Assembly (NCBI RefSeq): GCF_029201445.1
Contig: NZ_CP102381.1
Coordinates: 930,001-994,000, forward strand
Reading direction: 5' to 3'
Length of the DNA stretch: 64,000 nucleotides
DNA from: Thiomicrorhabdus lithotrophica
Lineage (GTDB): Bacteria > Pseudomonadota > Gammaproteobacteria > Thiomicrospirales > Thiomicrospiraceae
In this document: positions 1 through 64,000 of the stretch, in pieces
Layout of the letters: each line of letters opens with the position of its first letter
How positions within the stretch are numbered: the stretch's first letter is position 1
Program-made: the position numbers and the translations under genes
Notes under the pieces: model-generated
Databases searched by the model: none
The model's input: only the letters and a program-made list of their open reading frames with translations
Told to the model about the DNA's origin: nothing

Positions 1-181
1 GTCATTGCGTGGTGAGTGGGAGTTTAAAGTTTTAGATGTGGATGCTTGTAAAATTTTATTTGAAGTCGAGTTTGAAGTGAGTAGCGGAATCTTAAACGCC
101 GCGATTGGCCCAATCTTTGAACATATTGCGAGCACTTTGGTGGATTCATTTTGTGAACGTGCTAAACAGATATACGGTTAG
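1..181 (+). CDS. ratA: RatA/COQ10-type START-domain protein, C-terminal part
   Basis: The open frame enters from the left edge (codons in phase with base 2) and ends with TAG at 179-181, leaving about 59 residues. The visible part carries the family's C-terminal features: a GEWEF strand, an acidic FEVEFEV strand and the terminal helix GPIFEHIASTLVDSF..RAKQIYG. RatA/COQ10 proteins bind ubiquinone-like lipids in a START fold; E. coli RatA was also reported to affect 70S ribosome assembly. The rnfH start follows 10 bases downstream, reproducing the ratA-rnfH (ratAB) pair of E. coli. The N-terminal half is outside the window. Confidence 0.85.
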   Translation, partial: SLRGEWEFKVLDVDACKILFEVEFEVSSGILNAAIGPIFEHIASTLVDSFCERAKQIYG

Positions 182-191
182 GAAGTGTTAA

Positions 192-482
192 ATGAGTGCG
201 AAGATTAAAATTGAAGTTGCTTATGCCTTGGAAGAGATTCAATACCTGTTTTCGGAATCTGTGGAAGAGGGAACAACCGTTATTGAGGCGTTAAAAGGCT
301 CTAAGTTATTAAAAGAGTTACCAGGCCTGGTTATTGATAAAGTCGGTATATTTGGTAAATTAGTCACATATGATACGGTGTTGCGAGAAGGGGACAGAAT
401 TGAAGTGTATCGTCCTTTAAAAGTGGATCCGAGAGATCGCAGAAGACAAAAAGTTGAAGAAGAGCGTAAAGCCGCCAAGTAA
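192..482 (+). CDS. rnfH: RnfH/RatB family ubiquitin-like protein
   Basis: A 96-residue beta-grasp protein of the RnfH (UPF0125) family. It starts KIKIEVAYA and carries the conserved GIFGKLVTYDTVLREGDRIEVYRPLKVDPRD..RR ending. Family role is poorly defined; it is named from linkage to rnf genes elsewhere and pairs with ratA here. The ATG is preceded by AGGA at 180-183, overlapping the ratA stop, so the pair is probably co-transcribed. Residues LPGLV are encoded by an exact copy of the dispersed palindrome at 320-331. Confidence 0.9.
   Translation: MSAKIKIEVAYALEEIQYLFSESVEEGTTVIEALKGSKLLKELPGLVIDKVGIFGKLVTYDTVLREGDRIEVYRPLKVDPRDRRRQKVEEERKAAK
320..331. repeat. ACCAGGCCTGGT palindrome, copy 1
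   Basis: Exact 12-mer inside rnfH, read as L-PGLV. Confidence 0.95.
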
Positions 483-545
483 GTTTTTAGCTGATTTCAA
501 TACAAGTTTAATATTAAAAGTTAAATATCAAAACTAAGTCTATAA

Positions 546-582
546 AAAAGGCCTGAATAGCATAGTGTTATTCAGGCCTTTT
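546..582. terminator. Bidirectional intrinsic terminator, rnfH/bamE
   Basis: A 14-bp perfect stem (AAAAGGCCTGAATA with its complement) and a 9-base loop, flanked by A and T runs. It lies between the convergent rnfH and bamE genes. Confidence 0.85.
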
Positions 583-618
583 CTTTAAGCTGGATTAATA
601 TTTACTAGCGTTTATTAA

Positions 619-1029
619 TTAAAACCAACCTAACCCTAACCAAGAATCATCTTCTTTAAGCTTTACATTTTGTTCAGCCATTTTCCAACTATTTAATAAA
701 TTATCATTATCAAACTTTAGCACTAGGTGTTTTGCTAAGTTTTTAGTCTGAGAGTTTTCAGTCGAAGTGTAGTAAATGTATTCCCAGTGTTTAGGGTTAA
801 ATGCATTTTGACCCATTGGAGGTCCTAATAATTCTCTAACTTGGGCTTGAGTTAAACCCTCTTGAAGCAGTTTTACTGACTCGTTAGTCATTACATTGCC
901 TTGAGTCAACGGTGCTTTATAAGGTTCAAGGTAAGAACAGCCTGCAAGTAAGCTTAAACTGAATAATCCCGCCAAAAGAAGCGCAGTAAAGTGGTAAGGT
1001 TTTTTTAGAGAAGTATTTACTTTAGACAT
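619..1029 (-). CDS. bamE: BamE (SmpA/OmlA) outer-membrane assembly lipoprotein
   Basis: About 136 residues from the ATG at 1029, which has a GAGGAAAG ribosome site just upstream; the open frame runs on to 1092 but the extra residues look non-native. The N-terminus has a hydrophobic stretch ending in the lipobox LLAGC, so the mature protein is a lipoprotein. The SmpA/OmlA fold is visible as GNVMTNESVKLLQEGLTQAQVRELLGPP..FNPKHWEYIYYT. BamE is an accessory subunit of the BAM complex that inserts beta-barrel proteins into the outer membrane. Divergent from fur, as in many gammaproteobacteria. Confidence 0.92.
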   Translation of the reverse strand: MSKVNTSLKKPYHFTALLLAGLFSLSLLAGCSYLEPYKAPLTQGNVMTNESVKLLQEGLTQAQVRELLGPPMGQNAFNPKHWEYIYYTSTENSQTKNLAKHLVLKFDNDNLLNSWKMAEQNVKLKEDDSWLGLGWF

Positions 1030-1117
1030 GCTTTCCTCAGAATGAACAGTGGCTTGATATAAGCTCTGTAGAGCGTTTTTTAGTAAACGCAATATTTCTA
1101 TTTAAATTTTAGTTAAA

Positions 1118-1136
1118 GATAATTTAAGGTATTATA
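1118..1136. promoter_or_regulatory. Possible Fur box between bamE and fur
   Basis: GATAATTTAAGGTATTATA matches the 19-bp Fur consensus at about 12 positions, with the outer GATAAT/ATTAT arms conserved. It lies in the divergent bamE-fur promoter region, where Fur autoregulation would be expected. The region is very AT-rich, so a chance match is possible. Confidence 0.35.
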
Positions 1137-1258
1137 CACACTATTATTGATATGCACCTTTTGACATATCAATTAAATTTTTTGAATATTTGAGTATTCA
1201 GATTGCGTTTGATTAAATAGAAATTTTGAACAAATCGTTGGTTAAATTAGAGGATGTT

Positions 1259-1669
1259 ATGAGCGGAGCAGAACTCAAAAAAGTCGGTTTAAAAGTAACC
1301 TTACCAAGGCTAAAAATTTTAGAAATTTTAGAGCGTGCTGGTGAAGAGCATCATTTAACGGCTGAAGACGTTTATAAAATTTTGCTTGAACAGGGTGAAG
1401 AAGTTGGTTTGGCAACCGTTTATAGAGTCCTTACACAGTTTGAACAGGCTGGAATTGTTAGACGTTTAAACTTTGAAAATAACATCTCAATTTTTGAATT
1501 AGATACGGGTGATAATCATGATCACCTAGTTTGTTTAAAAAGTGGACGTGTTAAAGAGTTTGTAGATCCGGTTATTGAGAGTCGTATTCAAGAGATTGCC
1601 AAAGAAAATGGTTATGATTTATCAGGACACAGTTTGGTGATTTACGGAGCTTTGCCAGAAGAATCTTAA
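1259..1669 (+). CDS. fur: Ferric uptake regulator Fur
   Basis: Fe2+-responsive transcriptional repressor of 136 residues. The ATG at 1259 has AGAGG upstream and gives MSGAELKKVGLKVTLPRLKIL, aligned with the E. coli start; a TTG at 1226 would add an unsupported extension. It has the winged-helix N-terminus (LTAEDVYKILLEQGEEVGLATVYRVL) and the metal region NHDHLVC. The structural-zinc CxxC is reduced to CLKS and there is no C-terminal cysteine pair, so classical Cys4 zinc binding is impossible; Pseudomonas-type Fur proteins also lack these cysteines. An intrinsic terminator follows. Confidence 0.95.
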   Translation: MSGAELKKVGLKVTLPRLKILEILERAGEEHHLTAEDVYKILLEQGEEVGLATVYRVLTQFEQAGIVRRLNFENNISIFELDTGDNHDHLVCLKSGRVKEFVDPVIESRIQEIAKENGYDLSGHSLVIYGALPEES

Positions 1670-1692
1670 AATCCTATAAATCTATTTTTCAT

Positions 1693-1724
1693 AAAAAAGG
1701 GGCTTAAATTTAAGCCCCTTTTTT
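1693..1724. terminator. Intrinsic terminator fur/recN
   Basis: A 32-bp perfect palindrome with a GGGGCTTAAA arm flanked by six A and six T. It should end both the fur and the convergent recN transcripts. Confidence 0.85.
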
Positions 1725-1793
1725 GTTAACGCTTTTTTTTATGCTGAACATTTTAAATGTTTAAAATAAAACCAACTGCGTATTTCACCAAAG

Positions 1794-3464
1794 TTATACC
1801 GTTTTACTCTGCGCGGTATCTAGCATCTCTTTAGCGTGGTTTAGAGTTTGCTCGGTTAGGGTTAAGCCTCCTAACATTCTGGCTAACTCTTCTACTCGTT
1901 GTGCAGGTTCAAGACGGTTTACTTGAGTCGTGGTGACATCCCCTTGGGTTTGTTTAGCAATGTGCAAATGGTTATGGCCATGAGAAGCGACTTGTGCCAA
2001 ATGAGTAATCGACAGAATTTGTTTAGTGCCGCCAAGGCTTTGCATTTTTTGCCCAACTACTTCAGCAATTCCACCACCAATACCCACATCCACCTCATCA
2101 AAGATAAGAGTAGGCAAGCTCGCTACCTCAGAAGTGGCCACTTGGATGGCTAAACTAATACGAGAAAGCTCACCACCCGAAGCCACTTTGGCTAACGCTT
2201 GCAAAGGTTGACCTTTGTTTGCAGTGACTAGAAAGAGCACCTTATCCGTTCCATGTGCGGTTGCGACATCAGAATCGGTTAAAGATACCTCAAATAGTCC
2301 ATTGGGCATGCCTAAGGTTTGCATACCTTCAGTCACTATCTTAGATAAATTTTTAGCCGCTTTTTGGCGTGATTTTTTAAGGGCTTCAGCTTGTTTTTGG
2401 TAATTTAACCAGGCCTGGTTAAGTTCTTCTTTTAAGGTTTCTAAAGAAGCATCAGACTGTTCTAAACGTAATAAATCGTCTTTAATTTGCTGATGTTTTT
2501 CAACAATCTGCTCTGGTTCAATATTGTATTTTTTGGCTAAGCCAAACAGTAAAGAGAGACGTTCTTCTACATAGCTTAGTTGTTGTGGGTCTAAATCAAT
2601 GTGTTCAGAATGATGTTGAATCTCGGTTGCCGCTTCTTGAACCTCAATTAAACTGCTGTTTAATTGCGTTAATAAAGGTTCTAAGCTTGGGCTAAACTCA
2701 ATAATAGACTCTAAAGAATGAATAGCCTGGTTAATCGCATCCGATGCGCCTTTTTCTTCTTCAATTTGGGCATAGGCTTTATCACAGGCTATTTTTATTT
2801 CACTCGCATGAGAAAGCTGGCTTTGTTCTTCAGAAAGGGTTTCAAACTCTCCTGCTTGAGGATTGAGTTCATCAAATTCATTCTGTTGAAAGCTCAGTAA
2901 TTCTAGCTTGCTTTGGTAATCCGCTTGTTCATCTTGAACTTGTTGTAGCTGACGTTTTAACCCTTGCCAATGCTTAAAATCCGCTTGGGTTTGGCTAAGC
3001 AATTTAGGGTGGTTAGCATATGCATCCAAAAGTTCTAACTGTTTATTGCCTGAAAGCAAAGATTGATGTTCATGTTGGCCGTGAATATCAATTAAAAAAC
3101 TGCCTAAGGTTTTGAGTTGGTTTGCCGCAACAGGGTAGCCATTGATATACGCTTTTGAACGACCTTCAGAGGTTACGGTTCTTCTCAGGTAACACTGCGT
3201 TTCATCATCCAATTCTTGTTCTGTTAACCAAGCTTGAACGTGTGGTAAGTTTTCCACTTCAAATAGGGCGGTAACATCGGCTTTTGGTGTGTTATGACGA
3301 ACCAAGCTACTGTCTGCACGTTCACCTAGTGCTAAGCCTAAGGCATCCAATAAGATGGATTTTCCAGCACCCGTTTCACCCGTTAACGTAGTAAAGCCAG
3401 AGTTAAATTGCAGTTGTAGTTTTTCAATTAAAGCAAGGTTTTGAATAGAGAGTTCTTGAAGCAT
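1794..3464 (-). CDS. recN: DNA repair protein RecN
   Basis: SMC-like ATPase of 556 residues acting in double-strand-break repair. The N-terminus MLQELSIQNLALIEKLQL is followed by Walker A GETGAGKS (about residues 29-36). Long coiled-coil arms occupy roughly 150-360. The C-terminal ABC signature is ASGGELSRISLAIQV, followed by Walker B PTLIFDEVDVGIGG and a LSITHLAQVA H-loop. Length is normal. Downstream of nadK on the same strand with a 90-base gap containing a dispersed palindrome, so co-transcription is plausible. One palindrome copy lies inside the gene (residues NQAWL). No strong ribosome site precedes the ATG. Confidence 0.96.
   Translation of the reverse strand: MLQELSIQNLALIEKLQLQFNSGFTTLTGETGAGKSILLDALGLALGERADSSLVRHNTPKADVTALFEVENLPHVQAWLTEQELDDETQCYLRRTVTSEGRSKAYINGYPVAANQLKTLGSFLIDIHGQHEHQSLLSGNKQLELLDAYANHPKLLSQTQADFKHWQGLKRQLQQVQDEQADYQSKLELLSFQQNEFDELNPQAGEFETLSEEQSQLSHASEIKIACDKAYAQIEEEKGASDAINQAIHSLESIIEFSPSLEPLLTQLNSSLIEVQEAATEIQHHSEHIDLDPQQLSYVEERLSLLFGLAKKYNIEPEQIVEKHQQIKDDLLRLEQSDASLETLKEELNQAWLNYQKQAEALKKSRQKAAKNLSKIVTEGMQTLGMPNGLFEVSLTDSDVATAHGTDKVLFLVTANKGQPLQALAKVASGGELSRISLAIQVATSEVASLPTLIFDEVDVGIGGGIAEVVGQKMQSLGGTKQILSITHLAQVASHGHNHLHIAKQTQGDVTTTQVNRLEPAQRVEELARMLGGLTLTEQTLNHAKEMLDTAQSKTV
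2408..2419. repeat. ACCAGGCCTGGT palindrome, copy 2
   Basis: Exact copy inside recN, read on the minus strand as NQAWL. Confidence 0.95.
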
Positions 3465-3527
3465 ATAAGTTTAAATTCAATTCAGTTAATCAGTTATTCA
3501 AAAGGCCTGGTTGTCTTTTAAAGAGTT

Positions 3528-3539
3528 ACCAGGCCTGGT
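3528..3539. repeat. ACCAGGCCTGGT palindrome, copy 3
   Basis: Exact copy between nadK and recN, extended to a TTACCAGGCCTGGTAA core. A partial copy, AAAGGCCTGGTT, lies about 26 bases away at 3501-3512. Confidence 0.95.
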
Positions 3540-3554
3540 AAGTTAGGTTTAAGC

Positions 3555-4430
3555 TTAAGAGAGCTTATCACCCCAATGTAACTTAGCACGTAATAGTTCA
3601 AAGTGATCATGGTTTTTAGGGTGCAATAACGTAATATCATGCGGGTTACGTCTGACAATCGTGCGGTGTTTTGGAGATATTTCATGGGTGATTTGACCAT
3701 CACAAATAATTTGTGCAGTTTGATCGCAATATTCATGAGCACGTAACTCAATTTCACTGTTGCCATGAATCACATAAGGACGAGTGCTCATGGTATGAGG
3801 ATTAATAGAAACCAAAGAAATTGCGTTTAGGCCTGGGTCTAAAATAGGGCCACCAGCAGATAAAGCATAAGCAGTAGAGCCTGTTGGGGTGGACATAATC
3901 ATACCGTCTGAACGCTGGCTGTTTAAAAAACGACCGTCTACGAATGTTTCAAACTCAATCATGCGAGGAGAGTCAGTTTTATGAATCACCACATCATTAA
4001 TCGCGCGCTCTTCAAAAACCAGTTCATCGTTTTCATAGACACTAACTTTAAGTAAGTTACGGCGTTCTTCTTGATAGACTCCGGCAAGAACTTCTTCCAT
4101 GGTCTCAATCATATTGTCAGGTGAAATATCGGTCAAAAACCCTAAACGGCCTAAGTTAATACCTAGAATAGGCACATCATCGTCTGCAATGCTGCGGGCA
4201 ACATCTAAAAATGTACCATCACCACCAACCATTATCGCTAAATCAATTTTTTGACGAAGTTCATCACGCTCTAAAAGCGGAGCTTGTGGATGCGTTGGGA
4301 ATTTATCGCAAGAGGGTTTGTCTAAATAAACAGTACATGACTTAGAGACTAGAAACTCAATGAGCGTTTCAATGTTTTTCCAGCATTGATTACCGCTGTA
4401 CTTACCAAAAATACCAATATTCTGAAACAT
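3555..4430 (-). CDS. nadK: NAD kinase
   Basis: ATP-dependent NAD kinase (NAD to NADP), cytosolic, 291 residues. It has the GGDGT motif (VGGDGTFLDVAR), LGINLGRLGFLTD and the signature DGMIMSTPTGSTAYALSAGGPI, with LVSINPHTMSTRP near the C-terminus. Length matches E. coli NadK (292). It is divergent from hrcA and upstream of recN, a common gammaproteobacterial neighbourhood of the grpE/dnaK region. Confidence 0.96.
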   Translation of the reverse strand: MFQNIGIFGKYSGNQCWKNIETLIEFLVSKSCTVYLDKPSCDKFPTHPQAPLLERDELRQKIDLAIMVGGDGTFLDVARSIADDDVPILGINLGRLGFLTDISPDNMIETMEEVLAGVYQEERRNLLKVSVYENDELVFEERAINDVVIHKTDSPRMIEFETFVDGRFLNSQRSDGMIMSTPTGSTAYALSAGGPILDPGLNAISLVSINPHTMSTRPYVIHGNSEIELRAHEYCDQTAQIICDGQITHEISPKHRTIVRRNPHDITLLHPKNHDHFELLRAKLHWGDKLS

Positions 4431-4503
4431 TTATTAATCCATCCAAAAGGCCAAACCAAACTCTTTTAAAGAGTGAGCGGCTGAATAAATATTGAACTAA
4501 GCC

Positions 4504-4531
4504 TTGAATAACCGCTTAAGCATCCTATAAT
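4504..4531 (+). promoter_or_regulatory. hrcA promoter (sigma-70 type)
   Basis: TTGAAT (4504-4509) and a perfect TATAAT (4526-4531), separated by 16 bases. Transcription would start near 4538, inside the CIRCE element and about 20 bases before the ATG. Confidence 0.7.
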
Positions 4532-4558
4532 TTAGCAGTCTACTATCAAGAGTGCCGA
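4532..4558 (+). promoter_or_regulatory. CIRCE operator for HrcA
   Basis: TTAGCAGTC-N9-GAGTGCCGA, against the consensus TTAGCACTC-N9-GAGTGCTAA: 15 of 18 arm positions match and the spacer is exactly 9. It directly abuts the TATAAT box and ends one base before the hrcA ATG, so it indicates autorepression. Confidence 0.8.
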
Positions 4559-4559
4559 G

Positions 4560-5585
4560 ATGTTAAGCGACCGTTCACAACTATTGTTTAAAAACTTAAT
4601 GGGATTATACCTCAATGACGGTAAGCCGGTAGGGTCAACTACGCTCGCTAAATTACCTGATATAGGTTTGAGTTCTGCCACGGTTAGAAACGTGATGGCT
4701 GACCTAGAAAAAATGGGTCTCATTCACTCGCCACATACCTCAGCAGGGCGAGTGCCTACTGATGTCGGTTATCGTCTGTTTATTGATTCTATGCTCACTT
4801 ATCAGCCGCTATCGCAACAAAATGAAGCCACCATTAGACATGAATTATCTACTGGCTTAAACCAAGATGCCTTGATGGCGAATGCCTCAAAGGTTTTGTC
4901 TGGCATTACCGGTATGACAAGTTTGGTGTTAATGCCAAACAAAGAACAAGAAGTCTTAAAACACATCGACTTTATCTCACTCAGTGCCAACCGTGTACTT
5001 GTGGTATTAGTATTTAATGACCAAGATGTGCAAAATCGTATTATTGAACTAGAACAACCCATCGGTAGTGATGAACTTCAAAAAACAGCCAACTTCTTAA
5101 ATGAACAATGTGTGGGTAAAAATCTAGCCGAAGCCAAGCAATTCTTAATGGGAAGAATGGACAGCATTCGTTCCACTACCAATGATTTTATGTCATCGAT
5201 TGTAGAAGCGACAGATCACGTTTTAGAAGAACAGCTAGAACAAAAAATGCCATTTTTGGTTTCAGGTCAAACCAACCTGCTTAACTATCAAGAGTTAGCC
5301 AGTTCAGATAAATTAAAAGCCCTGTTTAATGCCTTTGAACAACACTCAGAAATGTTGAGCCTGTTAGATAAAAGCATGCAAGCACAAGGTGTACAAGTGT
5401 TTGTCGGACAAGAGTGCGGCAGTGCAATTTATCAAGATTGCAGTATCGTCACCACGCCTTACCAAGTAGAGGGTGAAGTGCTAGGGGTGTTAGGAGTGGT
5501 TGGCCCAAGTCGGATGGACTATCAAAAAGTCGTACCAAGAGTGGATATGACCGCAAAAATTCTAGGCTCACTGCTTAAAAAGTAG
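4560..5585 (+). CDS. hrcA: Heat-inducible transcription repressor HrcA
   Basis: A 341-residue repressor of chaperone genes that binds CIRCE elements and depends on GroEL for folding. The N-terminal winged helix shows DGKPVGSTTLAKLPDIGLSSATVRNVMADLEKMGLIHSPHTSAGRVPTDVGYRLFID. The C-terminal domain contains IYQDCSIVTTPYQVEGEVLGVLGVVGPSRMDYQKVVPRVDMTAKILG. In many bacteria hrcA directly precedes grpE; here about 7 kb of other genes separates them. No strong ribosome site is visible because the CIRCE arm occupies that position. Confidence 0.95.
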   Translation: MLSDRSQLLFKNLMGLYLNDGKPVGSTTLAKLPDIGLSSATVRNVMADLEKMGLIHSPHTSAGRVPTDVGYRLFIDSMLTYQPLSQQNEATIRHELSTGLNQDALMANASKVLSGITGMTSLVLMPNKEQEVLKHIDFISLSANRVLVVLVFNDQDVQNRIIELEQPIGSDELQKTANFLNEQCVGKNLAEAKQFLMGRMDSIRSTTNDFMSSIVEATDHVLEEQLEQKMPFLVSGQTNLLNYQELASSDKLKALFNAFEQHSEMLSLLDKSMQAQGVQVFVGQECGSAIYQDCSIVTTPYQVEGEVLGVLGVVGPSRMDYQKVVPRVDMTAKILGSLLKK

Positions 5586-5701
5586 CTTTATCAAGTTACT
5601 AACTTTTAATTTTTCCCCAAAATTAGCGGTGCCTGATTATACTTGTAATATGTAATTTTCAGGCAATAATGCCTTATACTAAATGTTAGCAGAGAAAAAA
5701 T

Positions 5702-6131
5702 ATGGATGATTTTAAAGCATTAGCAATAGGTGTCTTTGGAGGCTTAATAGTTCTAGGTATATCAAAAGTTTATCGTGCTTATCGTATTAAAAGTCTAAAG
5801 CAAGATATTGAGCTATTGGAGTTTGAAAAAGGCCACCTTGCAGAGATGAAAAGATCAAGCGTAGAAATGAATAGAAGTTCATTTAAAGCATTATTCGCTG
5901 TCCTTATTCTTATTGCACTAGCTAATTTAATACCAGCTTTTTTTCGAGTTTGTCGGTTTATTCCTACACAACGAATTAGATGCATTGATTAGTGTTGCTC
6001 TTTGGGCAATGGTTCTTGCGCTAACCGTTAAGTTTTATCGCCGCTATGACAACCTGAAAAACTTTAAAGAAGCTACAGAAGAAATTGAAGAAAAACTAAA
6101 TTCTCTGACAGAAAAAGTTGAAAACAGCTAA
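5702..6131 (+). pseudogene. Integron-cassette membrane protein, frameshifted in a T7 run
   Basis: From the ATG at 5702 the frame reads a membrane segment (ALAIGVFGGLIVLGISKVY), a charged helix and a second membrane segment (FKALFAVLILIALANLIPAFF), then stops at 5990-5992 after an unlikely tail. Reading one base fewer in the seven-T run at 5938-5944 restores a frame to the TAA at 6129-6131. That frame adds a third hydrophobic segment (LDALISVALWAMVLALTV) and a Glu/Lys-rich helix. The intended product would be about 142 residues. Its stop overlaps the attC site, as in integron cassettes. A sequencing error in the T run or genuine +1 slippage are alternatives. Function unknown. Confidence 0.65.
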
Positions 6132-6186
6132 CAATACACTCAACCCGACCGTGCTAACGCGCGGCCAGTTAGCTTAAACGTTAGGT
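6126..6186 (+). other. Integron attC recombination site
   Basis: A 61-base imperfect palindrome bounded by AGCTAAC (6126-6132, close to R'' consensus RYYYAAC) and GTTAGGT (6180-6186, perfect R' consensus GTTRRRY). Inside are the attC-like arm CTCAACCCGACC and the ending TTAGCTTAAAC, with an inner stem GCTAAC/GTTAGC at 6153-6173. Cassette ORFs end and begin immediately on either side, the diagnostic arrangement. No integrase gene is visible in the window. Confidence 0.8.
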
Positions 6187-6204
6187 GCAAGAAGGAATTT
6201 AAGA

Positions 6205-6495
6205 ATGCCAGTATCAGACAAAGAAATTATTCAAATGTTTCAAAGATACTTGGCAAGTAAAGATCCAAGTGAAATAGATAAATTAGATGTTCGCGAACTA
6301 GCAACCACCGAAGCGAGATTAACTATTAATGGCACGAATCAAAACTTTACTGCCGTAATGAAGAGTCAGGTGGCCAAGCTGGAGCAGCAAGAAAATCGAA
6401 AGCACGAAAGCAAAATTAGAGCTTGGAATTTAATTACGGGGTTGCTTTTAGGCCTGGTTACAGCAGGTGTCTCAACTTGGTTGTTTGGCACCTAA
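6205..6495 (+). CDS. Integron-cassette small membrane-anchored protein, unknown function
   Basis: A 96-residue protein starting 18 bases after the attC crossover, with AAGGA as ribosome site. The first 70 residues are polar and charged, with possible helices; the C-terminus (AWNLITGLLLGLVTAGVSTWLF) is a single membrane segment, suggesting a tail-anchored topology. No family recognised. The stop codon lies within ACCTAAC, a perfect attC R'' box, so the gene fills its cassette exactly. The GLV of the membrane segment is encoded by a partial dispersed palindrome. Confidence 0.7.
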   Translation: MPVSDKEIIQMFQRYLASKDPSEIDKLDVRELATTEARLTINGTNQNFTAVMKSQVAKLEQQENRKHESKIRAWNLITGLLLGLVTAGVSTWLFGT

Positions 6496-6500
6496 CAAGT
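6490..6500 (+). other. Truncated second attC site (R'' side only)
   Basis: ACCTAACAAGT matches the R'' box and first spacer of attC sites and overlaps the stop of the preceding cassette ORF. No convincing R' box or L arms follow, so the rest appears to have been lost or replaced by the repeat-rich sequence downstream. Confidence 0.55.
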
Positions 6501-7105
6501 CAGAATATTTGGGCTCAGAGTCACATTAAATTCTTCTTTTCTGTTTCGAGGCCTTTTTAATATTGATACACCTTTACGATTTTCTTTGGGCTTCCCGTTA
6601 CTTTTTTGTCGTTCAACAAAATAGTAACCAAACGAAGAACTTGGCTGAAGCTTAGCGAAGAGATAAGACAAAAAGGCACCCTACAGACGCAATCTATTTC
6701 ACTAAGCTTGGTGGCTAACTCTTCAAAACTCGCCGAACAAGGTTCGACTCAAATAGATGAAACGTTTTAACGCCCTCTACGCTAACTGAAATCACGATTG
6801 CTTACAGAAGGGAGTTTTTTTCTACGTTATTTTCGTATTTCTTCTTCCTCATTATCTTTAGCTGTTTTTTTCAGTTTACCAGGCCTGGTAACTTTGAAAT
6901 TAATAGTTAGAGTCAAAACATTAGAAATAATTCGATTTATTGGTTTGTTTCTCACTTTTAATTCTTTTCAAACCTGCAACTTATCTAATCTGTTTTATTG
7001 AAACCATATGGTTGAAAGATGATTTGCACTATTTTTGCAAATTTGTGGTTAATGATTCAGGTAAAGTATTTCTATTCAATCATCTGTTTTTAGGCTGGGT
7101 TTTTT
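6501..7105. other. Non-coding junction region with hairpin and palindrome
   Basis: About 600 bases without a credible gene; the short open frames here have no family features or ribosome sites. It holds a hairpin, GTTACTTTTTTGT paired with AACAAAATAGTAAC (6597-6627), then a tract at about 6630-6800 that looks like a dispersed intergenic repeat of marine gammaproteobacteria (recognised from general memory, not verified), and an exact ACCAGGCCTGGT copy at 6878-6889. Confidence 0.5.
6878..6889. repeat. ACCAGGCCTGGT palindrome, copy 4
   Basis: Exact copy in the non-coding stretch before the sensor kinase gene, extended to TTTACCAGGCCTGGTAA. Confidence 0.95.
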
Positions 7106-8533
7106 ATGGGGATACGTCTTAAGTTAGTGGCTTTTTTGCTACTCTTTGGGTTTGTTATTTTGGGCACATTACTGTGGAGCAATCAATTTGTTTTGCATAA
7201 AACCATGTTGCAATACGTGGACCAACGTGATCAACAACGTTTAGAGCGTGTCAAAAATAACCTTGAAGTTTACTTGCAATATGAGCCGATTGAACAAGTA
7301 AATGAATTATCTGAGGCTGTCTGGTTGCGTTTGTTGCGATTTTCACACCGTGTTGATTTGACTCAAATGCCTACTATGATTCCGTTAGTGGTTAGGCGTG
7401 ATTCTCGCCGCCGTCCGCCGCCTTTGGATGAGTTTGAAATTAGGGTCAGCCTTATGAATGCTCAAGGTGAGGTAATTTATGGACGACCACATATTAAACA
7501 TTCCATGCGTTTATCCATTTTTGAAAATGGTATCGAAGTGGCGCAAATTGGTTATCAACCACTTAAAGAGTTAACCGAACGTGCGGACATAGAATTTAGT
7601 CAATCACAATTCAAAATGCTCAGCTTAGGAGCGGTAGTGATTACGCTTTTAGCGTTGATTCTACTTTGGCCTTTGGCTAATCACTTTTTAACCCCAATAC
7701 GCCAGTTAACGAATGCGATGCACCGTTTAAGTGGTGGCGATTTAAGTGAGCGTTTAAACGTTAAACGTCAAGATGAGTTGGGTCAGTTACAACGTGATTT
7801 CAATCACTTGGCCACAACCTTAGAGGCGGCTCAGAAGAGTCGTAATCATTGGATTGCGGATATTTCTCACGAGTTGAGAACGCCATTAACGGTGTTAAGT
7901 GGTTCTATTGAGGCAATGTGTGACGAGGTTCGGCCAATAAATAAACAGAATTTGCAAGGTTTGCAACACGAGGTTGCTGTGTTGAAACGTTTGATTGAAG
8001 ACTTATATCAACTTAGCTTGAGTGATGTGGGCGCATTGCAATATGCGATGCAATCTTTAGATTTAGCAGGCCTGGTTAAACAAAATATTCAGCAGTTTTC
8101 AGCTCAAGCACAAAGCAAATCTTTACAGATTAATTATGACAATATAATCAACCAGGCCTGGGTGTTTGGGGATGCTAATCGCTTAACTCAATTACTTAGC
8201 AATCTATTAAAAAATGCCTTAGATTACACTGATTCAATTGATCAGAACGGACAACCAGGCCTGGTAAAAGTCACGCTTAAAAAACAAGGGCAGGCTTTCC
8301 AGTTAATCATTGAAGATTCATCACCTGGGGTTAATGCAAAAGATTTATCCCATTTAAGTGAGCGTTTTTTTAGAACAGAGAAATCTCGCAACCGCCGAAA
8401 CGGTGGTGCAGGTTTAGGTTTAGCGATGGCCCATCAAATTGTTAATGCACATCAAGGAACCTTAAAGTTTGAGAAATCTGAATTAGGTGGCGTGAAAGTA
8501 ACGGTTGATTTGCCTGTGGAGAGTGAAAAATGA
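7106..8533 (+). CDS. baeS: Envelope-stress sensor histidine kinase, BaeS-like
   Basis: A 475-residue inner-membrane sensor kinase. The N-terminal membrane segment (residues about 5-25) is followed by a periplasmic region of about 145 residues with an unusual RRDSRRRPPP stretch. A second membrane segment lies near 172-192, then HAMP (LTNAMHRLSGGDLSERL). The phospho-acceptor motif is WIADISHELRTPLTVLSG, and the ATPase boxes are NLLKNALDYT and GGAGLGLAMAHQIV. It overlaps the response regulator by four bases (ATGA) and is followed by a Spy-like chaperone gene, so a BaeSR-type envelope-stress role is inferred. Three full or partial dispersed palindromes lie in its coding sequence. Confidence 0.8.
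   Translation: MGIRLKLVAFLLLFGFVILGTLLWSNQFVLHKTMLQYVDQRDQQRLERVKNNLEVYLQYEPIEQVNELSEAVWLRLLRFSHRVDLTQMPTMIPLVVRRDSRRRPPPLDEFEIRVSLMNAQGEVIYGRPHIKHSMRLSIFENGIEVAQIGYQPLKELTERADIEFSQSQFKMLSLGAVVITLLALILLWPLANHFLTPIRQLTNAMHRLSGGDLSERLNVKRQDELGQLQRDFNHLATTLEAAQKSRNHWIADISHELRTPLTVLSGSIEAMCDEVRPINKQNLQGLQHEVAVLKRLIEDLYQLSLSDVGALQYAMQSLDLAGLVKQNIQQFSAQAQSKSLQINYDNIINQAWVFGDANRLTQLLSNLLKNALDYTDSIDQNGQPGLVKVTLKKQGQAFQLIIEDSSPGVNAKDLSHLSERFFRTEKSRNRRNGGAGLGLAMAHQIVNAHQGTLKFEKSELGGVKVTVDLPVESEK
8254..8265. repeat. ACCAGGCCTGGT palindrome, copy 5
   Basis: Exact copy in baeS, read as QPGLV. Near-copies lie at 8151-8162 (one mismatch, read as NQAWV) and about 8066-8076 (AGLV) in the same gene. Confidence 0.95.
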
Positions 8534-9249
8534 ATCAGAGCATTCCACAAAAAATTGTGATTGTAGAAGATGAACCCAAAATCGCACAAATTCTTATCGA
8601 TTACTTGGAAAACCATGGTTATCAAACGGAGTATTTTGTGAGTGGAGAAGGGGTGCTCCATTACCTCGAAAACAATGTTGTAGGCTGTGTTTTATTAGAT
8701 GTGATGCTGCCTAATGCCGAACAGTTTGGCGATGGATTACAGTTGTGTAAAGAGATTCGTCAATTTAGCCAAGTGCCGATTATTTTGATTACCGCCCGTA
8801 TTGAAGAGATTGATCGAATTTTGGGTTTGGAGTTGGGGGCAGACGATTATATTTGTAAACCGTTTAGCCCAAGAGAGGTTGTGGCAAGAGTAAAAGCGTT
8901 GTTAAGACGCAGTCAATTACAAGCCAACCCAGCTGAAAAACAAGAATCGAACACTCAAAAGAAATGGTATTTAGATGAAGGGCGTTATCAACTGAAATAT
9001 CAGCAACAAACCATAACGCTAACGGCGGTGGAGTTTGAAATTATGCGAACACTTTCACACTCACCTGGGAATATCTTTTCTCGTTCTCAATTAATTGAAC
9101 GAATCTATCATGATCATCGCATAGTTTCGGATAGAACGGTGGATAGTCATATTAAAAAGCTACGTCAAAAACTCAATGTAGCCTTTGGTGATATGGAATG
9201 GATTCAGTCGGTTTATGGCGTCGGTTACAAGTTTGTAATGGATTTATAA
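8530..9249 (+). CDS. baeR: OmpR-family response regulator, BaeR-like
   Basis: A 239-residue regulator. The receiver domain has the acidic pair in IVIVEDEPKIAQIL, phospho-acceptor Asp in CVLLDVMLP, Thr in ILITAR and Lys in DDYICKPFSPREVVARVKALLRR. The C-terminal winged helix shows LTAVEFEIMRTLSHSPGNIFSRSQLIERIY and VDSHIKKLRQKL..IQSVYGVGYKF. The start overlaps the kinase stop, implying translational coupling. Likely target: the Spy-like gene 107 bases downstream, whose upstream region has helically phased TTGCA repeats. Confidence 0.85.
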   Translation: MNQSIPQKIVIVEDEPKIAQILIDYLENHGYQTEYFVSGEGVLHYLENNVVGCVLLDVMLPNAEQFGDGLQLCKEIRQFSQVPIILITARIEEIDRILGLELGADDYICKPFSPREVVARVKALLRRSQLQANPAEKQESNTQKKWYLDEGRYQLKYQQQTITLTAVEFEIMRTLSHSPGNIFSRSQLIERIYHDHRIVSDRTVDSHIKKLRQKLNVAFGDMEWIQSVYGVGYKFVMDL

Positions 9250-9254
9250 GTTAA

Positions 9255-9292
9255 TTGCACAAATGCTCACATTGCTTGCATAAAGTTTGCAC
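9255..9292 (+). promoter_or_regulatory. Phased TTGCA repeats, candidate BaeR-type binding site
   Basis: TTGCA occurs at 9255, 9276 and 9287, i.e. spaced 21 and 11 bases (two turns and one turn of helix). OmpR-family regulators bind direct repeats with about 11-base spacing. It lies between the regulator gene and the Spy-like gene. Confidence 0.5.
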
Positions 9293-9356
9293 TTTTAAAC
9301 AGCATACTAGACCTAAGCAGAAAAAATTCTGTGATTGAAATTCTAGGAGAATAACA

Positions 9357-9776
9357 ATGAATAAGATTACAAAAATGATGGGTATGGTTGTGTTAACTGG
9401 TGCTTTAACAGGAGCTTCTGCAATAGCTTTAGCTGATAGTGGTTATGAACATAAACCAGGTATGAGTAAACATGGTGAGCATTCATTTTGGGACAAAAAA
9501 AGTCACCACAAAGGCCATCACTGCAGTAAAAAAGGTCATAAAGCCGACGTTAGTCCAGAAAAACGACAAGCCATGATGCAGTTGAAAATTGAAAATAAAT
9601 TGGAACGCCTTACTGCTAAATTAGATTTAACCCCTAAGCAACAAGTTAAAATACGTGAAATTCTTAAAGATAAACAGCTTAAAAAGCAACAGATGCGTAA
9701 AGAAACACGTATGCAAATTGACCAAGTGTTAACGGTAGAACAGCGCCAAAAATTACCAGGGCATAAACCAGGTTAA
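9357..9776 (+). CDS. Spy/CpxP-like periplasmic chaperone
   Basis: A 139-residue secreted protein: signal peptide (TGALTGASAIALA), then a His/Lys-rich stretch (HHKGHHCSKKGHK) that may bind metal, then the Spy-type helical part with the LTxxQ-like motif LDLTPKQQVKIREIL and a repeat-like LTVEQRQKL. Spy is an ATP-independent periplasmic chaperone induced by BaeR and CpxR. The ATG at 9357 has a good GGAG. The first 30 mature residues are unusually His-rich, so metal sensing in addition to chaperoning is possible. Confidence 0.8.
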   Translation: MNKITKMMGMVVLTGALTGASAIALADSGYEHKPGMSKHGEHSFWDKKSHHKGHHCSKKGHKADVSPEKRQAMMQLKIENKLERLTAKLDLTPKQQVKIREILKDKQLKKQQMRKETRMQIDQVLTVEQRQKLPGHKPG

Positions 9777-9800
9777 GTATCTAACCATTCAATCTTGAGT

Positions 9801-9832
9801 AAAAAACAGCCAAATATTTTGGCTGTTTTTTT
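9801..9832 (+). terminator. Intrinsic terminator after spy-like gene
   Basis: CAGCCAAA / TTTGGCTG stem with a 3-base loop, six A before and seven T after. Confidence 0.85.
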
Positions 9833-10028
9833 ATGTGCATTGTTTTTCTAGTAATAATCACTAATTGGGTTGAAGTATTCTTTTAAGATAATAGCTCTAT
9901 TATTTATTCATCACGAATGAAATTATGTCAGTCTCAATTGTGTCAAATAATGCTTTTCATAGGCCTGTATGGGTGTAAACAAGCTTGGTGGATTTTTTAA
10001 AAAGGCATGTAATCTTTTTTGCTTTCTA

Positions 10029-11381
10029 TTATTGGGTGGGGTTTAGTAGATTATTCATACAGACTCTATTTCGTCCAGCCTTTTTAGCGGCGTATAAAGA
10101 GTGGTCTGCGGCTTTAAATAGGGCTTGGTAATTTAGCTCAATATCCTCTGGACTTTGATCTATGCTTGCAAGTAATTCAACCAGTTGTAGTGCAATTTTT
10201 TTATCATGACAAGCTAGCCCAATGGAACAAGTTGCAGCGATGCCTAGCGGCTCGGCTTCAGCCACTTGTTGGCGTATGGTTTCAGCTCGTTCCAGAACTT
10301 CCTGTTGGTTTAAGTCTTTAATGATGACAACAAACTCATCGCCACCATAGCGTGCAATTATGTCGTTTGAATGACTGTTGTTTTTTAAAATCGAAGCAAC
10401 CGTTTTAAGTATGGTATCGCCGGCAGGGTGTCCCATCATGTCGTTTATATCTTTAAACTGATCAATATCCAACAACATCAAAGTAACCCCTTCATTTTTA
10501 GCGAGCGCTGATTTGATTAGCTTTTCTGCATACTCATCTAAAAAGTGACGGTTATTGATACCGGTTAGCGAGTCTATGTTTGCTTTTTGGTAAAGTGCTT
10601 CTTGTTGGTTTATTAGTTCATCGCGGGCACGTTTGCCCATGATTAGGTTGATTGCTCGGGCTAAAAAGTCGGTTTCATTAAACGGTTTGGCAATAAAATC
10701 GCCCGCACCATGTTTAAGAACATACACTTGGCGTAATAAGTCGTTCCATCCTGATACGGCCAAAATAGGGATGTCGCGGATGCGTTCATTACCTTGACGA
10801 ATTAGGTTAATTAGGCCAATGCCGCTTACTTCGCCTTCTAGTACCAAGTCAGTTACGACGATATCAAACGGTTTTTTAGTGTTGTCTAAAATTTTGGCGG
10901 CTTCTTCGCCACTTTTAACGTGTTTAACTTTCCAGCCTACGGATTGCATAATGTGGCTGGTAAAGTCAGCGGTGCTTTGGGTGTCTTCTACATAGAGAAC
11001 ACGAGCTGATATATTAAGTGTGGCATAGACCATTAAGCTATGCAGAGCGCGCTTTAGCGTTGGAAAATCGGATTTAATAAATATTTCGGTAAAACCAGCA
11101 TCGTAGGCTTGGCGTTTAAAGTCCGGGGAACTATTTGATGTGAGTAAAAACTTAGGCGTGTTGCTTAAGCTTTTGTTGAGCTTGAGCTTTTTTAAAAACT
11201 TAAAACTGTCCATGTCACCCAGTTCATGCGCCACACAGATGGCAGACGGTTTGTGGTTTTTTAAATGAGCCAGGCCATCGTTTCCATTGCTGGCTTCGGT
11301 GATTTGTGTATCTTCATTACTAAGGGTGAGCTTGATAACATTACGATAACTGTTGGATGGATCGACAATGAATAGGTTCAT
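10029..11381 (-). CDS. PleD-like diguanylate cyclase (REC-REC-GGDEF)
   Basis: A 450-residue soluble protein with two receiver domains (about 1-120 and 127-245) and a GGDEF domain (about 270-445). The active-site loop RYGGDEF is intact, so c-di-GMP synthesis is expected. The inhibitory I-site is degenerate (HSND instead of RxxD). The first receiver lacks the phosphorylatable Asp (Ala in ICVAHELGDMDSF), while the second keeps it (IVVTDLVLEG). Family logic suggests the first receiver is a dimerisation adaptor and the second the phosphorylation switch. No kinase gene is adjacent. Confidence 0.88.
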   Translation of the reverse strand: MNLFIVDPSNSYRNVIKLTLSNEDTQITEASNGNDGLAHLKNHKPSAICVAHELGDMDSFKFLKKLKLNKSLSNTPKFLLTSNSSPDFKRQAYDAGFTEIFIKSDFPTLKRALHSLMVYATLNISARVLYVEDTQSTADFTSHIMQSVGWKVKHVKSGEEAAKILDNTKKPFDIVVTDLVLEGEVSGIGLINLIRQGNERIRDIPILAVSGWNDLLRQVYVLKHGAGDFIAKPFNETDFLARAINLIMGKRARDELINQQEALYQKANIDSLTGINNRHFLDEYAEKLIKSALAKNEGVTLMLLDIDQFKDINDMMGHPAGDTILKTVASILKNNSHSNDIIARYGGDEFVVIIKDLNQQEVLERAETIRQQVAEAEPLGIAATCSIGLACHDKKIALQLVELLASIDQSPEDIELNYQALFKAADHSLYAAKKAGRNRVCMNNLLNPTQ

Positions 11382-11517
11382 AAGGTTTTAAAGGCTGTAT
11401 AAAAAGCTTGCTATCATAAAGCCAAATGAGTTTAGCAACAAGGATGATATTACGTAGCGTGTTTTGCTTTGTTACCAGGCCAGGTAAATTGTTTTGATAA
11501 TCTTAATATCGAGTAAT

Positions 11518-11552
11518 AAAAAAACCGCCATAGTTTAGACTTTGGCGGTTTA
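11518..11552 (-). terminator. Intrinsic terminator after cnoX-like gene
   Basis: On the minus strand AACCGCCA pairs with TGGCGGTT and is followed by seven T. It sits just after the stop of the minus-strand gene ending at 11574. A palindrome variant ACCAGGCCAGGT lies about 35 bases further downstream of that gene (near 11474). Confidence 0.8.
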
Positions 11553-11573
11553 ATGGTTGAATGGGGTTTTAGT

Positions 11574-12449
11574 TTAAACCGCTAAGATATTTGATAGCTG
11601 TCGACGGAATTCGCTCGCTAACTCTTTATTATTTAAATCCAACATATTAATGACTACTACCGCAAGTTCTTGTGCGCCACCACCTTTTGCATCTGGGTTT
11701 TGTTTTAATAAGCCAAACAGTTGTGCCATGCCTTCTTTATAGGCTTGTTCTGCTATTAAACAGATGGCAAGATCAAATTGAATGTCTTCATCGTCAGGTG
11801 TTTCAGCTAGTTTTGTAGTTAGGGCTAGTTTACCGTCAGTGTCTAATGCCAGTTTTTTAAAGGTAATTTGACCAATTAAAAAGCGTCCGGTTTCGGTTTC
11901 TTTAATTTTGTTTGGTAGTTTGGTAAAAAGTTCAGCGGCTTCAGCAAGCATATTGATGTCTAGAAATATCTGACACATATCCATTGCAATTTTAATATTG
12001 CTTGGATTCATTTGAGCCGCTTGGGCAAGGAGCTTAATCGCTTCTGGCGTTTCACCATTTTTATGTTTTTCTTCAGCTTGAAGGCGTAGGTCTTCTGCAG
12101 GGTCAAAGATATCAAATTTTCTAAAAACCTGAGCTAAAGACTCTTCAGTCATACTTCCCAGTTCTTGGTGAACCATTTCACCATCTTTGAATATTTTTAA
12201 CATTGGTACGTTTTTGACCTCTAGGCGGTCACGTACTTGGGTATACATATCAATATCTAAGCGGGCAAGAATGAATTGCCCAGCAAACTTCTCAGCATAA
12301 TCAATGAGCGCATTTTCCATGGCGATACAGGTTGGAGAAATCGGGCTTAAAAACAGAACAAATACAGGTAGCTTGTGCGAGTTGATGAGAACGAGTGAAT
12401 CAAAATTATCGTCTGAAATTTCAAAATTATAAATTTCTTGTGCGGCCAT
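11574..12449 (-). CDS. cnoX: Thioredoxin-TPR co-chaperone, CnoX/YbbN-like
   Basis: About 291 residues from the ATG at 12449 (AGGA upstream); an in-frame ATG at 12470 is less likely. The N-terminal thioredoxin fold (about 1-110) has SPTC where catalytic thioredoxins have CxxC, as in E. coli CnoX (SxxC). The rest (about 125-291) is TPR-like helical repeat (AEEKHKNGETPEAIKLLAQAAQMNPSN). CnoX is a chlorine-activated holdase that delivers clients to GroEL and DnaK. The position divergent from grpE-dnaK-dnaJ fits that role. Confidence 0.85.
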   Translation of the reverse strand: MAAQEIYNFEISDDNFDSLVLINSHKLPVFVLFLSPISPTCIAMENALIDYAEKFAGQFILARLDIDMYTQVRDRLEVKNVPMLKIFKDGEMVHQELGSMTEESLAQVFRKFDIFDPAEDLRLQAEEKHKNGETPEAIKLLAQAAQMNPSNIKIAMDMCQIFLDINMLAEAAELFTKLPNKIKETETGRFLIGQITFKKLALDTDGKLALTTKLAETPDDEDIQFDLAICLIAEQAYKEGMAQLFGLLKQNPDAKGGGAQELAVVVINMLDLNNKELASEFRRQLSNILAV

Positions 12450-12504
12450 TTTTTTATTCCTGAATTGCAATCAGGGGATTATAGCAGACTTGCTAAAATC
12501 GATT

Positions 12505-12525
12505 AAAAATCTACTGTAGATTTTT
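12505..12525. repeat. Inverted repeat upstream of cnoX/grpE
   Basis: AAAAATCTAC-T-GTAGATTTTT, a 21-base palindrome in the divergent cnoX-grpE region. It could be an operator or a small terminator. Confidence 0.5.
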
Positions 12526-12560
12526 TTATTGAAAATTACTGAAAAAAATTACGACTTTGT

Positions 12561-12588
12561 CTTGAATTAGCCAACACTATCCCTTATA
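12561..12588 (+). promoter_or_regulatory. Sigma-32-type promoter for grpE
   Basis: CTTGAAT (12561-12567), N13, CCCTTATA (12581-12588), close to the heat-shock consensus CTTGAAA-N11-16-CCCCATNT. It lies 34 bases before the grpE ATG. Confidence 0.75.
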
Positions 12589-12622
12589 AAGCTTCGGATT
12601 GAGAATTTTATCGGAGAAAAGC

Positions 12623-13192
12623 ATGTCTGACAAAGAGCAAAACCTTAACGAAGAATTAGAAAACCAAACTGCGGAAGAAGCCGCTCAACAAGCGGAAGAA
12701 GCATTAGAAAATGCACAAGAGGCTGTTGAAAATGATGTTCAAGCTTTGTTAGAAGAAGCTAAGGCAGAAGCTGAAAAACATAAAGATTTAGCAATGCGTG
12801 TACAAGCGGATATGGAAAACTTACGCCGTAGAACCCGTATTGATGTAGAAAGTGCGCATAAATATGCATTAGAGAAATTTGTAAATGCATTGATTCCTGC
12901 TATGGATTCTATGGAAATGGGAATGGAAGCGGCTTCTAAGGAAGGCGCAACGATTGAAAGCATTAGTGAGGGCGTTGAAATGACGTTCAAACAGTTGCTG
13001 GATGTTTTACAAGAGTTTAACGTTGAACGTATCGATCCTACTGGTGAGAAGTTTGATCCGCAACTGCATGAAGCGATGACGATGTTCCCATCGCCTGACC
13101 ATGAGAGTAATACAGTGGTAGACACAATTCAAAAAGGCTACACACTAAATGAACGTTTAGTGCGTGCCGCTCGAGTTATTGTTGCCCAATAA
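12623..13192 (+). CDS. grpE: Nucleotide exchange factor GrpE
   Basis: A 189-residue DnaK nucleotide exchange factor. The ATG at 12623 has GGAG seven bases upstream; the longer frame from 12599 is not supported. The acidic N-terminal tail (EELENQTAEEAAQQAEEALE) leads into the long dimerisation helix, then MRVQADMENLRRRTRIDVESAHKYALEKFVNALIPAMDSME and the C-terminal beta-domain ERIDPTGEKFDPQLHEAM..GYTLNERLVRAARVIVAQ. A heat-shock promoter precedes it and dnaK follows with its own. Confidence 0.96.
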   Translation: MSDKEQNLNEELENQTAEEAAQQAEEALENAQEAVENDVQALLEEAKAEAEKHKDLAMRVQADMENLRRRTRIDVESAHKYALEKFVNALIPAMDSMEMGMEAASKEGATIESISEGVEMTFKQLLDVLQEFNVERIDPTGEKFDPQLHEAMTMFPSPDHESNTVVDTIQKGYTLNERLVRAARVIVAQ

Positions 13193-13276
13193 CCATCGAT
13201 TTTTAAATAGAAACATCGGTAATCAGAATAAAAAACAATCGATTAGCGAAAAATACGAAAAAAAATCAAATTTAGA

Positions 13277-13304
13277 CTTGAAAGCATTTTTAACAGCCTT
13301 ATAT
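13277..13304 (+). promoter_or_regulatory. Sigma-32-type promoter for dnaK
   Basis: CTTGAAA (13277-13283, perfect -35), N13, CCTTATAT (13297-13304), matching the sigma-32 consensus. The resulting leader is about 100 bases and contains an ACCAGGCCTGGT copy. Confidence 0.8.
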
Positions 13305-13349
13305 ACAAGTCAACAAAACAAACAACATTATTTTAAGAATTAACTTATT

Positions 13350-13361
13350 ACCAGGCCTGGT
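13350..13361. repeat. ACCAGGCCTGGT palindrome, copy 6
   Basis: Exact copy in the transcribed dnaK leader, between the heat-shock promoter and the start codon. Confidence 0.95.
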
Positions 13362-13414
13362 CAAAATAAACGAGCTGGCTTGGTAACTTAAGTTTGCAAT
13401 TTGGAGTGAATCAA

Positions 13415-15331
13415 ATGGCTAAAATTATTGGTATCGATTTAGGAACCACAAACTCATGTGTGGCAGTAATGGAAGGGAAAGACGTTAAAGTTATTCCTAA
13501 CGCGGAAGGTGCTCGTACTACGCCTTCTATTGTTGGTTACACAGCGGATGGTGAAGTTTTAGTTGGTGATTCAGCTAAGCGTCAAGCGGTAACTAACCCA
13601 GAAAACACAATTTTTGCAATCAAGCGTTTAATCGGTCGTCGCGCAGATGATGCGGTTGTAGCAAAAGATAAGGCAATGGTTCCTTATGCAATCGTTGCAG
13701 CAGATAATGGTGATGCATGGGTTGAAGTGAATGGTAAGAAATTATCACCTCAAGAAGTGTCTGCAAAAACATTAATGAAAATGAAGCAAACAGCAGAAGA
13801 CTATCTTGGTCACGAAGTAACGGAAGCGGTAGTAACGGTTCCTGCTTACTTTAACGATGCTCAGCGTCAAGCGACTAAAGATGCAGGTAAAATTGCTGGT
13901 TTAGAAGTTAAGCGTATTATCAACGAACCAACGGCTGCGGCACTTGCGTACGGTATGGATAAAGCGACTGGCGATAGCAAAATCGCAGTATACGATTTAG
14001 GTGGTGGTACGTTTGATATCTCTATCATTGAAGTTGCAGACCTTGATGGTGAGAAGCAAGTAGAAGTACTTTCTACAAACGGTGACACTTTCTTAGGTGG
14101 TGAAGATTTTGATAACGTAATCGTTGAATATATTGCTGAAGAATTCAAAAAAGACCAGAACGTTGATCTGAAATTAGATAAGTTGGCTCTACAGCGTGTT
14201 CGTGAAGCGGCAGAGAAAGCGAAAATTGAGCTTTCTTCACGTGAGCAAACAGACATCAACTTACCTTACGTAACAGCTGATGCAACGGGGCCTAAGCACT
14301 TAAACATGAAAATTACTCGTGCTAAGTTTGAATCTTTAATTGAAGATTTAGTTAAGCGTTCAATTGAACCATGTAAAACAGCGCTTAAAGATGCAGGTCT
14401 TTCAGCTTCTGAAATTGACGATGTTATCTTGGTGGGTGGTTCAACTCGTGTACCAATGGTACAAGCAGCAGTTAAAGAGTTCTTCGGTAAAGAGCCACGT
14501 AAAGATGTAAACCCTGATGAAGCAGTAGCAATGGGTGCGGCGATTCAAGGTGGTGTACTTTCTGGTGATGTTAACGATGTACTTCTATTAGACGTTACTC
14601 CTCTATCTCTAGGTATTGAGACAATGGGTGGTGTAATGACTAAGCTAATTGAGAAGAACACAACTATCCCAACACGTAAGTCACAAGTATTCTCTACAGC
14701 CGAAGATAACCAGTCTGCAGTAACTATTCATGTTGTTCAGGGTGAACGTGAAATGGCTTCTGGAAACAAGTCTCTTGGTCAGTTTAACCTAGACGAGATT
14801 CCACCAGCACAACGTGGTATGCCTCAGATTGAAGTAACATTTGATATTGATGCAAACGGTATCCTAAATGTATCTGCTAAAGATAAGAATACGGGTAAAG
14901 AGCAGCACATCACAATCCAAGCGTCTTCTGGTCTTTCTGATGAAGAAGTAGAAGCAATGGTTAAAGATGCTGAAGCGCACGCTGAAGAAGATGCAAAATT
15001 GAAAGAGTTAGTTGAAGCTCGTAACCAAGCGGATGCAATGGTTCACGCAACGCAAAAAATGGTTAAGGATGCTGGCGATTCTATTGATGCAGCTGAAAAA
15101 GAAGCGATTGATACAGCGATTAAAGCGGTTGAAGAAGCGATTAAAGGCACTGATAAAGCAGCGATTGAAGAGTCAGTGGTTAAGTTAGGGGAAGCTAGCC
15201 AGTCAGTAGCTCAAAAAGCGCAAGCACAGCAGCAAGCTGGTGGTGCTGAAGCTCAAGAGCAAGGTTCTACAGATGCTGCAGATGATGATATCGTAGATGC
15301 AGAGTTTGAAGAAGTAGACGATAAGAAGTAG
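13415..15331 (+). CDS. dnaK: Chaperone DnaK (Hsp70)
   Basis: A 638-residue Hsp70 starting [21 protein letters not shown] at 13415, with GGAG eight bases upstream. The ATPase domain shows [50 protein letters not shown] and [11 protein letters not shown]. The linker is [19 protein letters not shown]; substrate-binding domain and helical lid follow, with a Gln/Ala-rich tail ending in acidic EFEEVDDKK. Codon use is more GC-ending than neighbours, as for highly expressed genes. A 14-base tandem duplication spans the stop codon. Confidence 0.98.
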
Positions 15332-15341
15332 ACGATAAGAA
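15314..15341 (+). repeat. 14-bp tandem duplication across the dnaK stop codon
   Basis: GTAGACGATAAGAA is present twice, head to tail. The stop TAG (15329-15331) falls at the junction, so the second unit is untranslated. Confidence 0.9.
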
Positions 15342-15353
15342 GTAATTATTTAA

Positions 15354-15442
15354 TGAGCTAGCAGTGCTGGACACTTTGTTGGGAAATAATCACGTACACT
15401 TGTACGCTCATATTTCCCGCCTTGTTCCAGCAAGCTATCTCA
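15354..15442 (+). repeat. Large nested hairpin in the dnaK-dnaJ gap
   Basis: Three nested arms: outer TGAG-TAGC..TGCTGGA paired with TCCAGCA..GCTA-CTCA, middle GGGAAAT (15381-15387) with ATTTCCC (15412-15418), inner CGTAC/GTACG around 15393-15406. No T run follows, so it is not a simple terminator. It may be an mRNA processing or stability element, or a small repeat element. Confidence 0.75.
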
Positions 15443-15674
15443 AGAAATAAAATACTTTTATAAGATTGCTTTTAATTAGTATTAAAAATTGCACGAATAT
15501 CTTAGTTTACTAGGGCATTTGTGCATTTTTATATCTTGAGTTTACTCTCTATTTAAAAGTTACCAGGCCTGTTATAAAGTTTGTTTACCAGTGTTAGGTA
15601 TTTTTTAAATAGAACGTAGATTAAATATTTAAAATTAAACATTAAAAAAGCGCAAAAGCGTGGACGAGAAATCG

Positions 15675-16850
15675 ATGAGTAAAACCTGTTACTACGAAAT
15701 CCTATCCGTTTCTAAAACGGCTTCTGAAGGTGAAATTAAAAAAGCTTACCGTAAAATGGCGATGAAATATCATCCCGATCGTAATCCTGATGATGCCGAA
15801 GCGGAGAACAAGTTTAAAGAAGCCGCTGAAGCTTATGAAGTATTGTCTGATTCTCAGAAGCGTGCAACCTATGACCAATTTGGCCATGCTGGCTTAGAAG
15901 GTGGTCACGGTGGTGGTGGCTTTGGTGGCGGCGGTGGTTTTGGTGACGCTTTTGGCGATATCTTTGGAGATATCTTTGGTGGCGGGGGCTTTGGTGGTCA
16001 ACGTGGTCCACAGCCAGGCCAAGATTTACAGTATGAACTAGAAGTTTCTCTTGAAGATGCTGTAGCAGGTACAACGGTTGATATCCGTATCCCAACCAAA
16101 GATATTTGTGATTCTTGTGAAGGAACTGGGGCAGAACCTGGTAGCGATGTAGAAACTTGCCCTACTTGTCATGGCGCTGGTCAAGTCCGTATGCAACAAG
16201 GTTTCTTTGCGGTTAACCGTGCTTGCCCCAGCTGTCATGGTTCAGGTAAGTTGATTAAAACACCATGTAAGAAATGTCGTGGCGAAGGTTACACACACGA
16301 TAATAAAACCCTGTCTGTTAAAATCCCTGCTGGTGTCGATACTGGTGATAGAATTCGTCTTCAAGGCGAGGGCGAAGCAGGTGAACCTGGTGCTCCGCGT
16401 GGCGACTTATATGTGCGCATTCGTGTTAAAAAGCACGCAATTTTTGAGCGTGATGGCAACACCTTATATTGTGAATTACCAATCGGTTTTGCAACGGCTG
16501 CGTTAGGTGGTTCTATTGATGTTCCTACTTTAGGTGGTAAAGCGAGTCTTAAAATCCCAGCAGGAACGCAGTCTGGACAACGTTTTAAATTGTCTGGCAA
16601 AGGGGTTAAATCAGTACGAACTTCACACATTGGCGATATGATTGTTTTAGTTAATATTGAAACACCGGTGAAACTAACGGCACGTCAAAAAGAACTACTT
16701 CAAGAGTTCGATGAGAGCCTACAAGGTAAACATCATAAACAGCATAGTCCACAAGCGCATAGCTTTTTTGATTCGGTTAAATCGTTTTTCACAGGTGATG
16801 ATGAAGACACTAAATCATCTAAAAAAGATAAAGATGAGCCTTGGAATTAA
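15675..16850 (+). CDS. dnaJ: Chaperone DnaJ (Hsp40)
   Basis: A 391-residue type I J-protein. The J-domain has the HPD motif in [10 protein letters not shown] (about residues 31-40). A Gly/Phe-rich linker follows (about 75-115), then four zinc-finger repeats ([32 protein letters not shown]) and the C-terminal client-binding domains. The C-terminus has an unusual His-rich then Lys/Asp-rich tail. The ATG at 15675 is preferred because [10 protein letters not shown] aligns with other DnaJ starts. It is 343 bases after dnaK; a palindrome variant ACCAGGCCTGTT lies in the gap at 15562-15573. Confidence 0.97.
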
Positions 16851-16906
16851 AAGACCTTTAAATAATATATAATTTTGCATCAGCTGTTAAAAATCGCAAA
16901 GGATAA

Positions 16907-17710
<804 letters not shown>

Positions 17711-17731
17711 GCTTTATCTGCTAAATACGTT

Positions 17732-17761
17732 AAAAGGCGCTCATAATTGAGCGCCTTTTTT
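17732..17761 (+). terminator. Intrinsic terminator after dapB
   Basis: AAAAGGCGCTCA / TGAGCGCCTTTTTT with loop TAAT. Confidence 0.9.
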
Positions 17762-17980
17762 GTTTCTGCATTTTTTATAGATAGTTTTAATTATCAGTTA
17801 ACTCAAGTATTTATCTTAGCTTTGTATGTGTGCAATCTTAAAAGAAAGGCCTAAAAAGACTATATAATATTACTATTGGGTTTTTTATTATCTTTAAATA
17901 ACTTTTATGGTTTATTTTAAGAGTACACTTAATAAGTTTTAATAAGTTTAATTTTTAATAATTAAAAGAGGATATTTAGC

Positions 17981-18229
17981 ATGGCAAAAGATGCAAAGAA
18001 AAAAGACGCTAAGAAACTAGCAAAGAAAGCAGAAGAAAAGTTGGCTAAAAAGTTAGCTAAGAAAAAAGCAGCTAAAAAAGATGCAAAAAAAGCGGATAAA
18101 AAGAAGGCTGCTAAAAAGAAAAATATCAAAAAAGCACTAAAGAAAAAAGTAGCTAAAAAGCAAGCTGCTAAGAAAGTAAAAAAGGCTAAGAAGTCAGCCA
18201 AGAAAGCAAAGAAGTCTAAAAAGAAATAA
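17981..18229 (+). CDS. Lys/Ala-rich basic protein, histone H1-like
   Basis: An 82-residue protein in which I count 44 Lys and 20 Ala; there is no Arg and no aromatic residue. It is built from AKK/KKA/KKK repeats, with a few Asp/Glu in the first half and none in the last third. The composition resembles histone H1-like bacterial nucleoid proteins (AlgP/HctB/KPH type), so DNA or RNA binding is likely but inferred. AGAGGA gives a ribosome site, a TATAAT lies at 17863-17868, and a dedicated terminator follows, so it is a monocistronic, deliberately expressed gene. The antisense open frame is an artefact of AAG/AAA repeats. Confidence 0.75.
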   Translation: MAKDAKKKDAKKLAKKAEEKLAKKLAKKKAAKKDAKKADKKKAAKKKNIKKALKKKVAKKQAAKKVKKAKKSAKKAKKSKKK

Positions 18230-18255
18230 TCTTTCTGTTTAGATCAGTTGTTTTA

Positions 18256-18289
18256 AAAAGGCCTGTTCAATAGTTTGAACAGGCCTTTT
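18256..18289. terminator. Bidirectional intrinsic terminator
   Basis: AAAAGGCCTGTTCAA paired with its complement around loop TAGT, with a T run after it. It lies between the convergent basic-protein and msrAB genes and contains AGGCCTG, part of the dispersed palindrome. Confidence 0.88.
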
Positions 18290-18314
18290 GTTTTTTTAGG
18301 TGTGATACATTGCT

Positions 18315-19649
18315 TTATTCTTTTTCTTTGTCAGGTACAAACTTTAAAACGTTGCCATTAATACAATAGCGTTTATAGGTTGGGGCTGGCCCGTCATTAA
18401 ATACGTGACCAAGGTGAATGCCAGAGCTGGCGCTTCTTACTTCAACACGACTCATTCCTAGACTATTATCAGTGTGTTCGGTAATCGCACTCTCTAATGG
18501 GCTAAAGAAGCTTGGCCAGCCTGTACCGCTTTTAAACTTGGTATCACTTCTAAACAGCTTTGCTCCGGTAATTGGGTCTACAAAATAACCCGGCCGGGTC
18601 TCATCAAGATGAGAGCCTGTAAACGGCGCTTCGGTTCCTTCTTCAAACGCAATTCTGCGCTGTTCTGGTGTTAATAATCTAAAGCCAAGCCACTTCCAAA
18701 ACCGGGCTTTGTCGCCGTTGTAACCCGTGTATCTTGATACCTCTTTACCGTTTTCAAATAGGACAATCGTTGGCGTTGCAAACAGAGCTTTTTCAAGTTT
18801 CCAGCCTTCAGGTTGTTGCGGGTTAAGTGTCGCAACGATTGGCGTTTCAGCTGTCCAAGTATTTAGAACATCTTGTTTGAATTTAACGCAATAAGGGCAC
18901 TCCTCTGCTTCAAAAACAATCAGCTGTTTTTCTTTGTTAAGTGCGCTAGCTTCAAGTCTAGGATGTTGTTTGGTTTCAGACCCTGGATACGCAACACCTG
19001 TTCCACCTAGACCACAGTAACCATTTGGATTTTTTTCTAGATAGTCTTGATGATATTCCTCAGCCGTTATGTAGTTGCTTAATGGTGCGATTTCAGTGGT
19101 GATAGCTTGTTTACCAGCCTTAGTCAGTGCTTCTTGAAAAACAGTTTTGGTTTCTTCGGCTATGGCTTTCTCTTCATCTGTTTGATAATAAATGGCACTG
19201 CGGTAGTTGGACCCGACATCATTTCCTTGGCGATCACCTTGAGTGGGATTATGGTTTTCCCAGAATTTAATTAAGATCGTTTTTAAGTCGATCATAGAAG
19301 GGTTGTATGTCACTTTAATCACTTCTGCATGATTACGTTTCTGAGATAGCCCCATTTTAATAAGCTGTTCTAATCCCAATACCTCTTTGTAGCCAGCGTT
19401 AACGTCATCACCGTTTGAATAACCACTTTCAACATCAATCACGCCAGGTACTTCGGATAGTCTTTTTTCGGCACCCCAAAAACATCCCATGCCTAATACA
19501 ATAGATTTGCTATCTAAGTTGGTGTTAATTACTTCGTTGTTGTTTGTCATTTCAGGCTCCTTGGCGCAACTCTGTAAGCTGAGTGAAAAAGGGATTAAAA
19601 AAACAATAACCCATTTGGAGAAATTGAATCTAGTTGCATTTGTTTGCAT
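18315..19649 (-). CDS. msrAB: MsrA-thioredoxin-MsrB fusion lipoprotein
   Basis: A 444-residue exported methionine sulfoxide reductase. The signal segment (residues 13-27) ends in a lipobox before Cys28. The MsrA domain (about 48-225) has catalytic Cys56 in GMGCFWG and resolving-type Cys212 in NGYCGLGG. A thioredoxin/glutaredoxin-like domain (about 238-315) has the redox pair CPYC (251-254). The C-terminal MsrB domain (about 318-440) has GTGWPSF, HLGHVF and catalytic Cys429 in RYCINGN. The MsrB zinc CxxC pairs are absent. Neisserial PilB carries its thioredoxin domain at the N-terminus; here it sits between MsrA and MsrB. It likely repairs both sulfoxide epimers in periplasmic proteins. Confidence 0.92.
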   Translation of the reverse strand: MQTNATRFNFSKWVIVFLIPFSLSLQSCAKEPEMTNNNEVINTNLDSKSIVLGMGCFWGAEKRLSEVPGVIDVESGYSNGDDVNAGYKEVLGLEQLIKMGLSQKRNHAEVIKVTYNPSMIDLKTILIKFWENHNPTQGDRQGNDVGSNYRSAIYYQTDEEKAIAEETKTVFQEALTKAGKQAITTEIAPLSNYITAEEYHQDYLEKNPNGYCGLGGTGVAYPGSETKQHPRLEASALNKEKQLIVFEAEECPYCVKFKQDVLNTWTAETPIVATLNPQQPEGWKLEKALFATPTIVLFENGKEVSRYTGYNGDKARFWKWLGFRLLTPEQRRIAFEEGTEAPFTGSHLDETRPGYFVDPITGAKLFRSDTKFKSGTGWPSFFSPLESAITEHTDNSLGMSRVEVRSASSGIHLGHVFNDGPAPTYKRYCINGNVLKFVPDKEKE

Positions 19650-19889
19650 GGGGATGAAATCCTTGTTTGTAGTATTGTCATTTGCATAAAAATTTATACA
19701 CTTAATATATAGACAGTATTAACGATAGTTTCTTTCTTAGGATGATTCAGATTCATAGTTTATTCATTGTTTAAGTCGTTTTTGTTTGTAACCGCTTTTC
19801 ATAGTAGATAATACCTTGATAGAATGATATTAGTAATTGATTTATGCTACTTAAATTTAATTGGGCGCTTGTTGTATGGGAATACCAAA

Positions 19890-20402
19890 ATGATGTTTTT
19901 TCAGATTAAAAAATCCCAATTAGCCGTCGGTTTTTGGGTGGTTTTATTCAGCTTACTCACAGGGTGTTCTAGTTCGCCAAATAAGCCAGTACAGTCTTTT
20001 AAGATTGCAAAACCTGTTGATTTGTCCAATACAAGCAAGGTAAAAAGTTTGTTGCTGTCTCAATATAATTTATGGAAAGGCACGCCATATGAGTATGGTG
20101 GAAATGATTTAAATGGTGTGGATTGCTCGGCTTTTGTTCAAAATACCTACCGTTCAAAGCTTGGACACACATTACCTAGAACCACAAGAACCCAGATTAA
20201 AGTGGGGGCTAAGGTGAGAAAGAATGACTTAAAGGTTGGCGATATTGTATTTTTTAAGACGGGAAGAAACTCATTGCATAATGGGATTTACATTGGTAAA
20301 TCACAGTTTGTTCATGCTTCTAGTAGTAAAGGGGTAACGATTTCGAACCTTGATAATGTTTATTGGAAAAAAACCTATTACACCTCTAAAAGAATTCGTT
20401 AA
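19890..20402 (+). CDS. NlpC/P60 peptidoglycan endopeptidase lipoprotein, Spr/MepS-like
   Basis: About 170 residues from the ATG at 19890 (GGGA upstream); a longer frame from 19824 would put extra residues before the signal peptide. The signal segment ends in SLLTGCSSS, a lipobox. The NlpC/P60 domain shows catalytic Cys in GGNDLNGVDCSAFVQNTY, LPRTTRTQ, GDIVFFKTG, His in HNGIYIG and QFVHASSSKG. Such enzymes cleave cross-links in peptidoglycan to allow growth. It ends in a terminator built on the dispersed palindrome. Confidence 0.9.
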   Translation: MMFFQIKKSQLAVGFWVVLFSLLTGCSSSPNKPVQSFKIAKPVDLSNTSKVKSLLLSQYNLWKGTPYEYGGNDLNGVDCSAFVQNTYRSKLGHTLPRTTRTQIKVGAKVRKNDLKVGDIVFFKTGRNSLHNGIYIGKSQFVHASSSKGVTISNLDNVYWKKTYYTSKRIR

Positions 20403-20443
20403 TCAAACACAAGTGAATTAATCTTTACCGAATGTTTTGATTC

Positions 20444-20479
20444 AAAAGGAAGTTACCAGGCCTGGTAACTTCCTTTTTT
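20444..20479. terminator. Bidirectional terminator made of a 34-bp perfect palindrome centred on ACCAGGCCTGGT
   Basis: The arms AAAAGGAAGTTACCAGG and its complement meet at 20460/20461, followed by six T. The dispersed 12-mer forms the apex, so the hairpin has no dedicated loop. It lies between the convergent NlpC/P60 and radical-SAM genes. Confidence 0.85.
20455..20466. repeat. ACCAGGCCTGGT palindrome, copy 7
   Basis: Exact copy at the centre of the terminator at 20444-20479. Confidence 0.95.
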
Positions 20480-20501
20480 GTTTTAAGTGTTTAAAGCGGG
20501 T

Positions 20502-21590
20502 TTATCCTAATCTAATGGGTAAGCATTTATTGCCCCAATTACCCGGCTGTTGTTTGAATACGCCTGCAATTGGGGTGTTGCAGTGTGCGCAGCAACTGTC
20601 TTGCAGCTGCCAATCCGTGATTTCATAGTACTTGCGTTCAATGACTTTTTTACCACAATTAGGGCAGTAGGTTGCTTGGCCTTCAAAATCGAGTACATTG
20701 CCTGTGTAAACGTATTTTAATCCTGCTTTCATCGCAATTTTTCGTGCTTTTTCTATTGTTTCTATCGGTGTTTCAGGATTGTTCATCATGCGATAATCAG
20801 GATGGTATTTGGTAAAGTGCAGGGGAACTTCATCACCACAATGTTCCATTATCCATTCAGACATTTCAGCAATCTCTTTTTCGGAATCGTTTTCACCAGG
20901 AATAAGTAAAGTCGTTAATTCTAACCAGGTATCGGTTTCATTAGCGACATATTCAATCGTATCTAAAACGGGTTGAAGTTTGGCGCCAGTCAGCTTTTGA
21001 TAAAAGCGTTCATTAAAGGCTTTTAAATCTATATTAGTCGCATCCATTGCTTCAAAAAAAGTCTCTCTGGGTTTTTCACTAATGTATCCAGCCGTCACCG
21101 CAATATTTTTTATTCCTTGTTCTCTGCATGCTTGAGCAGTATCAATTGCATACTCATAGAATATAACAGGATCGTTATAAGTGTAGGCAACAGAGTCACA
21201 GTAATGCTTTTTAGCCGCTTCAGCGAGCATTTGGGGAGAAGCTTGATCTAATAATCGGTCCATATTTCTCGCCTTTGACATATCCCAATTTTGGCAAAAT
21301 TTACAGGCTAGGTTGCAACCCGCTGTACCAAAAGAGAGTACAGATGAGCCGGGTAAAAAATGGTTTAGAGGTTTCTTTTCGATTGGGTCGATACAGAATC
21401 CACTAGAACGCCCATAAGAAGTTAACCAGATTTGGTCATCTTTTCGACCTCTAACAAAACAGAAACCTCTTTGATTTTCGTGAAGCTGGCATTCTCGTGG
21501 ACAAAGGTCGCACTGGATTAAGCCGTTTTCTAATTTATGCCAATGCTCAACAGCTATGATTGAGGCATCGCTTAAATCGACATGTTTCAT
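20502..21590 (-). CDS. amrS: AmmeMemoRadiSam-system radical SAM protein
   Basis: A 362-residue PflA-like radical SAM protein. The N-terminus carries a CDLCPREC cysteine cluster (C27, C30, C34, then C44). The radical SAM motif GCNLACKFCQNW (C92, C96, C99) binds the 4Fe-4S cluster, and NDPVIFYEYAIDTAQ and TNIDLKAFNERFY follow. The C-terminus has a zinc-ribbon-like part (CPNC...CCAHC). It is divergent, with a 69-base gap, from the MEMO-family and AMMECR1 genes, making a complete AmmeMemoRadiSam set. Substrate unknown to me. Confidence 0.92.
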   Translation of the reverse strand: MKHVDLSDASIIAVEHWHKLENGLIQCDLCPRECQLHENQRGFCFVRGRKDDQIWLTSYGRSSGFCIDPIEKKPLNHFLPGSSVLSFGTAGCNLACKFCQNWDMSKARNMDRLLDQASPQMLAEAAKKHYCDSVAYTYNDPVIFYEYAIDTAQACREQGIKNIAVTAGYISEKPRETFFEAMDATNIDLKAFNERFYQKLTGAKLQPVLDTIEYVANETDTWLELTTLLIPGENDSEKEIAEMSEWIMEHCGDEVPLHFTKYHPDYRMMNNPETPIETIEKARKIAMKAGLKYVYTGNVLDFEGQATYCPNCGKKVIERKYYEITDWQLQDSCCAHCNTPIAGVFKQQPGNWGNKCLPIRLG

Positions 21591-21659
21591 ATGAATTCCC
21601 TTGAAAATATTGTGTATACCCTATATATATAGATAAGTTGTTAGTATTCAAGGAGTTTT

Positions 21660-22475
21660 ATGACAATGAGCGTTAGGCCTCCAGCGGTTTCAGGCATGTT
21701 CTATCCTAGTGGTAAGCAGGAAATATCTGATTTTTTTGCTGAGTGTGAGAATGTATCTTTAGTAAGACATACTCATAGCGATGCTATCCCACGCGCGTTA
21801 ATTCTACCGCATGCAGGTTATAACTATTCTGGTTGTGCAGCCTACGAAGGTTATCAATATTGGCAAGCTGCCGGTGAAAAAATAAAAACGGTTGTCGTGA
21901 TTGGTCCTGCTCATAGAGTAGCATTTGAAGGCATTGCAACTGTGGGTGTTGAGTTTTTAGAAACCCCTCTAGGATTGGCTGAGGTGGATAATGACATAAG
22001 AGATCACTTGGTAACTGAGAATTTGATTGATGTTTCAGACCAAGCGCATGCCGCAGAACATAGTATTGAAGTGCATCTACCTTTTATTCAATCCATGCTT
22101 CCCAATGCAAAGATATTACCTCTATTAGATGGCATGGTTTCGGCAGAAAAAGTGAAGCAAATTATTGAGTCTCTATGGGACGATTCAGGTGTGTATTTTG
22201 TTATTAGCAGTGATTTAAGCCATTTTCATTCTTATGATCAGGCGCAAGCCTTAGATAAACAAACGGCAGACTTAATTGAATCAGGCGATTGGCAAGCACT
22301 TAATGGAAATAGGGCGTGTGGTTATATCGGTATTCAAGGCTTATTGAAGATGCAGGCTAGTCATTCGTTAAAGCTTGAGCAGATTAAACTGATTAATTCT
22401 GGTGATACGGCAGGAGATAAGCAAAGAGTAGTGGGTTATGGTTGCTGGTCTGTTTTTGAGCAGGAGATACATTAA
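21660..22475 (+). CDS. amrB: AmmeMemoRadiSam-system protein B (MEMO1 family)
   Basis: A 271-residue MEMO-family protein related in fold to class III extradiol dioxygenases. Conserved metal-type positions are visible in LPHAGYNYSG, IGPAHRV, AEHSIEVHLPFIQ, SSDLSHFHSY and CGYIGIQG. The family binds iron or copper in human MEMO1; the bacterial reaction is not known to me. Two ATGs (21660 and 21666) share one AGGAG; the second has the more normal spacing. The stop overlaps the AMMECR1 start (TAATG), so the two are translationally coupled. Confidence 0.92.
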   Translation: MTMSVRPPAVSGMFYPSGKQEISDFFAECENVSLVRHTHSDAIPRALILPHAGYNYSGCAAYEGYQYWQAAGEKIKTVVVIGPAHRVAFEGIATVGVEFLETPLGLAEVDNDIRDHLVTENLIDVSDQAHAAEHSIEVHLPFIQSMLPNAKILPLLDGMVSAEKVKQIIESLWDDSGVYFVISSDLSHFHSYDQAQALDKQTADLIESGDWQALNGNRACGYIGIQGLLKMQASHSLKLEQIKLINSGDTAGDKQRVVGYGCWSVFEQEIH

Positions 22476-23050
22476 TGAATTTATTGCCAGAGCAGGTAAA
22501 TACTGTTTTTGAAATTGCAAAACAGGCGATTGAGTTTGGATTGAATGGACAAGCATTAGATGAAAGTACAGTGGCTTTATCGGCTCATTCTCAATTAAAT
22601 GAAAAGATAGCAACTTTTGTTACCTTGAACAAGAAAGTAGAGTTGAGAGGCTGTATAGGCTCTTTGCAGGCTCATAGAACATTGGCTGAAGATGTTTTCA
22701 GTAATGCCTATTCAGCGGCTTTTAGAGATCCTCGGTTCAAGCCTTTAGCTGAATATGAATTAATTGATTTGGATGTGGAAGTTTCGATTTTAACGCCACC
22801 TGAGCCGATAGAAAAATGCTTCACAAAGAGCATGTTACTGGATGGTTTAGAGCCTTATAAAGATGGTTTAATTATTTCTGATGGTGTCAATCGAGCAACG
22901 TTTTTACCTTCTGTTTGGGAGCAGTTGCCCGACAAAGAAATGTTTGTGAATCATTTGATGCGCAAAGCTGGGATTGGATTTTGGTCAGACAAGATAAGTT
23001 GCCAGCGTTATTACGTTAAATCTTATCGTCGTGAATGGAAAAATATTTGA
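22475..23050 (+). CDS. amrA: AmmeMemoRadiSam-system protein A (AMMECR1 domain)
   Basis: A 191-residue AMMECR1-family protein. The hallmark motif LRGCIGSLQAHRTLAEDVFSNAYSAAFRDPRF is present, followed by YELIDLDVEVSILTPPEPI and the C-terminal FLPSVWEQLPDKEMFVNHLMRKAGI. It starts on the last base of the MEMO stop, with GGAG upstream. In bacteria and archaea it co-occurs with MEMO and radical SAM proteins; the biochemical role is unknown. A dispersed palindrome follows 70 bases downstream. Confidence 0.92.
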   Translation: MNLLPEQVNTVFEIAKQAIEFGLNGQALDESTVALSAHSQLNEKIATFVTLNKKVELRGCIGSLQAHRTLAEDVFSNAYSAAFRDPRFKPLAEYELIDLDVEVSILTPPEPIEKCFTKSMLLDGLEPYKDGLIISDGVNRATFLPSVWEQLPDKEMFVNHLMRKAGIGFWSDKISCQRYYVKSYRREWKNI

Positions 23051-23120
23051 AGTGATTAGGGGTTTATTATTACGTAGTTTTAATAGGGTTTTTTAATGCA
23101 GCTTTAGCTCAAAAAACCTG

Positions 23121-23132
23121 ACCAGGCCTGGT
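23121..23132. repeat. ACCAGGCCTGGT palindrome, copy 8
   Basis: Exact copy between the AMMECR1 gene and the carA promoter. Confidence 0.95.
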
Positions 23133-23187
23133 CTTTTCTAAAACAGAAATAAGCTGAATAAATCCCGAATATATGCGGTTATTGATA

Positions 23188-23216
23188 TAGACTTTGTATT
23201 GCAAATGCAGTACAAT
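23188..23216 (+). promoter_or_regulatory. carA promoter
   Basis: TAGACT (23188-23193), 17-base spacer, TACAAT (23211-23216). Initiation near 23223 would give a leader of about 190 bases containing a leader ORF and a terminator. Confidence 0.5.
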
Positions 23217-23271
23217 CCGCGTTATTAATTTTTGCGACTGAAATTAAGCAGTTAATTGCAATTTACGGGGT

Positions 23272-23307
23272 ATGAAGCGGGATGATTCAGTTCATTTAGC
23301 AACTTAA
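23272..23307 (+). CDS. Putative 11-residue carA leader peptide
   Basis: ATG-AAG-CGG-GAT-GAT-TCA-then GTT-CAT-TTA-GCA-ACT-TAA encodes MKRDDSVHLAT. GGGG lies two bases before the ATG, and the stop codon merges into the A tract of an intrinsic terminator. The arrangement is that of a translated attenuator. carAB of Pseudomonas aeruginosa is also controlled through a leader peptide, but this one holds only one Arg and no Tyr codons, so the sensed signal is unclear. Confidence 0.45.
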   Translation: MKRDDSVHLAT

Positions 23308-23349
23308 AAAACGGAGTGAGTCTTCTTTGGAGGCTGGCTCCGTTTTTTT
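23306..23349 (+). terminator. Attenuator-type terminator before carA
   Basis: AAAAAACGGAG pairs with CTCCGTTTTTTT across a 21-base loop. It lies within the carA leader, 64 bases before the start codon, so it must be overcome for carAB expression. Confidence 0.7.
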
Positions 23350-23412
23350 GTATGTGGCGTAGATTTTCGATAATTGACTTATATTTCAAATTCACTTTGG
23401 ATGGATGAATAA

Positions 23413-24546
23413 ATGACACAGGCTTTGCTGGCACTAGAAGACGGTACCCTTTTTTGGGGAACTTCGCTGGGTGCGGAAGGAGAAACAACAGGTGAGGTAG
23501 TATTTAATACTTCATTAACCGGTTATCAAGAAATCTTAACGGATCCTTCTTATTTCAAACAAATTGTTACCTTAACTTACCCGCATATCGGTAATGTTGG
23601 TGTAAATGCGGAAGATGAAGAATCGCCAAAAATTATGGCTCAAGGACTGGTTGTAAAAGACTGTCCCGTATTGATGAGTAACTTCCGCGCTGAAAAAAGT
23701 CTGCCTGACTATTTAAAAGAACAGAACGTTGTTGCGATTGCGGATATTGATACACGTAAATTGACACGTATTTTGCGTGACAAAGGCGCGCAATCTGGCG
23801 TGATTGTTGCCGGTGAAAATATTGATGCAGATGCAGCAGTAGCAAAAGCTAAAGCGTTTAGTGGTCTAAAAGGATTGGATTTAGCTAAAGAAGTGACAAC
23901 AGCTGAAACTTACGTATGGACTGAAGGTTCATGGGAACTAGGGAAAGGTCATGCTGATTGTTCTGCAAATAATGATTTTCATATTGTTGCCTATGATTAT
24001 GGCGTTAAGCGTAACATCCTGCGCATGATTGCAGATCGTGGTTGTAAGTTAACAGTAGTGCCTGCAAAAACACCTGCCGAAGAAGTTTTAGCCATGAATC
24101 CAGATGGTGTTTTCTTATCAAATGGTCCTGGTGATCCAGAGCCATGTGACTACGCAATTGAAGCGATTCAAAAAGTATTAGAAACAGATGTTCCTGTGTT
24201 TGGTATTTGTTTAGGTCACCAGCTACTCGCTCTAGCCAGCGGTGCAAAAACAGTCAAGATGAAGTTCGGTCATCACGGCGCTAACCATCCAGTTCAAAAC
24301 CTGGATAGCAAAAAAGTCATGATTACTTCGCAAAACCACGGTTTTGCTGTTGATGGTGATTCTCTTCCTGCAAATTTAAAAGCAACACATAAATCGTTAT
24401 TTGATGGTTCATTACAGGGTATCTCACGTACTGATAAGTCTGCATTTAGCTTCCAAGGACACCCTGAGGCAAGCCCTGGTCCGCACGACGTGGCGCCTTT
24501 GTTTGACCAGTTTATCGATAATATTAAAACCGCGAAAAACGCGTAA
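23413..24546 (+). CDS. carA: Carbamoyl-phosphate synthase small subunit
   Basis: The glutaminase subunit of carbamoyl-phosphate synthase, 377 residues, for arginine and pyrimidine synthesis. The N-terminal domain has [42 protein letters not shown]. The class I amidotransferase domain has the Cys nucleophile in [16 protein letters not shown], and the catalytic His/Glu in [13 protein letters not shown]. It is followed by carB after 18 bases. An attenuator-like leader precedes it. Confidence 0.98.
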
Positions 24547-24564
24547 CGGATAGTAGGAAATAGA

Positions 24565-27500
24565 ATGCCAAAAAGAAGTGATATAAAAAGTATTATGATT
24601 ATTGGTGCTGGCCCTATTATTATCGGTCAAGCATGCGAATTTGATTACTCTGGAGTCCAGGCGTGTAAAGCGCTTAAAGAAGAAGGTTACCGTGTAATCT
24701 TGGTGAACTCTAACCCTGCTACGATCATGACTGATCCTGAAATGGCAGATGCAACTTACATTGAACCCATTGAGTGGAAGACGGTAGAAACCATTATCGC
24801 TAAAGAGCGTCCAGATGCGATACTTCCTACAATGGGTGGTCAAACAGCTCTTAACTGTGCGCTTGATTTAAATGCGCAAGGCGTTTTAGCAAAATACGAT
24901 GTTGAACTAATCGGTGCTAACGCTGATGCGATTGATAAAGCTGAAAACCGTGATCGTTTCCGTCAAGCTATGACTAAGATTGGTCTGGATATGCCAACTT
25001 CTGCTGTTGCTCATAACATGGAAGAAGCTTGGGAAATTCAGTCTCAGGTTGGTTTTCCTACCGTTATCCGTCCATCATTTACTTTAGGTGGTTCTGGTGG
25101 TGGTATCGCTTATAACAAAGATGAATTTGAACAAATCTGTAAGTTTGGTCTAGAGCTTTCGCCAACGAAAGAGTTATTGATTGAAGAGTCAATTGAAGGT
25201 TGGAAAGAGTATGAAATGGAAGTGGTTCGTGACAAAAACGATAACGCTATCATTATTTGTTCTATTGAAAACTTAGACCCAATGGGTGTGCATACTGGTG
25301 ATTCTATTACTGTTGCACCTGCTCAGACCTTAACGGATAAAGAATATCAAATTATGCGTAATGCCTCTTTGGCTGTTTTACGTGAAATTGGGGTAGAAAC
25401 AGGTGGCTCTAACGTACAGTTCTCTATTCACCCTGAAACGGGTCGCATGATTATCATTGAGATGAACCCGCGTGTATCTCGTTCTTCGGCTCTTGCCTCT
25501 AAAGCGACAGGTTTTCCGATTGCTAAAATCGCTGCTAAATTAGCGGTTGGTTACACATTAGATGAGCTTTCAAATGACATTACTAACGGTGCAACACCTG
25601 CATCGTTTGAACCTACTATTGATTATGTTGTCACTAAGGTTCCTCGTTTTACATTTGAAAAATTCCCTCAAGCTCAAAATCGTTTATCTACACAGATGAA
25701 GTCTGTTGGTGAAGTGATGGCGATGGGTCGTAACTTCCAAGAGTCGATTCAAAAAGCACTACGTGGTTTAGAAACCGATAAATCTGGTTTTGATGAAGTT
25801 ATGCCATTGGCGACTATGGAAGAGAAGGATATTAAAGACACCTTACGCCAAGAGTTGAGAAATCCTGGTGCGGATCGTCTTTGGTATGTAGCGGATGCGT
25901 TTCGTGCTGGTTGGGATTTAGAAGCGGTATTTGAAAGTTCTAAAATTGATCCATGGTTCTTAGCTCAAATAAAAGAGCTGATTGATATGGAAGATGACAT
26001 TAAGCAACGTGGTCTTGATGCATTGGATGAAGTTTATCTTCGTAACTTGAAGCGTAAAGGTTTCTCTGATAATCGTCTTGCTAAGTTATTAAATACAGAT
26101 GCAGCGTTTGTCCGTAAGTTCCGACACACCCTAAATATTCGACCTGTTTACAAGCGTGTTGATACTTGCGCGGCAGAATTTGAAACAACTACAGCCTATA
26201 TGTACTCTACATACGATGAAGAGTGTGAAGCGAATCCAACTGATAAAGAAAAAATCATGATTTTGGGTGGTGGACCTAACCGTATTGGTCAGGGTATTGA
26301 GTTTGATTACTGTTGTGTACATGCCGCTATGGCGATGCATGATGATGGCTATGAAACGATTATGGTTAACTGTAACCCTGAAACAGTTTCAACTGACTAC
26401 GATACTTCTGACCGTTTATACTTTGAGCCGTTAACACTAGAAGATGTGCTTGAAATTGTAGAAGTAGAGCAACCTAAGGGTGTAATTGTTCAGTATGGTG
26501 GTCAAACACCACTGAAGTTGGCAGAAGACTTAGAAGCGGCTGGTGTTCCAATTATTGGAACTTCTCCGGAATCAATTGATTTAGCTGAAGACCGTGAACG
26601 TTTCCAGAAAATCCTAAACGATAACGATTTACTTCAGCCACCAAACCGTACGGCAACCAATGCCGATGAAGCGGCTATTCTGGCAAAAGAGATTGGTTAT
26701 CCACTGGTTGTTCGTCCGTCGTATGTATTAGGTGGTCGTGGCATGGAAATCGTTTATGACGAAGCTAATTTGATGCGCTATATGCAAGCAGCGATTGATG
26801 TTTCTAATGAATCTCCAGTATTACTAGATCGTTTCTTAGATGATGCCGTTGAGTTAGATGTTGATGCAATTTGTGACGGTGATCAGGTGGTTATCGGGGG
26901 CATTATGGAACACATTGAACAAGCGGGTATTCACTCTGGAGACTCTGCATGTTCATTACCTCCTTATAGTATTTCTGAAGATGTACAAGATCGTATCCGT
27001 GTTCAAGTTGAGAAGATGGCGCATGCTTTGGGTGTAGTTGGTCTTATGAACACTCAGTTTGCGGTGAAGGGTGATGATATTTATGTCCTTGAGGTGAATC
27101 CTCGTGCATCTCGTACCGTGCCGTTCGTTTCTAAAGCCATAGGTCACCCTCTAGCTAAAATTGCGGCACGTTGTATGGTGGGTCAGAAGTTGGCTGAACA
27201 AGGTTTTACTTCTGAAGTGAAACCAGTGAATTTCTCAGTTAAAGAAGCGGTATTCCCGTTCATTAAATTCTTAGGTGTAGATCCAATTTTAGGGCCAGAA
27301 ATGAAGTCAACGGGTGAAGTAATGGGGGTTGGTAAAAACTTTGCTCAAGCTTACTCTAAAGCTTCTTTAGCGGCCGGTACGGTATTGCCAAGATCAGGTA
27401 CGGCATTCTTGAGTGTTCGTAAAGCAGATCGTGTACAGGTTGTGGATTTAGCCAATCAGTTGATTGCTAAAGGTTTTAAGGTGGTTGCTACTCGCGGAAC

Positions 27501-27780
27501 AGCGGCTTCATTAACTGAAGCGGGTGTGGCTTGTGAAATTGTAAATAAGGTAACTGAGGGTCGTCCAAATATTGTTGACTCAATTGTTAACGAAGAGATA
27601 TCTTTGATTGTTAATACATCAGATGGTTCTGTGAGTATTCAAGATTCTTCAAGTATTCGTCGTGAAGCATTGATGCACAAGACTTGCTATACCACAACGA
27701 TTGCCGGAGCATTTGCGATGGTTGCGGCTATGGATTATGTTGATGATCAACCTGTAACACGTTTACAAGATATTCACTAA
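24565..27780 (+). CDS. carB: Carbamoyl-phosphate synthase large subunit
   Basis: A 1071-residue synthase subunit with two homologous ATP-grasp halves. The first begins [28 protein letters not shown] and contains [16 protein letters not shown]; the second begins [25 protein letters not shown] and contains [16 protein letters not shown]. The C-terminal MGS-like allosteric domain (from about residue 935) includes [12 protein letters not shown]. Length matches E. coli CarB (1073). It is co-transcribed with carA and ends in a terminator. Confidence 0.98.
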
Positions 27781-27798
27781 TTAACCATTTATTAAGCT

Positions 27799-27835
27799 AA
27801 ACGCCAAAGTCTATAAAAATGGGCTTTGGCGTTTT
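27799..27835 (+). terminator. Intrinsic terminator after carB
   Basis: AAACGCCAAAG pairs with CTTTGGCGTTTT; 14-base loop and a short T tract. Confidence 0.75.
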
Positions 27836-27916
27836 ACGTTTTAGTTCAAAGTAAAACGGTAAAATAAACATAGCCTTCGGGTTACACAGAATTAAGTTAA
27901 ATAAAGGCAAGCGGTT

Positions 27917-28393
27917 ATGGAAAAACATCCTATGACAAAAGAAGGTGCAGATGCACTTCAAGCTGAATTAAATAAACTCAAAAAAGAAGATCGCCCACGT
28001 ATTACTAAAGCGATAGCAGATGCACGTGAGCATGGTGACTTAAAGGAAAATGCTGAATACCACGCTGCTCGTGAAGAACAAGGTTTAGTGGAAGCGCGAG
28101 TGAGTCAAATTGAAGGTGCATTATCACACGCTCAAATTATTGATGTCACTAAGTTAAATCCAGGTGGAAAAATTGTTTTTGGTGCTACTGTAGTGGTTGT
28201 AAATTTAGATACTGATGATGAGTTAACTTATAAAATTGTTGGTAATGAAGAGGCGGATGTTAAACTGAATAAAATTTCTGTTAACTCGCCGATTGCACGT
28301 GCATTAATTGGTAAAGAAGAGGGTGATGAAGCCATTGTTCAAGCCCCAAGTGGCAATATTGATTATGAGATTGTTGAAGTTCAATATATTTAA
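27917..28393 (+). CDS. greA: Transcription elongation factor GreA
   Basis: A 158-residue transcript-cleavage factor for backtracked RNA polymerase. The N-terminal coiled coil begins [25 protein letters not shown]. The tip motif [15 protein letters not shown] holds the acidic residues that stimulate cleavage, and the C-terminal domain shows [21 protein letters not shown] and [16 protein letters not shown]. It follows carB, the usual order. Its terminator is built from two palindrome copies. Confidence 0.97.
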
Positions 28394-28430
28394 ACGTTAC
28401 TTTTTATCGAGTGTTTAATTAGTTCTCTTA

Positions 28431-28469
28431 AAAACCAGGCCTGGTAGATTGTTACCAGCCTGGTTTTTT
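28431..28469 (+). terminator. greA terminator built from two inverted ACCAGGCCTGGT-type units
   Basis: The left arm is an exact 12-mer (28434-28445). The right arm ACCAGCCTGGT is the same unit lacking one base, and six T follow. The arms pair with a single bulge around loop GATTGT. Confidence 0.85.
28434..28445. repeat. ACCAGGCCTGGT palindrome, copy 9
   Basis: Exact copy forming the left arm of the greA terminator. Confidence 0.95.
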
Positions 28470-28512
28470 GTTTAAAGGCTTTTTATAAGTTGAACCTAAA
28501 AGGATTATAACA

Positions 28513-28998
28513 ATGACCTTATCAAAATTTATGCGGTCACAGTTAAATTATCATTCAATTAGTTTAGTGATTTATACATTTCTGGCGACTCTGTTAATCG
28601 TTTTAGGTTATATCGTCACGCCGATTTTATTTGCGACTCTGACTTCAAAAATGGCAGGACATGTTGCTGGGGTGCTGTTTAATATCGGTGGCTATATTTC
28701 TGTGGTACTTATGTTAATTTTATTTGCTTGGCATTATGGACTAAAGTTAGAAGCTAAATCGATATGGCATAATTTTTTAGCAATGATGATTATGATTGTA
28801 TTATTGTGGTTAATTTCTCCTTGGATGGGAGAAATTAAAGCGCTGTATCCTTCTGGGATAGATAAAAGTTCAGTTGATTGGCCTCTATTTGCAAGTTTGC
28901 ATGGTATTTATCAGTTGGGCTATCTTATTGTTATTATTATGTTAATTGTCGCAATGTTAAAATCTACTAAATCTGTACACTTATCTGTGATGAAGTGA
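28513..28998 (+). CDS. DUF4149-family membrane protein
   Basis: A 161-residue integral membrane protein with four predicted helices: about 20-45 (VIYTFLATLLIVLGYIVTPILF), 53-78, 88-108 and 132-150. The DUF4149/TMEM205-like pattern is visible as GYIVTPILFATL, AGHVAGVLFNIGGY, PWMGEIKALYPSGI and FASLHGIYQLGY. Function unknown; homologues commonly lie beside greA and carB. AAGGA precedes the ATG. Confidence 0.78.
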   Translation: MTLSKFMRSQLNYHSISLVIYTFLATLLIVLGYIVTPILFATLTSKMAGHVAGVLFNIGGYISVVLMLILFAWHYGLKLEAKSIWHNFLAMMIMIVLLWLISPWMGEIKALYPSGIDKSSVDWPLFASLHGIYQLGYLIVIIMLIVAMLKSTKSVHLSVMK

Positions 28999-29119
28999 TA
29001 AATAAAGTTTATAAGCATTTCATTATTTTCTAATCCAAATAGGCTTGCAATTTGAATTGAAAACAGTCAAAATTGACGAGTTAAAGCGATAAATATCAAA
29101 CTTCGGAGTTTATTTTAAA

Positions 29120-29476
29120 ATGAAAAAATTAACACTAAAAGCATTATTCATTTCTGCAATCGCGGCAATGTCTATGAATGCTCAAGCTGCAGATGACGTA
29201 TATAGCCAATGTATTTCTGATGGTGACAATGTAATTGCAACTGCTCTTAAAGACGGTTCAACTGCTGCTCGTGCTTTAGAACAGAAAACTGAAATCTCAG
29301 CATGTATGGCTGAGCTAGCTAAAATCGAAGCTAAATATGGTGACAAAACTGTTGGTGTTAACCCTTCTTCAGTTATGACTCCAGAAGACCGTGCTAAATG
29401 GGCTAAGTTATTTGATGCTATCGATGCTAAAGGCTTTAAAGGTGTTCCATACCTTCAAGCTGCTTACTACCGTTAA
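29120..29476 (+). CDS. Small exported protein of unknown function
   Basis: A 118-residue precursor with a clear signal peptide (MKKLTLKALFISAIAAMSMNA, cleavage after AQA). The mature part (about 94 residues) is mostly helical with two cysteines (in YSQC and SAC) that could form a disulfide, and ends VPYLQAAYYR. No family recognised. It has CGGAG before the start, codon use of a well-expressed gene and its own strong terminator, so it may be an abundant periplasmic protein. Confidence 0.75.
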   Translation: MKKLTLKALFISAIAAMSMNAQAADDVYSQCISDGDNVIATALKDGSTAARALEQKTEISACMAELAKIEAKYGDKTVGVNPSSVMTPEDRAKWAKLFDAIDAKGFKGVPYLQAAYYR

Positions 29477-29500
29477 TTTGGTATTAAAGCTCGCATAAAG

Positions 29501-29524
29501 AACCGGCTTATAGCCGGTTTTTTT
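29501..29524 (+). terminator. Intrinsic terminator
   Basis: AACCGGCT / AGCCGGTT with a three-base loop and a seven-T run. Confidence 0.88.
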
Positions 29525-29571
29525 GTTTTTAGACGTTATAAAAAATCATAAAGTAAATTTAAAAGACTCTT

Positions 29572-30372
29572 ATGCAAAAAAATCTATTTGAATCCGTATA
29601 CCGTTGTTTAATGGAAAAAGACTTAAACACTAAGATCACTTTACTTTCTCAACTTCAAGAGGATTGGTCAAATGATGAGTTTGACTTTAATCCAACCAAA
29701 ACGATTGAGAAAGTACCTGATGCAGGCAGGCCAGATAAACCAACTTTAGTGCCACCTAAAGATCTTGCTAGGCGACGTTTAGGTTCAAAAGAAGGTCATG
29801 CTTCATTAATGCATTCAATCGCTCATATTGAGTTTAATGCGGTTAACCTAGCGTTAGATGCCATTTATCGTTTTCAAGATATGCCTTATGAGTATTACCG
29901 TGATTGGCTTGGAGTGGCTGGTGAAGAGGCGTATCATTTTCAGATGGTTAGAGAACACTTAAACAGCCTTGGTTACGAGTATGGTGATATGACTGCACAT
30001 GATGGTTTATGGATGACAACTTATGAAACCGATCATGATCCATTGGTTCGTATGGCATTGGTACCTAGAACATTAGAAGCGCGTGGATTAGATGTCACGC
30101 CACCGATGATTAATAAATTGCGTTCAATTGGCGATAAGCGTGGCGTGGAAATATTAAAAATATTATTACATGATGAAATAGGGCATGTAGAAGTGGGGAC
30201 ACGTTGGTTCCGTTACTTATGCAAACAGCGCGACTTAAACCCATTTGAAGAGTTTCAAAACATCATTAAAAACTATTTTCATGGTGATTTACGTGGACCA
30301 TTTAATTTTGAAGCAAGAAAGCAAGCAGGTTTCTCGGATGAAGAAATTGATTGGTTAAAAACCATTAAATGA
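29572..30372 (+). CDS. DUF455-family ferritin-like protein
   Basis: A 266-residue protein with ferritin-like metal-ligand helices: LMHSIAHIEFNAVNLALD, GVAGEEAYHFQMVREHL and LLHDEIGHVEVGTRWF each supply Glu/His pairs, and PRTLEARGLDVTP is conserved in the family. A di-metal site is therefore likely; the reaction is unknown. It is followed within 13 bases by a methyltransferase gene and then a ROK kinase on the same strand, which may be one operon. Confidence 0.8.
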   Translation: MQKNLFESVYRCLMEKDLNTKITLLSQLQEDWSNDEFDFNPTKTIEKVPDAGRPDKPTLVPPKDLARRRLGSKEGHASLMHSIAHIEFNAVNLALDAIYRFQDMPYEYYRDWLGVAGEEAYHFQMVREHLNSLGYEYGDMTAHDGLWMTTYETDHDPLVRMALVPRTLEARGLDVTPPMINKLRSIGDKRGVEILKILLHDEIGHVEVGTRWFRYLCKQRDLNPFEEFQNIIKNYFHGDLRGPFNFEARKQAGFSDEEIDWLKTIK

Positions 30373-30384
30373 GTTAGCGATAAA

Positions 30385-31056
30385 GTGAATAACATTGTGG
30401 TAAAACTTTCGAATACACAGCGTCAGCGTATTCAGACACGGCATAAAGCCTCTGTAGAGCGTTATGGCTATCAGCCGCAAGCGTTGTATTGGAGCAATCG
30501 CGATATTCAAGAAATTCGTTTTCAACAGTTGATGGGAATCTTACCTTCTTCAGCTGATTTAAAGCACCAGGCCTGGTCTTTACTCGATGTAGGTTGTGGT
30601 TTCGCAGACCTTGTGGGCTTTTTACAAAGACATGAGTATTTTCCAACCTATGCAGGTATTGATATTTCGCCACAGGTGGTTCTTGGTGCTAAATCTATGA
30701 ATTCAGGATTAGATATACAAGAGGGTGAACTGGCTGATTTTGATTTTAAAGTTAGGGACTTTGATTATGTGATGTTGTCAGGTGCGCTAAATGAAGTGGT
30801 GGAAACGGAAATAGAAGGTACTGCTCAACAACAAGGTGAATACGCTAAATCAGTGATTAAAACAATGTATCAAATTTGCAAAAAGGGTGTTGCATTTAAT
30901 CTACTAGATAGTAGAAATGAATGGGTTAAAAGTCGTTTTGATTTACAAAGTTTTTTACCCGAAGATATTATTCAGTTTTGCCAAGCGTTTGCTAATGATG
31001 TTGAATTGGTAGAAGGTTATTTGGAAAACGATTTTACTATTTATTTACGTAAGTAA
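30385..31056 (+). CDS. Class I SAM-dependent methyltransferase
   Basis: A 223-residue protein with a GTG start. The SAM-binding motif I is LLDVGCGFADLVGFLQ (about residues 69-84), followed by YAGIDISPQVV and the FDYVMLSGALNEV strand. The substrate cannot be named. It is 13 bases after the DUF455 gene, so co-transcription is likely. An exact dispersed palindrome (30566-30577) encodes HQAW just before motif I. Confidence 0.85.
   Translation: MNNIVVKLSNTQRQRIQTRHKASVERYGYQPQALYWSNRDIQEIRFQQLMGILPSSADLKHQAWSLLDVGCGFADLVGFLQRHEYFPTYAGIDISPQVVLGAKSMNSGLDIQEGELADFDFKVRDFDYVMLSGALNEVVETEIEGTAQQQGEYAKSVIKTMYQICKKGVAFNLLDSRNEWVKSRFDLQSFLPEDIIQFCQAFANDVELVEGYLENDFTIYLRK
30566..30577. repeat. ACCAGGCCTGGT palindrome, copy 10
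   Basis: Exact copy in the methyltransferase gene, read as HQAWS. Confidence 0.95.
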
Positions 31057-31080
31057 TATGGGTGTACTGGAATTCTTATT

Positions 31081-32028
31081 ATGACTCAACTGCGTTTTGG
31101 AATTGATTTAGGTGGGACTAAAATTGAAATTATCGGTCTATTAGTTCAAGACGAAACCTCTGGTACAAACACGTCAGAAATTATCTATCAAAAACGTATC
31201 GACACACCAAAAGGGGATTACACCGCAACGGTTTTAGCGATTCGTAATTTAGTACTTGATGCTGAAAATACGCTTAACTCAAGTTCTAAATATAGCGCAA
31301 ATCTTAACTTACCAGGCCTGGTCGGTGTTGGAATACCCGGTTCAATTTCTTCTAAAACCGGTAGAGTTAAAAATGCCAACTCGGTTTGTTTAATTGGTGA
31401 AGATTTACAAGGTGATTTGCAAAAAGTGTTAAAAAGACCTGTTAAGTTAGCTAATGATGCAAACTGTTTTGCATTATCAGAAGCAACAGATGGTTCTGCA
31501 CAAGGTGAAGACATTGTATTTGGGGTGATTATTGGAACAGGTTGCGGCGGAGGCATTGTCGTCAATGGTCAAATTCTAAATGGTATTAATGCCATTGGTG
31601 GGGAGTGGGGACATAATCCTTTACCTTGGATAGCCGACACCGATATTGCTATGGATTGTTATTGTGGCTTACAAGGTTGCAATGAAACTTTTTTATCTGG
31701 TTCGGGGTTACAAAAACATTTTAAGCAGAGATCACAACAAAGCTTAACGGTTCAAGAGATTGTCGCTTTAGCAGCAAAAGGTGATAAGGCTGCGCAACAA
31801 CAAATGAATGATTACATTACATGGTTAGCTAAAGGTTTAGCCAGTGTGATTAATGTGATTGATCCCGATGTGATTGTTTTAGGTGGCGGAATGTCAAACA
31901 TTGAAAGCTTATATACTGATGTACCTAAAGTGTGGCAAAACTGGGTGTTTAGCGACGAAGTCAAAACAAAGTTAGTCTCGCCAAAGTATGGTGATGCAAG
32001 CGGGGTACGAGGCGCTGCTTGGCTATAA
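31081..32028 (+). CDS. ROK-family sugar kinase
   Basis: A 315-residue kinase, probably for fructose, N-acetylglucosamine or a related hexose. The ATP phosphate-binding motif is FGIDLGGTKIEI. The ROK signature includes NDANCFALSEA and IGTGCGGGIVVNG, and the structural zinc motif is CYCGLQGCNETFLSG. DVIVLGGGMSN completes the ATP site. The substrate is not certain from sequence alone. An exact palindrome copy encodes NLPGLVGVG, a naturally conserved position in ROK proteins. Confidence 0.9.
   Translation: MTQLRFGIDLGGTKIEIIGLLVQDETSGTNTSEIIYQKRIDTPKGDYTATVLAIRNLVLDAENTLNSSSKYSANLNLPGLVGVGIPGSISSKTGRVKNANSVCLIGEDLQGDLQKVLKRPVKLANDANCFALSEATDGSAQGEDIVFGVIIGTGCGGGIVVNGQILNGINAIGGEWGHNPLPWIADTDIAMDCYCGLQGCNETFLSGSGLQKHFKQRSQQSLTVQEIVALAAKGDKAAQQQMNDYITWLAKGLASVINVIDPDVIVLGGGMSNIESLYTDVPKVWQNWVFSDEVKTKLVSPKYGDASGVRGAAWL
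31311..31322. repeat. ACCAGGCCTGGT palindrome, copy 11
   Basis: Exact copy in the ROK kinase gene, read as LPGLV. Confidence 0.95.
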
Positions 32029-32029
32029 A

Positions 32030-32782
32030 TTAAAGTCCAAATTGTACCCTAAGAATATAGCCTGTTAAAAACGCTAAGCCAGCTGCGGCACTGCCTGTTA
32101 ATAGAGTACTGAGTCCTGAAATAAATATGGGTTTAGCAAAGATAATGCTTTTGAACATGCCTATCATAAAAAACATGATGCTGGCCAAGATAGCGCTACT
32201 GATAAATTGCTGATAGATACTGGTATCCGTAATTAAAAATGGGATTAAAGGAACCGCCCCTACTAATACAAACGCTGTAAAGGTAGTTAGCGCGGCTTTT
32301 ATGGGAGAGGGGGATTGAGGCTGAATGCCGTGCTCTTCCATTAACATCGTATCAATCCAAAGTGAGGTGTTTTGTGTAATGGTGGCAACAATTTTTTCTA
32401 ATGTTTCTCCCTCAAAGCCTTTACGCTGAAAAATTTGTCGAATCTCTTCTTTCTCGCCCTCAGGCACTTTTTGAATGTGTTCCTCTTCGGTTTTACGAAC
32501 GTTTGCAATAAATTCTGATTGCGCTTTGTTGGCTTCGTAGTTACTAATAGCCATACTAAAGCCATCAGCAAAAAGATTGGCAAAGCCAAGAATCAAAGCA
32601 ACGGATGCAGAAAAACCAGCGCCAATAGCACCAGCGACAATAGCAAAAGTGGTTACACAACCGTCAATAGCTCCAAGAATGGCATCTGATACATTTTGGG
32701 TTTTAGGTTGTTGATTTAAGCGAACGGCGATAGCTTCGGGTTGATGTTCTTGCTCTAGTGTCTCTTGGTGATTTTTTAACAT
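32030..32782 (-). CDS. VIT1/CCC1-family iron/manganese transporter
   Basis: A 250-residue membrane protein with about five helices. The N-terminal pair contains DAILGAIDGCVTTFAIVAGAIGAGFS and ILGFANLFADGFSMAISNYEANKAQ, the family signature. A charged cytoplasmic segment (KVPEGEKEEIRQIFQRKGFEGE) corresponds to the metal-binding domain of plant VIT1. The C-terminal helices are AALTTFTAFVLVGAVPLIPFLI, ILASIMFFMIGMFKSII and LLTGSAAAGLAFLTGYIL. It is convergent with the ROK kinase, one base apart. Confidence 0.9.
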   Translation of the reverse strand: MLKNHQETLEQEHQPEAIAVRLNQQPKTQNVSDAILGAIDGCVTTFAIVAGAIGAGFSASVALILGFANLFADGFSMAISNYEANKAQSEFIANVRKTEEEHIQKVPEGEKEEIRQIFQRKGFEGETLEKIVATITQNTSLWIDTMLMEEHGIQPQSPSPIKAALTTFTAFVLVGAVPLIPFLITDTSIYQQFISSAILASIMFFMIGMFKSIIFAKPIFISGLSTLLTGSAAAGLAFLTGYILRVQFGL

Positions 32783-32824
32783 GGTTAAATATTCCTTTAT
32801 TGAGTGAATCTAGAGTTGATTAGC

Positions 32825-33280
32825 TCAATTAGATTTTTTTAATTGAGTCAGCCATCTATCGAGTTGATTGGCAAATGCCTGCCTATCCGCTTGGCTAATG
32901 GCACTTGGCCCTCCGACTTCCACACCGCTATTTCGTAAGCCTTCCATGAAATCCCGCATATTGAGTCGAGCTCTTATATTCGATTCAGTATAAAGCTCTC
33001 CACGAGGACTAAGTACAATAGCACCTTTTTCAACGGCTTCGGCAGCCAGTGGAATATCACTGGTAATGAGTAGGTCACCACTTTGTATTTGTTTAACAAT
33101 TTTATTATCGGCCACATCGAAACCCGATTCAACGTGTTGAAACTTAATATAAGGAGAAGGAGGGGTTCTCATGGTGTGATTGGCCACCAATGTGGTCAGT
33201 GTTTGTGTTCTGTCTGCTGCGCGAAACAAGGTTTCTTTAATCACAACGGGGCAAGCATCGGCATCCACCCAAATATTCAT
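32825..33280 (-). CDS. YaiI/YqxD family protein (UPF0178, DUF188)
   Basis: A 151-residue protein with the family start [24 protein letters not shown], and later [49 protein letters not shown] and [22 protein letters not shown]. The Asp-rich motifs resemble PIN/NYN-like nucleases, but no activity is established to my knowledge. Confidence 0.92.
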
Positions 33281-33378
33281 TTTTAACTTCTTTTAATAGC
33301 AACTTTATCGTTAATGATTTTATCATAAGCACTTTCTAGTCTGATTAAGTGTTGAGTTTAATTAAGTTATAAAATTCT

Positions 33379-33390
33379 ACCAGGCCTGGT
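33379..33390. repeat. ACCAGGCCTGGT palindrome, copy 12
   Basis: Exact copy in the divergent region between yaiI and rhlE. Confidence 0.95.
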
Positions 33391-33537
33391 AAGAGGTGTT
33401 TTTACACCTGGGTTTGATAATAAAAAGTAATCTAATGGCTTTAGTTGAATTCTTACTGTAAGCTACCCCCACTATTAATTTCTGGCAAATACTGTAATTT
33501 CATTTACTTTTCTTTGCCAACCAGCAAAGAGTATATT

Positions 33538-34794
33538 ATGGAATTTTCTTCTCTAGGGTTATCAGACCCTATCTTAAAAGCAGTGACAGAACTGGGCTAT
33601 ACAAAGGCTTCACCAATTCAAGAAAAAGCCATTCCAGCAATTATGGCTGGCAATGATGTTATGGCTGCCGCACAAACTGGTACAGGTAAAACAGGTGGTT
33701 TTGCTTTGCCGTTATTAGAGCGCTTAAAAGGCGGTGAACGCCCAAAAGCCAATCAAGTTAGATCTTTAATTCTTACTCCAACCCGTGAGCTAGCTGCTCA
33801 GGTGCAAGACAGTGTTTATCAGTACAGTAAATATACCGAGTTAAAATCAGATGTTGTGTTTGGTGGCGTAAAAGTAAATCCTCAAATGATGCGCTTGAGA
33901 CGTGGAGTAGATGTTCTAGTCGCAACCCCAGGTCGACTATTAGACTTACATGGCCAGAATGCGATTAAGTTTAATCAGCTTGAGGTTTTGGTTTTAGATG
34001 AAGCGGACAGAATGTTGGATATGGGTTTTATTCACGATTTAAAACGCATTATGAAATTATTGCCAAAGAACCGCCAAAACCTTCTTTTCTCTGCAACATT
34101 CTCGCCTGAAATTCGCCAATTAGCCAAAGGTTTTGTTCATAATCCAGTAGAGATTTCAGTGACTCCGCCAAACAGCACGGTTGAAAAAATTGATCAGTGG
34201 ATTTATGAGGTGGATAAAGGCCATAAAACTAAGTTGTTGATTGACCTAATTGTGGATAATAATTGGGAACAGGTATTAGTTTTTAGCAAAACTAAGCATG
34301 GCGCTAACCGTATAACAAAACAACTTGAAGCGGTGGGCATTAAATCTGCACCTATTCACGGTAACAAGAGTCAGTCTGCCAGAACAAAGGCGTTAGCTGA
34401 TTTTAAATCGGGTGCGATTCGAGTCTTAGTGGCAACGGATATTGCGGCACGTGGCTTAGATATTGATCAGCTGCCGCATGTAGTGAATTATGATCTACCC
34501 AATGTAGCAGAAGATTATGTTCACCGTATTGGTCGAACAGGTCGTGCGGGTGCGAGTGGAGAAGCGGTTTCTTTAGTCTGTTCCGAAGAAGATAAATTAC
34601 TGTTTGGAATTGAAAGATTAATTGGTGAAGTTATTGAGCGTAAAAAGATTGAAGGGTACACACCAACACACCCTTTAAAGCAGTCAAGATTAGACCCTCG
34701 TCCTAAAAAACCAAAGAAGCCTAAAAAGCCAAAAGTAAATCACCAGGATGGACAACGTTCTGGAAGCAATAGACGAGGAAATAGTTCTAGATAA
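33538..34794 (+). CDS. rhlE: DEAD-box RNA helicase, RhlE-like
   Basis: A 418-residue ATP-dependent RNA helicase. The ATG at 33538 gives [21 protein letters not shown]; a longer frame from 33445 is not supported. Motifs in order: Q-motif with [22 protein letters not shown], Ia [59 protein letters not shown]. The C-terminal tail is Lys/Pro/Arg-rich ([22 protein letters not shown]), a typical RNA-binding extension. RhlE-type helicases act in ribosome assembly and RNA turnover. Confidence 0.93.
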
Positions 34795-34803
34795 GTTGCT
34801 TTT

Positions 34804-35850
34804 TTAAGGTAAATCTTGGTAATGGGCGCATTGATTGCGCCCATTTTTTTTAGCAAAATAGAGCGCCTTATCGGCCGATTTTATGGAGGCTTCCATAATG
34901 GATTCAACTTCAAATGTTTCCATTTCATTTTTATCAAGGGTTTGAATTCCAAAGCTAGACGTAACAGTTTGGTTAGTCCATGGGTGGCGTTCAATCGCTT
35001 TACGAATGTTTTCGGTTAAATATTTAGCCCCCGATTTCTCTGTGTCGGGCAAAATAATTACAAACTCTTCACCACCATAGCGAGCAATCAAATCACTACG
35101 ACGAGTTCGTTCTGTCAAAATTTGAGCAATATCTCTTAATACATCGTCTCCAGCGGAATGACCATAGGTGTCATTAATCGATTTAAAGTTGTCAATATCT
35201 AATAAGATAAGTGAAATGCTTTGATTATGACGTTTTGCCAAGTGAAACAATTGAGTAAATTCTGTTTCAAAATGACGTCGATTATAGAGTTGAGTCAGAG
35301 AGTCTTTAATGGAAATTTCTTTAAGTTGTTCATTGGCTTGTATTAACAATTTTTCACTGTTATTACGGGAGATTTCAGTGCCTAGCCAAGACCCCATTAA
35401 TTGAAGAGCATCGATATCAACAGGTTGGAATTTTCTATTTAAAGGTGTTGGGCTAGAAAAATTAAACGTGCCATAAACCTTTCCATCCACATAGACAGGT
35501 GTACCTATATAAGCTTCGAGTTTTTGATCCAGGTATGCAGGGTGGTTATTTATCTCAGATTCTTTTACATGTTCATAAGCAACTGGACCATCAGCTGCTA
35601 TAGCTAAACTACAGAAAGTACGTTCTAAATCAAACTCGGTACCGTTTGGGAGAACAATATCTTCTGGTGTGACATTAAGAACCACTTCGTAATTATTGTC
35701 GTTAATTTTGGATAAGATGCCAATATCTAAGTTAAAGCGTTCACAAGCTAGTTCGAGAAGGCGGGTTACTTGAAACTCAAAACCTTTATCATGTTCACTG
35801 GTTATTTCATAAAGGGTTCTAATAACTTTTTCACTTTCGCTGATATGCAT
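34804..35850 (-). CDS. GAF-GGDEF diguanylate cyclase
   Basis: A 348-residue cytosolic protein with a GAF domain (about 15-165, ending DIDALQLMGSWLG) and a GGDEF domain (about 180-345). The active-site loop is RYGGEEF, and the inhibitory I-site RRSD lies five residues before it, so both synthesis and product inhibition of c-di-GMP are expected. The metal-binding Asp is in LILLDIDNFKSINDTYGH. It is convergent with rhlE. Confidence 0.92.
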   Translation of the reverse strand: MHISESEKVIRTLYEITSEHDKGFEFQVTRLLELACERFNLDIGILSKINDNNYEVVLNVTPEDIVLPNGTEFDLERTFCSLAIAADGPVAYEHVKESEINNHPAYLDQKLEAYIGTPVYVDGKVYGTFNFSSPTPLNRKFQPVDIDALQLMGSWLGTEISRNNSEKLLIQANEQLKEISIKDSLTQLYNRRHFETEFTQLFHLAKRHNQSISLILLDIDNFKSINDTYGHSAGDDVLRDIAQILTERTRRSDLIARYGGEEFVIILPDTEKSGAKYLTENIRKAIERHPWTNQTVTSSFGIQTLDKNEMETFEVESIMEASIKSADKALYFAKKNGRNQCAHYQDLP

Positions 35851-36073
35851 AAATTAAGCCTAAACTATAAAAACGGTTATATTATGTCAGTATCTTATAA
35901 AAAAATCCTTAAATTTTACGTAATATTTACCTATAGATAGATTAACAATATCAAGCTTATTGAACAAAGAGCTTCTAAATTTACAGATGAATTTTTTTAA
36001 CTTTCAATGATGAAAACGGTATGATACGAGAACTTTATTCAGCTGTTTTTAATATTTTTGGGAAATTAGTTTA

Positions 36074-36406
36074 ATGCAGAACATAGAAACTTTAGAAGCG
36101 TTAGACGTTTTAAAACAGTCAGAAGATGCTTTATTGATTTTATTTGGTGGGCAAAACTGTAATGTTTGTCATGTTATTAAGCCCCAAATTGTAGAGTTGG
36201 TAGAAGCGCAGTATCCCAAAATTAAAATGGTTTATGTGGATTGTCATGTCACTACAGAGGTTTGTTCGCAGAATGGCGTTTTGAGCTTACCTACATTGCA
36301 GGTGTTTTTTACAGGGCAACGCTTCATTGAAGAGGTAAGAACCTTTAGTTTGCAGAAAGTGATGCAAGATATCGCTAGACCATATTCAATGGTTTTCTCA
36401 GTTTAG
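36074..36406 (+). CDS. Thioredoxin-family protein with CNVC active site
   Basis: A 110-residue single-domain thioredoxin fold with no signal peptide. The redox motif is GGQNCNVCHVIKPQI (CNVC instead of CGPC). The cis-Pro strand is GVLSLPTLQVFFTGQ, and two additional cysteines (in VDCHVTTEVCSQ) lie mid-protein. It may be a specialised reductase; partner unknown. It stands alone, divergent from a diguanylate cyclase gene. Confidence 0.8.
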   Translation: MQNIETLEALDVLKQSEDALLILFGGQNCNVCHVIKPQIVELVEAQYPKIKMVYVDCHVTTEVCSQNGVLSLPTLQVFFTGQRFIEEVRTFSLQKVMQDIARPYSMVFSV

Positions 36407-36568
36407 GCTTTCCAAAGCAGGTTATTTCTGTGTTAAAGAAGTGTTCATTTACTTACAGTAAACTTCACGCTTCTTTGTCTTGCACTAATTCATTTTTGAA
36501 AGCCTAAGAGAATCTATTCGTTTTTAATTCATACGGTAAACTCTTTCGTTTGTATAAAGAAACTGTTA

Positions 36569-37444
36569 CTAACGTTTTCCGTCGCCACCTGCTTTAATCA
36601 ATAAAAAATCTAACCAGCTGGTTGGCAATATACGTTTTAAATAGGCAAATACAATGGTTGGAACCGTCACTCGGTAACGGATTTTAGCTTTGTCATGTTG
36701 TAAGGCATGAATGACACACTTGGTCACAGCTTCTGGCCCCAAAGTAAATGGCGCGCTTGGGCCAACCGTTTCTAATCGGCTTACCATCGCTTGGTATTTC
36801 TCTTTGTGAGCACTATCGTCTATTGAGATCCAACGCTTAAATTGCGCAAAGGCATTTTTTCTAAAGTCAGAAAGAATTGGGCCAGGTTCAATTAAACTTA
36901 CTTGTATATTATCCTGCTTGATTTCTAACCTTAAAGTATCAGCAAAACCCTCAATCGCAAATTTACTCGCATTGTATGCACCGCGATATTGCATAGCTGC
37001 AAAGCCTAAAATTGAGCTGTTATAGAGGATTTTTCCATAACCTTGTTTACGCATAATCTTAACAACGGCATTGGTTAGTTCTTGCGTACCAAAAACATTA
37101 GTTTGAAATTGGTATTCCATGGCTTCTCTGCTCAAATCCTCAACAGCGCCAGGTAATCCAAAAGCACCATTATTAAAGAGAGCATCAATTTTTCCATTGG
37201 TTTCTAGTAATACCTGCTTTAAAGCAAACTCAATCGATTGGCTGTTGGCTAAATCTAGTTGAATGCAGGTAATACCTTCACTTTTAATACGTGTGACATC
37301 GTCTTGCTGTCTACAAGTTGCAATCACTTTATATCCCATTTCATGGAGTTGTTTGGCACACTGATAACCAATACCAGTTGAACAGCCTGTAATAAGGATG
37401 TTTGCAGGAGGCAATATTTTAGTGAGAGGTAGAGATTGATTCAT
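36569..37444 (-). CDS. Short-chain dehydrogenase/reductase
   Basis: A 291-residue SDR enzyme. The cofactor motif is ILITGCSTGIGYQCAKQL (TGxxxGIG); NNGAFG supplies the structural motif and the catalytic triad is Ser in NSSILGF with Y..ASK in YNASKFAIEGFADTL. The IEPGPILSDF strand is typical of classical SDRs related to YdfG or retinol-dehydrogenase types. Substrate unknown. It lies alone between convergent and tandem genes. Confidence 0.88.
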   Translation of the reverse strand: MNQSLPLTKILPPANILITGCSTGIGYQCAKQLHEMGYKVIATCRQQDDVTRIKSEGITCIQLDLANSQSIEFALKQVLLETNGKIDALFNNGAFGLPGAVEDLSREAMEYQFQTNVFGTQELTNAVVKIMRKQGYGKILYNSSILGFAAMQYRGAYNASKFAIEGFADTLRLEIKQDNIQVSLIEPGPILSDFRKNAFAQFKRWISIDDSAHKEKYQAMVSRLETVGPSAPFTLGPEAVTKCVIHALQHDKAKIRYRVTVPTIVFAYLKRILPTSWLDFLLIKAGGDGKR

Positions 37445-37612
37445 TTAGGGTTCCAGTAATCGTTTAGATTTAGATTAGTTTGATTATAGGAGATTTAGAT
37501 TAACTAAAGTAGGGCTTAAATGATTGAGTAGGATGAAATGGAGGATTAAAGTAAATAGATACCGCTTAGAGGTAGCGGTATCCAATTATAAACAAGAAAT
37601 AATTTTTTGGTT

Positions 37613-37987
37613 TTAACCTTCTTGCTTCGCTTGGGCTTCTGCAAGATCAGCATGCACTTTGTTCATGTCTAATTCTAGAAGTTGACCAATACCTTCTTCT
37701 AGCGCATTTCCTGGGATAGCACCAGGATTTGAGAATACGACAATTTTTTCACGCATGAAAACAAGTGTAGGGATAGAGCGTACTTGGAACATTCCAGCAA
37801 GTTCTTCCTCTTCTTCAACATTTACTTTGCAAAATGCGATATCAGGGTACTTTTCAGAGATTTCTTCAAAGACAGGACCAAATTGCTTACAAGGACCACA
37901 CCACTCAGCCCAGAAATCGAAAATTACGATGTCATTATTTGCGATGGTTTCTTCAAATTGTTCAGTTTTTAAGTTAATAACTGCCAT
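37613..37987 (-). CDS. Thioredoxin
   Basis: A 124-residue thioredoxin starting MAVINLKTEQF at 37987, with AAAGGA upstream; the longer frame from 38041 overlaps fumC and is not supported. Active site FWAEWCGPCKQFGPV and cis-Pro RSIPTLVFM are intact. The C-terminal helix is extended (VHADLAEAQAKQEG). It follows fumC after 34 bases on the same strand and is probably co-transcribed. Confidence 0.9.
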   Translation of the reverse strand: MAVINLKTEQFEETIANNDIVIFDFWAEWCGPCKQFGPVFEEISEKYPDIAFCKVNVEEEEELAGMFQVRSIPTLVFMREKIVVFSNPGAIPGNALEEGIGQLLELDMNKVHADLAEAQAKQEG

Positions 37988-38021
37988 GAGTATTCCTTTT
38001 TTATGAATTCGTGAAAATGGA

Positions 38022-39425
38022 TTAAATTGAAGGGTTTCCACCTTCGGTTAATAATGATGGGCTTAAATACTGTTTTAGAGTAGCTTCGTCTAATTCAGTC
38101 ATTTCTAAAGCAACGTCTAATACTGGTCGGCCTGAAGCGTAAGCTTCTTTAGCGATAGCCGCGCCTTTCTCATATCCAACTACAGTATTAAGCGCGGTGA
38201 CTAAAATAGGATTGACACCTAAGGCTTTTTGAATATGTTCATTATTAACAGTAAACCCTTTGATAGCAAGGTCAGCTAATTGTATGGATGCGTTTGAAGC
38301 AATCTCAATGCTTTGCAATAAATTGTGAGCAACCATAGGGAACATCACATTTAACTGGAAGTTACCCGATTGAGCACCAACGGTAATCGCGGTGTGATTT
38401 CCCATGATTTGGGCAGCAACCATAGCAACTGCTTCAGGGATTACAGGGTTTACTTTACCAGGCATAATTGAGCTTCCTGGTTGAAGGGCGGGCAATTGAA
38501 TTTCACCTAAACCAGCTAGAGGACCTGAGTTCATCCAACGTAAATCATTGGCAATTTTCATTAAGCTAGCTGCAATGACATTTAATTGACCACTTAATTC
38601 TAAAGCTGTGTCTTGAGAGCTTAAACCAATGTATAGGTTATCCATCTGTTCAAAATCAATTGCAGTAATCGTTGATAAGTTTGCTGCGACTAATCGACCA
38701 AATTCTGGATCCGCATTTATACCAGTTCCAACGGCTGTTCCACCTTGTGGCAGTTTTTGAATGCGTTTTTGAGTCTCTTTTAAACGTGCAATATTGTCGG
38801 TAATTTGTGCTTTCCAAGCGCCCATTTCTTGGCTTAGTTTAATTGGCATCGCATCCATTAAATGCGTGCGTCCAGTTTTAACCACATCGGCAAGTTCTTG
38901 CTGGCGATCAGAAATAACTACAGCTAAATGTTGTAATGCAGGTATTAGGTTCTCTTCCACCGCAATCGATGCCGCAACGTGTATTGCAGTTGGAATGACA
39001 TCATTTGAGCTTTGGCTCATGTTTAGGTCGTCATTAGGATGAACATCAACGCCTGTTAGCTGTTTAGTAAGCGTTGCTAAAACCTCATTAGCATTCATGT
39101 TGGTGCTGGTTCCAGAACCTGTTTGAAAGATATCGATAGGAAAATGGTCGTAAAAATCACCTTGAATCACTTCTTTGGCAGCCGTTTGTATCGCATCCGC
39201 TTTTTCATGGCTTAGCAAACCTAACTCTTTATTACTGTCTGAACAGGCAAACTTTACATAACAAAGTGCTTGAATAAAAGCTTTTGGCATAGGAATTCCA
39301 CTAATAGGAAAGTTGTTGATAGCACGCTGGGTTTGAGCACCATATAAAGCCTGGCTAGGAACTTCTAGGCTACCCATGCTGTCTTTTTCGATACGAGTTT
39401 CGGTTGATGATATTTGGTGAGACAT
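38022..39425 (-). CDS. fumC: Fumarate hydratase class II
   Basis: A 467-residue iron-independent fumarase of the TCA cycle. The signature GSSIMPGKVNPVIPEA is present, along with GSGTSTNMNANEVLA, SQSSNDVIPTAIHVA and TGRTHLMDAMPIKLSQE. Length and motifs match E. coli FumC. Downstream thioredoxin on the same strand suggests a redox-linked operon. Confidence 0.96.
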   Translation of the reverse strand: MSHQISSTETRIEKDSMGSLEVPSQALYGAQTQRAINNFPISGIPMPKAFIQALCYVKFACSDSNKELGLLSHEKADAIQTAAKEVIQGDFYDHFPIDIFQTGSGTSTNMNANEVLATLTKQLTGVDVHPNDDLNMSQSSNDVIPTAIHVAASIAVEENLIPALQHLAVVISDRQQELADVVKTGRTHLMDAMPIKLSQEMGAWKAQITDNIARLKETQKRIQKLPQGGTAVGTGINADPEFGRLVAANLSTITAIDFEQMDNLYIGLSSQDTALELSGQLNVIAASLMKIANDLRWMNSGPLAGLGEIQLPALQPGSSIMPGKVNPVIPEAVAMVAAQIMGNHTAITVGAQSGNFQLNVMFPMVAHNLLQSIEIASNASIQLADLAIKGFTVNNEHIQKALGVNPILVTALNTVVGYEKGAAIAKEAYASGRPVLDVALEMTELDEATLKQYLSPSLLTEGGNPSI

Positions 39426-39611
39426 AGTTATTGATTCTTTTTGGTTATATTCCTATTTTAACGTTAGAGCATTTGGCAAATTACGCAAAATTTATAGGAT
39501 TGAAGTGCTGAATAAGTTTATTCATGGTTAAATAAACTCAGACAAAATAATGCCGTGTATTTTACGCATTTTTGAAACAAAAATATAGAGCCTGAACTAA
39601 GTGAAGAGAAA

Positions 39612-41732
39612 ATGAGTATTCCCCAAGCGCTATTAGAAAATGCAATGTTTCATCAGAATCTTTGGTGGTCTTACGCCAAAGAGGGAGGTTTAGAGGTATT
39701 AAATTTATCAGAAGGCCTTCAGCACTACTTGGGGCCAGCTGTTGTTGTGCTTGAAGATATTATGGGAGATTATGAAACGGCATTATTAAGACTTAAAATC
39801 GAAGAAGCTCTCAAAGACGAAAATGCCATTAGTTCTGAATTTGATATGCGTTTTAATGCGAGTTATGAAACTTTAAAGGGTAAACGTTCATTTCAACATC
39901 AGTTAAGAGTTCTACAAGTTGATGGTGAAAGAATAGTTTGGGCAAACTGTATTGATGTTTCTGAAATGGTCGCTTTAGAACGTGAAATGGTTGATGCGCA
40001 GGGAAGAATGACCTTGACGAATATGTATGATCGTCAACAAGCTTTAGAAGAACGCAATACTTTTATTACTAACTCATACAATAAACAGTCACGTTTTTTG
40101 GCGTTATTAAGTCATGAGTTACGTTCTCCTTTGCTTGGAATCAGCAGTCTTGTAAAGCGTCTACGATTAGGTTCTGATGTTTCGCCAGAAGTTTCTAGCA
40201 TGTTAAAAACGATTGCGATGACTGCTGAACAATCAACCTATCTTGTTAATGATATTTTGACTTACTCACAAACGGAGTATGACGGAATTACTCTTCACCC
40301 TGCAGAGGTTTCGCTACCAGAGCTCTTAGAAAGTGTCAAACAATTAACTAAATCGATTGCTTCAGACAAAAATCTAATTATCTCTTTGGTTTACTTAGGA
40401 GAGCATCAATATGTACTTGCTGATGGGGTACGTTTGACCCAAATTCTGATTAACTTAATTGTAAATGGAATTAAGTTTACTCAGTACGGAGGCGTGAACA
40501 TTGAAGTTAGTGAGACTAAAAAGGATTATTTTCTGTTTAAAATTACCGATTCTGGAGAGGGAATAAATAACGAAAGGCTGCAGCAAATATTTGAACCTTT
40601 TGCTCAATTGGAAACGGATGAAGGGAGATACACAAACAATACCCGTTACTTAGGTGCCGGATTAGGCTTGTTTGTTGTGAAACAGCTTGTTGAGCTAATG
40701 GGGGGCGAAATTAAAGTCGCCTCCGAAGTTGGTGTCGGAACCACCTTTACATTTGAACTAAAGCTAGAGTGTTTAGATAAAAACAGACTAGCAGCCTCTG
40801 TTTCAGAGGGTGTTACTAAGTTAGTTGTATTGCAAAAAGAGCCTTGCTTAAAGAGTAGTACTCAAATAGGAACTGTTTCAGTTAACAGTGAAACCGCAAC
40901 ACAAAATCTCTGTCTTGACCCTTTAAAAATATTGATTGCTGATGACTCTAAAATAAACCGAATGGTTTTAGCGGGTTATCTAGCTGATCTACAATGTGAA
41001 GTGGTTGAAGCAAAAGATGGTAGAGAGGCCTGGGAATTATTTAAGGCACAAAAGTTTGATTATGTATTGTTAGATATTCAAATGCCTTTTATAGATGGCG
41101 TTGAAGTAAGTAAAAGAATTAGAGATCTTTACAATCAAGGTAAAGCGCCTAGCCTGAAAGGTGTGTTTGCTATTACAGCTGGAGGTGATGCTTCAGGATT
41201 TATAACTGAAGAAGAACGACATGATACGCTTGGTTTTGATGAGTGGTTGGTTAAGCCTGTGAGTAAAAATCAAATTGTGAAATTACTTCAAAAAGATTAT
41301 CGGGCTTCTGATGAGCAGAAAGATATAAAGCTTGAAGTTGAGAATAAAAAAATTAACTATGATTCAAAACAAAAAGATGAGCGTGATGATTTGGCTTCAA
41401 TTGATGATGTTCCAAAACAATTTCATCATTTATTTGAATCTTTTGTTGTTGAAATGACTTCAGGGTTGAAAGAGTTAAATGAATTAAATTTATTGAATAA
41501 TCGAGAAAAAATTAAAAAAACAGCACATTATTTAAAAGGGAATTGTATGTTGTTTCAGTTAACAGGCCTGGTCAAGTTATTTAAATCAATCGAAATGATT
41601 CAAGAAATGAACACAAACAAAGTGGCCAGCAATTTATCAAGATTTGAAGAAACTAAAAATGTTTTACAAAAACTCATTTTAAATGTGAAAAATCTTGAGA
41701 AGTCTGGCTCAATTAGTCATAATAAGCAATAG
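39612..41732 (+). CDS. Hybrid sensor histidine kinase (PAS-like, HisKA, HATPase, REC, Hpt)
   Basis: A 706-residue phosphorelay kinase without obvious membrane helices, so probably cytosolic. An N-terminal PAS-like region (about 1-125) is followed by a short coiled coil. The HisKA motif LLSHELRSPLLGISS has His168. The ATPase boxes are NLIVNGIKFTQ, DSGEGI and GAGLGLFVVKQLV. The receiver has Asp488 in DYVLLDIQMPFIDG, and the C-terminal Hpt has His639 in TAHYLKGN. The NarL-type regulator 57 bases downstream is the obvious output partner, as in BvgAS/EvgAS-type systems. The signal is unknown. Confidence 0.92.
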   Translation: MSIPQALLENAMFHQNLWWSYAKEGGLEVLNLSEGLQHYLGPAVVVLEDIMGDYETALLRLKIEEALKDENAISSEFDMRFNASYETLKGKRSFQHQLRVLQVDGERIVWANCIDVSEMVALEREMVDAQGRMTLTNMYDRQQALEERNTFITNSYNKQSRFLALLSHELRSPLLGISSLVKRLRLGSDVSPEVSSMLKTIAMTAEQSTYLVNDILTYSQTEYDGITLHPAEVSLPELLESVKQLTKSIASDKNLIISLVYLGEHQYVLADGVRLTQILINLIVNGIKFTQYGGVNIEVSETKKDYFLFKITDSGEGINNERLQQIFEPFAQLETDEGRYTNNTRYLGAGLGLFVVKQLVELMGGEIKVASEVGVGTTFTFELKLECLDKNRLAASVSEGVTKLVVLQKEPCLKSSTQIGTVSVNSETATQNLCLDPLKILIADDSKINRMVLAGYLADLQCEVVEAKDGREAWELFKAQKFDYVLLDIQMPFIDGVEVSKRIRDLYNQGKAPSLKGVFAITAGGDASGFITEEERHDTLGFDEWLVKPVSKNQIVKLLQKDYRASDEQKDIKLEVENKKINYDSKQKDERDDLASIDDVPKQFHHLFESFVVEMTSGLKELNELNLLNNREKIKKTAHYLKGNCMLFQLTGLVKLFKSIEMIQEMNTNKVASNLSRFEETKNVLQKLILNVKNLEKSGSISHNKQ

Positions 41733-41789
41733 TGTAAAATAAATAATCCTTATATTCTAAGTAAAATTAACAGGTTAGGTAGAGACGAT

Positions 41790-42437
41790 ATGTCTGAAAA
41801 AATTAGTATTTTATTAGCAGAAGATCATGCCTTGGTTAGAGCTGGCTTCAAATCAATTATTGAAGGTGAAGCTGACTTTGAGGTTGTGGCTGAAGCTGAA
41901 GATGGTTTGGAATGTTTAGAACTTATTCGAGCTAAGACACCTGATGTTGTTCTACTTGATTTATCGATGCCTAAACTGAGTGGTGTAAATGCGATTACTC
42001 ATATTCAAAAACGTTATTCAGATACAAAGGTAATTGTATTGACGGCAGCCGAAACGGTGAATGTATGGCGTGAGGTACTGGATATGGGAATTGATGGAAT
42101 TGCAATGAAGTCAATATCTCCAAAAGAGTTAGTTTCTGGAATTAGACAAGTCGTTAAGGGTGAAACTTTTATTCACTCTGAAATACAACCAATTTTAGAA
42201 GCGGATGGCGGTTTATCTAATAAACGTTTATCAGTGCGTGAAAAGCAAGTTGTTAAATTGGTTGCTGAAGGCTTCAAAACTAAAGACATTGCAGAGAAGT
42301 TAGAGATTAGTGACCGTACCGTTTCTAAGCATCGTGAAAACCTAATGACTAAGATGGGCATGACCTCAACAGCTGAGTTAACTAACTATGCCAATGAATC
42401 AGGTCTAACTAAAGTTGGTTTAGAAGAGATTGAATAG
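41790..42437 (+). CDS. NarL/FixJ-family response regulator
   Basis: A 215-residue regulator. The receiver has ILLAEDHALVRAGFKSIIE, phospho-acceptor Asp in VVLLDLSMPKLSG, and Thr in VIVLTAAETV. The LuxR-type helix-turn-helix is LSVREKQVVKLVAEGFKTKDIAEKLEISDRTVSKHRENLMTKMGM. It follows the hybrid kinase and likely receives phosphate from its Hpt domain. A strong terminator ends the two-gene unit. Confidence 0.93.
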   Translation: MSEKISILLAEDHALVRAGFKSIIEGEADFEVVAEAEDGLECLELIRAKTPDVVLLDLSMPKLSGVNAITHIQKRYSDTKVIVLTAAETVNVWREVLDMGIDGIAMKSISPKELVSGIRQVVKGETFIHSEIQPILEADGGLSNKRLSVREKQVVKLVAEGFKTKDIAEKLEISDRTVSKHRENLMTKMGMTSTAELTNYANESGLTKVGLEEIE

Positions 42438-42483
42438 TTCTTTTTAAGTTGTCTAAACTATTTTAGGTAACTAAATTGACTAT

Positions 42484-42511
42484 AAAAAAGGCGTTAAAAA
42501 CGCCTTTTTTT
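42484..42511. terminator. Intrinsic terminator after the response regulator
   Basis: AAAAAAGGCGTT / AACGCCTTTTTTT with loop AAA; symmetric, so it may also serve the convergent gene. Confidence 0.9.
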
Positions 42512-42544
42512 ATGTCTTAAAATTTACGTTTACTTTTATATCAA

Positions 42545-43243
42545 TCAATTATTTTCAATTTCATTTACAGGAGAAGGGTTAGCTGTTTCAGTTAAGCCAT
42601 CTGTTATGCCTAAGAATTGATTCTTAAAACTTTGCATGCCATCTTGTACGAGTTGGAAGGTTGTTGCGATATTGTCAGCAATATTTCCTTTTAAGACATC
42701 AAGATCACCAAGAATGCCTTTGGCTTCATCGAATCCTTGGTTGACTCCACCACCGACAACTTCCAAGAATTTATTGATTAATTCTTCACCTTCTAGTTCT
42801 GGGTGAGCCGCTTGAAATCCAGATATAAATGCAGTAGCACCCTCTACGATGCGTTTTGCGGTGTTTTCAGGTGTCCAGTAATCCATGCCGCCTTGTTCTT
42901 TTAGAGCTTCTTCAGTAATAGGCGCTGTTTGCGTTTCACCTTCTTCAGATTGTGGCATTTCAGCCATTAGCACTTCATTGATTTTTTCAATGGCAGCTTG
43001 AAAAGTTAACTTAAGAGAGTGGGTTTCTGCCGTTTGTCCATCACCAAATAAGTGTGCCACTAAACTTGCCTGACGTTCATTACGTATAGTCATTTGAGAC
43101 GCTTGAACTGAAACTTGTTCAGGCAGCTCTGGTTGGCCGTGTATACGTTTACCATTATTGTTTGGGTTTGCCTGTTCTGGCGCTAGGCCAGCTAGTTTTT
43201 GATAAGCTTGGATAGAGCCTAAATTTTTTGTATCAATAGCCAT
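42545..43243 (-). CDS. DUF5610-domain protein
   Basis: A 232-residue soluble protein. The N-terminal 60 residues are polar and probably disordered (PEQANPNNNGKRIHGQPELPEQ). The region about 110-210 carries the DUF5610-like pattern: DYWTPENTAKRIVEGATAFISGF, then VGGGVNQGFDEAKGILGDLDVLKGNIADNIATTFQLVQDGM. Function unknown; such proteins occur in motile gammaproteobacteria. No signal peptide. Confidence 0.7.
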   Translation of the reverse strand: MAIDTKNLGSIQAYQKLAGLAPEQANPNNNGKRIHGQPELPEQVSVQASQMTIRNERQASLVAHLFGDGQTAETHSLKLTFQAAIEKINEVLMAEMPQSEEGETQTAPITEEALKEQGGMDYWTPENTAKRIVEGATAFISGFQAAHPELEGEELINKFLEVVGGGVNQGFDEAKGILGDLDVLKGNIADNIATTFQLVQDGMQSFKNQFLGITDGLTETANPSPVNEIENN

Positions 43244-43496
43244 GATGTGTACCTTATTTTCTGGTCAAAATACTCTAGTTAACGACATGGTATATCGTTA
43301 GGTATTAAATAGGGTTTTGATAGGTTACAAACTTTTATATTATTTTATTACGCTCATTGTAGCAATCAAAACTCGAAATAGAGCTTGTAGATTTTGTAAC
43401 GGCTGTAAAAAGCAAAACTTAAGGTTTTTCATTTTTATGATTGATAATTTCAAGTGTAAGGCTATGAGAATTAAAGCAGAAAAGGCTGATTACTGG

Positions 43497-43502
43497 TATG
43501 AT
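43497..43502 (+). promoter_or_regulatory. Extended -10 promoter for prfB
   Basis: TGG-TATGAT is an extended -10 element with no recognisable -35. It lies 40 bases before the prfB ATG. Confidence 0.4.
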
Positions 43503-43542
43503 TTGCGATAATTTGAAAAGCGCAGCATATGGAATGAAACAG

Positions 43543-44638
43543 ATGGAATTAAACCCTATTTATAACAGAATTGAAGATTACCAGGCCCGTAGTGAAGTGC
43601 TTAGGGGGTATCTTTGACTACGATGTTAAGTCTGAACGTTTAGAAGAAGTTTCTAAAGAACTTGAAGATCCGAATATTTGGAATAAGCCTGAGCAAGCAC
43701 AAGCGCTTGGAAAAGAAAAATCGCAACTGGAAAATATTGTCTCAACGATAGATGATTTAACTTCGGGTACAGAAGCGTCTAAAGAGTTGTTAGAGATGGC
43801 TGAAATGGACTCTGACCAAGAGATGGTAGATGAAGTGGTCGTTGAGTTAGACCGTTTAGGCGAGCGTTTAGATAAGTTAGAATTTCAGAGAATGTTTTCT
43901 GGTGAAATGGATCCAAATAATGCCTATTTAGAGATTCAGTCAGGGTCGGGTGGAACAGAAGCTCAAGACTGGGCCAATATGCTTTTACGTATGTTTTTAC
44001 GTTGGTCAGATAGCCATGGTTTTAAGTCTGAAATTACTGAGATATCAGACGGTGATGTTGCTGGGATAAAAGGGGCGACTGTGCATATTCAAGGTGACTA
44101 TGCTTATGGTTGGTTAAGAACGGAGTTGGGTGTGCATCGTTTGGTGCGTAAATCCCCATTTGACTCTAACTCTAAACGACACACTTCTTTTGCTTCTGTT
44201 TTTGTCTCACCAGAAATTGATGATAGTTTTGAAATTGATATTAATCCTGCAGACTTACGAATTGACGTTTATCGCGCGAGCGGTGCGGGTGGTCAGCACG
44301 TTAACAAAACAGAGTCCGCGGTACGTATTACACACTTGCCAACCAATACGGTGACTCAGTGTCAAAATGGACGCTCTCAGCATCAAAACAAGGCCGAGGC
44401 CATGAAGCAGCTTCGTGCTAAATTGTATGAGTTAGAAATGTTAAGCCGAAATGCCGATAAGCAAGAGCTTGAAGATTCAAAGTCTGATATTGGTTGGGGA
44501 AGTCAGATACGTTCTTACGTATTAGATTCTGGACGCATTAAAGATTTAAGAACAGGTGTTGAAACCGGAAACACTCAAGCCGTACTTGATGGCGCTTTAG
44601 ACCAATTTATTGTAGCCAGTTTAAAGTCTGGTATATAA
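43543..44638 (+). CDS. prfB: Peptide chain release factor 2, with programmed +1 frameshift
   Basis: RF2 releases peptides at UGA and UAA. The first part (43543 to 43614) reads [24 protein letters not shown] and meets an in-frame TGA at 43615-43617. The slippery site AGG-GGG-TAT-CTT-TGA-C is identical to the classical prfB frameshift element, with the internal Shine-Dalgarno AGGGGG. After +1 slippage at CTT the frame continues [16 protein letters not shown] to 44638. The second part has the GGQ motif ([20 protein letters not shown]) and the SPF anticodon-like motif (RKSPFDSN). GGA at 43531 supports the ATG. lysS follows, as in E. coli. Confidence 0.97.
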
Positions 44639-44770
44639 ATTTTACCGTATTTCAAATTGCTAAAAGTTTGCCTTTAAATCACTTATTTAACTAGAGTTTA
44701 TTAGTGTAAAAGCTTAAAATAGCAGCAATTTAAAAATCCCATTTTTGGAATTCATTTAGAATTCAATTCT

Positions 44771-44782
44771 ACCAGGCCTGGT
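44771..44782. repeat. ACCAGGCCTGGT palindrome, copy 13
   Basis: Exact copy in the prfB-lysS gap, first of a close pair. Confidence 0.95.
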
Positions 44783-44794
44783 TATTTTAAAAAT

Positions 44795-44806
44795 ACCAGG
44801 CCTGGT
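44795..44806. repeat. ACCAGGCCTGGT palindrome, copy 14
   Basis: Exact copy 24 bases after the previous one, 34 bases before the lysS start. Because each copy is self-complementary, the pair can also pair with each other. Confidence 0.95.
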
Positions 44807-44840
44807 CGTTTGTTTCGTTAAGTTTTAAGAGAGAAAATTC

Positions 44841-46352
44841 ATGTCGGAATCGCAAAACAATGTGCCTGAAGTAGATGAGAACAAAATTATTGCAGAACGC
44901 CGTGCCAAGCTAACTGCTTTAAGAGAAGACGGGCACTCATATCCAAATACATTCCGTCGTGAAAATGAAGCTGAAGCGCTTCATGCTAAATACAATGAAA
45001 TGACTAAAGAAGAGTTAGCTGAAGCAGAGCCTGTAAGAGTTAAGGTTGCTGGTCGTATGATGTTGCGCCGTATTATGGGTAAAGCCAGTTTTGCTACTCT
45101 GCAAGATCAAACAGGGCGTATTCAAATTTATGTAACACGTGATGAGTTACCTGAAAGCTTTTACAACACTCAGTTTAAGAAGTGGGATTTAGGTGATATT
45201 GTTGGCGCAGAAGGGTATCTGTTTAAAACTAATACAGGTGAGCTTTCTGTTCATGTTGAGCATATTGAGTTAGTGACAAAATCTTTGCGTCCATTACCAG
45301 ATAAATTTCATGGTCTACAAGATCAAGAAATGCGCTACCGTCAGCGTTATGTAGATTTGATTGTCAACCAAGAGAGTCGCGATACCTTTGTTTTACGTTC
45401 TAAAATAGTCCAGCATGTTCGTAATTTCCTAATTCGAAAAGAGTTTATGGAAGTTGAAACACCAATGATGCATGTCATTCCTGGTGGCGCAACGGCTAAA
45501 CCATTTAATACACATCATAATGCATTAGATATGCCTCTTTACTTGCGTATTGCACCAGAGCTTTACCTAAAACGTTTAGTGGTGGGTGGTTTTGAACGCG
45601 TATTTGAAATTAACCGTTCTTTCCGTAATGAAGGTCTATCTACGCGTCATAACCCAGAATTCACAATGGTTGAATTCTATGCAGCTTATACCGATTACCA
45701 CCAGTTAATGGATTACACTGAAGAGCTTCTAAAAGAACTTGCAGAGTTAGCGGTAGGTTCGACTAAGGTACCTTATCAAGGGTTAGAGTTTGATTTTGGT
45801 AAACCATTTGCGCGTTTAAGCATGAAAGATGCAATCCTTCAATATAACGAAGATGTAACGGCTGATCAGCTAGACACTTTGGAAAGTGCAACAGCCTTAG
45901 CGGAATCTTTAAAAATTCATATTAAAGAAGGTTACGGTTTAGGCAAAGTTATTACTGAAATCTTTGAAGAAACAGTTGAAGAGAAGTTAATGGATCCAAC
46001 ATTCATTACTGAATATCCAGCCGAGGTTTCGCCGCTTGCTCGTCGTAATGATGAAAATGCATTTATTACAGACCGCTTTGAACTATTTATTGGCGGACGT
46101 GAGCTCGCTAATGGCTTTAACGAGTTAAACGATGCTGAAGATCAGGCTGAACGCTTTAAGGCTCAGGTAGAAGCAAAAGATGCGGGTGATGATGAAGCAA
46201 TGCATTATGATGAAGATTACATTACGGCTCTAGAGCACGGAATGCCGCCTACAGCGGGAGAGGGTATTGGTATTGACCGTTTAGTTATGCTGTTTACAGA
46301 TTCAGCTTCTATCCGTGATGTGTTGTTGTTCCCTCATATGCGTCAAAACTAA
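44841..46352 (+). CDS. lysS: Lysyl-tRNA synthetase, class II
   Basis: A 503-residue class II synthetase. The OB-fold anticodon-binding domain (about 55-160) includes [29 protein letters not shown]. Class II motifs: 1 around [26 protein letters not shown], 2 [26 protein letters not shown], 3 [20 protein letters not shown]. Length matches E. coli LysS (505). It follows prfB and ends in a palindrome-based terminator. Confidence 0.98.
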
Positions 46353-46376
46353 GTCTAGACTTTATCTGACTTAAAT

Positions 46377-46417
46377 AAAAAGCCCCGATTACCAGGCCTG
46401 GTAATCGGGGCTTTTTT
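46377..46417. terminator. lysS terminator: 40-bp perfect palindrome centred on ACCAGGCCTGGT
   Basis: The left arm AAAAAGCCCCGATTACCAGG and its complement meet at 46396/46397, followed by six T. It is the second terminator in the window with the dispersed 12-mer exactly at its apex. It also faces the convergent ygfZ gene. Confidence 0.88.
46391..46402. repeat. ACCAGGCCTGGT palindrome, copy 15
   Basis: Exact copy at the centre of the lysS terminator. Confidence 0.95.
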
Positions 46418-46471
46418 GTAACTAATTTTTAGGTGTAAATTAAATCCTAAAAAGTAACGTTAATGACTCTA

Positions 46472-47557
46472 TCACTCTTCGTCAGTAATGGAATAAGGTA
46501 AAGGTTCAATGACTGCAGCTTCACCTGATTCCGTAACTAAATCTCCCTCGATTGCTTCAAGTGATTTTAACGTACCAATCGCCAAACAAAGCGTACCGTT
46601 AAAAACATCAGGGTTTGCGTTAATAACCGTTAATTTATGAGTCTTATCATTTTGGTCTTTTAGCGTTAAAGCATCTCCAGGTAACAATGATACAACTTCA
46701 TTTAGGTGGATGCGTAACATGCGTTTAGTGACTTTGCCACGATAGTGAATACGGGCAATGATTTCTTGCCCAGGAAAGCAGCCTTTCTTGAAGTTAATCG
46801 CATCAAACTTATCTAAGTTGAAAAATTGGGCAGTAAATTTGGCGCTCGTTTCGCTAGTTACCTCAGGTACACCCGCTGCAATATTTAGTAAGTTCCAGTC
46901 ATAGTTGTTGGTTACATCACTATTGTCACGAATCTTTTTCCAAGCATTGATCATTTGATCTGCTGGGCCAAACAAAGCATATTTATGATAAGGGCCTGGT
47001 ACTTTGATAACAATGATGTCTTGCATATCCTCAACTTCAATCATGCCTGATTCAAATACTTCTTTTACTTTAGTATTTAAGCGGCGCTGGACATCTAAGT
47101 CACCAAATTCACCTGCAAACCCAACTTGAATTAATTCATTTGATACTTCTGTTAACTGAACATCTGAACGCAGTACAAACATCGTCAAACGTTTGAGAAT
47201 ACTCTCTCTCAAAGAAGCATCAAAGTTAAGGTAATAATCATCCTTGTATTTAAACACTAGGAAATTAGCAAGTACTTGACCTTGTGGGTCACAATAGGCC
47301 GAAAATTGAGCTTGTATATCAGAAACATCATTAAGATCACTGGTAAGTTGAGCCTGTAAGAAAGTTAGGGCTTCACTGCCAGATACTTTAATTAACGCTT
47401 GGTGCGTTAAACTGGTAACGACAGGGCCATTTTTAATCATGAAACGTTCTAACTCTGGGTGACCAAAGCTGCAGATTTTGCCTTGTTCATCAAACTGTGC
47501 ATTTTGTGTTGCTAAAAATTCTGACCAAATAGGGCTAAGGGAAGCATTTGTTGTCAT
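46472..47557 (-). CDS. ygfZ: YgfZ/GcvT-domain folate-dependent Fe-S protein
   Basis: A 361-residue tetrahydrofolate-binding protein involved in iron-sulfur cluster maintenance. The ATG at 47557 has AAGGA eight bases upstream; the frame from 47608 is not supported. The family hallmark KKGCFPGQEIIARIHYRGKVTKRM is present, with the conserved Cys. Upstream QAQLTSDLNDVSDIQAQFSAYCDPQGQVLANFLVF is typical of the GcvT-like fold. Confidence 0.93.
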   Translation of the reverse strand: MTTNASLSPIWSEFLATQNAQFDEQGKICSFGHPELERFMIKNGPVVTSLTHQALIKVSGSEALTFLQAQLTSDLNDVSDIQAQFSAYCDPQGQVLANFLVFKYKDDYYLNFDASLRESILKRLTMFVLRSDVQLTEVSNELIQVGFAGEFGDLDVQRRLNTKVKEVFESGMIEVEDMQDIIVIKVPGPYHKYALFGPADQMINAWKKIRDNSDVTNNYDWNLLNIAAGVPEVTSETSAKFTAQFFNLDKFDAINFKKGCFPGQEIIARIHYRGKVTKRMLRIHLNEVVSLLPGDALTLKDQNDKTHKLTVINANPDVFNGTLCLAIGTLKSLEAIEGDLVTESGEAAVIEPLPYSITDEE

Positions 47558-47829
47558 TGTATAGTCCTTAATTCTTCTTTGTGGCAGATGATACCGTACT
47601 CGCATCAAATAATAAAATATCTTGGCGTATTTCTTGCATACTGAAAATATAACTTTTTATGGTGAGGATGATTGCCATTTAAAGGAATTTATCAAAAGCG
47701 GCGAATTTAATTGAATTTTAGTGAACGACTCAGTAGTATGAATCACTAATGATAGTAAGGTTGAACTAGCGCTTTTATTTTAAAATATAAAACGTATTTA
47801 AGCTGGTTTTACCAGGATTCTATATTTAA

Positions 47830-48396
47830 ATGGAGACAGCTGTGTCGAGTTCTAAGCAAGAGTTTTTAACTTTTATTATTGGAAAGGAAGAGTTTGCCGT
47901 AGAGATTTTACGCGTGCAAGAGATTCGTGGCTGGGTTGCTCCAAGCCCTTTACCAAATGTACCAAGTTATGTAAAAGGTGTAGTTGATTTACGAGGCACG
48001 ATTGTGCCGATTATTGATTTGCGTGAAAAATTCAAATTACCTGCTAGTTACGATGGAACAACGGTGGTTATTGTTGTGCATATTTTGACTTCATCGGGAG
48101 AAAGAATTGTTGGTTTAGTGGTTGATGCCGTTTCTGATGTTCATCAATTTGATATTAATGAACTGCAAGATGCACCAGATATCTCAGATTCAGTTCATAG
48201 TCAATATATCCTAGGGTTAACTACTATTAGAGATAGCCAGGGACAGAGTAGTGCCGCACAGATGGGAAGTACATCTCAAAAGCTATCTGATAAAGGGCGT
48301 ATGGTTGTAGTGGTTGATCTAGATAAGCTAGCGGCCGAAGGTCTTATCGAAGATATTGTAATGAATGCTGAGAATATGCCTACTGGTAATGGTTAA
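47830..48396 (+). CDS. cheW: Chemotaxis coupling protein CheW
   Basis: A 188-residue CheW. The core shows FLTFIIGKEEFAVEILRVQEIRGW, PLPNVPSYVKGVVDLRGTIVPIIDLREKF and IVGLVVDAVSDVHQFD. CheW links chemoreceptors to the CheA kinase. A Ser/Gln-rich insertion (about 140-158, TIRDSQGQSSAAQMGSTSQK) is longer than in E. coli CheW. The ATG at 47830 has no ribosome site, whereas a GTG at 47842 has GGAG six bases before it and may be the true start. No other chemotaxis gene is adjacent. Confidence 0.92.
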   Translation: METAVSSSKQEFLTFIIGKEEFAVEILRVQEIRGWVAPSPLPNVPSYVKGVVDLRGTIVPIIDLREKFKLPASYDGTTVVIVVHILTSSGERIVGLVVDAVSDVHQFDINELQDAPDISDSVHSQYILGLTTIRDSQGQSSAAQMGSTSQKLSDKGRMVVVVDLDKLAAEGLIEDIVMNAENMPTGNG

Positions 48397-48444
48397 TAAA
48401 GTACAACACTTTATTTGGTAGGCTTTTTTAAAAGGCCTAAAAGC

Positions 48445-48477
48445 AAAAAACCGATTCAATGTGAAATCGGTTTTTTT
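48445..48477. terminator. Intrinsic terminator cheW/queD
   Basis: AAAAAACCGATT / AATCGGTTTTTTT, eight-base loop; between convergent genes. Confidence 0.88.
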
Positions 48478-48508
48478 GTTTTTGAAGCTATAAATATGAT
48501 TTTAATCT

Positions 48509-48886
48509 CTACTCTGAGTAGGTCACACAGTTACGATCATTTTCCCAAACCGTTAAACTGTGCATTTTAACTTCTGGAGACTGAATACGTTTTTCAATCT
48601 CTTTGAAAATATACACAGCAATATTCTCTGCCGTAGGATTAAGCTCTTGAAAATGTGCGTGGTCATTTAAAAAAGTGTGATCTAACTCTTTTACAACTTC
48701 TTTGGCATGACGTTTAATCTCTTTAAAGTCAATAACCATACCGATTTCATTTAATTGAGTGCCAGCCACCTGAACTTCAATCTTCCAGTTATGGCCATGG
48801 AGTTTTGCGCAATCACCAGGGTAACCTCTCAAACTGTGAGCAGAAGCAAAATCAAGTAAAGTTTTTAAAACAAACGTTTGTGCCAT
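48509..48886 (-). CDS. queD: 6-carboxy-5,6,7,8-tetrahydropterin synthase QueD
   Basis: A 125-residue enzyme of queuosine precursor synthesis, converting 7,8-dihydroneopterin triphosphate to carboxytetrahydropterin. The catalytic Cys and zinc His are in RGYPGDCAKLHGHNWKIEV, with a further zinc His at FDFASAHSL. Catalytic-type residues follow in VVKELDHTFLND and NPTAENIAVYIF. Length is normal. It is monocistronic. Confidence 0.95.
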   Translation of the reverse strand: MAQTFVLKTLLDFASAHSLRGYPGDCAKLHGHNWKIEVQVAGTQLNEIGMVIDFKEIKRHAKEVVKELDHTFLNDHAHFQELNPTAENIAVYIFKEIEKRIQSPEVKMHSLTVWENDRNCVTYSE

Positions 48887-49106
48887 AAGGGAGCCAATCT
48901 TCTATAAAGTCAGTAAAAAATAATATTTGTCAGTTCTGTTTATTTAGCAGGCCGAAATTGAAGTTTTTTTAGCCAAACCAGAAAGGGAACAGATTATAAC
49001 TAAAACTTAGACCCATTAAAAGCTAACTTTTTGAAAGCTAAGATTTTTCTTAGATAATTTAGGTTGTTGATGTCGGCTTTTACTAAGACAGAGTGTCACA
49101 ATCTAA

Positions 49107-49991
49107 TTAATGCTTACGTTCTGCGATGTAATGAACGAGAGACACTAAAAAATCACTATTGATATTTAAGGCTTCAATTTCTATAAGCGCTTGAGAGATT
49201 AACTTATCTCTATATTGTTTTGCTTCTTCCATTCCAAGTAATTTAGGGTAAGTTGATTTATTCAGTTCAATATCACTCCCTTGTGGCTTTCCTAGTGTTT
49301 CAGTATCACTTTCAATATCCAAAATATCATCCTGAACTTGAAAAGCTAAACCGATAAGTTCTCCAAGTTTTACCAGGCCTGGTTTGATTTTAGGGTAACT
49401 TGGATGTTGAACAGCTCCCATTAGTAATGAACATTGTATTAGAGCCCCCGTTTTGAGTGTATGTAGCATTTTCAGTTCAGATAAAGGAATGGTTTTACTT
49501 TCCGATTGAATATCTTGGACTTGTCCTCCAATCATACCTAGAGGGCCGCTAGCCTGAGTAAGTAGGCTTAACATTTCAAGGATATCGATTGGTTTTATTA
49601 GCTTATCTTCAACCAAAATTTGAAAAGCCAAGGTTTGCTGAGCATCTCCGACTAATATGGCAGTAGCTTCGTCAAATTTTATATGGCAAGTAGGCATACC
49701 TCGGCGTAATTCATCATTATCCATCGCAGGTAAGTCATCATGAACTAAGGAATAACTATGGATTAACTCCATTGCACAGGCCGCAGAGTCTACTTGTTTT
49801 AGAGGGGTGTTTAATGCTTTAGCTACCGCATATATTAAGGCAGGACGAAGGCGTTTTCCTTGATTAAGTGTTGCGTACTCAATAGCAGAGAAAAGAGGGT
49901 CAGTGGTTCTTTGTTTAGCAGCAAAAAACTGCAAGTGCTGTTGAAGAGCTTGATTAACTCTATTTTGATATTCTAATAACTGGGTTTGCAA
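49107..49991 (-). CDS. ispA: Polyprenyl synthetase, farnesyl diphosphate synthase type
   Basis: About 294 residues condensing IPP with DMAPP/GPP in isoprenoid synthesis. The two Asp-rich motifs are DDLPAMD (in SLVHDDLPAMDNDELRRG) and DDILD (in FQVQDDILDIESDTETLGK), with GGKRLRP-like NQGKRLRPALIYA. The proposed start is TTG at 49991: GGAG (49999-50002) lies seven bases before it and homology begins there. The open frame runs on to 50066, but that part crosses an intrinsic terminator. An exact palindrome encodes KPGLV. Confidence 0.92.
   Translation of the reverse strand: MQTQLLEYQNRVNQALQQHLQFFAAKQRTTDPLFSAIEYATLNQGKRLRPALIYAVAKALNTPLKQVDSAACAMELIHSYSLVHDDLPAMDNDELRRGMPTCHIKFDEATAILVGDAQQTLAFQILVEDKLIKPIDILEMLSLLTQASGPLGMIGGQVQDIQSESKTIPLSELKMLHTLKTGALIQCSLLMGAVQHPSYPKIKPGLVKLGELIGLAFQVQDDILDIESDTETLGKPQGSDIELNKSTYPKLLGMEEAKQYRDKLISQALIEIEALNINSDFLVSLVHYIAERKH
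49372..49383. repeat. ACCAGGCCTGGT palindrome, copy 16
   Basis: Exact copy in ispA, read on the minus strand as KPGLV. Confidence 0.95.
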
Positions 49992-50004
49992 AAGTTTTCT
50001 CCAT

Positions 50005-50035
50005 AAAAAAGGCCGTCTATTGACGGCCCTTTTTT
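50005..50035 (-). terminator. Intrinsic terminator between peroxiredoxin and ispA
   Basis: GGCCGTC / GACGGCC with a four-base loop, A6 before and T6 after. It ends three bases before the ispA ribosome site on the minus strand. It probably ends the peroxiredoxin transcript, and readthrough would supply ispA. Confidence 0.85.
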
Positions 50036-50168
50036 GAGTTGTCCGTTTCATTGAGAGCTTCTCCAAAACGGGACAACAAGTGCTATAAATAATGGGACTA
50101 TTTTAACGATTTAATGTTTTTAAATAAACTTAAAACGTTTCTTTTCTCATTAAGTTAGCTAGACGAAA

Positions 50169-50771
50169 TTATAGTTCGTCTGAATGCTCACTTAGATATT
50201 CAGCAACACCGTCAGGGGTATCTTTCATTCCAGCATCCCCTTTATTCCAACCTGCAGGACAAACTTCACCCACTTCTTCATGGAACTGAAGTGCTTCAAC
50301 CATACGAACCATTTCATCTACGTTACGTCCAAGAGGAAGGTCATTAACTACCTGGTGACGAACAATACCATTAGGATCAATTAAGAATGCACCACGTAGA
50401 GCAACGTTACCAGGGTGAACAATTCCGTAAGCTTCCATGATAGAACCGCCAAGGTCAGCAACTAGAGGGAACTTAACTGGCCCAAGACCACCTTCGTTTA
50501 CCGGCGTGTTACGCCATGCGTTGTGAGTAAACTGAGAGTCAACAGAAATACCAACCACTTCAGTACCTAATTCTTTAAAACGGTCAACTCTGTGGTCGAA
50601 AGCTAGAATTTCAGAAGGGCATACAAATGTGAAATCTAAAGGGTAGAAGAACACAACGGCATATTTACCGGCTATGTGGCTTTTTAGATTAAAATCATCA
50701 ACAATAGAACCATCTGCTAAAACTGCAGCTGAAGTAAAGTCTGGTGCCTGTTTGGTTACAAGAACTGACAT
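50169..50771 (-). CDS. 2-Cys peroxiredoxin, AhpC/TSA family
   Basis: A 200-residue thiol peroxidase reducing H2O2 and organic peroxides. The peroxidatic Cys is in FYPLDFTFVCPSEILAF, and the resolving Cys in GEVCPAGWNKG near the C-terminus. The GGLGP motif and a C-terminal YL-like tail (AEYLSEHSDEL) are features of hyperoxidation-sensitive forms. The upstream 296-base region has no recognised OxyR site. Likely cytosolic. Confidence 0.95.
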   Translation of the reverse strand: MSVLVTKQAPDFTSAAVLADGSIVDDFNLKSHIAGKYAVVFFYPLDFTFVCPSEILAFDHRVDRFKELGTEVVGISVDSQFTHNAWRNTPVNEGGLGPVKFPLVADLGGSIMEAYGIVHPGNVALRGAFLIDPNGIVRHQVVNDLPLGRNVDEMVRMVEALQFHEEVGEVCPAGWNKGDAGMKDTPDGVAEYLSEHSDEL

Positions 50772-51067
50772 AGTATTATCCTTATATTTAAGTTGAATTA
50801 ATGAGTTAATTAACCGAACAGTATAGTCAATTATTAGGCCTTATTCTAGTTAAATGCCGTGATTTAGGTTGTTAATTGTCACTCGATTTCGTAAATATAT
50901 TTATATATTATTTAAGAAAGGTGCGCATCATGTCGATAACGTAACTATAAGATCGTGGTTATTACATTTAAGTTTAAGTATTTCAGAATGTTATGATTAA
51001 ATTAATAGTTTTTAAAAACGCCTAAATACTGAGTTCTTTGTTCTAATGTAGAGTTGGTTATTGATAT
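50772..51067. other. Divergent promoter region, peroxiredoxin / CBS protein
   Basis: 296 bases, AT-rich; I see no gene, strong terminator or clear operator in it. Confidence 0.5.
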
Positions 51068-51679
51068 ATGTTTATAGTTTATAGTCCCGAAGGTCAGAGT
51101 TTTATTGGTGCAGTGCAAAACTTGCCTGTTCTGAAAGTTGACCCTGCAAAACGTATCAATAAAGTTGATGGAACAGATGAAGAGACTAAAGAAAAATATA
51201 CTCCTAAAAAAAGCGGTGCTTTGGATGCTTATAAGAACAACCAGCAAAAGTCAAAGCGAAGTGTTGTTGTAAAGGTTTCGGAAATTATGGTTTCTCCAGT
51301 TATTACAGTTGGTGTTGATAATACGCTTGAGGAAGCATGGAATTTGATGAAAACTAACTCGATTAAACATTTGCCTGTTTTGGATCAGGCTGAACTTGTA
51401 GGAATGTGTTCGCAATTAGATATTCTAGGTAGAATTATTGTCAGTAAGTCTGGTGAGCTAGAGGGGGTTAAGCCTGAAAAAGTAAAAGATGTAATGCGTT
51501 CAGAGGTGGTAACGACTTCTTTAGATACGGATATCCGCCATATTGCTCAAGCCTTAACAGGGTATCAAATTGATGCGTTGGTGATTATGAATGAGTATCA
51601 TCAAATATTAGGTATTGTTTCAGAAACTGACCTGATTAAGCGTCTAGCAAAAGAGCCTCCTATAGAGTTATATATCTAG
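51068..51679 (+). CDS. CBS-domain-pair protein
   Basis: A 203-residue protein. An N-terminal region of about 70 residues (FIVYSPEGQSFIGAVQNLPVLKVDP, then a Lys-rich linker) has no recognised family. Two CBS motifs follow: VKVSEIMVSPVITVGVDNTLEEAWNLMKTNSIKHLPVLD and KVKDVMRSEVVTTSLDTDIRHIAQALTGYQIDALVIMN..LGIVSETDLIKRL. CBS pairs usually bind adenosine nucleotides and regulate a partner, which is not evident here. Convergent with nadB. Confidence 0.85.
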   Translation: MFIVYSPEGQSFIGAVQNLPVLKVDPAKRINKVDGTDEETKEKYTPKKSGALDAYKNNQQKSKRSVVVKVSEIMVSPVITVGVDNTLEEAWNLMKTNSIKHLPVLDQAELVGMCSQLDILGRIIVSKSGELEGVKPEKVKDVMRSEVVTTSLDTDIRHIAQALTGYQIDALVIMNEYHQILGIVSETDLIKRLAKEPPIELYI

Positions 51680-51722
51680 TTATAGGTTATTAAATCATCA
51701 GAAACTTTCAACCAAAGAAAAC

Positions 51723-53348
51723 TTATTTAAACTTGGGTTTAAGAAAGGTTGGTTTTGGTTTTTTATGAATGTGCGGATAATCCAGGTTGTAGTGTAATCC
51801 TCGACTTTCTTTGCGTCTTTGAGCGCTCATTACCATTAATTCAGCTACCAGTACTAAGTTTCTGAGTTCAAGTAAGTCACGGTTTAAGGTGTGTTGATGA
51901 TAATACTCATCCACTTCTTTTTGAAGGTTGCGAATTCTTTGTCGAGCACGTTTTAATCGTTTGTTTGTTCTTACAATACCGACGTAATCCCACATAACAC
52001 GGCGTAATTCATCCCAGTCATGGCTGACAAGGATTTTCTCTTTAGGCTCGGTTGTACCTGAGCTGTCCCAAGGGGCGACATCTTCTCTTTGGAATTCTTG
52101 TGTAGCAAAGGCATTCTTAATACTTTGTTGCGCCATTTTGGCAAAAACTAATCCTTCTGCAAGCGAGTTACTTGCCAAACGATTAGCGCCATGTAGGCCT
52201 GTATAAGCGGTTTCGCCAATAGCGTATAAACCCTCTAGACTGCTTTTCCCTTCCAAATCGGTCACAACGCCACCACAAGTATAATGCGCAGCAGGAACAA
52301 CTGGAATTTGCTCCTTGGAAATATCGATCCCCACTTTTTTACAGCGCTCATAGATGGTTGGGAAATGACTTTTTAAAAATTTTGCCGGTTTGTGAGTAAT
52401 GTCTAAATAAACACAATCCACACCATGCTTTTTCATCTCTTGGTCAATGGCTCGAGCCACAATATCTCTAGGTGCTAAATCAGCACGTTCATCATAGTTG
52501 TGCATAAATGCCTCACCGTTTGGCAAGCGTAAAATACCACCTTCACCTCGGACGGCTTCACTAATCAAGAAAGAACGATCTTTAGGGTGGTATAAACAAG
52601 TAGGGTGGAACTGGTTAAACTCCATATTGCCAACAGTACATCCAGCACGCCACGCCATAGCAATGCCATCTCCCGTGGATGTATCAGGGTTGCTAGTATA
52701 TAAATAGGCTTTACTTGCCCCGCCTGTTGCTAGAACGGTAAACAAAGAGGATATAGCAATAATATTGTTATTAGTTTGATTTAATGCGTAGGCTCCAATA
52801 CAGCGATTTCGTCGTTTGTTTTGGATTAAATCTATCGTGATATGTTCGGGCAATAAACGAATGTTTGGGTGGCTTTCAACTCGTTCAATCAATGTTTTTA
52901 AAACTGTTTGACCAGTATGATCGGCGGCATGAATAACTCGTCTATGACTATGACCACCTTCTTGGGTTAAATGAAATGGAAAGTCAGGATTAGAGCGGTT
53001 CTCAATTTCATTTTCAATGCTATCTTTACTAAATGGTACGCCTAAATCAATTAGTTCCTGTATAGATTCAGCAGCATGAGAAGCCACAATCGCCACAGCT
53101 TTAGGGTCGCAAAGTCCCGCACCTGCATTTTGGGTGTCAGCAATATGTGCGTCAATGCTATCAAAGGGGTCTAAAACTCCGGCTATTCCACCTTGAGCAT
53201 AGTTTGTACTTCCTTCGGTTAAGGAGCCTTTTGCTAAGATAGATATTTTATGTTCTTCAGCTAGCTTTAATGCAATTGACAGGCCTGCTATTCCACTACC
53301 AATAACAAGAATATCCGTTGTTAAAGTGTTTTCAGTTACTGAAGCCAA
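51723..53348 (-). CDS. nadB: L-aspartate oxidase
   Basis: A 541-residue FAD enzyme converting L-aspartate to iminoaspartate in de novo NAD synthesis. FAD-binding motif DILVIGSGIAGLSIALKLAE; catalytic region EGSTNYAQGGIAGVLDPFDS, HRRVIHAADHTGQTV, and PAAHYTCGGVVTD; C-terminal helical domain ending near YNLDYPHIHKKP. It is divergent from rseC, the location it also has beside the rpoE cluster in E. coli and Pseudomonas. Confidence 0.97.
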   Translation of the reverse strand: MASVTENTLTTDILVIGSGIAGLSIALKLAEEHKISILAKGSLTEGSTNYAQGGIAGVLDPFDSIDAHIADTQNAGAGLCDPKAVAIVASHAAESIQELIDLGVPFSKDSIENEIENRSNPDFPFHLTQEGGHSHRRVIHAADHTGQTVLKTLIERVESHPNIRLLPEHITIDLIQNKRRNRCIGAYALNQTNNNIIAISSLFTVLATGGASKAYLYTSNPDTSTGDGIAMAWRAGCTVGNMEFNQFHPTCLYHPKDRSFLISEAVRGEGGILRLPNGEAFMHNYDERADLAPRDIVARAIDQEMKKHGVDCVYLDITHKPAKFLKSHFPTIYERCKKVGIDISKEQIPVVPAAHYTCGGVVTDLEGKSSLEGLYAIGETAYTGLHGANRLASNSLAEGLVFAKMAQQSIKNAFATQEFQREDVAPWDSSGTTEPKEKILVSHDWDELRRVMWDYVGIVRTNKRLKRARQRIRNLQKEVDEYYHQHTLNRDLLELRNLVLVAELMVMSAQRRKESRGLHYNLDYPHIHKKPKPTFLKPKFK

Positions 53349-53497
53349 AGTAAGTCCTTAATTTAGATAGTAAATTTATGTTGCAAGGTGAAGTTGTATT
53401 CATTTTTAATAAGCATATTATATTTGCAGATTAGCTTAATTGATACGCTATATTTGTTTATAGTGAAGAGTATCTGTGAATTGTTTTAAAAAAATGG

Positions 53498-53517
53498 AAG
53501 TTTCAATATTGAAACTT
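53498..53517. promoter_or_regulatory. 20-bp perfect palindrome, candidate operator
   Basis: AAGTTTCAATATTGAAACTT is self-complementary over 20 bases, in the divergent nadB-rseC region. It overlaps GAAACTT, a weak match to a sigma-E -35 element. Confidence 0.55.
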
Positions 53518-53589
53518 TGAGCAAGATGCCATATTCATAGATAAACCAACTAAAGATTATAATCAACACACTTTTTAGCTAGGAATAAA

Positions 53590-54063
53590 ATGGAAAGCGA
53601 ATTAAAAAATGTATTACGAGAGCAGGGTGTGGTGGTTGCTATTGATGGTGATGAAGTTCTTGTCGAAACCAAAAGAAGTACAGGTTGTTCAGGGTGTTCT
53701 TCTGAGTCTGGTTGCGGAACCTCAGCTTTGGCTCAGCTTTTTACTGGTACAAAAAAGGCTCCTATAAGAGTTAAAAAAAGCTTGGAATGCCAGGTTGGAG
53801 ACTCTGTTGAATTAACATTAGATGAGTCACGATTGCTCCAACATTCTTTTATGGCATATGGTTTACCATTAATAGGTCTATTTATTTTGGCAATCAGTTT
53901 TTCTAAAGTTGCACTAAATGTTTTGCTATGGACACCAGGTCAGGCAGATCTTGCGGCTATTTTGGGAGGCATTGTTGGGCTGTATTTGGGGTGGTGGTTA
54001 ACGCGTAAACTTTATCAGCCTGTTATGCCTGTGTTAAGCAAAGTCATTACGGTATCACATTAA
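53590..54063 (+). CDS. rseC: RseC/MucC family membrane protein
   Basis: A 157-residue inner-membrane protein. The N-terminal cytoplasmic part has a four-Cys motif (CSGCSSESGCG) typical of RseC; two membrane segments follow (FMAYGLPLIGLFILAISF and ILGGIVGLYLGWWL). In E. coli RseC modulates sigma-E and takes part in the SoxR-reducing system. AGGA precedes the ATG and TATAAT lies at 53558-53563. Its usual upstream partners rpoE, rseA and rseB are absent; nadB is the direct neighbour. Confidence 0.92.
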   Translation: MESELKNVLREQGVVVAIDGDEVLVETKRSTGCSGCSSESGCGTSALAQLFTGTKKAPIRVKKSLECQVGDSVELTLDESRLLQHSFMAYGLPLIGLFILAISFSKVALNVLLWTPGQADLAAILGGIVGLYLGWWLTRKLYQPVMPVLSKVITVSH

Positions 54064-54135
54064 ATTTTATTGTGTTTAAATCTAACGATATTTACAAAGA
54101 CCTTTAACAGATAAACTTAAGGAGATCATTTAAAA

Positions 54136-55569
54136 ATGAGAACAACATCCATATTTTTTAGCGTGTTAATTAGTGCCTTAGTTATTTTGGGGCCAGTTAA
54201 TGCTCAGGCAGCAAAGCCTAATGATTTTGGTTTGCCTGACTTTAGTACCTTGGTAGAAAATACAAATCAAAGCGTGGTAAACATTAGTACTACTAAACAA
54301 GTTGAGCGCCAAGCTATGCCCGAGTTTAGAGGTATGCCTGAAGATATGTTGCGTCACTTTTTCGGTTTGCCACAATTTAGAGGTGATCCAAGGGGAAAAG
54401 AACAGCCTGATGCTCCTCGAACTGAGCAAGCACATTCTTTAGGTTCTGGTTTTATTATCAGTGAAGATGGTTATATTTTGACCAATAACCATGTTATAGA
54501 GGGTGCAGATGAAATTATTGTACGTATGCGCAATCGTGAAGAGCTTGTTGCTGAAGTAATCGGGACTGATCCGCGCACAGACGTAGCCTTAATAAAAATT
54601 GATGCTGATAACCTGCCATTTGCAAAAATTGGTAAATCAAGTGATTTGAAAGTAGGTCAGTGGGTGTTAGCAATAGGTGAACCATTTGGATTAGATTTTA
54701 CCGCTAGTCACGGTATTATCAGTGCGTTACGACGTGCCTTGCCTGATGATACTTATGTTCCTTTTATCCAAACAGATGTGGCAATTAACCCTGGTAACTC
54801 AGGGGGGCCGCTTTTTAATTTAGATGGAGAGGTTGTTGGTATTAACTCTCAAATCTATAGTAAAACAGGTGGTTCAATGGGCTTGTCATTCTCTATCCCT
54901 ATTGATATTGCGATGAATGTCGTTAGTCAATTGAAGACTGAGGGTAAAGTGACCCGTGGTTATTTAGGTGTGCAGATTCAAGAAGTCACCAACGACCTTG
55001 CAAAATCATTTGGTTTAGATAAGCCACAAGGTGCTTTAGTCGGGCAAACCTATCCTGGTACAGCCGCTGAAAAAGCGGGTATTGAATCGGGTGATATTAT
55101 TCTAGAGTTTGATGGTAAGCTGATTAAAAAATCGACAGATTTACCACCTATTGTCGGTATCACGCCAATCACTAAATCCGTTAAAGTTAAGGTTTTACGT
55201 CAAGGAAAAGTTAAGTACTTCAACGTTAAACTTTCTTCATTGGATTCTGCAGATGATATTGCATCTAATTCAAAAGGTAAGGCGTATAGCAATAACCGCT
55301 TAGGTGCCTTGGTTAAAGAGTTGGATAAAGATGCTTTAGAGACATTAGGTTTACCGTTTGGCGTTGTAGTGACTCATGTTTTAGGCGGCCCAGCTGAAAA
55401 GGCCGGTCTACAGAAAGGTGATGTGATTGTAACGATTGACTTTAAGCCGATAAAAAACGTAACGGCTTTGAAGAAAGTAATGAAAAACCTACCTAAAGAG
55501 CGTTCATTACCAATGCGAGTCGTAAGAGATAGTAGATCATTATTCTTGCCATTAGTATTAGAAAAGTAA
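54136..55569 (+). CDS. mucD: DegP/MucD periplasmic serine endoprotease
   Basis: A 477-residue Do-family protease and chaperone. Signal peptide (FSVLISALVILGPVNAQA), then the trypsin-like domain with catalytic His in TNNHVIEGAD, Asp in DPRTDVALIKI and Ser in NPGNSGGPLFN. Two PDZ domains follow (about 275-370 and 385-475). It acts on misfolded periplasmic proteins. It follows rseC after 72 bases, as mucC-mucD do in Pseudomonas; GGAG precedes the start. Confidence 0.95.
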   Translation: MRTTSIFFSVLISALVILGPVNAQAAKPNDFGLPDFSTLVENTNQSVVNISTTKQVERQAMPEFRGMPEDMLRHFFGLPQFRGDPRGKEQPDAPRTEQAHSLGSGFIISEDGYILTNNHVIEGADEIIVRMRNREELVAEVIGTDPRTDVALIKIDADNLPFAKIGKSSDLKVGQWVLAIGEPFGLDFTASHGIISALRRALPDDTYVPFIQTDVAINPGNSGGPLFNLDGEVVGINSQIYSKTGGSMGLSFSIPIDIAMNVVSQLKTEGKVTRGYLGVQIQEVTNDLAKSFGLDKPQGALVGQTYPGTAAEKAGIESGDIILEFDGKLIKKSTDLPPIVGITPITKSVKVKVLRQGKVKYFNVKLSSLDSADDIASNSKGKAYSNNRLGALVKELDKDALETLGLPFGVVVTHVLGGPAEKAGLQKGDVIVTIDFKPIKNVTALKKVMKNLPKERSLPMRVVRDSRSLFLPLVLEK

Positions 55570-55763
55570 GCTATATTGAACGGTTATAAATAGTATGTAA
55601 ATGAATTAAGTAGGCATTTAAACGCAAATTTATGGTAAGCAAATGAATCTATGAGATTTATCAATGCGAAAAGCCTTAAATTAGCGTAAAATACCCGCCA
55701 TTCATTTGTAACCAAAGCAGCGCTGTTCTTTTCTGTTAAAAATAAGATGGCAGTCGTTGATAT

Positions 55764-55788
55764 AAAAGGGGCAGTGGCCCCTTTTTTT
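55764..55788 (+). terminator. Intrinsic terminator in the mucD-lepA gap
   Basis: AAAAGGGG / CCCCTTTTTTT with a six-base loop, 75 bases before lepA. It either ends the mucD transcript or acts in a lepA leader. Confidence 0.8.
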
Positions 55789-55862
55789 ATGGTAGATTTT
55801 TGTTTTAATTTGCAAGCTATTAGGTGTGTAAATTAAAGTTGTATAGTTAAGTTGGAGCTTAA

Positions 55863-57668
55863 ATGTCAGACAGTTTAAAACATATTCGAAACTTTTCGAT
55901 TATTGCACACATTGACCATGGTAAATCGACCATAGCTGATCGTTTTATCCATCTGTGTGGAGGCCTGACTGATAGAGAGATGCAAGCCCAAGTACTTGAT
56001 TCAATGGATATTGAGAAAGAGCGTGGCATTACCATTAAGGCCCAAAGTGTTACCTTGGAATATAAAGCTAAAGATGGTGAAACCTACCAATTAAACTTTA
56101 TCGATACACCAGGTCACGTGGATTTCTCTTATGAAGTCTCGCGTTCACTTGCCGCTTGTGAAGGGGCTTTGCTTGTTGTTGATGCTTCTCAAGGTGTGGA
56201 GGCTCAAACGGTAGCAAACTGTTATACCGCGATTGAGCAAGGCTTGGAAGTTCTTGTGGTATTAAACAAAATTGATTTACCCGCTGCAGATCCTGATCGA
56301 GTTATTGAAGAAGTGGAAGAAATTATCGGGGTTGAAGCCGTTGATGCGGTTCGTGCTAGCGCAAAAGCCGGTATTGGTATTGAAGAGACATTAGAAGATA
56401 TTGTCGCTAAAATCCCACCGCCACAAGGTGATCCAAATGCACCGCTTAAAGCTTTAATTATTGACTCTTGGTTTGACAACTACTTAGGCGTTGTATCATT
56501 GGTCCGAGTTATTGACGGTAAAATTGCTAAAAAGACCAAGATGAAAGTCATGTCGACTAAAGAAGAATATTTAGTTGATGATGTAGGAGTGTTTACTCCA
56601 AAACGTAAATCTACGGCCTCTTTATCAGCTGGTGAAGTAGGTTACGTCATCTCTGGAATCAAAGATATTGACGGTGCGCCAGTTGGGGATACCTTATGCG
56701 ATGCTTCACAACCAGAAGTAGAGGCATTACCTGGTTTTAAGGCTGCACAGCCAAGGGTATTTGCTGGCTTATTCCCAATTTCATCTGAGCAATATGAAGA
56801 CTTGCGTGAAGCTTTGCGTAAATTACGCCTTAATGATGCAGCCTTACACTTTGAACCAGAAACTTCTGATGCGTTAGGTTTTGGTTTCCGTTGCGGTTTC
56901 CTTGGTATGTTACACATGGAAATCATTCAAGAGCGTTTAGAACGTGAATACAATATTGATCTTATTACCACCGCGCCTACGGTTATCTATGAAGTACTGA
57001 CCAAAGCAGGCGATGTGATTACGATTGATAACCCATCTGAATTGCCAGATGCCGGTATTATCCAAGAAATTCGTGAACCCATTATTCAGGCAAATATTCT
57101 TGTACCAAATGAGTATGTAGGTTCAGTAATGAAGTTATGTATTGAAAAACGTGGTGTGCAAAAAGACATGCAGTATTCAGGTGGTCAGGTTTCAATTAAC
57201 TATGAACTGCCATTGAATGAAGTAGTGTTAGACTTTTTTGACCGTTTAAAATCTTGTAGCCGTGGTTATGCTTCTATGGATTATGAATTCAAGCGTTTCC
57301 AATCGGATGATTTGATTCGTGTTGATTTTATGATTAACGGTGAAAAGGTGGATGCTTTAGCGGTGATAGCACATAGAAGTTTTGCAACTCAGCGTGGTAA
57401 AGTCATTATTGAAAAATTACGTGAAGTGATTCCGCGTCAAATGTTTGATGTCGCTATTCAAGCGGCGATTGGTGGCAAAATTATTGGTCGTTCCAATGTC
57501 AAAGCACTGCGTAAAAACGTAACCGCTAAATGTTACGGTGGTGATGTATCTCGTAAGAAGAAACTTCTGCAGAAGCAGAAAGAAGGTAAAAAACGAATGA
57601 AGTCGATTGGTAGCGTAGAATTACCACAAGAAGCCTTCTTAGCCATTCTAGACACAGGAGACTCTTAA
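55863..57668 (+). CDS. lepA: Elongation factor 4 (LepA)
   Basis: A 601-residue translational GTPase promoting ribosome back-translocation or assembly. G1 is [18 protein letters not shown]2 [15 protein letters not shown]3 DTPGHVDF, G4 [10 protein letters not shown] and G5 [10 protein letters not shown]. The C-terminal domain unique to LepA ends with [33 protein letters not shown]. It is followed by lepB after two bases. Confidence 0.98.
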
Positions 57669-57670
57669 TC

Positions 57671-58441
57671 ATGAGTTTTGAATTAATTTTAGTTATTGTG
57701 ACAGCGATTACGGGTGTTATCACTTACGTTGATAGAGTAGTTTGGCGTCCTAAGCGTGTCTCGGCCATGATGCCGGAAAAAGAGCCATTACTCATTGAAT
57801 ACGCTCGCTCACTTTTTCCTGTGTTTTTAGTTGTATTGGTTTTACGTTCTTTTATTATTGAACCGTTCAGAATTCCATCTGGTTCAATGTATCCAACACT
57901 TCAAATTGGTGACTTTATTGCGGTAAACAAGTTTGCTTATGGGGTTAAGTTACCTGTTTTGCAAACAACTATTATCCCAGTTTCTGATCCAGAACGTGGT
58001 GATGTAGTGGTATTTAAATACCCTAATGATCCCGATGTTGATTACATCAAACGTGTTGCAGGTCTTCCTGGCGATAAAATAACCTACGTAGGTAGAACTT
58101 TATTTATCAATGACAAAGCGGTTGACCAGAAGTTTATTGGTAAATACCATGGTACAGAATCAAGTGCGATTATGAATGGCGCTTCAATCGTTGAAGAAAC
58201 TTTTCCAGAAGGGAATGTTCACCAAATCCTTCTAGATACGGAAAAGTCTTCGCCTGATATGAATACAGTGGTTGTACCTGAAGGGCATTACTTTATGGTT
58301 GGAGATAACCGTGACCATAGTAATGACAGTCGTTTTTGGGGCTTTGTTCCTGAGAAAAACTTAAAAGGTAAAGCATTTGGAATTTGGATGAACTGGGATA
58401 ATGGGTTGCACCTGAACCGCCTTGGAACAGGAATTCAGTAA
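57671..58441 (+). CDS. lepB: Signal peptidase I
   Basis: A 256-residue inner-membrane protease removing signal peptides from exported proteins. Two membrane segments (LILVIVTAITGVITYVDRVVW and FPVFLVVLVLRSFIIEPF) precede the catalytic Ser in PSGSMYPTL; catalytic Lys is in VDYIKRVAGLPGD. GDNRDHSNDSRFWGFVP is box D/E. Translationally linked to lepA and rnc. Confidence 0.97.
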   Translation: MSFELILVIVTAITGVITYVDRVVWRPKRVSAMMPEKEPLLIEYARSLFPVFLVVLVLRSFIIEPFRIPSGSMYPTLQIGDFIAVNKFAYGVKLPVLQTTIIPVSDPERGDVVVFKYPNDPDVDYIKRVAGLPGDKITYVGRTLFINDKAVDQKFIGKYHGTESSAIMNGASIVEETFPEGNVHQILLDTEKSSPDMNTVVVPEGHYFMVGDNRDHSNDSRFWGFVPEKNLKGKAFGIWMNWDNGLHLNRLGTGIQ

Positions 58442-58442
58442 A

Positions 58443-59153
58443 ATGGCTAAACAGAGCAAAAAACTTTCAACAGAACGTGTTGCTAAGTTACAGCAATTAG
58501 CAACCAAGCTTGGATATCAATATAACGATATTTCAATGCTTCAGCATGCGCTGACTCATCGTAGTATGGGGGCAACAAATAATGAGCGATTAGAGTTTTT
58601 GGGCGACAGTTTAGTAAACTTTATGATTGCCGATGTGTTGTTTCACCAATTTGATCGTTTGCCTGAAGGTGACATGAGCCGAGTTAGAGCGCATCTGGTT
58701 AAAGGTGATACTTTAGCGGTTATTGGAAGAGAGTACGCTTTGAGTGATTATTTGGTTTTAGGGCCTGGTGAGCTAAAAAGTGGTGGCTTTAGACGTGACT
58801 CGATTATTGCTGACGCGGTTGAAGCGATTATTGCTTCTGTATATGAAGATGGTGGCTTAGATGCTTGCCGTGATCTAGTAACCCGTTTTTACAAAAATAG
58901 AATGGACGCTCTCGATCCTAAAAAAGTGGGTAAAGATCCTAAAACTCGCTTACAAGAGTATTTACAATCTCAAAACGAAGAGTTACCTGAATACACTATT
59001 ATTAGTGTAAATGGTGCGGCTCACGATCAAGAATTCACCGTATCTTGCTATGTTGGTAAGTTAAACTCTAAATTTGAAGCCGTAGCCACAAACCGTAGAA
59101 AAGCTGAGCAGAAAGCAGCAGAAGTCGCACTAAAAGCTTTAGGCGAACTCTAA
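58443..59153 (+). CDS. rnc: Ribonuclease III
   Basis: A 236-residue double-strand-specific endonuclease. The signature NNERLEFLGDSLVNFMIADVLFHQF carries the catalytic acidic residues; the second acidic cluster is DAVEAIIASVYEDGG. The C-terminal dsRNA-binding domain begins DPKTRLQEYLQS and ends RKAEQKAAEVALKALGEL. The ATG at 58443, one base after the lepB stop, has AGGA upstream; an earlier in-frame ATG inside lepB is unlikely. Confidence 0.97.
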   Translation: MAKQSKKLSTERVAKLQQLATKLGYQYNDISMLQHALTHRSMGATNNERLEFLGDSLVNFMIADVLFHQFDRLPEGDMSRVRAHLVKGDTLAVIGREYALSDYLVLGPGELKSGGFRRDSIIADAVEAIIASVYEDGGLDACRDLVTRFYKNRMDALDPKKVGKDPKTRLQEYLQSQNEELPEYTIISVNGAAHDQEFTVSCYVGKLNSKFEAVATNRRKAEQKAAEVALKALGEL

Positions 59154-59161
59154 AACAACTT

Positions 59162-59173
59162 ACCAGGCCTGGT
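59162..59173. repeat. ACCAGGCCTGGT palindrome, copy 17
   Basis: Exact copy eight bases after the rnc stop, extended to CTTACCAGGCCTGGTAAG. Confidence 0.95.
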
Positions 59174-59217
59174 AAGCTGTGTTTTTCATTCCTAAACAAA
59201 TTATAATTAGTCGTATA

Positions 59218-59296
59218 GAGACCTTTACGCGATACCATAAACGAGTAAAAAATTTTTCCACATTTTTCTTTCGTCCATGACTCGTGCAAAGGTCTC
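59218..59296. repeat. TIR-bounded repeat element, copy A (rnc-era gap)
   Basis: A 79-base element with terminal inverted repeats GAGACCTTTAC and GTGCAAAGGTCTC. Its right half (TTTTTCTTTCG...CTCGTGCAAAGGTCTC) recurs before pdxJ. Confidence 0.75.
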
Positions 59297-59326
59297 ATAT
59301 AACAATATGATTAAATTGAGAAAATC

Positions 59327-60298
59327 ATGACAGATAAAGAATTATCTTTAGAAGAAATTTTAGCCGCAGGCAATGCAGACTCTGCGGAACCTACTGATTA
59401 CCAGGCGGGTTTTGCCGCGGTTATCGGTCGTCCAAATGTCGGTAAATCGACCATTATGAATGAATTGCTTGGGCAAAAGCTGAGTATTACATCGCATAAA
59501 CCGCAAACTACACGCCATCGTATTCACGGGATTTATACCACGCCAGAACATCAAATTATTTATGTGGATACACCCGGTATGCACTTGGGTGGTGAGAAAT
59601 CGATTAACGATTATATGAATCGTACTGCAAACAGTGCGTTTGCAGACGTAGATGTGATTTTGTTTGTGGTAGAAGCCGGTCGCTGGACCAAGGAAGATGA
59701 TGCCGTTGCTAAAAAGTTAGAAGGCATTGAGACACCTGTTGTCGTTTTAATGAATAAAATTGATAACTACAAAAATAAAGAAGATCTTTTCCCATTCTTA
59801 CAAAAAGTGGGTGAGAACGTCAGTATGGATACGCTAATTCCAATCTCTGCGTATAAAAAAAGCGGCTTAGATTTAATTAAAAAAGAAGTGCTTAAATACC
59901 TACCTCATCAAGAAAAAATCTTTCCAGAAGAGTATGTAACGGATCGTTCACAACGTTTCCTAGCCGCTGAAATTATTCGTGAAAAACTTATGCGTACTTT
60001 AGGGGAAGAAGTCCCTTACGGTTCAACCGTTGAAATTGAACAGTTTAAATATGATGAAGAAGAAGATCGTTGGTTTATTAACGCCTTAATCTTGGTGGAA
60101 CGTAAAGGTCAGAAACAGATTGTTATCGGTAAAAAAGGGGATTTAATCAAACAGATTGGAATCCAAGCCCGCAAAGATTTAATTGCTTTATTAGATGGTC
60201 GTGTTCACCTTGAATTGTGGGTTAAAGTGAAAGAAAACTGGTCAGATGATGCCCGTGCTTTAGCGAGTTTAGGCTACGACGACAATTACTCAAGTTAA
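59327..60298 (+). CDS. era: GTPase Era
   Basis: A 323-residue GTPase needed for 16S rRNA maturation and 30S assembly. G1 is GFAAVIGRPNVGKSTIMN, G2 TSHKPQTTRHRIHGIYT, G3 DTPGMHL, G4 NKIDNYKN. The C-terminal KH domain includes RKGQKQIVIGKKGDLIKQIGIQARKDL. The N-terminal 25 residues are an acidic extension compared with E. coli Era (301). Downstream of rnc, upstream of recO. Confidence 0.97.
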   Translation: MTDKELSLEEILAAGNADSAEPTDYQAGFAAVIGRPNVGKSTIMNELLGQKLSITSHKPQTTRHRIHGIYTTPEHQIIYVDTPGMHLGGEKSINDYMNRTANSAFADVDVILFVVEAGRWTKEDDAVAKKLEGIETPVVVLMNKIDNYKNKEDLFPFLQKVGENVSMDTLIPISAYKKSGLDLIKKEVLKYLPHQEKIFPEEYVTDRSQRFLAAEIIREKLMRTLGEEVPYGSTVEIEQFKYDEEEDRWFINALILVERKGQKQIVIGKKGDLIKQIGIQARKDLIALLDGRVHLELWVKVKENWSDDARALASLGYDDNYSS

Positions 60299-60315
60299 TT
60301 GAGCAGACGGCTGCT

Positions 60316-61035
60316 ATGCAACTAGAACAGTCTGCTTTTGTTCTTCATTCACGTCCTTATCGAGAAACGAGCGCTTTAGTCACCTTTTTTACGCCTGAGT
60401 ATGGCAAGGTCAATGGTGTGGTTCGAGGTGTCAGAGGAGGGCGTAAAACATCCTCTCAAAAAACCGCAATGTTGCAACCCTTTCAGCAACTGACGTTGCA
60501 GTGGCGTGAAAAACTTAATAACTCATCTGACTTAATTAGTATTCAACAGATAGAAATGTCTCCGTTAAGGTTTCCATTACAGGCAGAAGCCAATATCTGC
60601 GGTATGTATGTGAATGAGTTGTTGTACAGATTGTTGTTTCCGCAAGTTGCAACAGAAGTGCTGTTTGAGCAATATCAACAAACTCTATATCAATTATCAG
60701 CAGCCAAAACACGAAATGAGCAGGCCTGGTCACTTCGTCTGTTCGAATATGAGCTTCTCTCAGAGTTAGGTCATGGATTATTGTGTGATGAAGATATTCA
60801 TCAACAACCCATTCAAGCTGAGAAAAGTTATCAGTTTTATCCGCAGCAGGGTGCCGTTTTATCAAGTTTAGATTCGCAACAACAAGGTGTGTTGATTCAA
60901 GGTGAGTGTTTGTTGGCTCTAACTGAGATGCGCTATTGTGAAACCTGTTTACCGCAGTTAAAACGTCTGTTTAGAGCCGTTTTAGCCGAATATTTAGGTG
61001 ATAAACCGATAATGGCTCGTGAGTTATTCAATTAA
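60316..61035 (+). CDS. recO: DNA repair protein RecO
   Basis: A 239-residue RecFOR-pathway protein loading RecA on SSB-coated DNA. The N-terminal OB-fold reads AFVLHSRPYRETSALVTFFTPEYGKVNGVVRGVRGG; the helical part has ICGMYVNELLYRLLFPQ and WSLRLFEYELLSELGHGL. It starts 17 bases after era. A partial palindrome (CAGGCCTGGT at 60721-60730) encodes QAW. Confidence 0.93.
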   Translation: MQLEQSAFVLHSRPYRETSALVTFFTPEYGKVNGVVRGVRGGRKTSSQKTAMLQPFQQLTLQWREKLNNSSDLISIQQIEMSPLRFPLQAEANICGMYVNELLYRLLFPQVATEVLFEQYQQTLYQLSAAKTRNEQAWSLRLFEYELLSELGHGLLCDEDIHQQPIQAEKSYQFYPQQGAVLSSLDSQQQGVLIQGECLLALTEMRYCETCLPQLKRLFRAVLAEYLGDKPIMARELFN

Positions 61036-61111
61036 CTAAAGTAGGTTTAATTAATCAAATCTCAATGTTTTTTTGTGTGCAAACAGCGATAATAAGCCAC
61101 TTAATTTACTT

Positions 61112-61271
61112 GAGATCTTTACAAGAGTGAATTCACGAATAAAAATGACTAAAATTCCCCTGGTTTTTGTTTGAAAACTTTCGAATAGCTAGCTATTCAC
61201 TGCATTTTCCGCCTCGACCAGAAAATTTTTTGCTTAATTTTTCTTTCGCGCCTCACTCGTGCAAAGGTCTC
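61112..61271. repeat. TIR-bounded repeat element, copy B (recO-pdxJ gap)
   Basis: A 160-base element with ends GAGATCTTTAC and GTGCAAAGGTCTC, sharing both ends with the copy before era. It has about 80 extra bases in the middle, including a 16-bp perfect palindrome GAATAGCTAGCTATTC (61183-61198) and CTGGT/ACCAG arms. Confidence 0.7.
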
Positions 61272-61296
61272 GACTTACAATTTTCAAGGAACTTTA

Positions 61297-62046
61297 ATGA
61301 ATCCGATTTTCTTAGGTTTAAATATTGATCACGTTGCAACCCTACGTCAAGCCCGTGGAACACGATACCCAGACCCTATCAAAGCGGCTCTAGATGCTGA
61401 AATGGCAGGCGCTGATAGTATTACATTGCACCTTCGTGAAGATAGACGTCATATTCAAGATGAAGATGTGGTGCGTATTTCAGCGATGCGTCAAACTAAA
61501 GTAAACCTAGAAATGGCAGCTACTGAAGAGATGGTGCAGATTGCGATTCAACAAAAACCTGAAGATGTCTGTTTAGTTCCAGAAAAGCGTGAAGAGTTAA
61601 CCACAGAAGGAGGCCTTGATGTTGCAGGTCAAAAGCCTTGGTTAGCGGATGTCTGCGCAAGATTGGCAGCGGCAGGTTGCCGAGTATCTTTATTTATTGA
61701 CCCTGATGAAACTCAGATTGCAGCGGCTAAAGAAGTCGGCGCACCAGTGATTGAATTACATACGGGAACTTATGCAGAGTTAGAAAACCCTAAAGAAGTT
61801 CAAGCTGAAATAGAGCGTATTCAACACGCGGCCAGTTTTGGACATGAGATTGGATTAGTGGTTAACGCAGGTCACGGTCTGCACTATCATAATGTTCAGC
61901 CAATTGCGGCCATGAAAGAAATTGAAGAGTTAAATATTGGTCATGCCATTATTGCTCAAGCAGTTTATTCTGGTCTGCCTCAAGCCGTTCGAGAGATGAA
62001 ACGTCTTATGATTGAAGCGCGTCAAAACGCTTACCTTAAGGATTAA
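61297..62046 (+). CDS. pdxJ: Pyridoxine 5'-phosphate synthase
   Basis: A 249-residue TIM-barrel enzyme making pyridoxine 5'-phosphate from 1-deoxyxylulose 5-phosphate and 3-amino-1-hydroxyacetone phosphate. The start [22 protein letters not shown], then [36 protein letters not shown] and [10 protein letters not shown] are typical. AAGGAA precedes the ATG. It is followed by acpS after nine bases, as in E. coli. Confidence 0.97.
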
Positions 62047-62055
62047 GGTTGTTAC

Positions 62056-62439
62056 ATGATTGTGGGTGTGGGAACAGATATTGTTGATGTAAACAGAATT
62101 GAAAAAGTTTACCTTAAACAAAAGCAAGCTTTTGCAGAGCGTTTGCTTTCAACAGCAGAGCTTAATGAGTTTGAACATCAACTCTATCCAGAACGTTTTC
62201 TAGCCAAACGTTGGGCACTAAAAGAAGCGGTTTCTAAAGCATTAGGAACGGGTATCTCCCAAGGTGTCCGTTTTAAAGACATGACGGTTGCCCATAAAGA
62301 GAGTGGTCAACCTTTTTTAGTTTTAGACGGCTCTACTCTCGATAAAGCAAAAGAACTCGGCATTACTGATTGGTCAATTAGTGTCAGTGATGAAAAGTAT
62401 CACACGGTGGCATTTGTTGTTGCTGAACAACGTTCTTAA
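62056..62439 (+). CDS. acpS: Holo-[acyl-carrier-protein] synthase
   Basis: A 127-residue phosphopantetheinyl transferase activating ACP. The two family motifs are VGVGTDIVDVNRIEKV (metal-binding Asp) and FLAKRWALKEAVSKALGTGI (catalytic Glu/Lys). Length matches E. coli AcpS (126). End of the lepA-acpS conserved series. Confidence 0.96.
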   Translation: MIVGVGTDIVDVNRIEKVYLKQKQAFAERLLSTAELNEFEHQLYPERFLAKRWALKEAVSKALGTGISQGVRFKDMTVAHKESGQPFLVLDGSTLDKAKELGITDWSISVSDEKYHTVAFVVAEQRS

Positions 62440-62487
62440 TCCCATTTAACTAAATACTCTCCCTTTAAAATCCATGGAGTTTTTTAC

Positions 62488-63198
62488 ATGAATAAGTCTC
62501 AAGTTACTAATTTAGTTGCTTTAGCCATTTTGGTTGTAGGTTATGTTTTAGCCAATAATTTCGTATTAATGATCGGTTTATTTGCACTTTCTGGTGCTCT
62601 AACAAATTGGTTAGCCATTCACATGTTGTTTGAAAAGATACCAGGCCTGGTAGGTTCTGGTGTAATTCCTAATCGTTTTGAAGCGTTTAAAGATGCGATT
62701 AAAAACTTAATGATGGAACAATTTTTCACTCAGGAAAACATTGATCGTTTTGTTTCAGCCAGTGCGCAAGATTCTAAGTTTGATTTAAAACCGGTTATTG
62801 AAAAGGTTGACTTAACGCCTTCTTATGAGCGTTTAGTTGAGGTGATTATGAACTCTTCTTTTGGTTCTATGCTAGGTATGTTTGGCGGGGCGGGTGCACT
62901 GACTCCTCTTAAAGAACCGTTTATTGAAAATATGAAAAGTTCTTTAGTTGAGATGACGCAAAAAGAGTCTTTTCATGACTTACTAAAAGAAGAGATGGAT
63001 CAGCCTGATGTTATGGCAGATATTCGAGCCAAAGTCGCTGAAATTATTGATGCACGTTTAGAAGAGTTGACTCCGCAACTGGTCAAACAGATGGTGCAGA
63101 ACATGATTAAAGAACACTTAGGCTGGCTTGTCGTATGGGGTGGTGTATTTGGTGGTTTAATCGGTTTGATTTCTGCATTGTTAATGAGTAATCTGTAA
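62488..63198 (+). CDS. DUF445-family membrane protein
   Basis: A 236-residue protein with N-terminal membrane helices (LVALAILVVGYVLANNFVLMIGLFALSGALTNWLAIHMLF region), a large helical soluble part, and a C-terminal membrane helix (LGWLVVWGGVFGGLIGLISALLM). The DUF445 pattern GALTNWLAIHMLFEKIPGLVGSGVIPNRFEAFK is clear. Function unknown. The conserved PGLVGSG position is encoded by an exact dispersed palindrome. Confidence 0.85.
   Translation: MNKSQVTNLVALAILVVGYVLANNFVLMIGLFALSGALTNWLAIHMLFEKIPGLVGSGVIPNRFEAFKDAIKNLMMEQFFTQENIDRFVSASAQDSKFDLKPVIEKVDLTPSYERLVEVIMNSSFGSMLGMFGGAGALTPLKEPFIENMKSSLVEMTQKESFHDLLKEEMDQPDVMADIRAKVAEIIDARLEELTPQLVKQMVQNMIKEHLGWLVVWGGVFGGLIGLISALLMSNL
62640..62651. 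repeat. ACCAGGCCTGGT palindrome, copy 18
   Basis: Exact copy in the DUF445 gene, read as IPGLV. Confidence 0.95.
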
Positions 63199-63221
63199 AT
63201 CATTTTCTCGTTAACCAAGTT

Positions 63222-63233
63222 ACCAGGCCTGGT
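63222..63233. repeat. ACCAGGCCTGGT palindrome, copy 19
   Basis: Exact copy in the gap between the DUF445 gene and the symporter gene. Confidence 0.95.
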
Positions 63234-63260
63234 TAATTTTAAATAATAGAAAGATAGCCG

Positions 63261-64000
63261 ATGTTACTTTTAGCTTTTCCAATTTGGGCATTAATCATAA
63301 GTGCCATTGCCGTGACTTTTCCTCATTGGTTTGTGGATTTAAAGACATGGATTGTGCCGCTTTTAATGGCTGTTATGCTCGGTATGGGCTTGACTTTAAG
63401 TTGGCAAGACTTTCTACAAGTCTGGAAGCATCGTGTTGTTGTTGGCTTGGGCGTGGCTATTCAGTTTGTGGTTATGCCATTAGTTGCATGGTTGCTATCT
63501 ATGGCATTTGGGTTTTCTGTTGAGTTGACTGTCGGCATGATGTTAGTTGGTGCCACAGCAGGAGGTACGGCTTCTAATGTTATGGCCTACCTTGCTAAAG
63601 GGGATGTGGCTTTATCAGTGAGTATGACCATTGTCTCTACTTTAGCCGCTGTTATTCTATTACCTTTGTTAACTTGGTTATATATCGGTCAAACGGTTGA
63701 TGTACCTGTTACTTCCATGTTATTCATGTTGTTAAAAATGATTGTTGCTCCATTGTTTATTGGTATGTTAATCAACCATTTTTTTCATCGCAAAATTCAA
63801 CGTTTTTTACCCGCCTTTCCTGTTTTTTCAATGATGGTTATCCTGCTGATTATTGCGATAGTGGTCGCTCTAAATGTTAATAATCTTGCTACTGTTGCTT
63901 GGACATTAGTTTTAGCGGTTATTTTGCACAATGTTATCGGTTTGGCTTCAGGTTATTACTTGGCTATAAAATTAGGCTATGATTCAGTGATTGCAAGAAC
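63261..64000 (+). CDS. Bile acid:sodium symporter (BASS) family protein, N-terminal part
   Basis: An open frame from ATG 63261 that runs off the right edge, giving about 246 residues. It has at least seven hydrophobic segments. BASS-like features are the second-helix region WIVPLLMAVMLGMGLTLSWQDF and the discontinuous-helix motif VGATAGGTASNVMAYLAKGDVALSVSMT, with a later AVILHNVIGLASGYYLA. The family moves organic anions such as bile acids, pantothenate or pyruvate with Na+; the substrate cannot be told here. Confidence 0.88.
   Translation, partial: MLLLAFPIWALIISAIAVTFPHWFVDLKTWIVPLLMAVMLGMGLTLSWQDFLQVWKHRVVVGLGVAIQFVVMPLVAWLLSMAFGFSVELTVGMMLVGATAGGTASNVMAYLAKGDVALSVSMTIVSTLAAVILLPLLTWLYIGQTVDVPVTSMLFMLLKMIVAPLFIGMLINHFFHRKIQRFLPAFPVFSMMVILLIIAIVVALNVNNLATVAWTLVLAVILHNVIGLASGYYLAIKLGYDSVIAR

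Follow-up and report, generated by a model that had tools for sequence, protein, structure and literature searches.

An intact AmmeMemoRadiSam locus in Thiomicrorhabdus lithotrophica and a candidate peptide substrate in a sister branch of the system

In Thiomicrorhabdus lithotrophica the gene for a radical SAM protein stands back to back with genes for a MEMO and an AMMECR1 protein, which raises the question of what chemistry, if any, the three products share. MEMO and AMMECR1 are tied to disease. The first-pass annotation had described the reaction as unsettled, and we found no settled reaction in the literature consulted. The genes lie in the window (the whole stretch of DNA analysed here, 64,000 nucleotides) as follows.

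20502-21590, minus strand: AmmeMemoRadiSam radical SAM enzyme, 362 aa (TIGR04337, PF04055; model nearest to pyruvate formate-lyase activase)
21660-22475, plus strand: MEMO protein (AmmeMemoRadiSam protein B), 271 aa (TIGR04336, PF01875; match to human MEMO1)
22475-23050, plus strand: AMMECR1 protein (AmmeMemoRadiSam protein A), 191 aa (TIGR04335, PF01871)

Against the NCBIfam models the radical SAM protein scored 606 bits (TIGR04337, curated cut-off 220), MEMO 235 bits (TIGR04336, cut-off 26) and AMMECR1 180 bits (TIGR04335, cut-off 99), and the Pfam models Radical_SAM, Memo and AMMECR1 each matched above cut-off. The three open reading frames, their coordinates and the family names given to them beforehand were all recovered exactly, as were the one-base overlap of MEMO and AMMECR1 (TAATG, 22473-22477) and the 69-base gap between the divergent genes. 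The locus is therefore an intact AmmeMemoRadiSam unit with its genes side by side, and nothing distinguishes it from other members of that system. Since no signal-like start was seen, we class it as the predicted cytosolic kind. It is one more clean member of a known and widespread three-gene system whose chemistry is unsolved. The set had been called complete, which holds for the three known families; relatives in a sister branch, described below, have one or more additional small genes dedicated to the system.

Regulation from a shared divergent promoter had also been suggested, and the following features bear on the boundaries of the unit.

21591-21659, no strand: divergent gap of 69 bases, no site there by consensus scan
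20444-20477, no strand: terminator-like 15-pair stem holding ACCAGGCCTGGT, 3' of the radical SAM gene
23120-23133, no strand: short terminator-like stem holding ACCAGGCCTGGT, 3' of AMMECR1

A promoter consensus scan of 20300-23420 did not bear this suggestion out, as it returned a single promoter-like site, outside the gap, where shuffled sequences gave a mean of 9.1. By eye, the gap contains TTGAAA-17-TATATA on the plus strand (21601-21629) and the AT palindrome CTATATATATAG (21621-21632).

The association of the three families, which the first-pass annotation had given as known, was confirmed across 199 genomes of the phylum. All three families were present in 60 genomes and none in 133, leaving six discordant, and every pair of families was associated (Fisher p < 1e-43). 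Counted by genus (n = 121), radical SAM and MEMO occurred together in 29, radical SAM only in three, MEMO only in none and neither in 89. The radical SAM gene was found without MEMO and AMMECR1 in genomes G174, G202, G206, G208 and G211, while G109, an assembly of 730 contigs, had MEMO and AMMECR1 with no radical SAM match. At least one control, Haloferax volcanii, gave an AMMECR1 match and no over-cut-off match to the radical SAM family. Adjacency of the three families occurs in more than one layout, the divergent one being commonest among the relatives' loci (35/80).

A fourth conserved gene was sought for the window's branch by clustering the neighbours from 101 sources, and no extra cluster recurred in more than 14 of them; this clustering keeps long antisense reading frames, may miss small genes, and recovered the radical SAM gene itself in 79 of the 101. 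Where the radical SAM gene is an orphan, a neighbour resembling C13 peptidases was seen only in L103, L104 and L156 (family search on L156; cluster), and inspection by eye of the flanks of the Halomonas beimenensis radical SAM gene showed nothing obvious.

The radical SAM protein has extra cysteine clusters, as had been noticed at first sight, and in an alignment of 35 sequences that includes the window protein all of the following residues were invariant.

21459-21512, minus strand: N-terminal cysteine set C27, C30, C34 and C44
21294-21317, minus strand: radical SAM cluster motif C92-x3-C96-x2-C99
20580-20666, minus strand: C-terminal cysteine set C309, C334 and C337

The nearest solved fold to its predicted model is that of pyruvate formate-lyase activating enzyme (3c8f, 3cb8; TMt 0.80, 18% identity), to which the window protein adds the N- and C-terminal cysteine sets. 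Membership of the glycyl-radical activases proper was rejected, because the activase family model TIGR02493 scored only 67.9 bits against a curated cut-off of 231.75; a protein that works like an activase is still compatible with the fold. The motif DGxGxR, which is that of glycyl-radical activases, is absent from the window sequence. In seven sister-branch radical SAM proteins an in-frame TGA was flagged as possible selenocysteine, but in each it lies at the C-terminal end where the protein stops, and so it was read as an ordinary stop codon.

In the two partners the conserved positions fall at a predicted metal site and in a short motif.

21810-21812, plus strand: H51 of MEMO, counterpart of iron ligand H49 in human MEMO1 (alignment)
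21912-21914, plus strand: H85 of MEMO, equivalent of human MEMO1 H81 (alignment)
22317-22319, plus strand: C220 of MEMO, equivalent of human MEMO1 C244 (alignment)
22643-22660, plus strand: LRGCIG motif, AMMECR1 residues 57-62 (alignment)

Archaeal MEMO has been linked with mevalonate genes; our literature search on UPF0103 found no report of such a neighbourhood. MEMO proteins are described from archaea to humans (PMC7694686). Human MEMO1 (7kq8, 7l5c, 3bcz) gave a full-length profile match to the window MEMO (E 1.8e-39), which, unlike its human counterpart, is bacterial and shares an operon with the genes for AMMECR1 and the radical SAM protein. The iron ligands reported for the human protein, H49, H81 and C244 (PMC11081632), align with H51, H85 and C220, and these were invariant in 14 MEMO sequences, 13 of them distinct (L028 and L111 are identical). 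The window MEMO thus keeps the human ligands and has a predicted iron site. The motif LRGCIG was invariant in 13 AMMECR1 sequences and in 20 MEMO-AMMECR1 fusions, and the window AMMECR1 matched archaeal AMMECR1 structures of unknown function (1zq7, 1wsc, 1vaj; E 4.5e-17 to 1.9e-13) with this motif aligned. One natural fusion was modelled (pLDDT 87.7, pTM 0.74), and the MEMO part of a natural fusion weakly matched extradiol dioxygenases (aminophenol dioxygenase, 7txy and 8ihg; E 3e-5, 9-11% identity). These enzymes use Glu or Asp as the third metal ligand where the window MEMO has Cys, so that the His-His-Glu/Asp pattern was not found.

In the sister branch the partner of the radical SAM protein is a MEMO-AMMECR1 fusion. 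A quick radical SAM tree covered 85 of the 136 entries, with clade 1 partly a random sample. The sister-branch fusion looks exported from its sequence: hydrophobic N-termini were found in 17 of 20 sister-branch MEMO partners as against 3 of 47, comparing only MEMO proteins with a start motif found and 15 residues ahead of that motif. Between the sister-branch genes, overlapping the stop of the radical SAM gene, 22 of 31 loci encode a small twin-arginine-type peptide; this count omits L152, which lies with L264, and entries below 200 bits. Nine of the 31 loci fail the strict peptide filter. Next to the radical SAM gene of the window's branch no such gene was found in any of 99 entries, with L191 and L305, which are the same gene, both within the 99. 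The peptides share the tail P-L-x3-D-[LF]-Y-x2-H-x-L-A-G, whose AG end is circular because the filter was set after the first examples had been viewed, and codon-position evidence for the small gene was mixed (3/6 pairs). Further sister-branch neighbours are an FMN/polyferredoxin membrane protein, in 13 loci, and a gate-domain ('nucleoside recognition') membrane protein, in eight loci and also at L101. The sister branch thus has a small precursor gene with a conserved tail adjoining the radical SAM gene, and its presence in most loci suggests that the peptide is the best candidate substrate of the radical SAM protein. A comparable arrangement, for the sister branch only, is seen in peptide-processing modules belonging to the FtsH-ternary conflict systems, where a small precursor whose C-terminus is conserved accompanies a radical SAM domain described as related; unlike the present system these have a metallopeptidase, and MEMO and AMMECR1 are not described in the accessible text of that source (PMC7159879).

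We tentatively propose that the radical SAM protein modifies a peptide or polypeptide that is used by a MEMO-AMMECR1 iron unit. Its activase-like barrel would generate a 5'-deoxyadenosyl radical that modifies the peptide or protein, and MEMO, with its His-His-Cys iron site, together with AMMECR1, with its LRGCIG loop, may act as one redox unit to which the modified product passes for use or for completion. For the sister branch this means that the peptide would be modified in the cytosol, then exported, and meet the exported MEMO-AMMECR1 outside. Given the lack of an adjacent peptide gene in the window's branch, the substrate there would be either the product of a gene elsewhere or one of the two partner proteins, and the transfer of the proposal to the window is by analogy. 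The modification and the order of steps are likewise inferred. The proposal draws support from the block co-occurrence, the fusions, the conserved iron ligands and a predicted fold resembling that of an activase, which acts on a protein substrate; in the sister branch it also draws on the peptide gene and its tail, the hydrophobic N-termini, the FMN/polyferredoxin protein and the related domain in FtsH-ternary modules (PMC7159879). That some genomes keep a radical SAM gene but neither of its partners counts against it, as do the loci that fail the filter and the mixed codon-position evidence.

A small-molecule pathway, in which the radical SAM protein forms a metabolite or changes an existing one, MEMO-AMMECR1 carries out the next step and the sister peptide is an anchor or carrier, is possible though somewhat doubtful. 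Burroughs et al. in 2019 are said to have named a nucleotide base or an isoprenoid as the metabolite. The gate-domain membrane protein and the want of an adjacent peptide gene in the window's branch would suit such a pathway, as would the fold that MEMO shares with ring-cleaving dioxygenases (PMC11081632), but the third MEMO ligand is Cys and not Glu, the accessible text of the same source reports no dioxygenase activity for human MEMO1, and no metabolic neighbour passed the ceiling of 14 in 101 sources given above, a coarse test. Alternatively, the radical SAM protein might be a maturase that modifies AMMECR1 (for example at the LRGCIG loop) or MEMO in the manner of an activase. The activase-like predicted fold, the invariant LRGCIG and the block co-occurrence agree with this, yet we consider it quite unlikely given the score far under the activase family, the missing DGxGxR, and the presence of AMMECR1 in H. 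volcanii and of both partners in G109 without a radical SAM family match. Metal or redox homeostasis, with MEMO mainly handling iron or copper, AMMECR1 helping, and the radical SAM protein as a client whose clusters are served, is highly improbable: in human MEMO1 the site that the window MEMO conserves is a binding site for Fe(II) and Cu(I) (PMC11081632, PMC11918410), but this role would not bind MEMO and AMMECR1 so tightly to one radical SAM family and leaves the sister-branch small gene unexplained. Unrelated functions, with the three genes neighbours here by chance, had been named as the outcome that would refute a common system and would fit the few genomes with one or two families alone, but because of the block co-occurrence (199 genomes, 121 genera), the MEMO-AMMECR1 fusions and the adjacency in several layouts they are already very unlikely, to the point of being negligible.

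Returning to the proposal of peptide modification, a bolder version, rather unlikely as a whole, is that AmmeMemoRadiSam is a peptide-modifying redox system of two branches. In one, the exported branch, the twin-arginine-type peptide would be co-translated with the radical SAM protein, modified in the cytosol before export, and serve the exported iron MEMO-AMMECR1 as substrate or prosthetic peptide, with the FMN/polyferredoxin protein as the membrane conduit that feeds this iron protein; the window's cytosolic branch would perform the same chemistry on a substrate whose gene lies elsewhere, and human MEMO1 and AMMECR1 would be remnants of the system. The three-family association was already known, and what is new, the peptide gene, comes from relatives of the window rather than from the window. 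It offers a concrete, synthesisable candidate substrate for the radical SAM protein, so that the question of what this protein acts on becomes directly testable by co-expression and mass spectrometry.

Three open reading frames in the window make up an AmmeMemoRadiSam set, and their positions and strands in the ORF listing were exactly those claimed in the first-pass annotation:

20502–21590, minus strand: AmmeMemoRadiSam radical SAM enzyme (NCBIfam 606 bits, curated cut-off 220; Pfam agrees)
21660–22475, plus strand: AmmeMemoRadiSam protein B, MEMO (NCBIfam 235 bits, curated cut-off 26; Pfam agrees)
22475–23050, plus strand: AmmeMemoRadiSam protein A, AMMECR1 (NCBIfam 180 bits, curated cut-off 99; Pfam agrees)

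The family identities were upheld by these scores, and the genome holds a single match per family. The 69-base divergent gap and the one-base MEMO/AMMECR1 overlap were both confirmed in the sequence. Of the shared divergent promoter proposed earlier, the gap is real and a promoter scan gave no site within it; co-regulation of the three genes from this gap is plausible. The radical SAM protein had rightly been described as having extra cysteine clusters, because its N-terminal C27/C30/C34/C44 and C-terminal C309/C334/C337 were invariant in 35 aligned sequences, as were C92/C96/C99 of the cluster motif.

The set is flanked by copies of a 12-base palindrome, ACCAGGCCTGGT:

20455–20466: ACCAGGCCTGGT copy
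23121–23132: ACCAGGCCTGGT copy

The window has 19 copies against an expectation of 0.00, spread between positions 320 and 63233; the 2.5-Mb genome as a whole has 454 (reversed control 0), and 12 same-genus genomes have 0 to 399 each. Six of the 19 window sites fall within predicted ORFs and long stem extensions occur at just two, so the palindrome is more than a terminator, possibly an uptake-sequence-like or other genome-wide repeat.

The MEMO profile aligned with human MEMO1 over nearly its full length (E 1.8e-39). Window residues H51, H85 and C220 align with human H49, H81 and C244, which are iron and copper ligands (PMC11081632), and D185/H188 align with D189/H192; all five were invariant in 14 sequences (13 distinct). 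Compared on a natural fusion, the MEMO fold resembles that of dioxygenases, but it has Cys at the position of the dioxygenase Glu (PMC11081632). The LRGCIG motif of AMMECR1 showed no variation across 13 AMMECR1 proteins and 20 fusions. The nearest solved structure to the radical SAM model (pLDDT 87, pTM 0.90) was pyruvate formate-lyase activase (TMt 0.80, 18% identity), and on this modelled likeness the protein may act in the manner of an activase-type radical enzyme. Membership of the activase family itself was ruled out, the protein scoring far under that family's cut-off.

The known association of the three families was borne out when each was searched in one set of 199 genomes of the phylum. 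Radical SAM, MEMO and AMMECR1 were above cut-off in 65, 62 and 61 genomes, and they co-occur as a block, with all three in 60 genomes and none in 133. Fisher tests gave p < 1e-43 for every pair, values that exaggerate independence because the genomes are related; by genus, radical SAM and MEMO were both present in 29, radical SAM only in 3, MEMO only in 0 and neither in 89. Radical SAM alone was found in G022, G127 (a distant relative, 296 bits), G174 and G185 (gene broken), MEMO and AMMECR1 without a radical SAM match in G109 (730 contigs), and radical SAM and MEMO without AMMECR1 in G159. In 23 genomes the retrieved radical SAM locus was short of one neighbor or of both; genome-wide searches of these found MEMO somewhere in 19 and AMMECR1 in 15. 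Neither was found in G202, G206, G208 and G211, nor AMMECR1 in G203, G216, G218 and G220. To judge by their titles, many of these genomes are draft assemblies, but G211 (Halomonas beimenensis) is listed as complete.

Gene order was compared in the best-matching 80 of at least 588 candidate loci, taken from named genomes, a sample that leans to close relatives. Among these, the window's divergent layout was commonest (35/80, 25 with 3 kb on both sides), followed by MEMO-AMMECR1-radical SAM on one strand (17), no partner near (17, of which 9 had a flank below 3 kb), only MEMO close by (10) and a different order (1).

Within Thiomicrorhabdus the set is patchy. Of 13 genomes, counting the window's own, two have a radical SAM gene above cut-off, the only family used for this count, and G228 keeps a remnant. 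G226 carries an intact set in order, arranged divergently, with 78% (radical SAM), 50% (MEMO) and 52% (AMMECR1) identity to the window; msrAB, NlpC and carA did not turn up in the 11 kb retrieved. The G228 locus (L334, about 520–1408 of a 3.7-kb draft contig) is the window's locus in decay: the msrAB-NlpC neighborhood is retained, roughly the C-terminal third of the radical SAM protein is left beside a fragmented AMMECR1, and MEMO was not found on this contig. By eye, the window ORF at 18315–19649 (minus strand, 444 aa) resembles MsrA, a thioredoxin-like part and MsrB joined in a single protein with a lipoprotein-like start. A nearby 82-aa ORF (17981–18229, plus strand) is nearly all lysine and alanine, a histone H1-like composition.

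Second radical SAM copies in relatives pointed to a separate, sister branch, and the comparison set for it numbered 31 loci. Eleven were taken from 48 genomes in a single class and one from a gammaproteobacterial assembly (L272); the other 19 were drawn from 187 genomes of the phylum to which a Myxococcota assembly belongs, 81 of them with a match to a sister-branch query. A quick tree placed the sister branch (31 rows) apart from the window's branch (50 rows; SH-aLRT 94 and 99). Of 20 sister-branch MEMO proteins measured, 19 are fusions with AMMECR1 and 17 start with a hydrophobic segment, versus 3/47 with such a segment in the window's branch; several appeared lipoprotein-like by eye. The radical SAM proteins of L094, L095, L097 and L100, whose starts are clear, open at the first cysteine motif and showed no signal-like segment. 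A third, distant radical SAM group (L105, L262, L263 and L264; 312–326 bits with the profile, ORFs of 417–542 aa) had no MEMO or AMMECR1 found in its stretches, and in L264 a window-branch copy adjoins the distant-group gene. In L103, L104 (gene broken) and L156 the radical SAM gene lies beside a C13 peptidase-like gene, with MEMO and AMMECR1 absent nearby.

At sister loci a small ORF follows the radical SAM stop, mostly at an ATGA overlap, and encodes a peptide whose tail is conserved and which also has two arginines and a hydrophobic stretch. A strict filter required 40–120 aa, a start between −25 and +60, RR, a hydrophobic run and an AG end; it was positive at 22/31 sister loci versus 0/99 window-branch entries, 98 of which had the stop and at least 200 bases beyond. 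Starts lay at −4 in 11/22 and at −10 in 8/22, seven of the latter with a second Met at −4. The filter misses small ORFs with an LG end in L094 and L100, and RR-type ORFs without the AG end in L272 and L309. It found no small ORF in L317, L319 (at a contig end), L322, L324 and L325, where MEMO and AMMECR1 were also absent from the stretches examined; in L311 the peptide gene stands with no partner, and the contig ends after another 328 bases. Conservation of the AG end is built in by the filter; elsewhere in the tail, 24 peptides shared D(−10) in 18, L(−14) in 19, P(−15) in 15, L or F(−9) in 17 and H(−5) in 12. Codon comparison gave a mixed picture: the third position was clearly the most variable in 3 of 6 pairs and not in the other 3. 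Four peptides were searched against NCBIfam and Pfam. Three had no match, and the fourth had only weak ones below cut-off: to a twin-arginine signal model (E 0.041 and 0.097), to a 'radical SAM target protein' model (E 0.013) and to two further models. From these sequence features the peptide looks to be of twin-arginine type, and the sister MEMO-AMMECR1 looks exported.

A large membrane protein resembling NosR, NapH and RnfG has relatives in the examined stretches of thirteen sister loci (L094, L100, L259, L272, L308, L309, L314–L316, L319–L321 and L323), its FMN_bind and Fer4_5 domains being tested on L308, L100 and L314 and the rest assigned by phmmer; one weak match (40 bits) occurred in window-branch locus L185. 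Eight others (L093, L095–L099, L260, L261), and L101, where a MEMO-AMMECR1 fusion stands in a stretch lacking the radical SAM gene, hold relatives of a Gate-domain membrane protein (domain tested on L093). The two sets are disjoint, never both in one stretch. Next to an iron protein that is exported, an electron conduit would suit redox chemistry beyond the cytosol.

In the sister branch, the radical SAM protein, if cytosolic, would make a radical modification inside the cell; as MEMO-AMMECR1 appears exported, the modification would have to ride on something exported afterwards to reach it. The twin-arginine-type peptide, translated along with the enzyme, would be the natural candidate for such a carrier. 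Others have connected a related radical SAM domain with the processing of peptides (PMC7159879). Among the papers searched, none dealt with the small peptide or with a reaction for this set. The main rival, small-molecule chemistry by the set, is reportedly the proposal of a 2019 comparative paper. To the window locus, one more member of this known kind, the general idea alone would carry over: a peptide or protein would be modified by radical chemistry and used by the MEMO-AMMECR1 iron unit.
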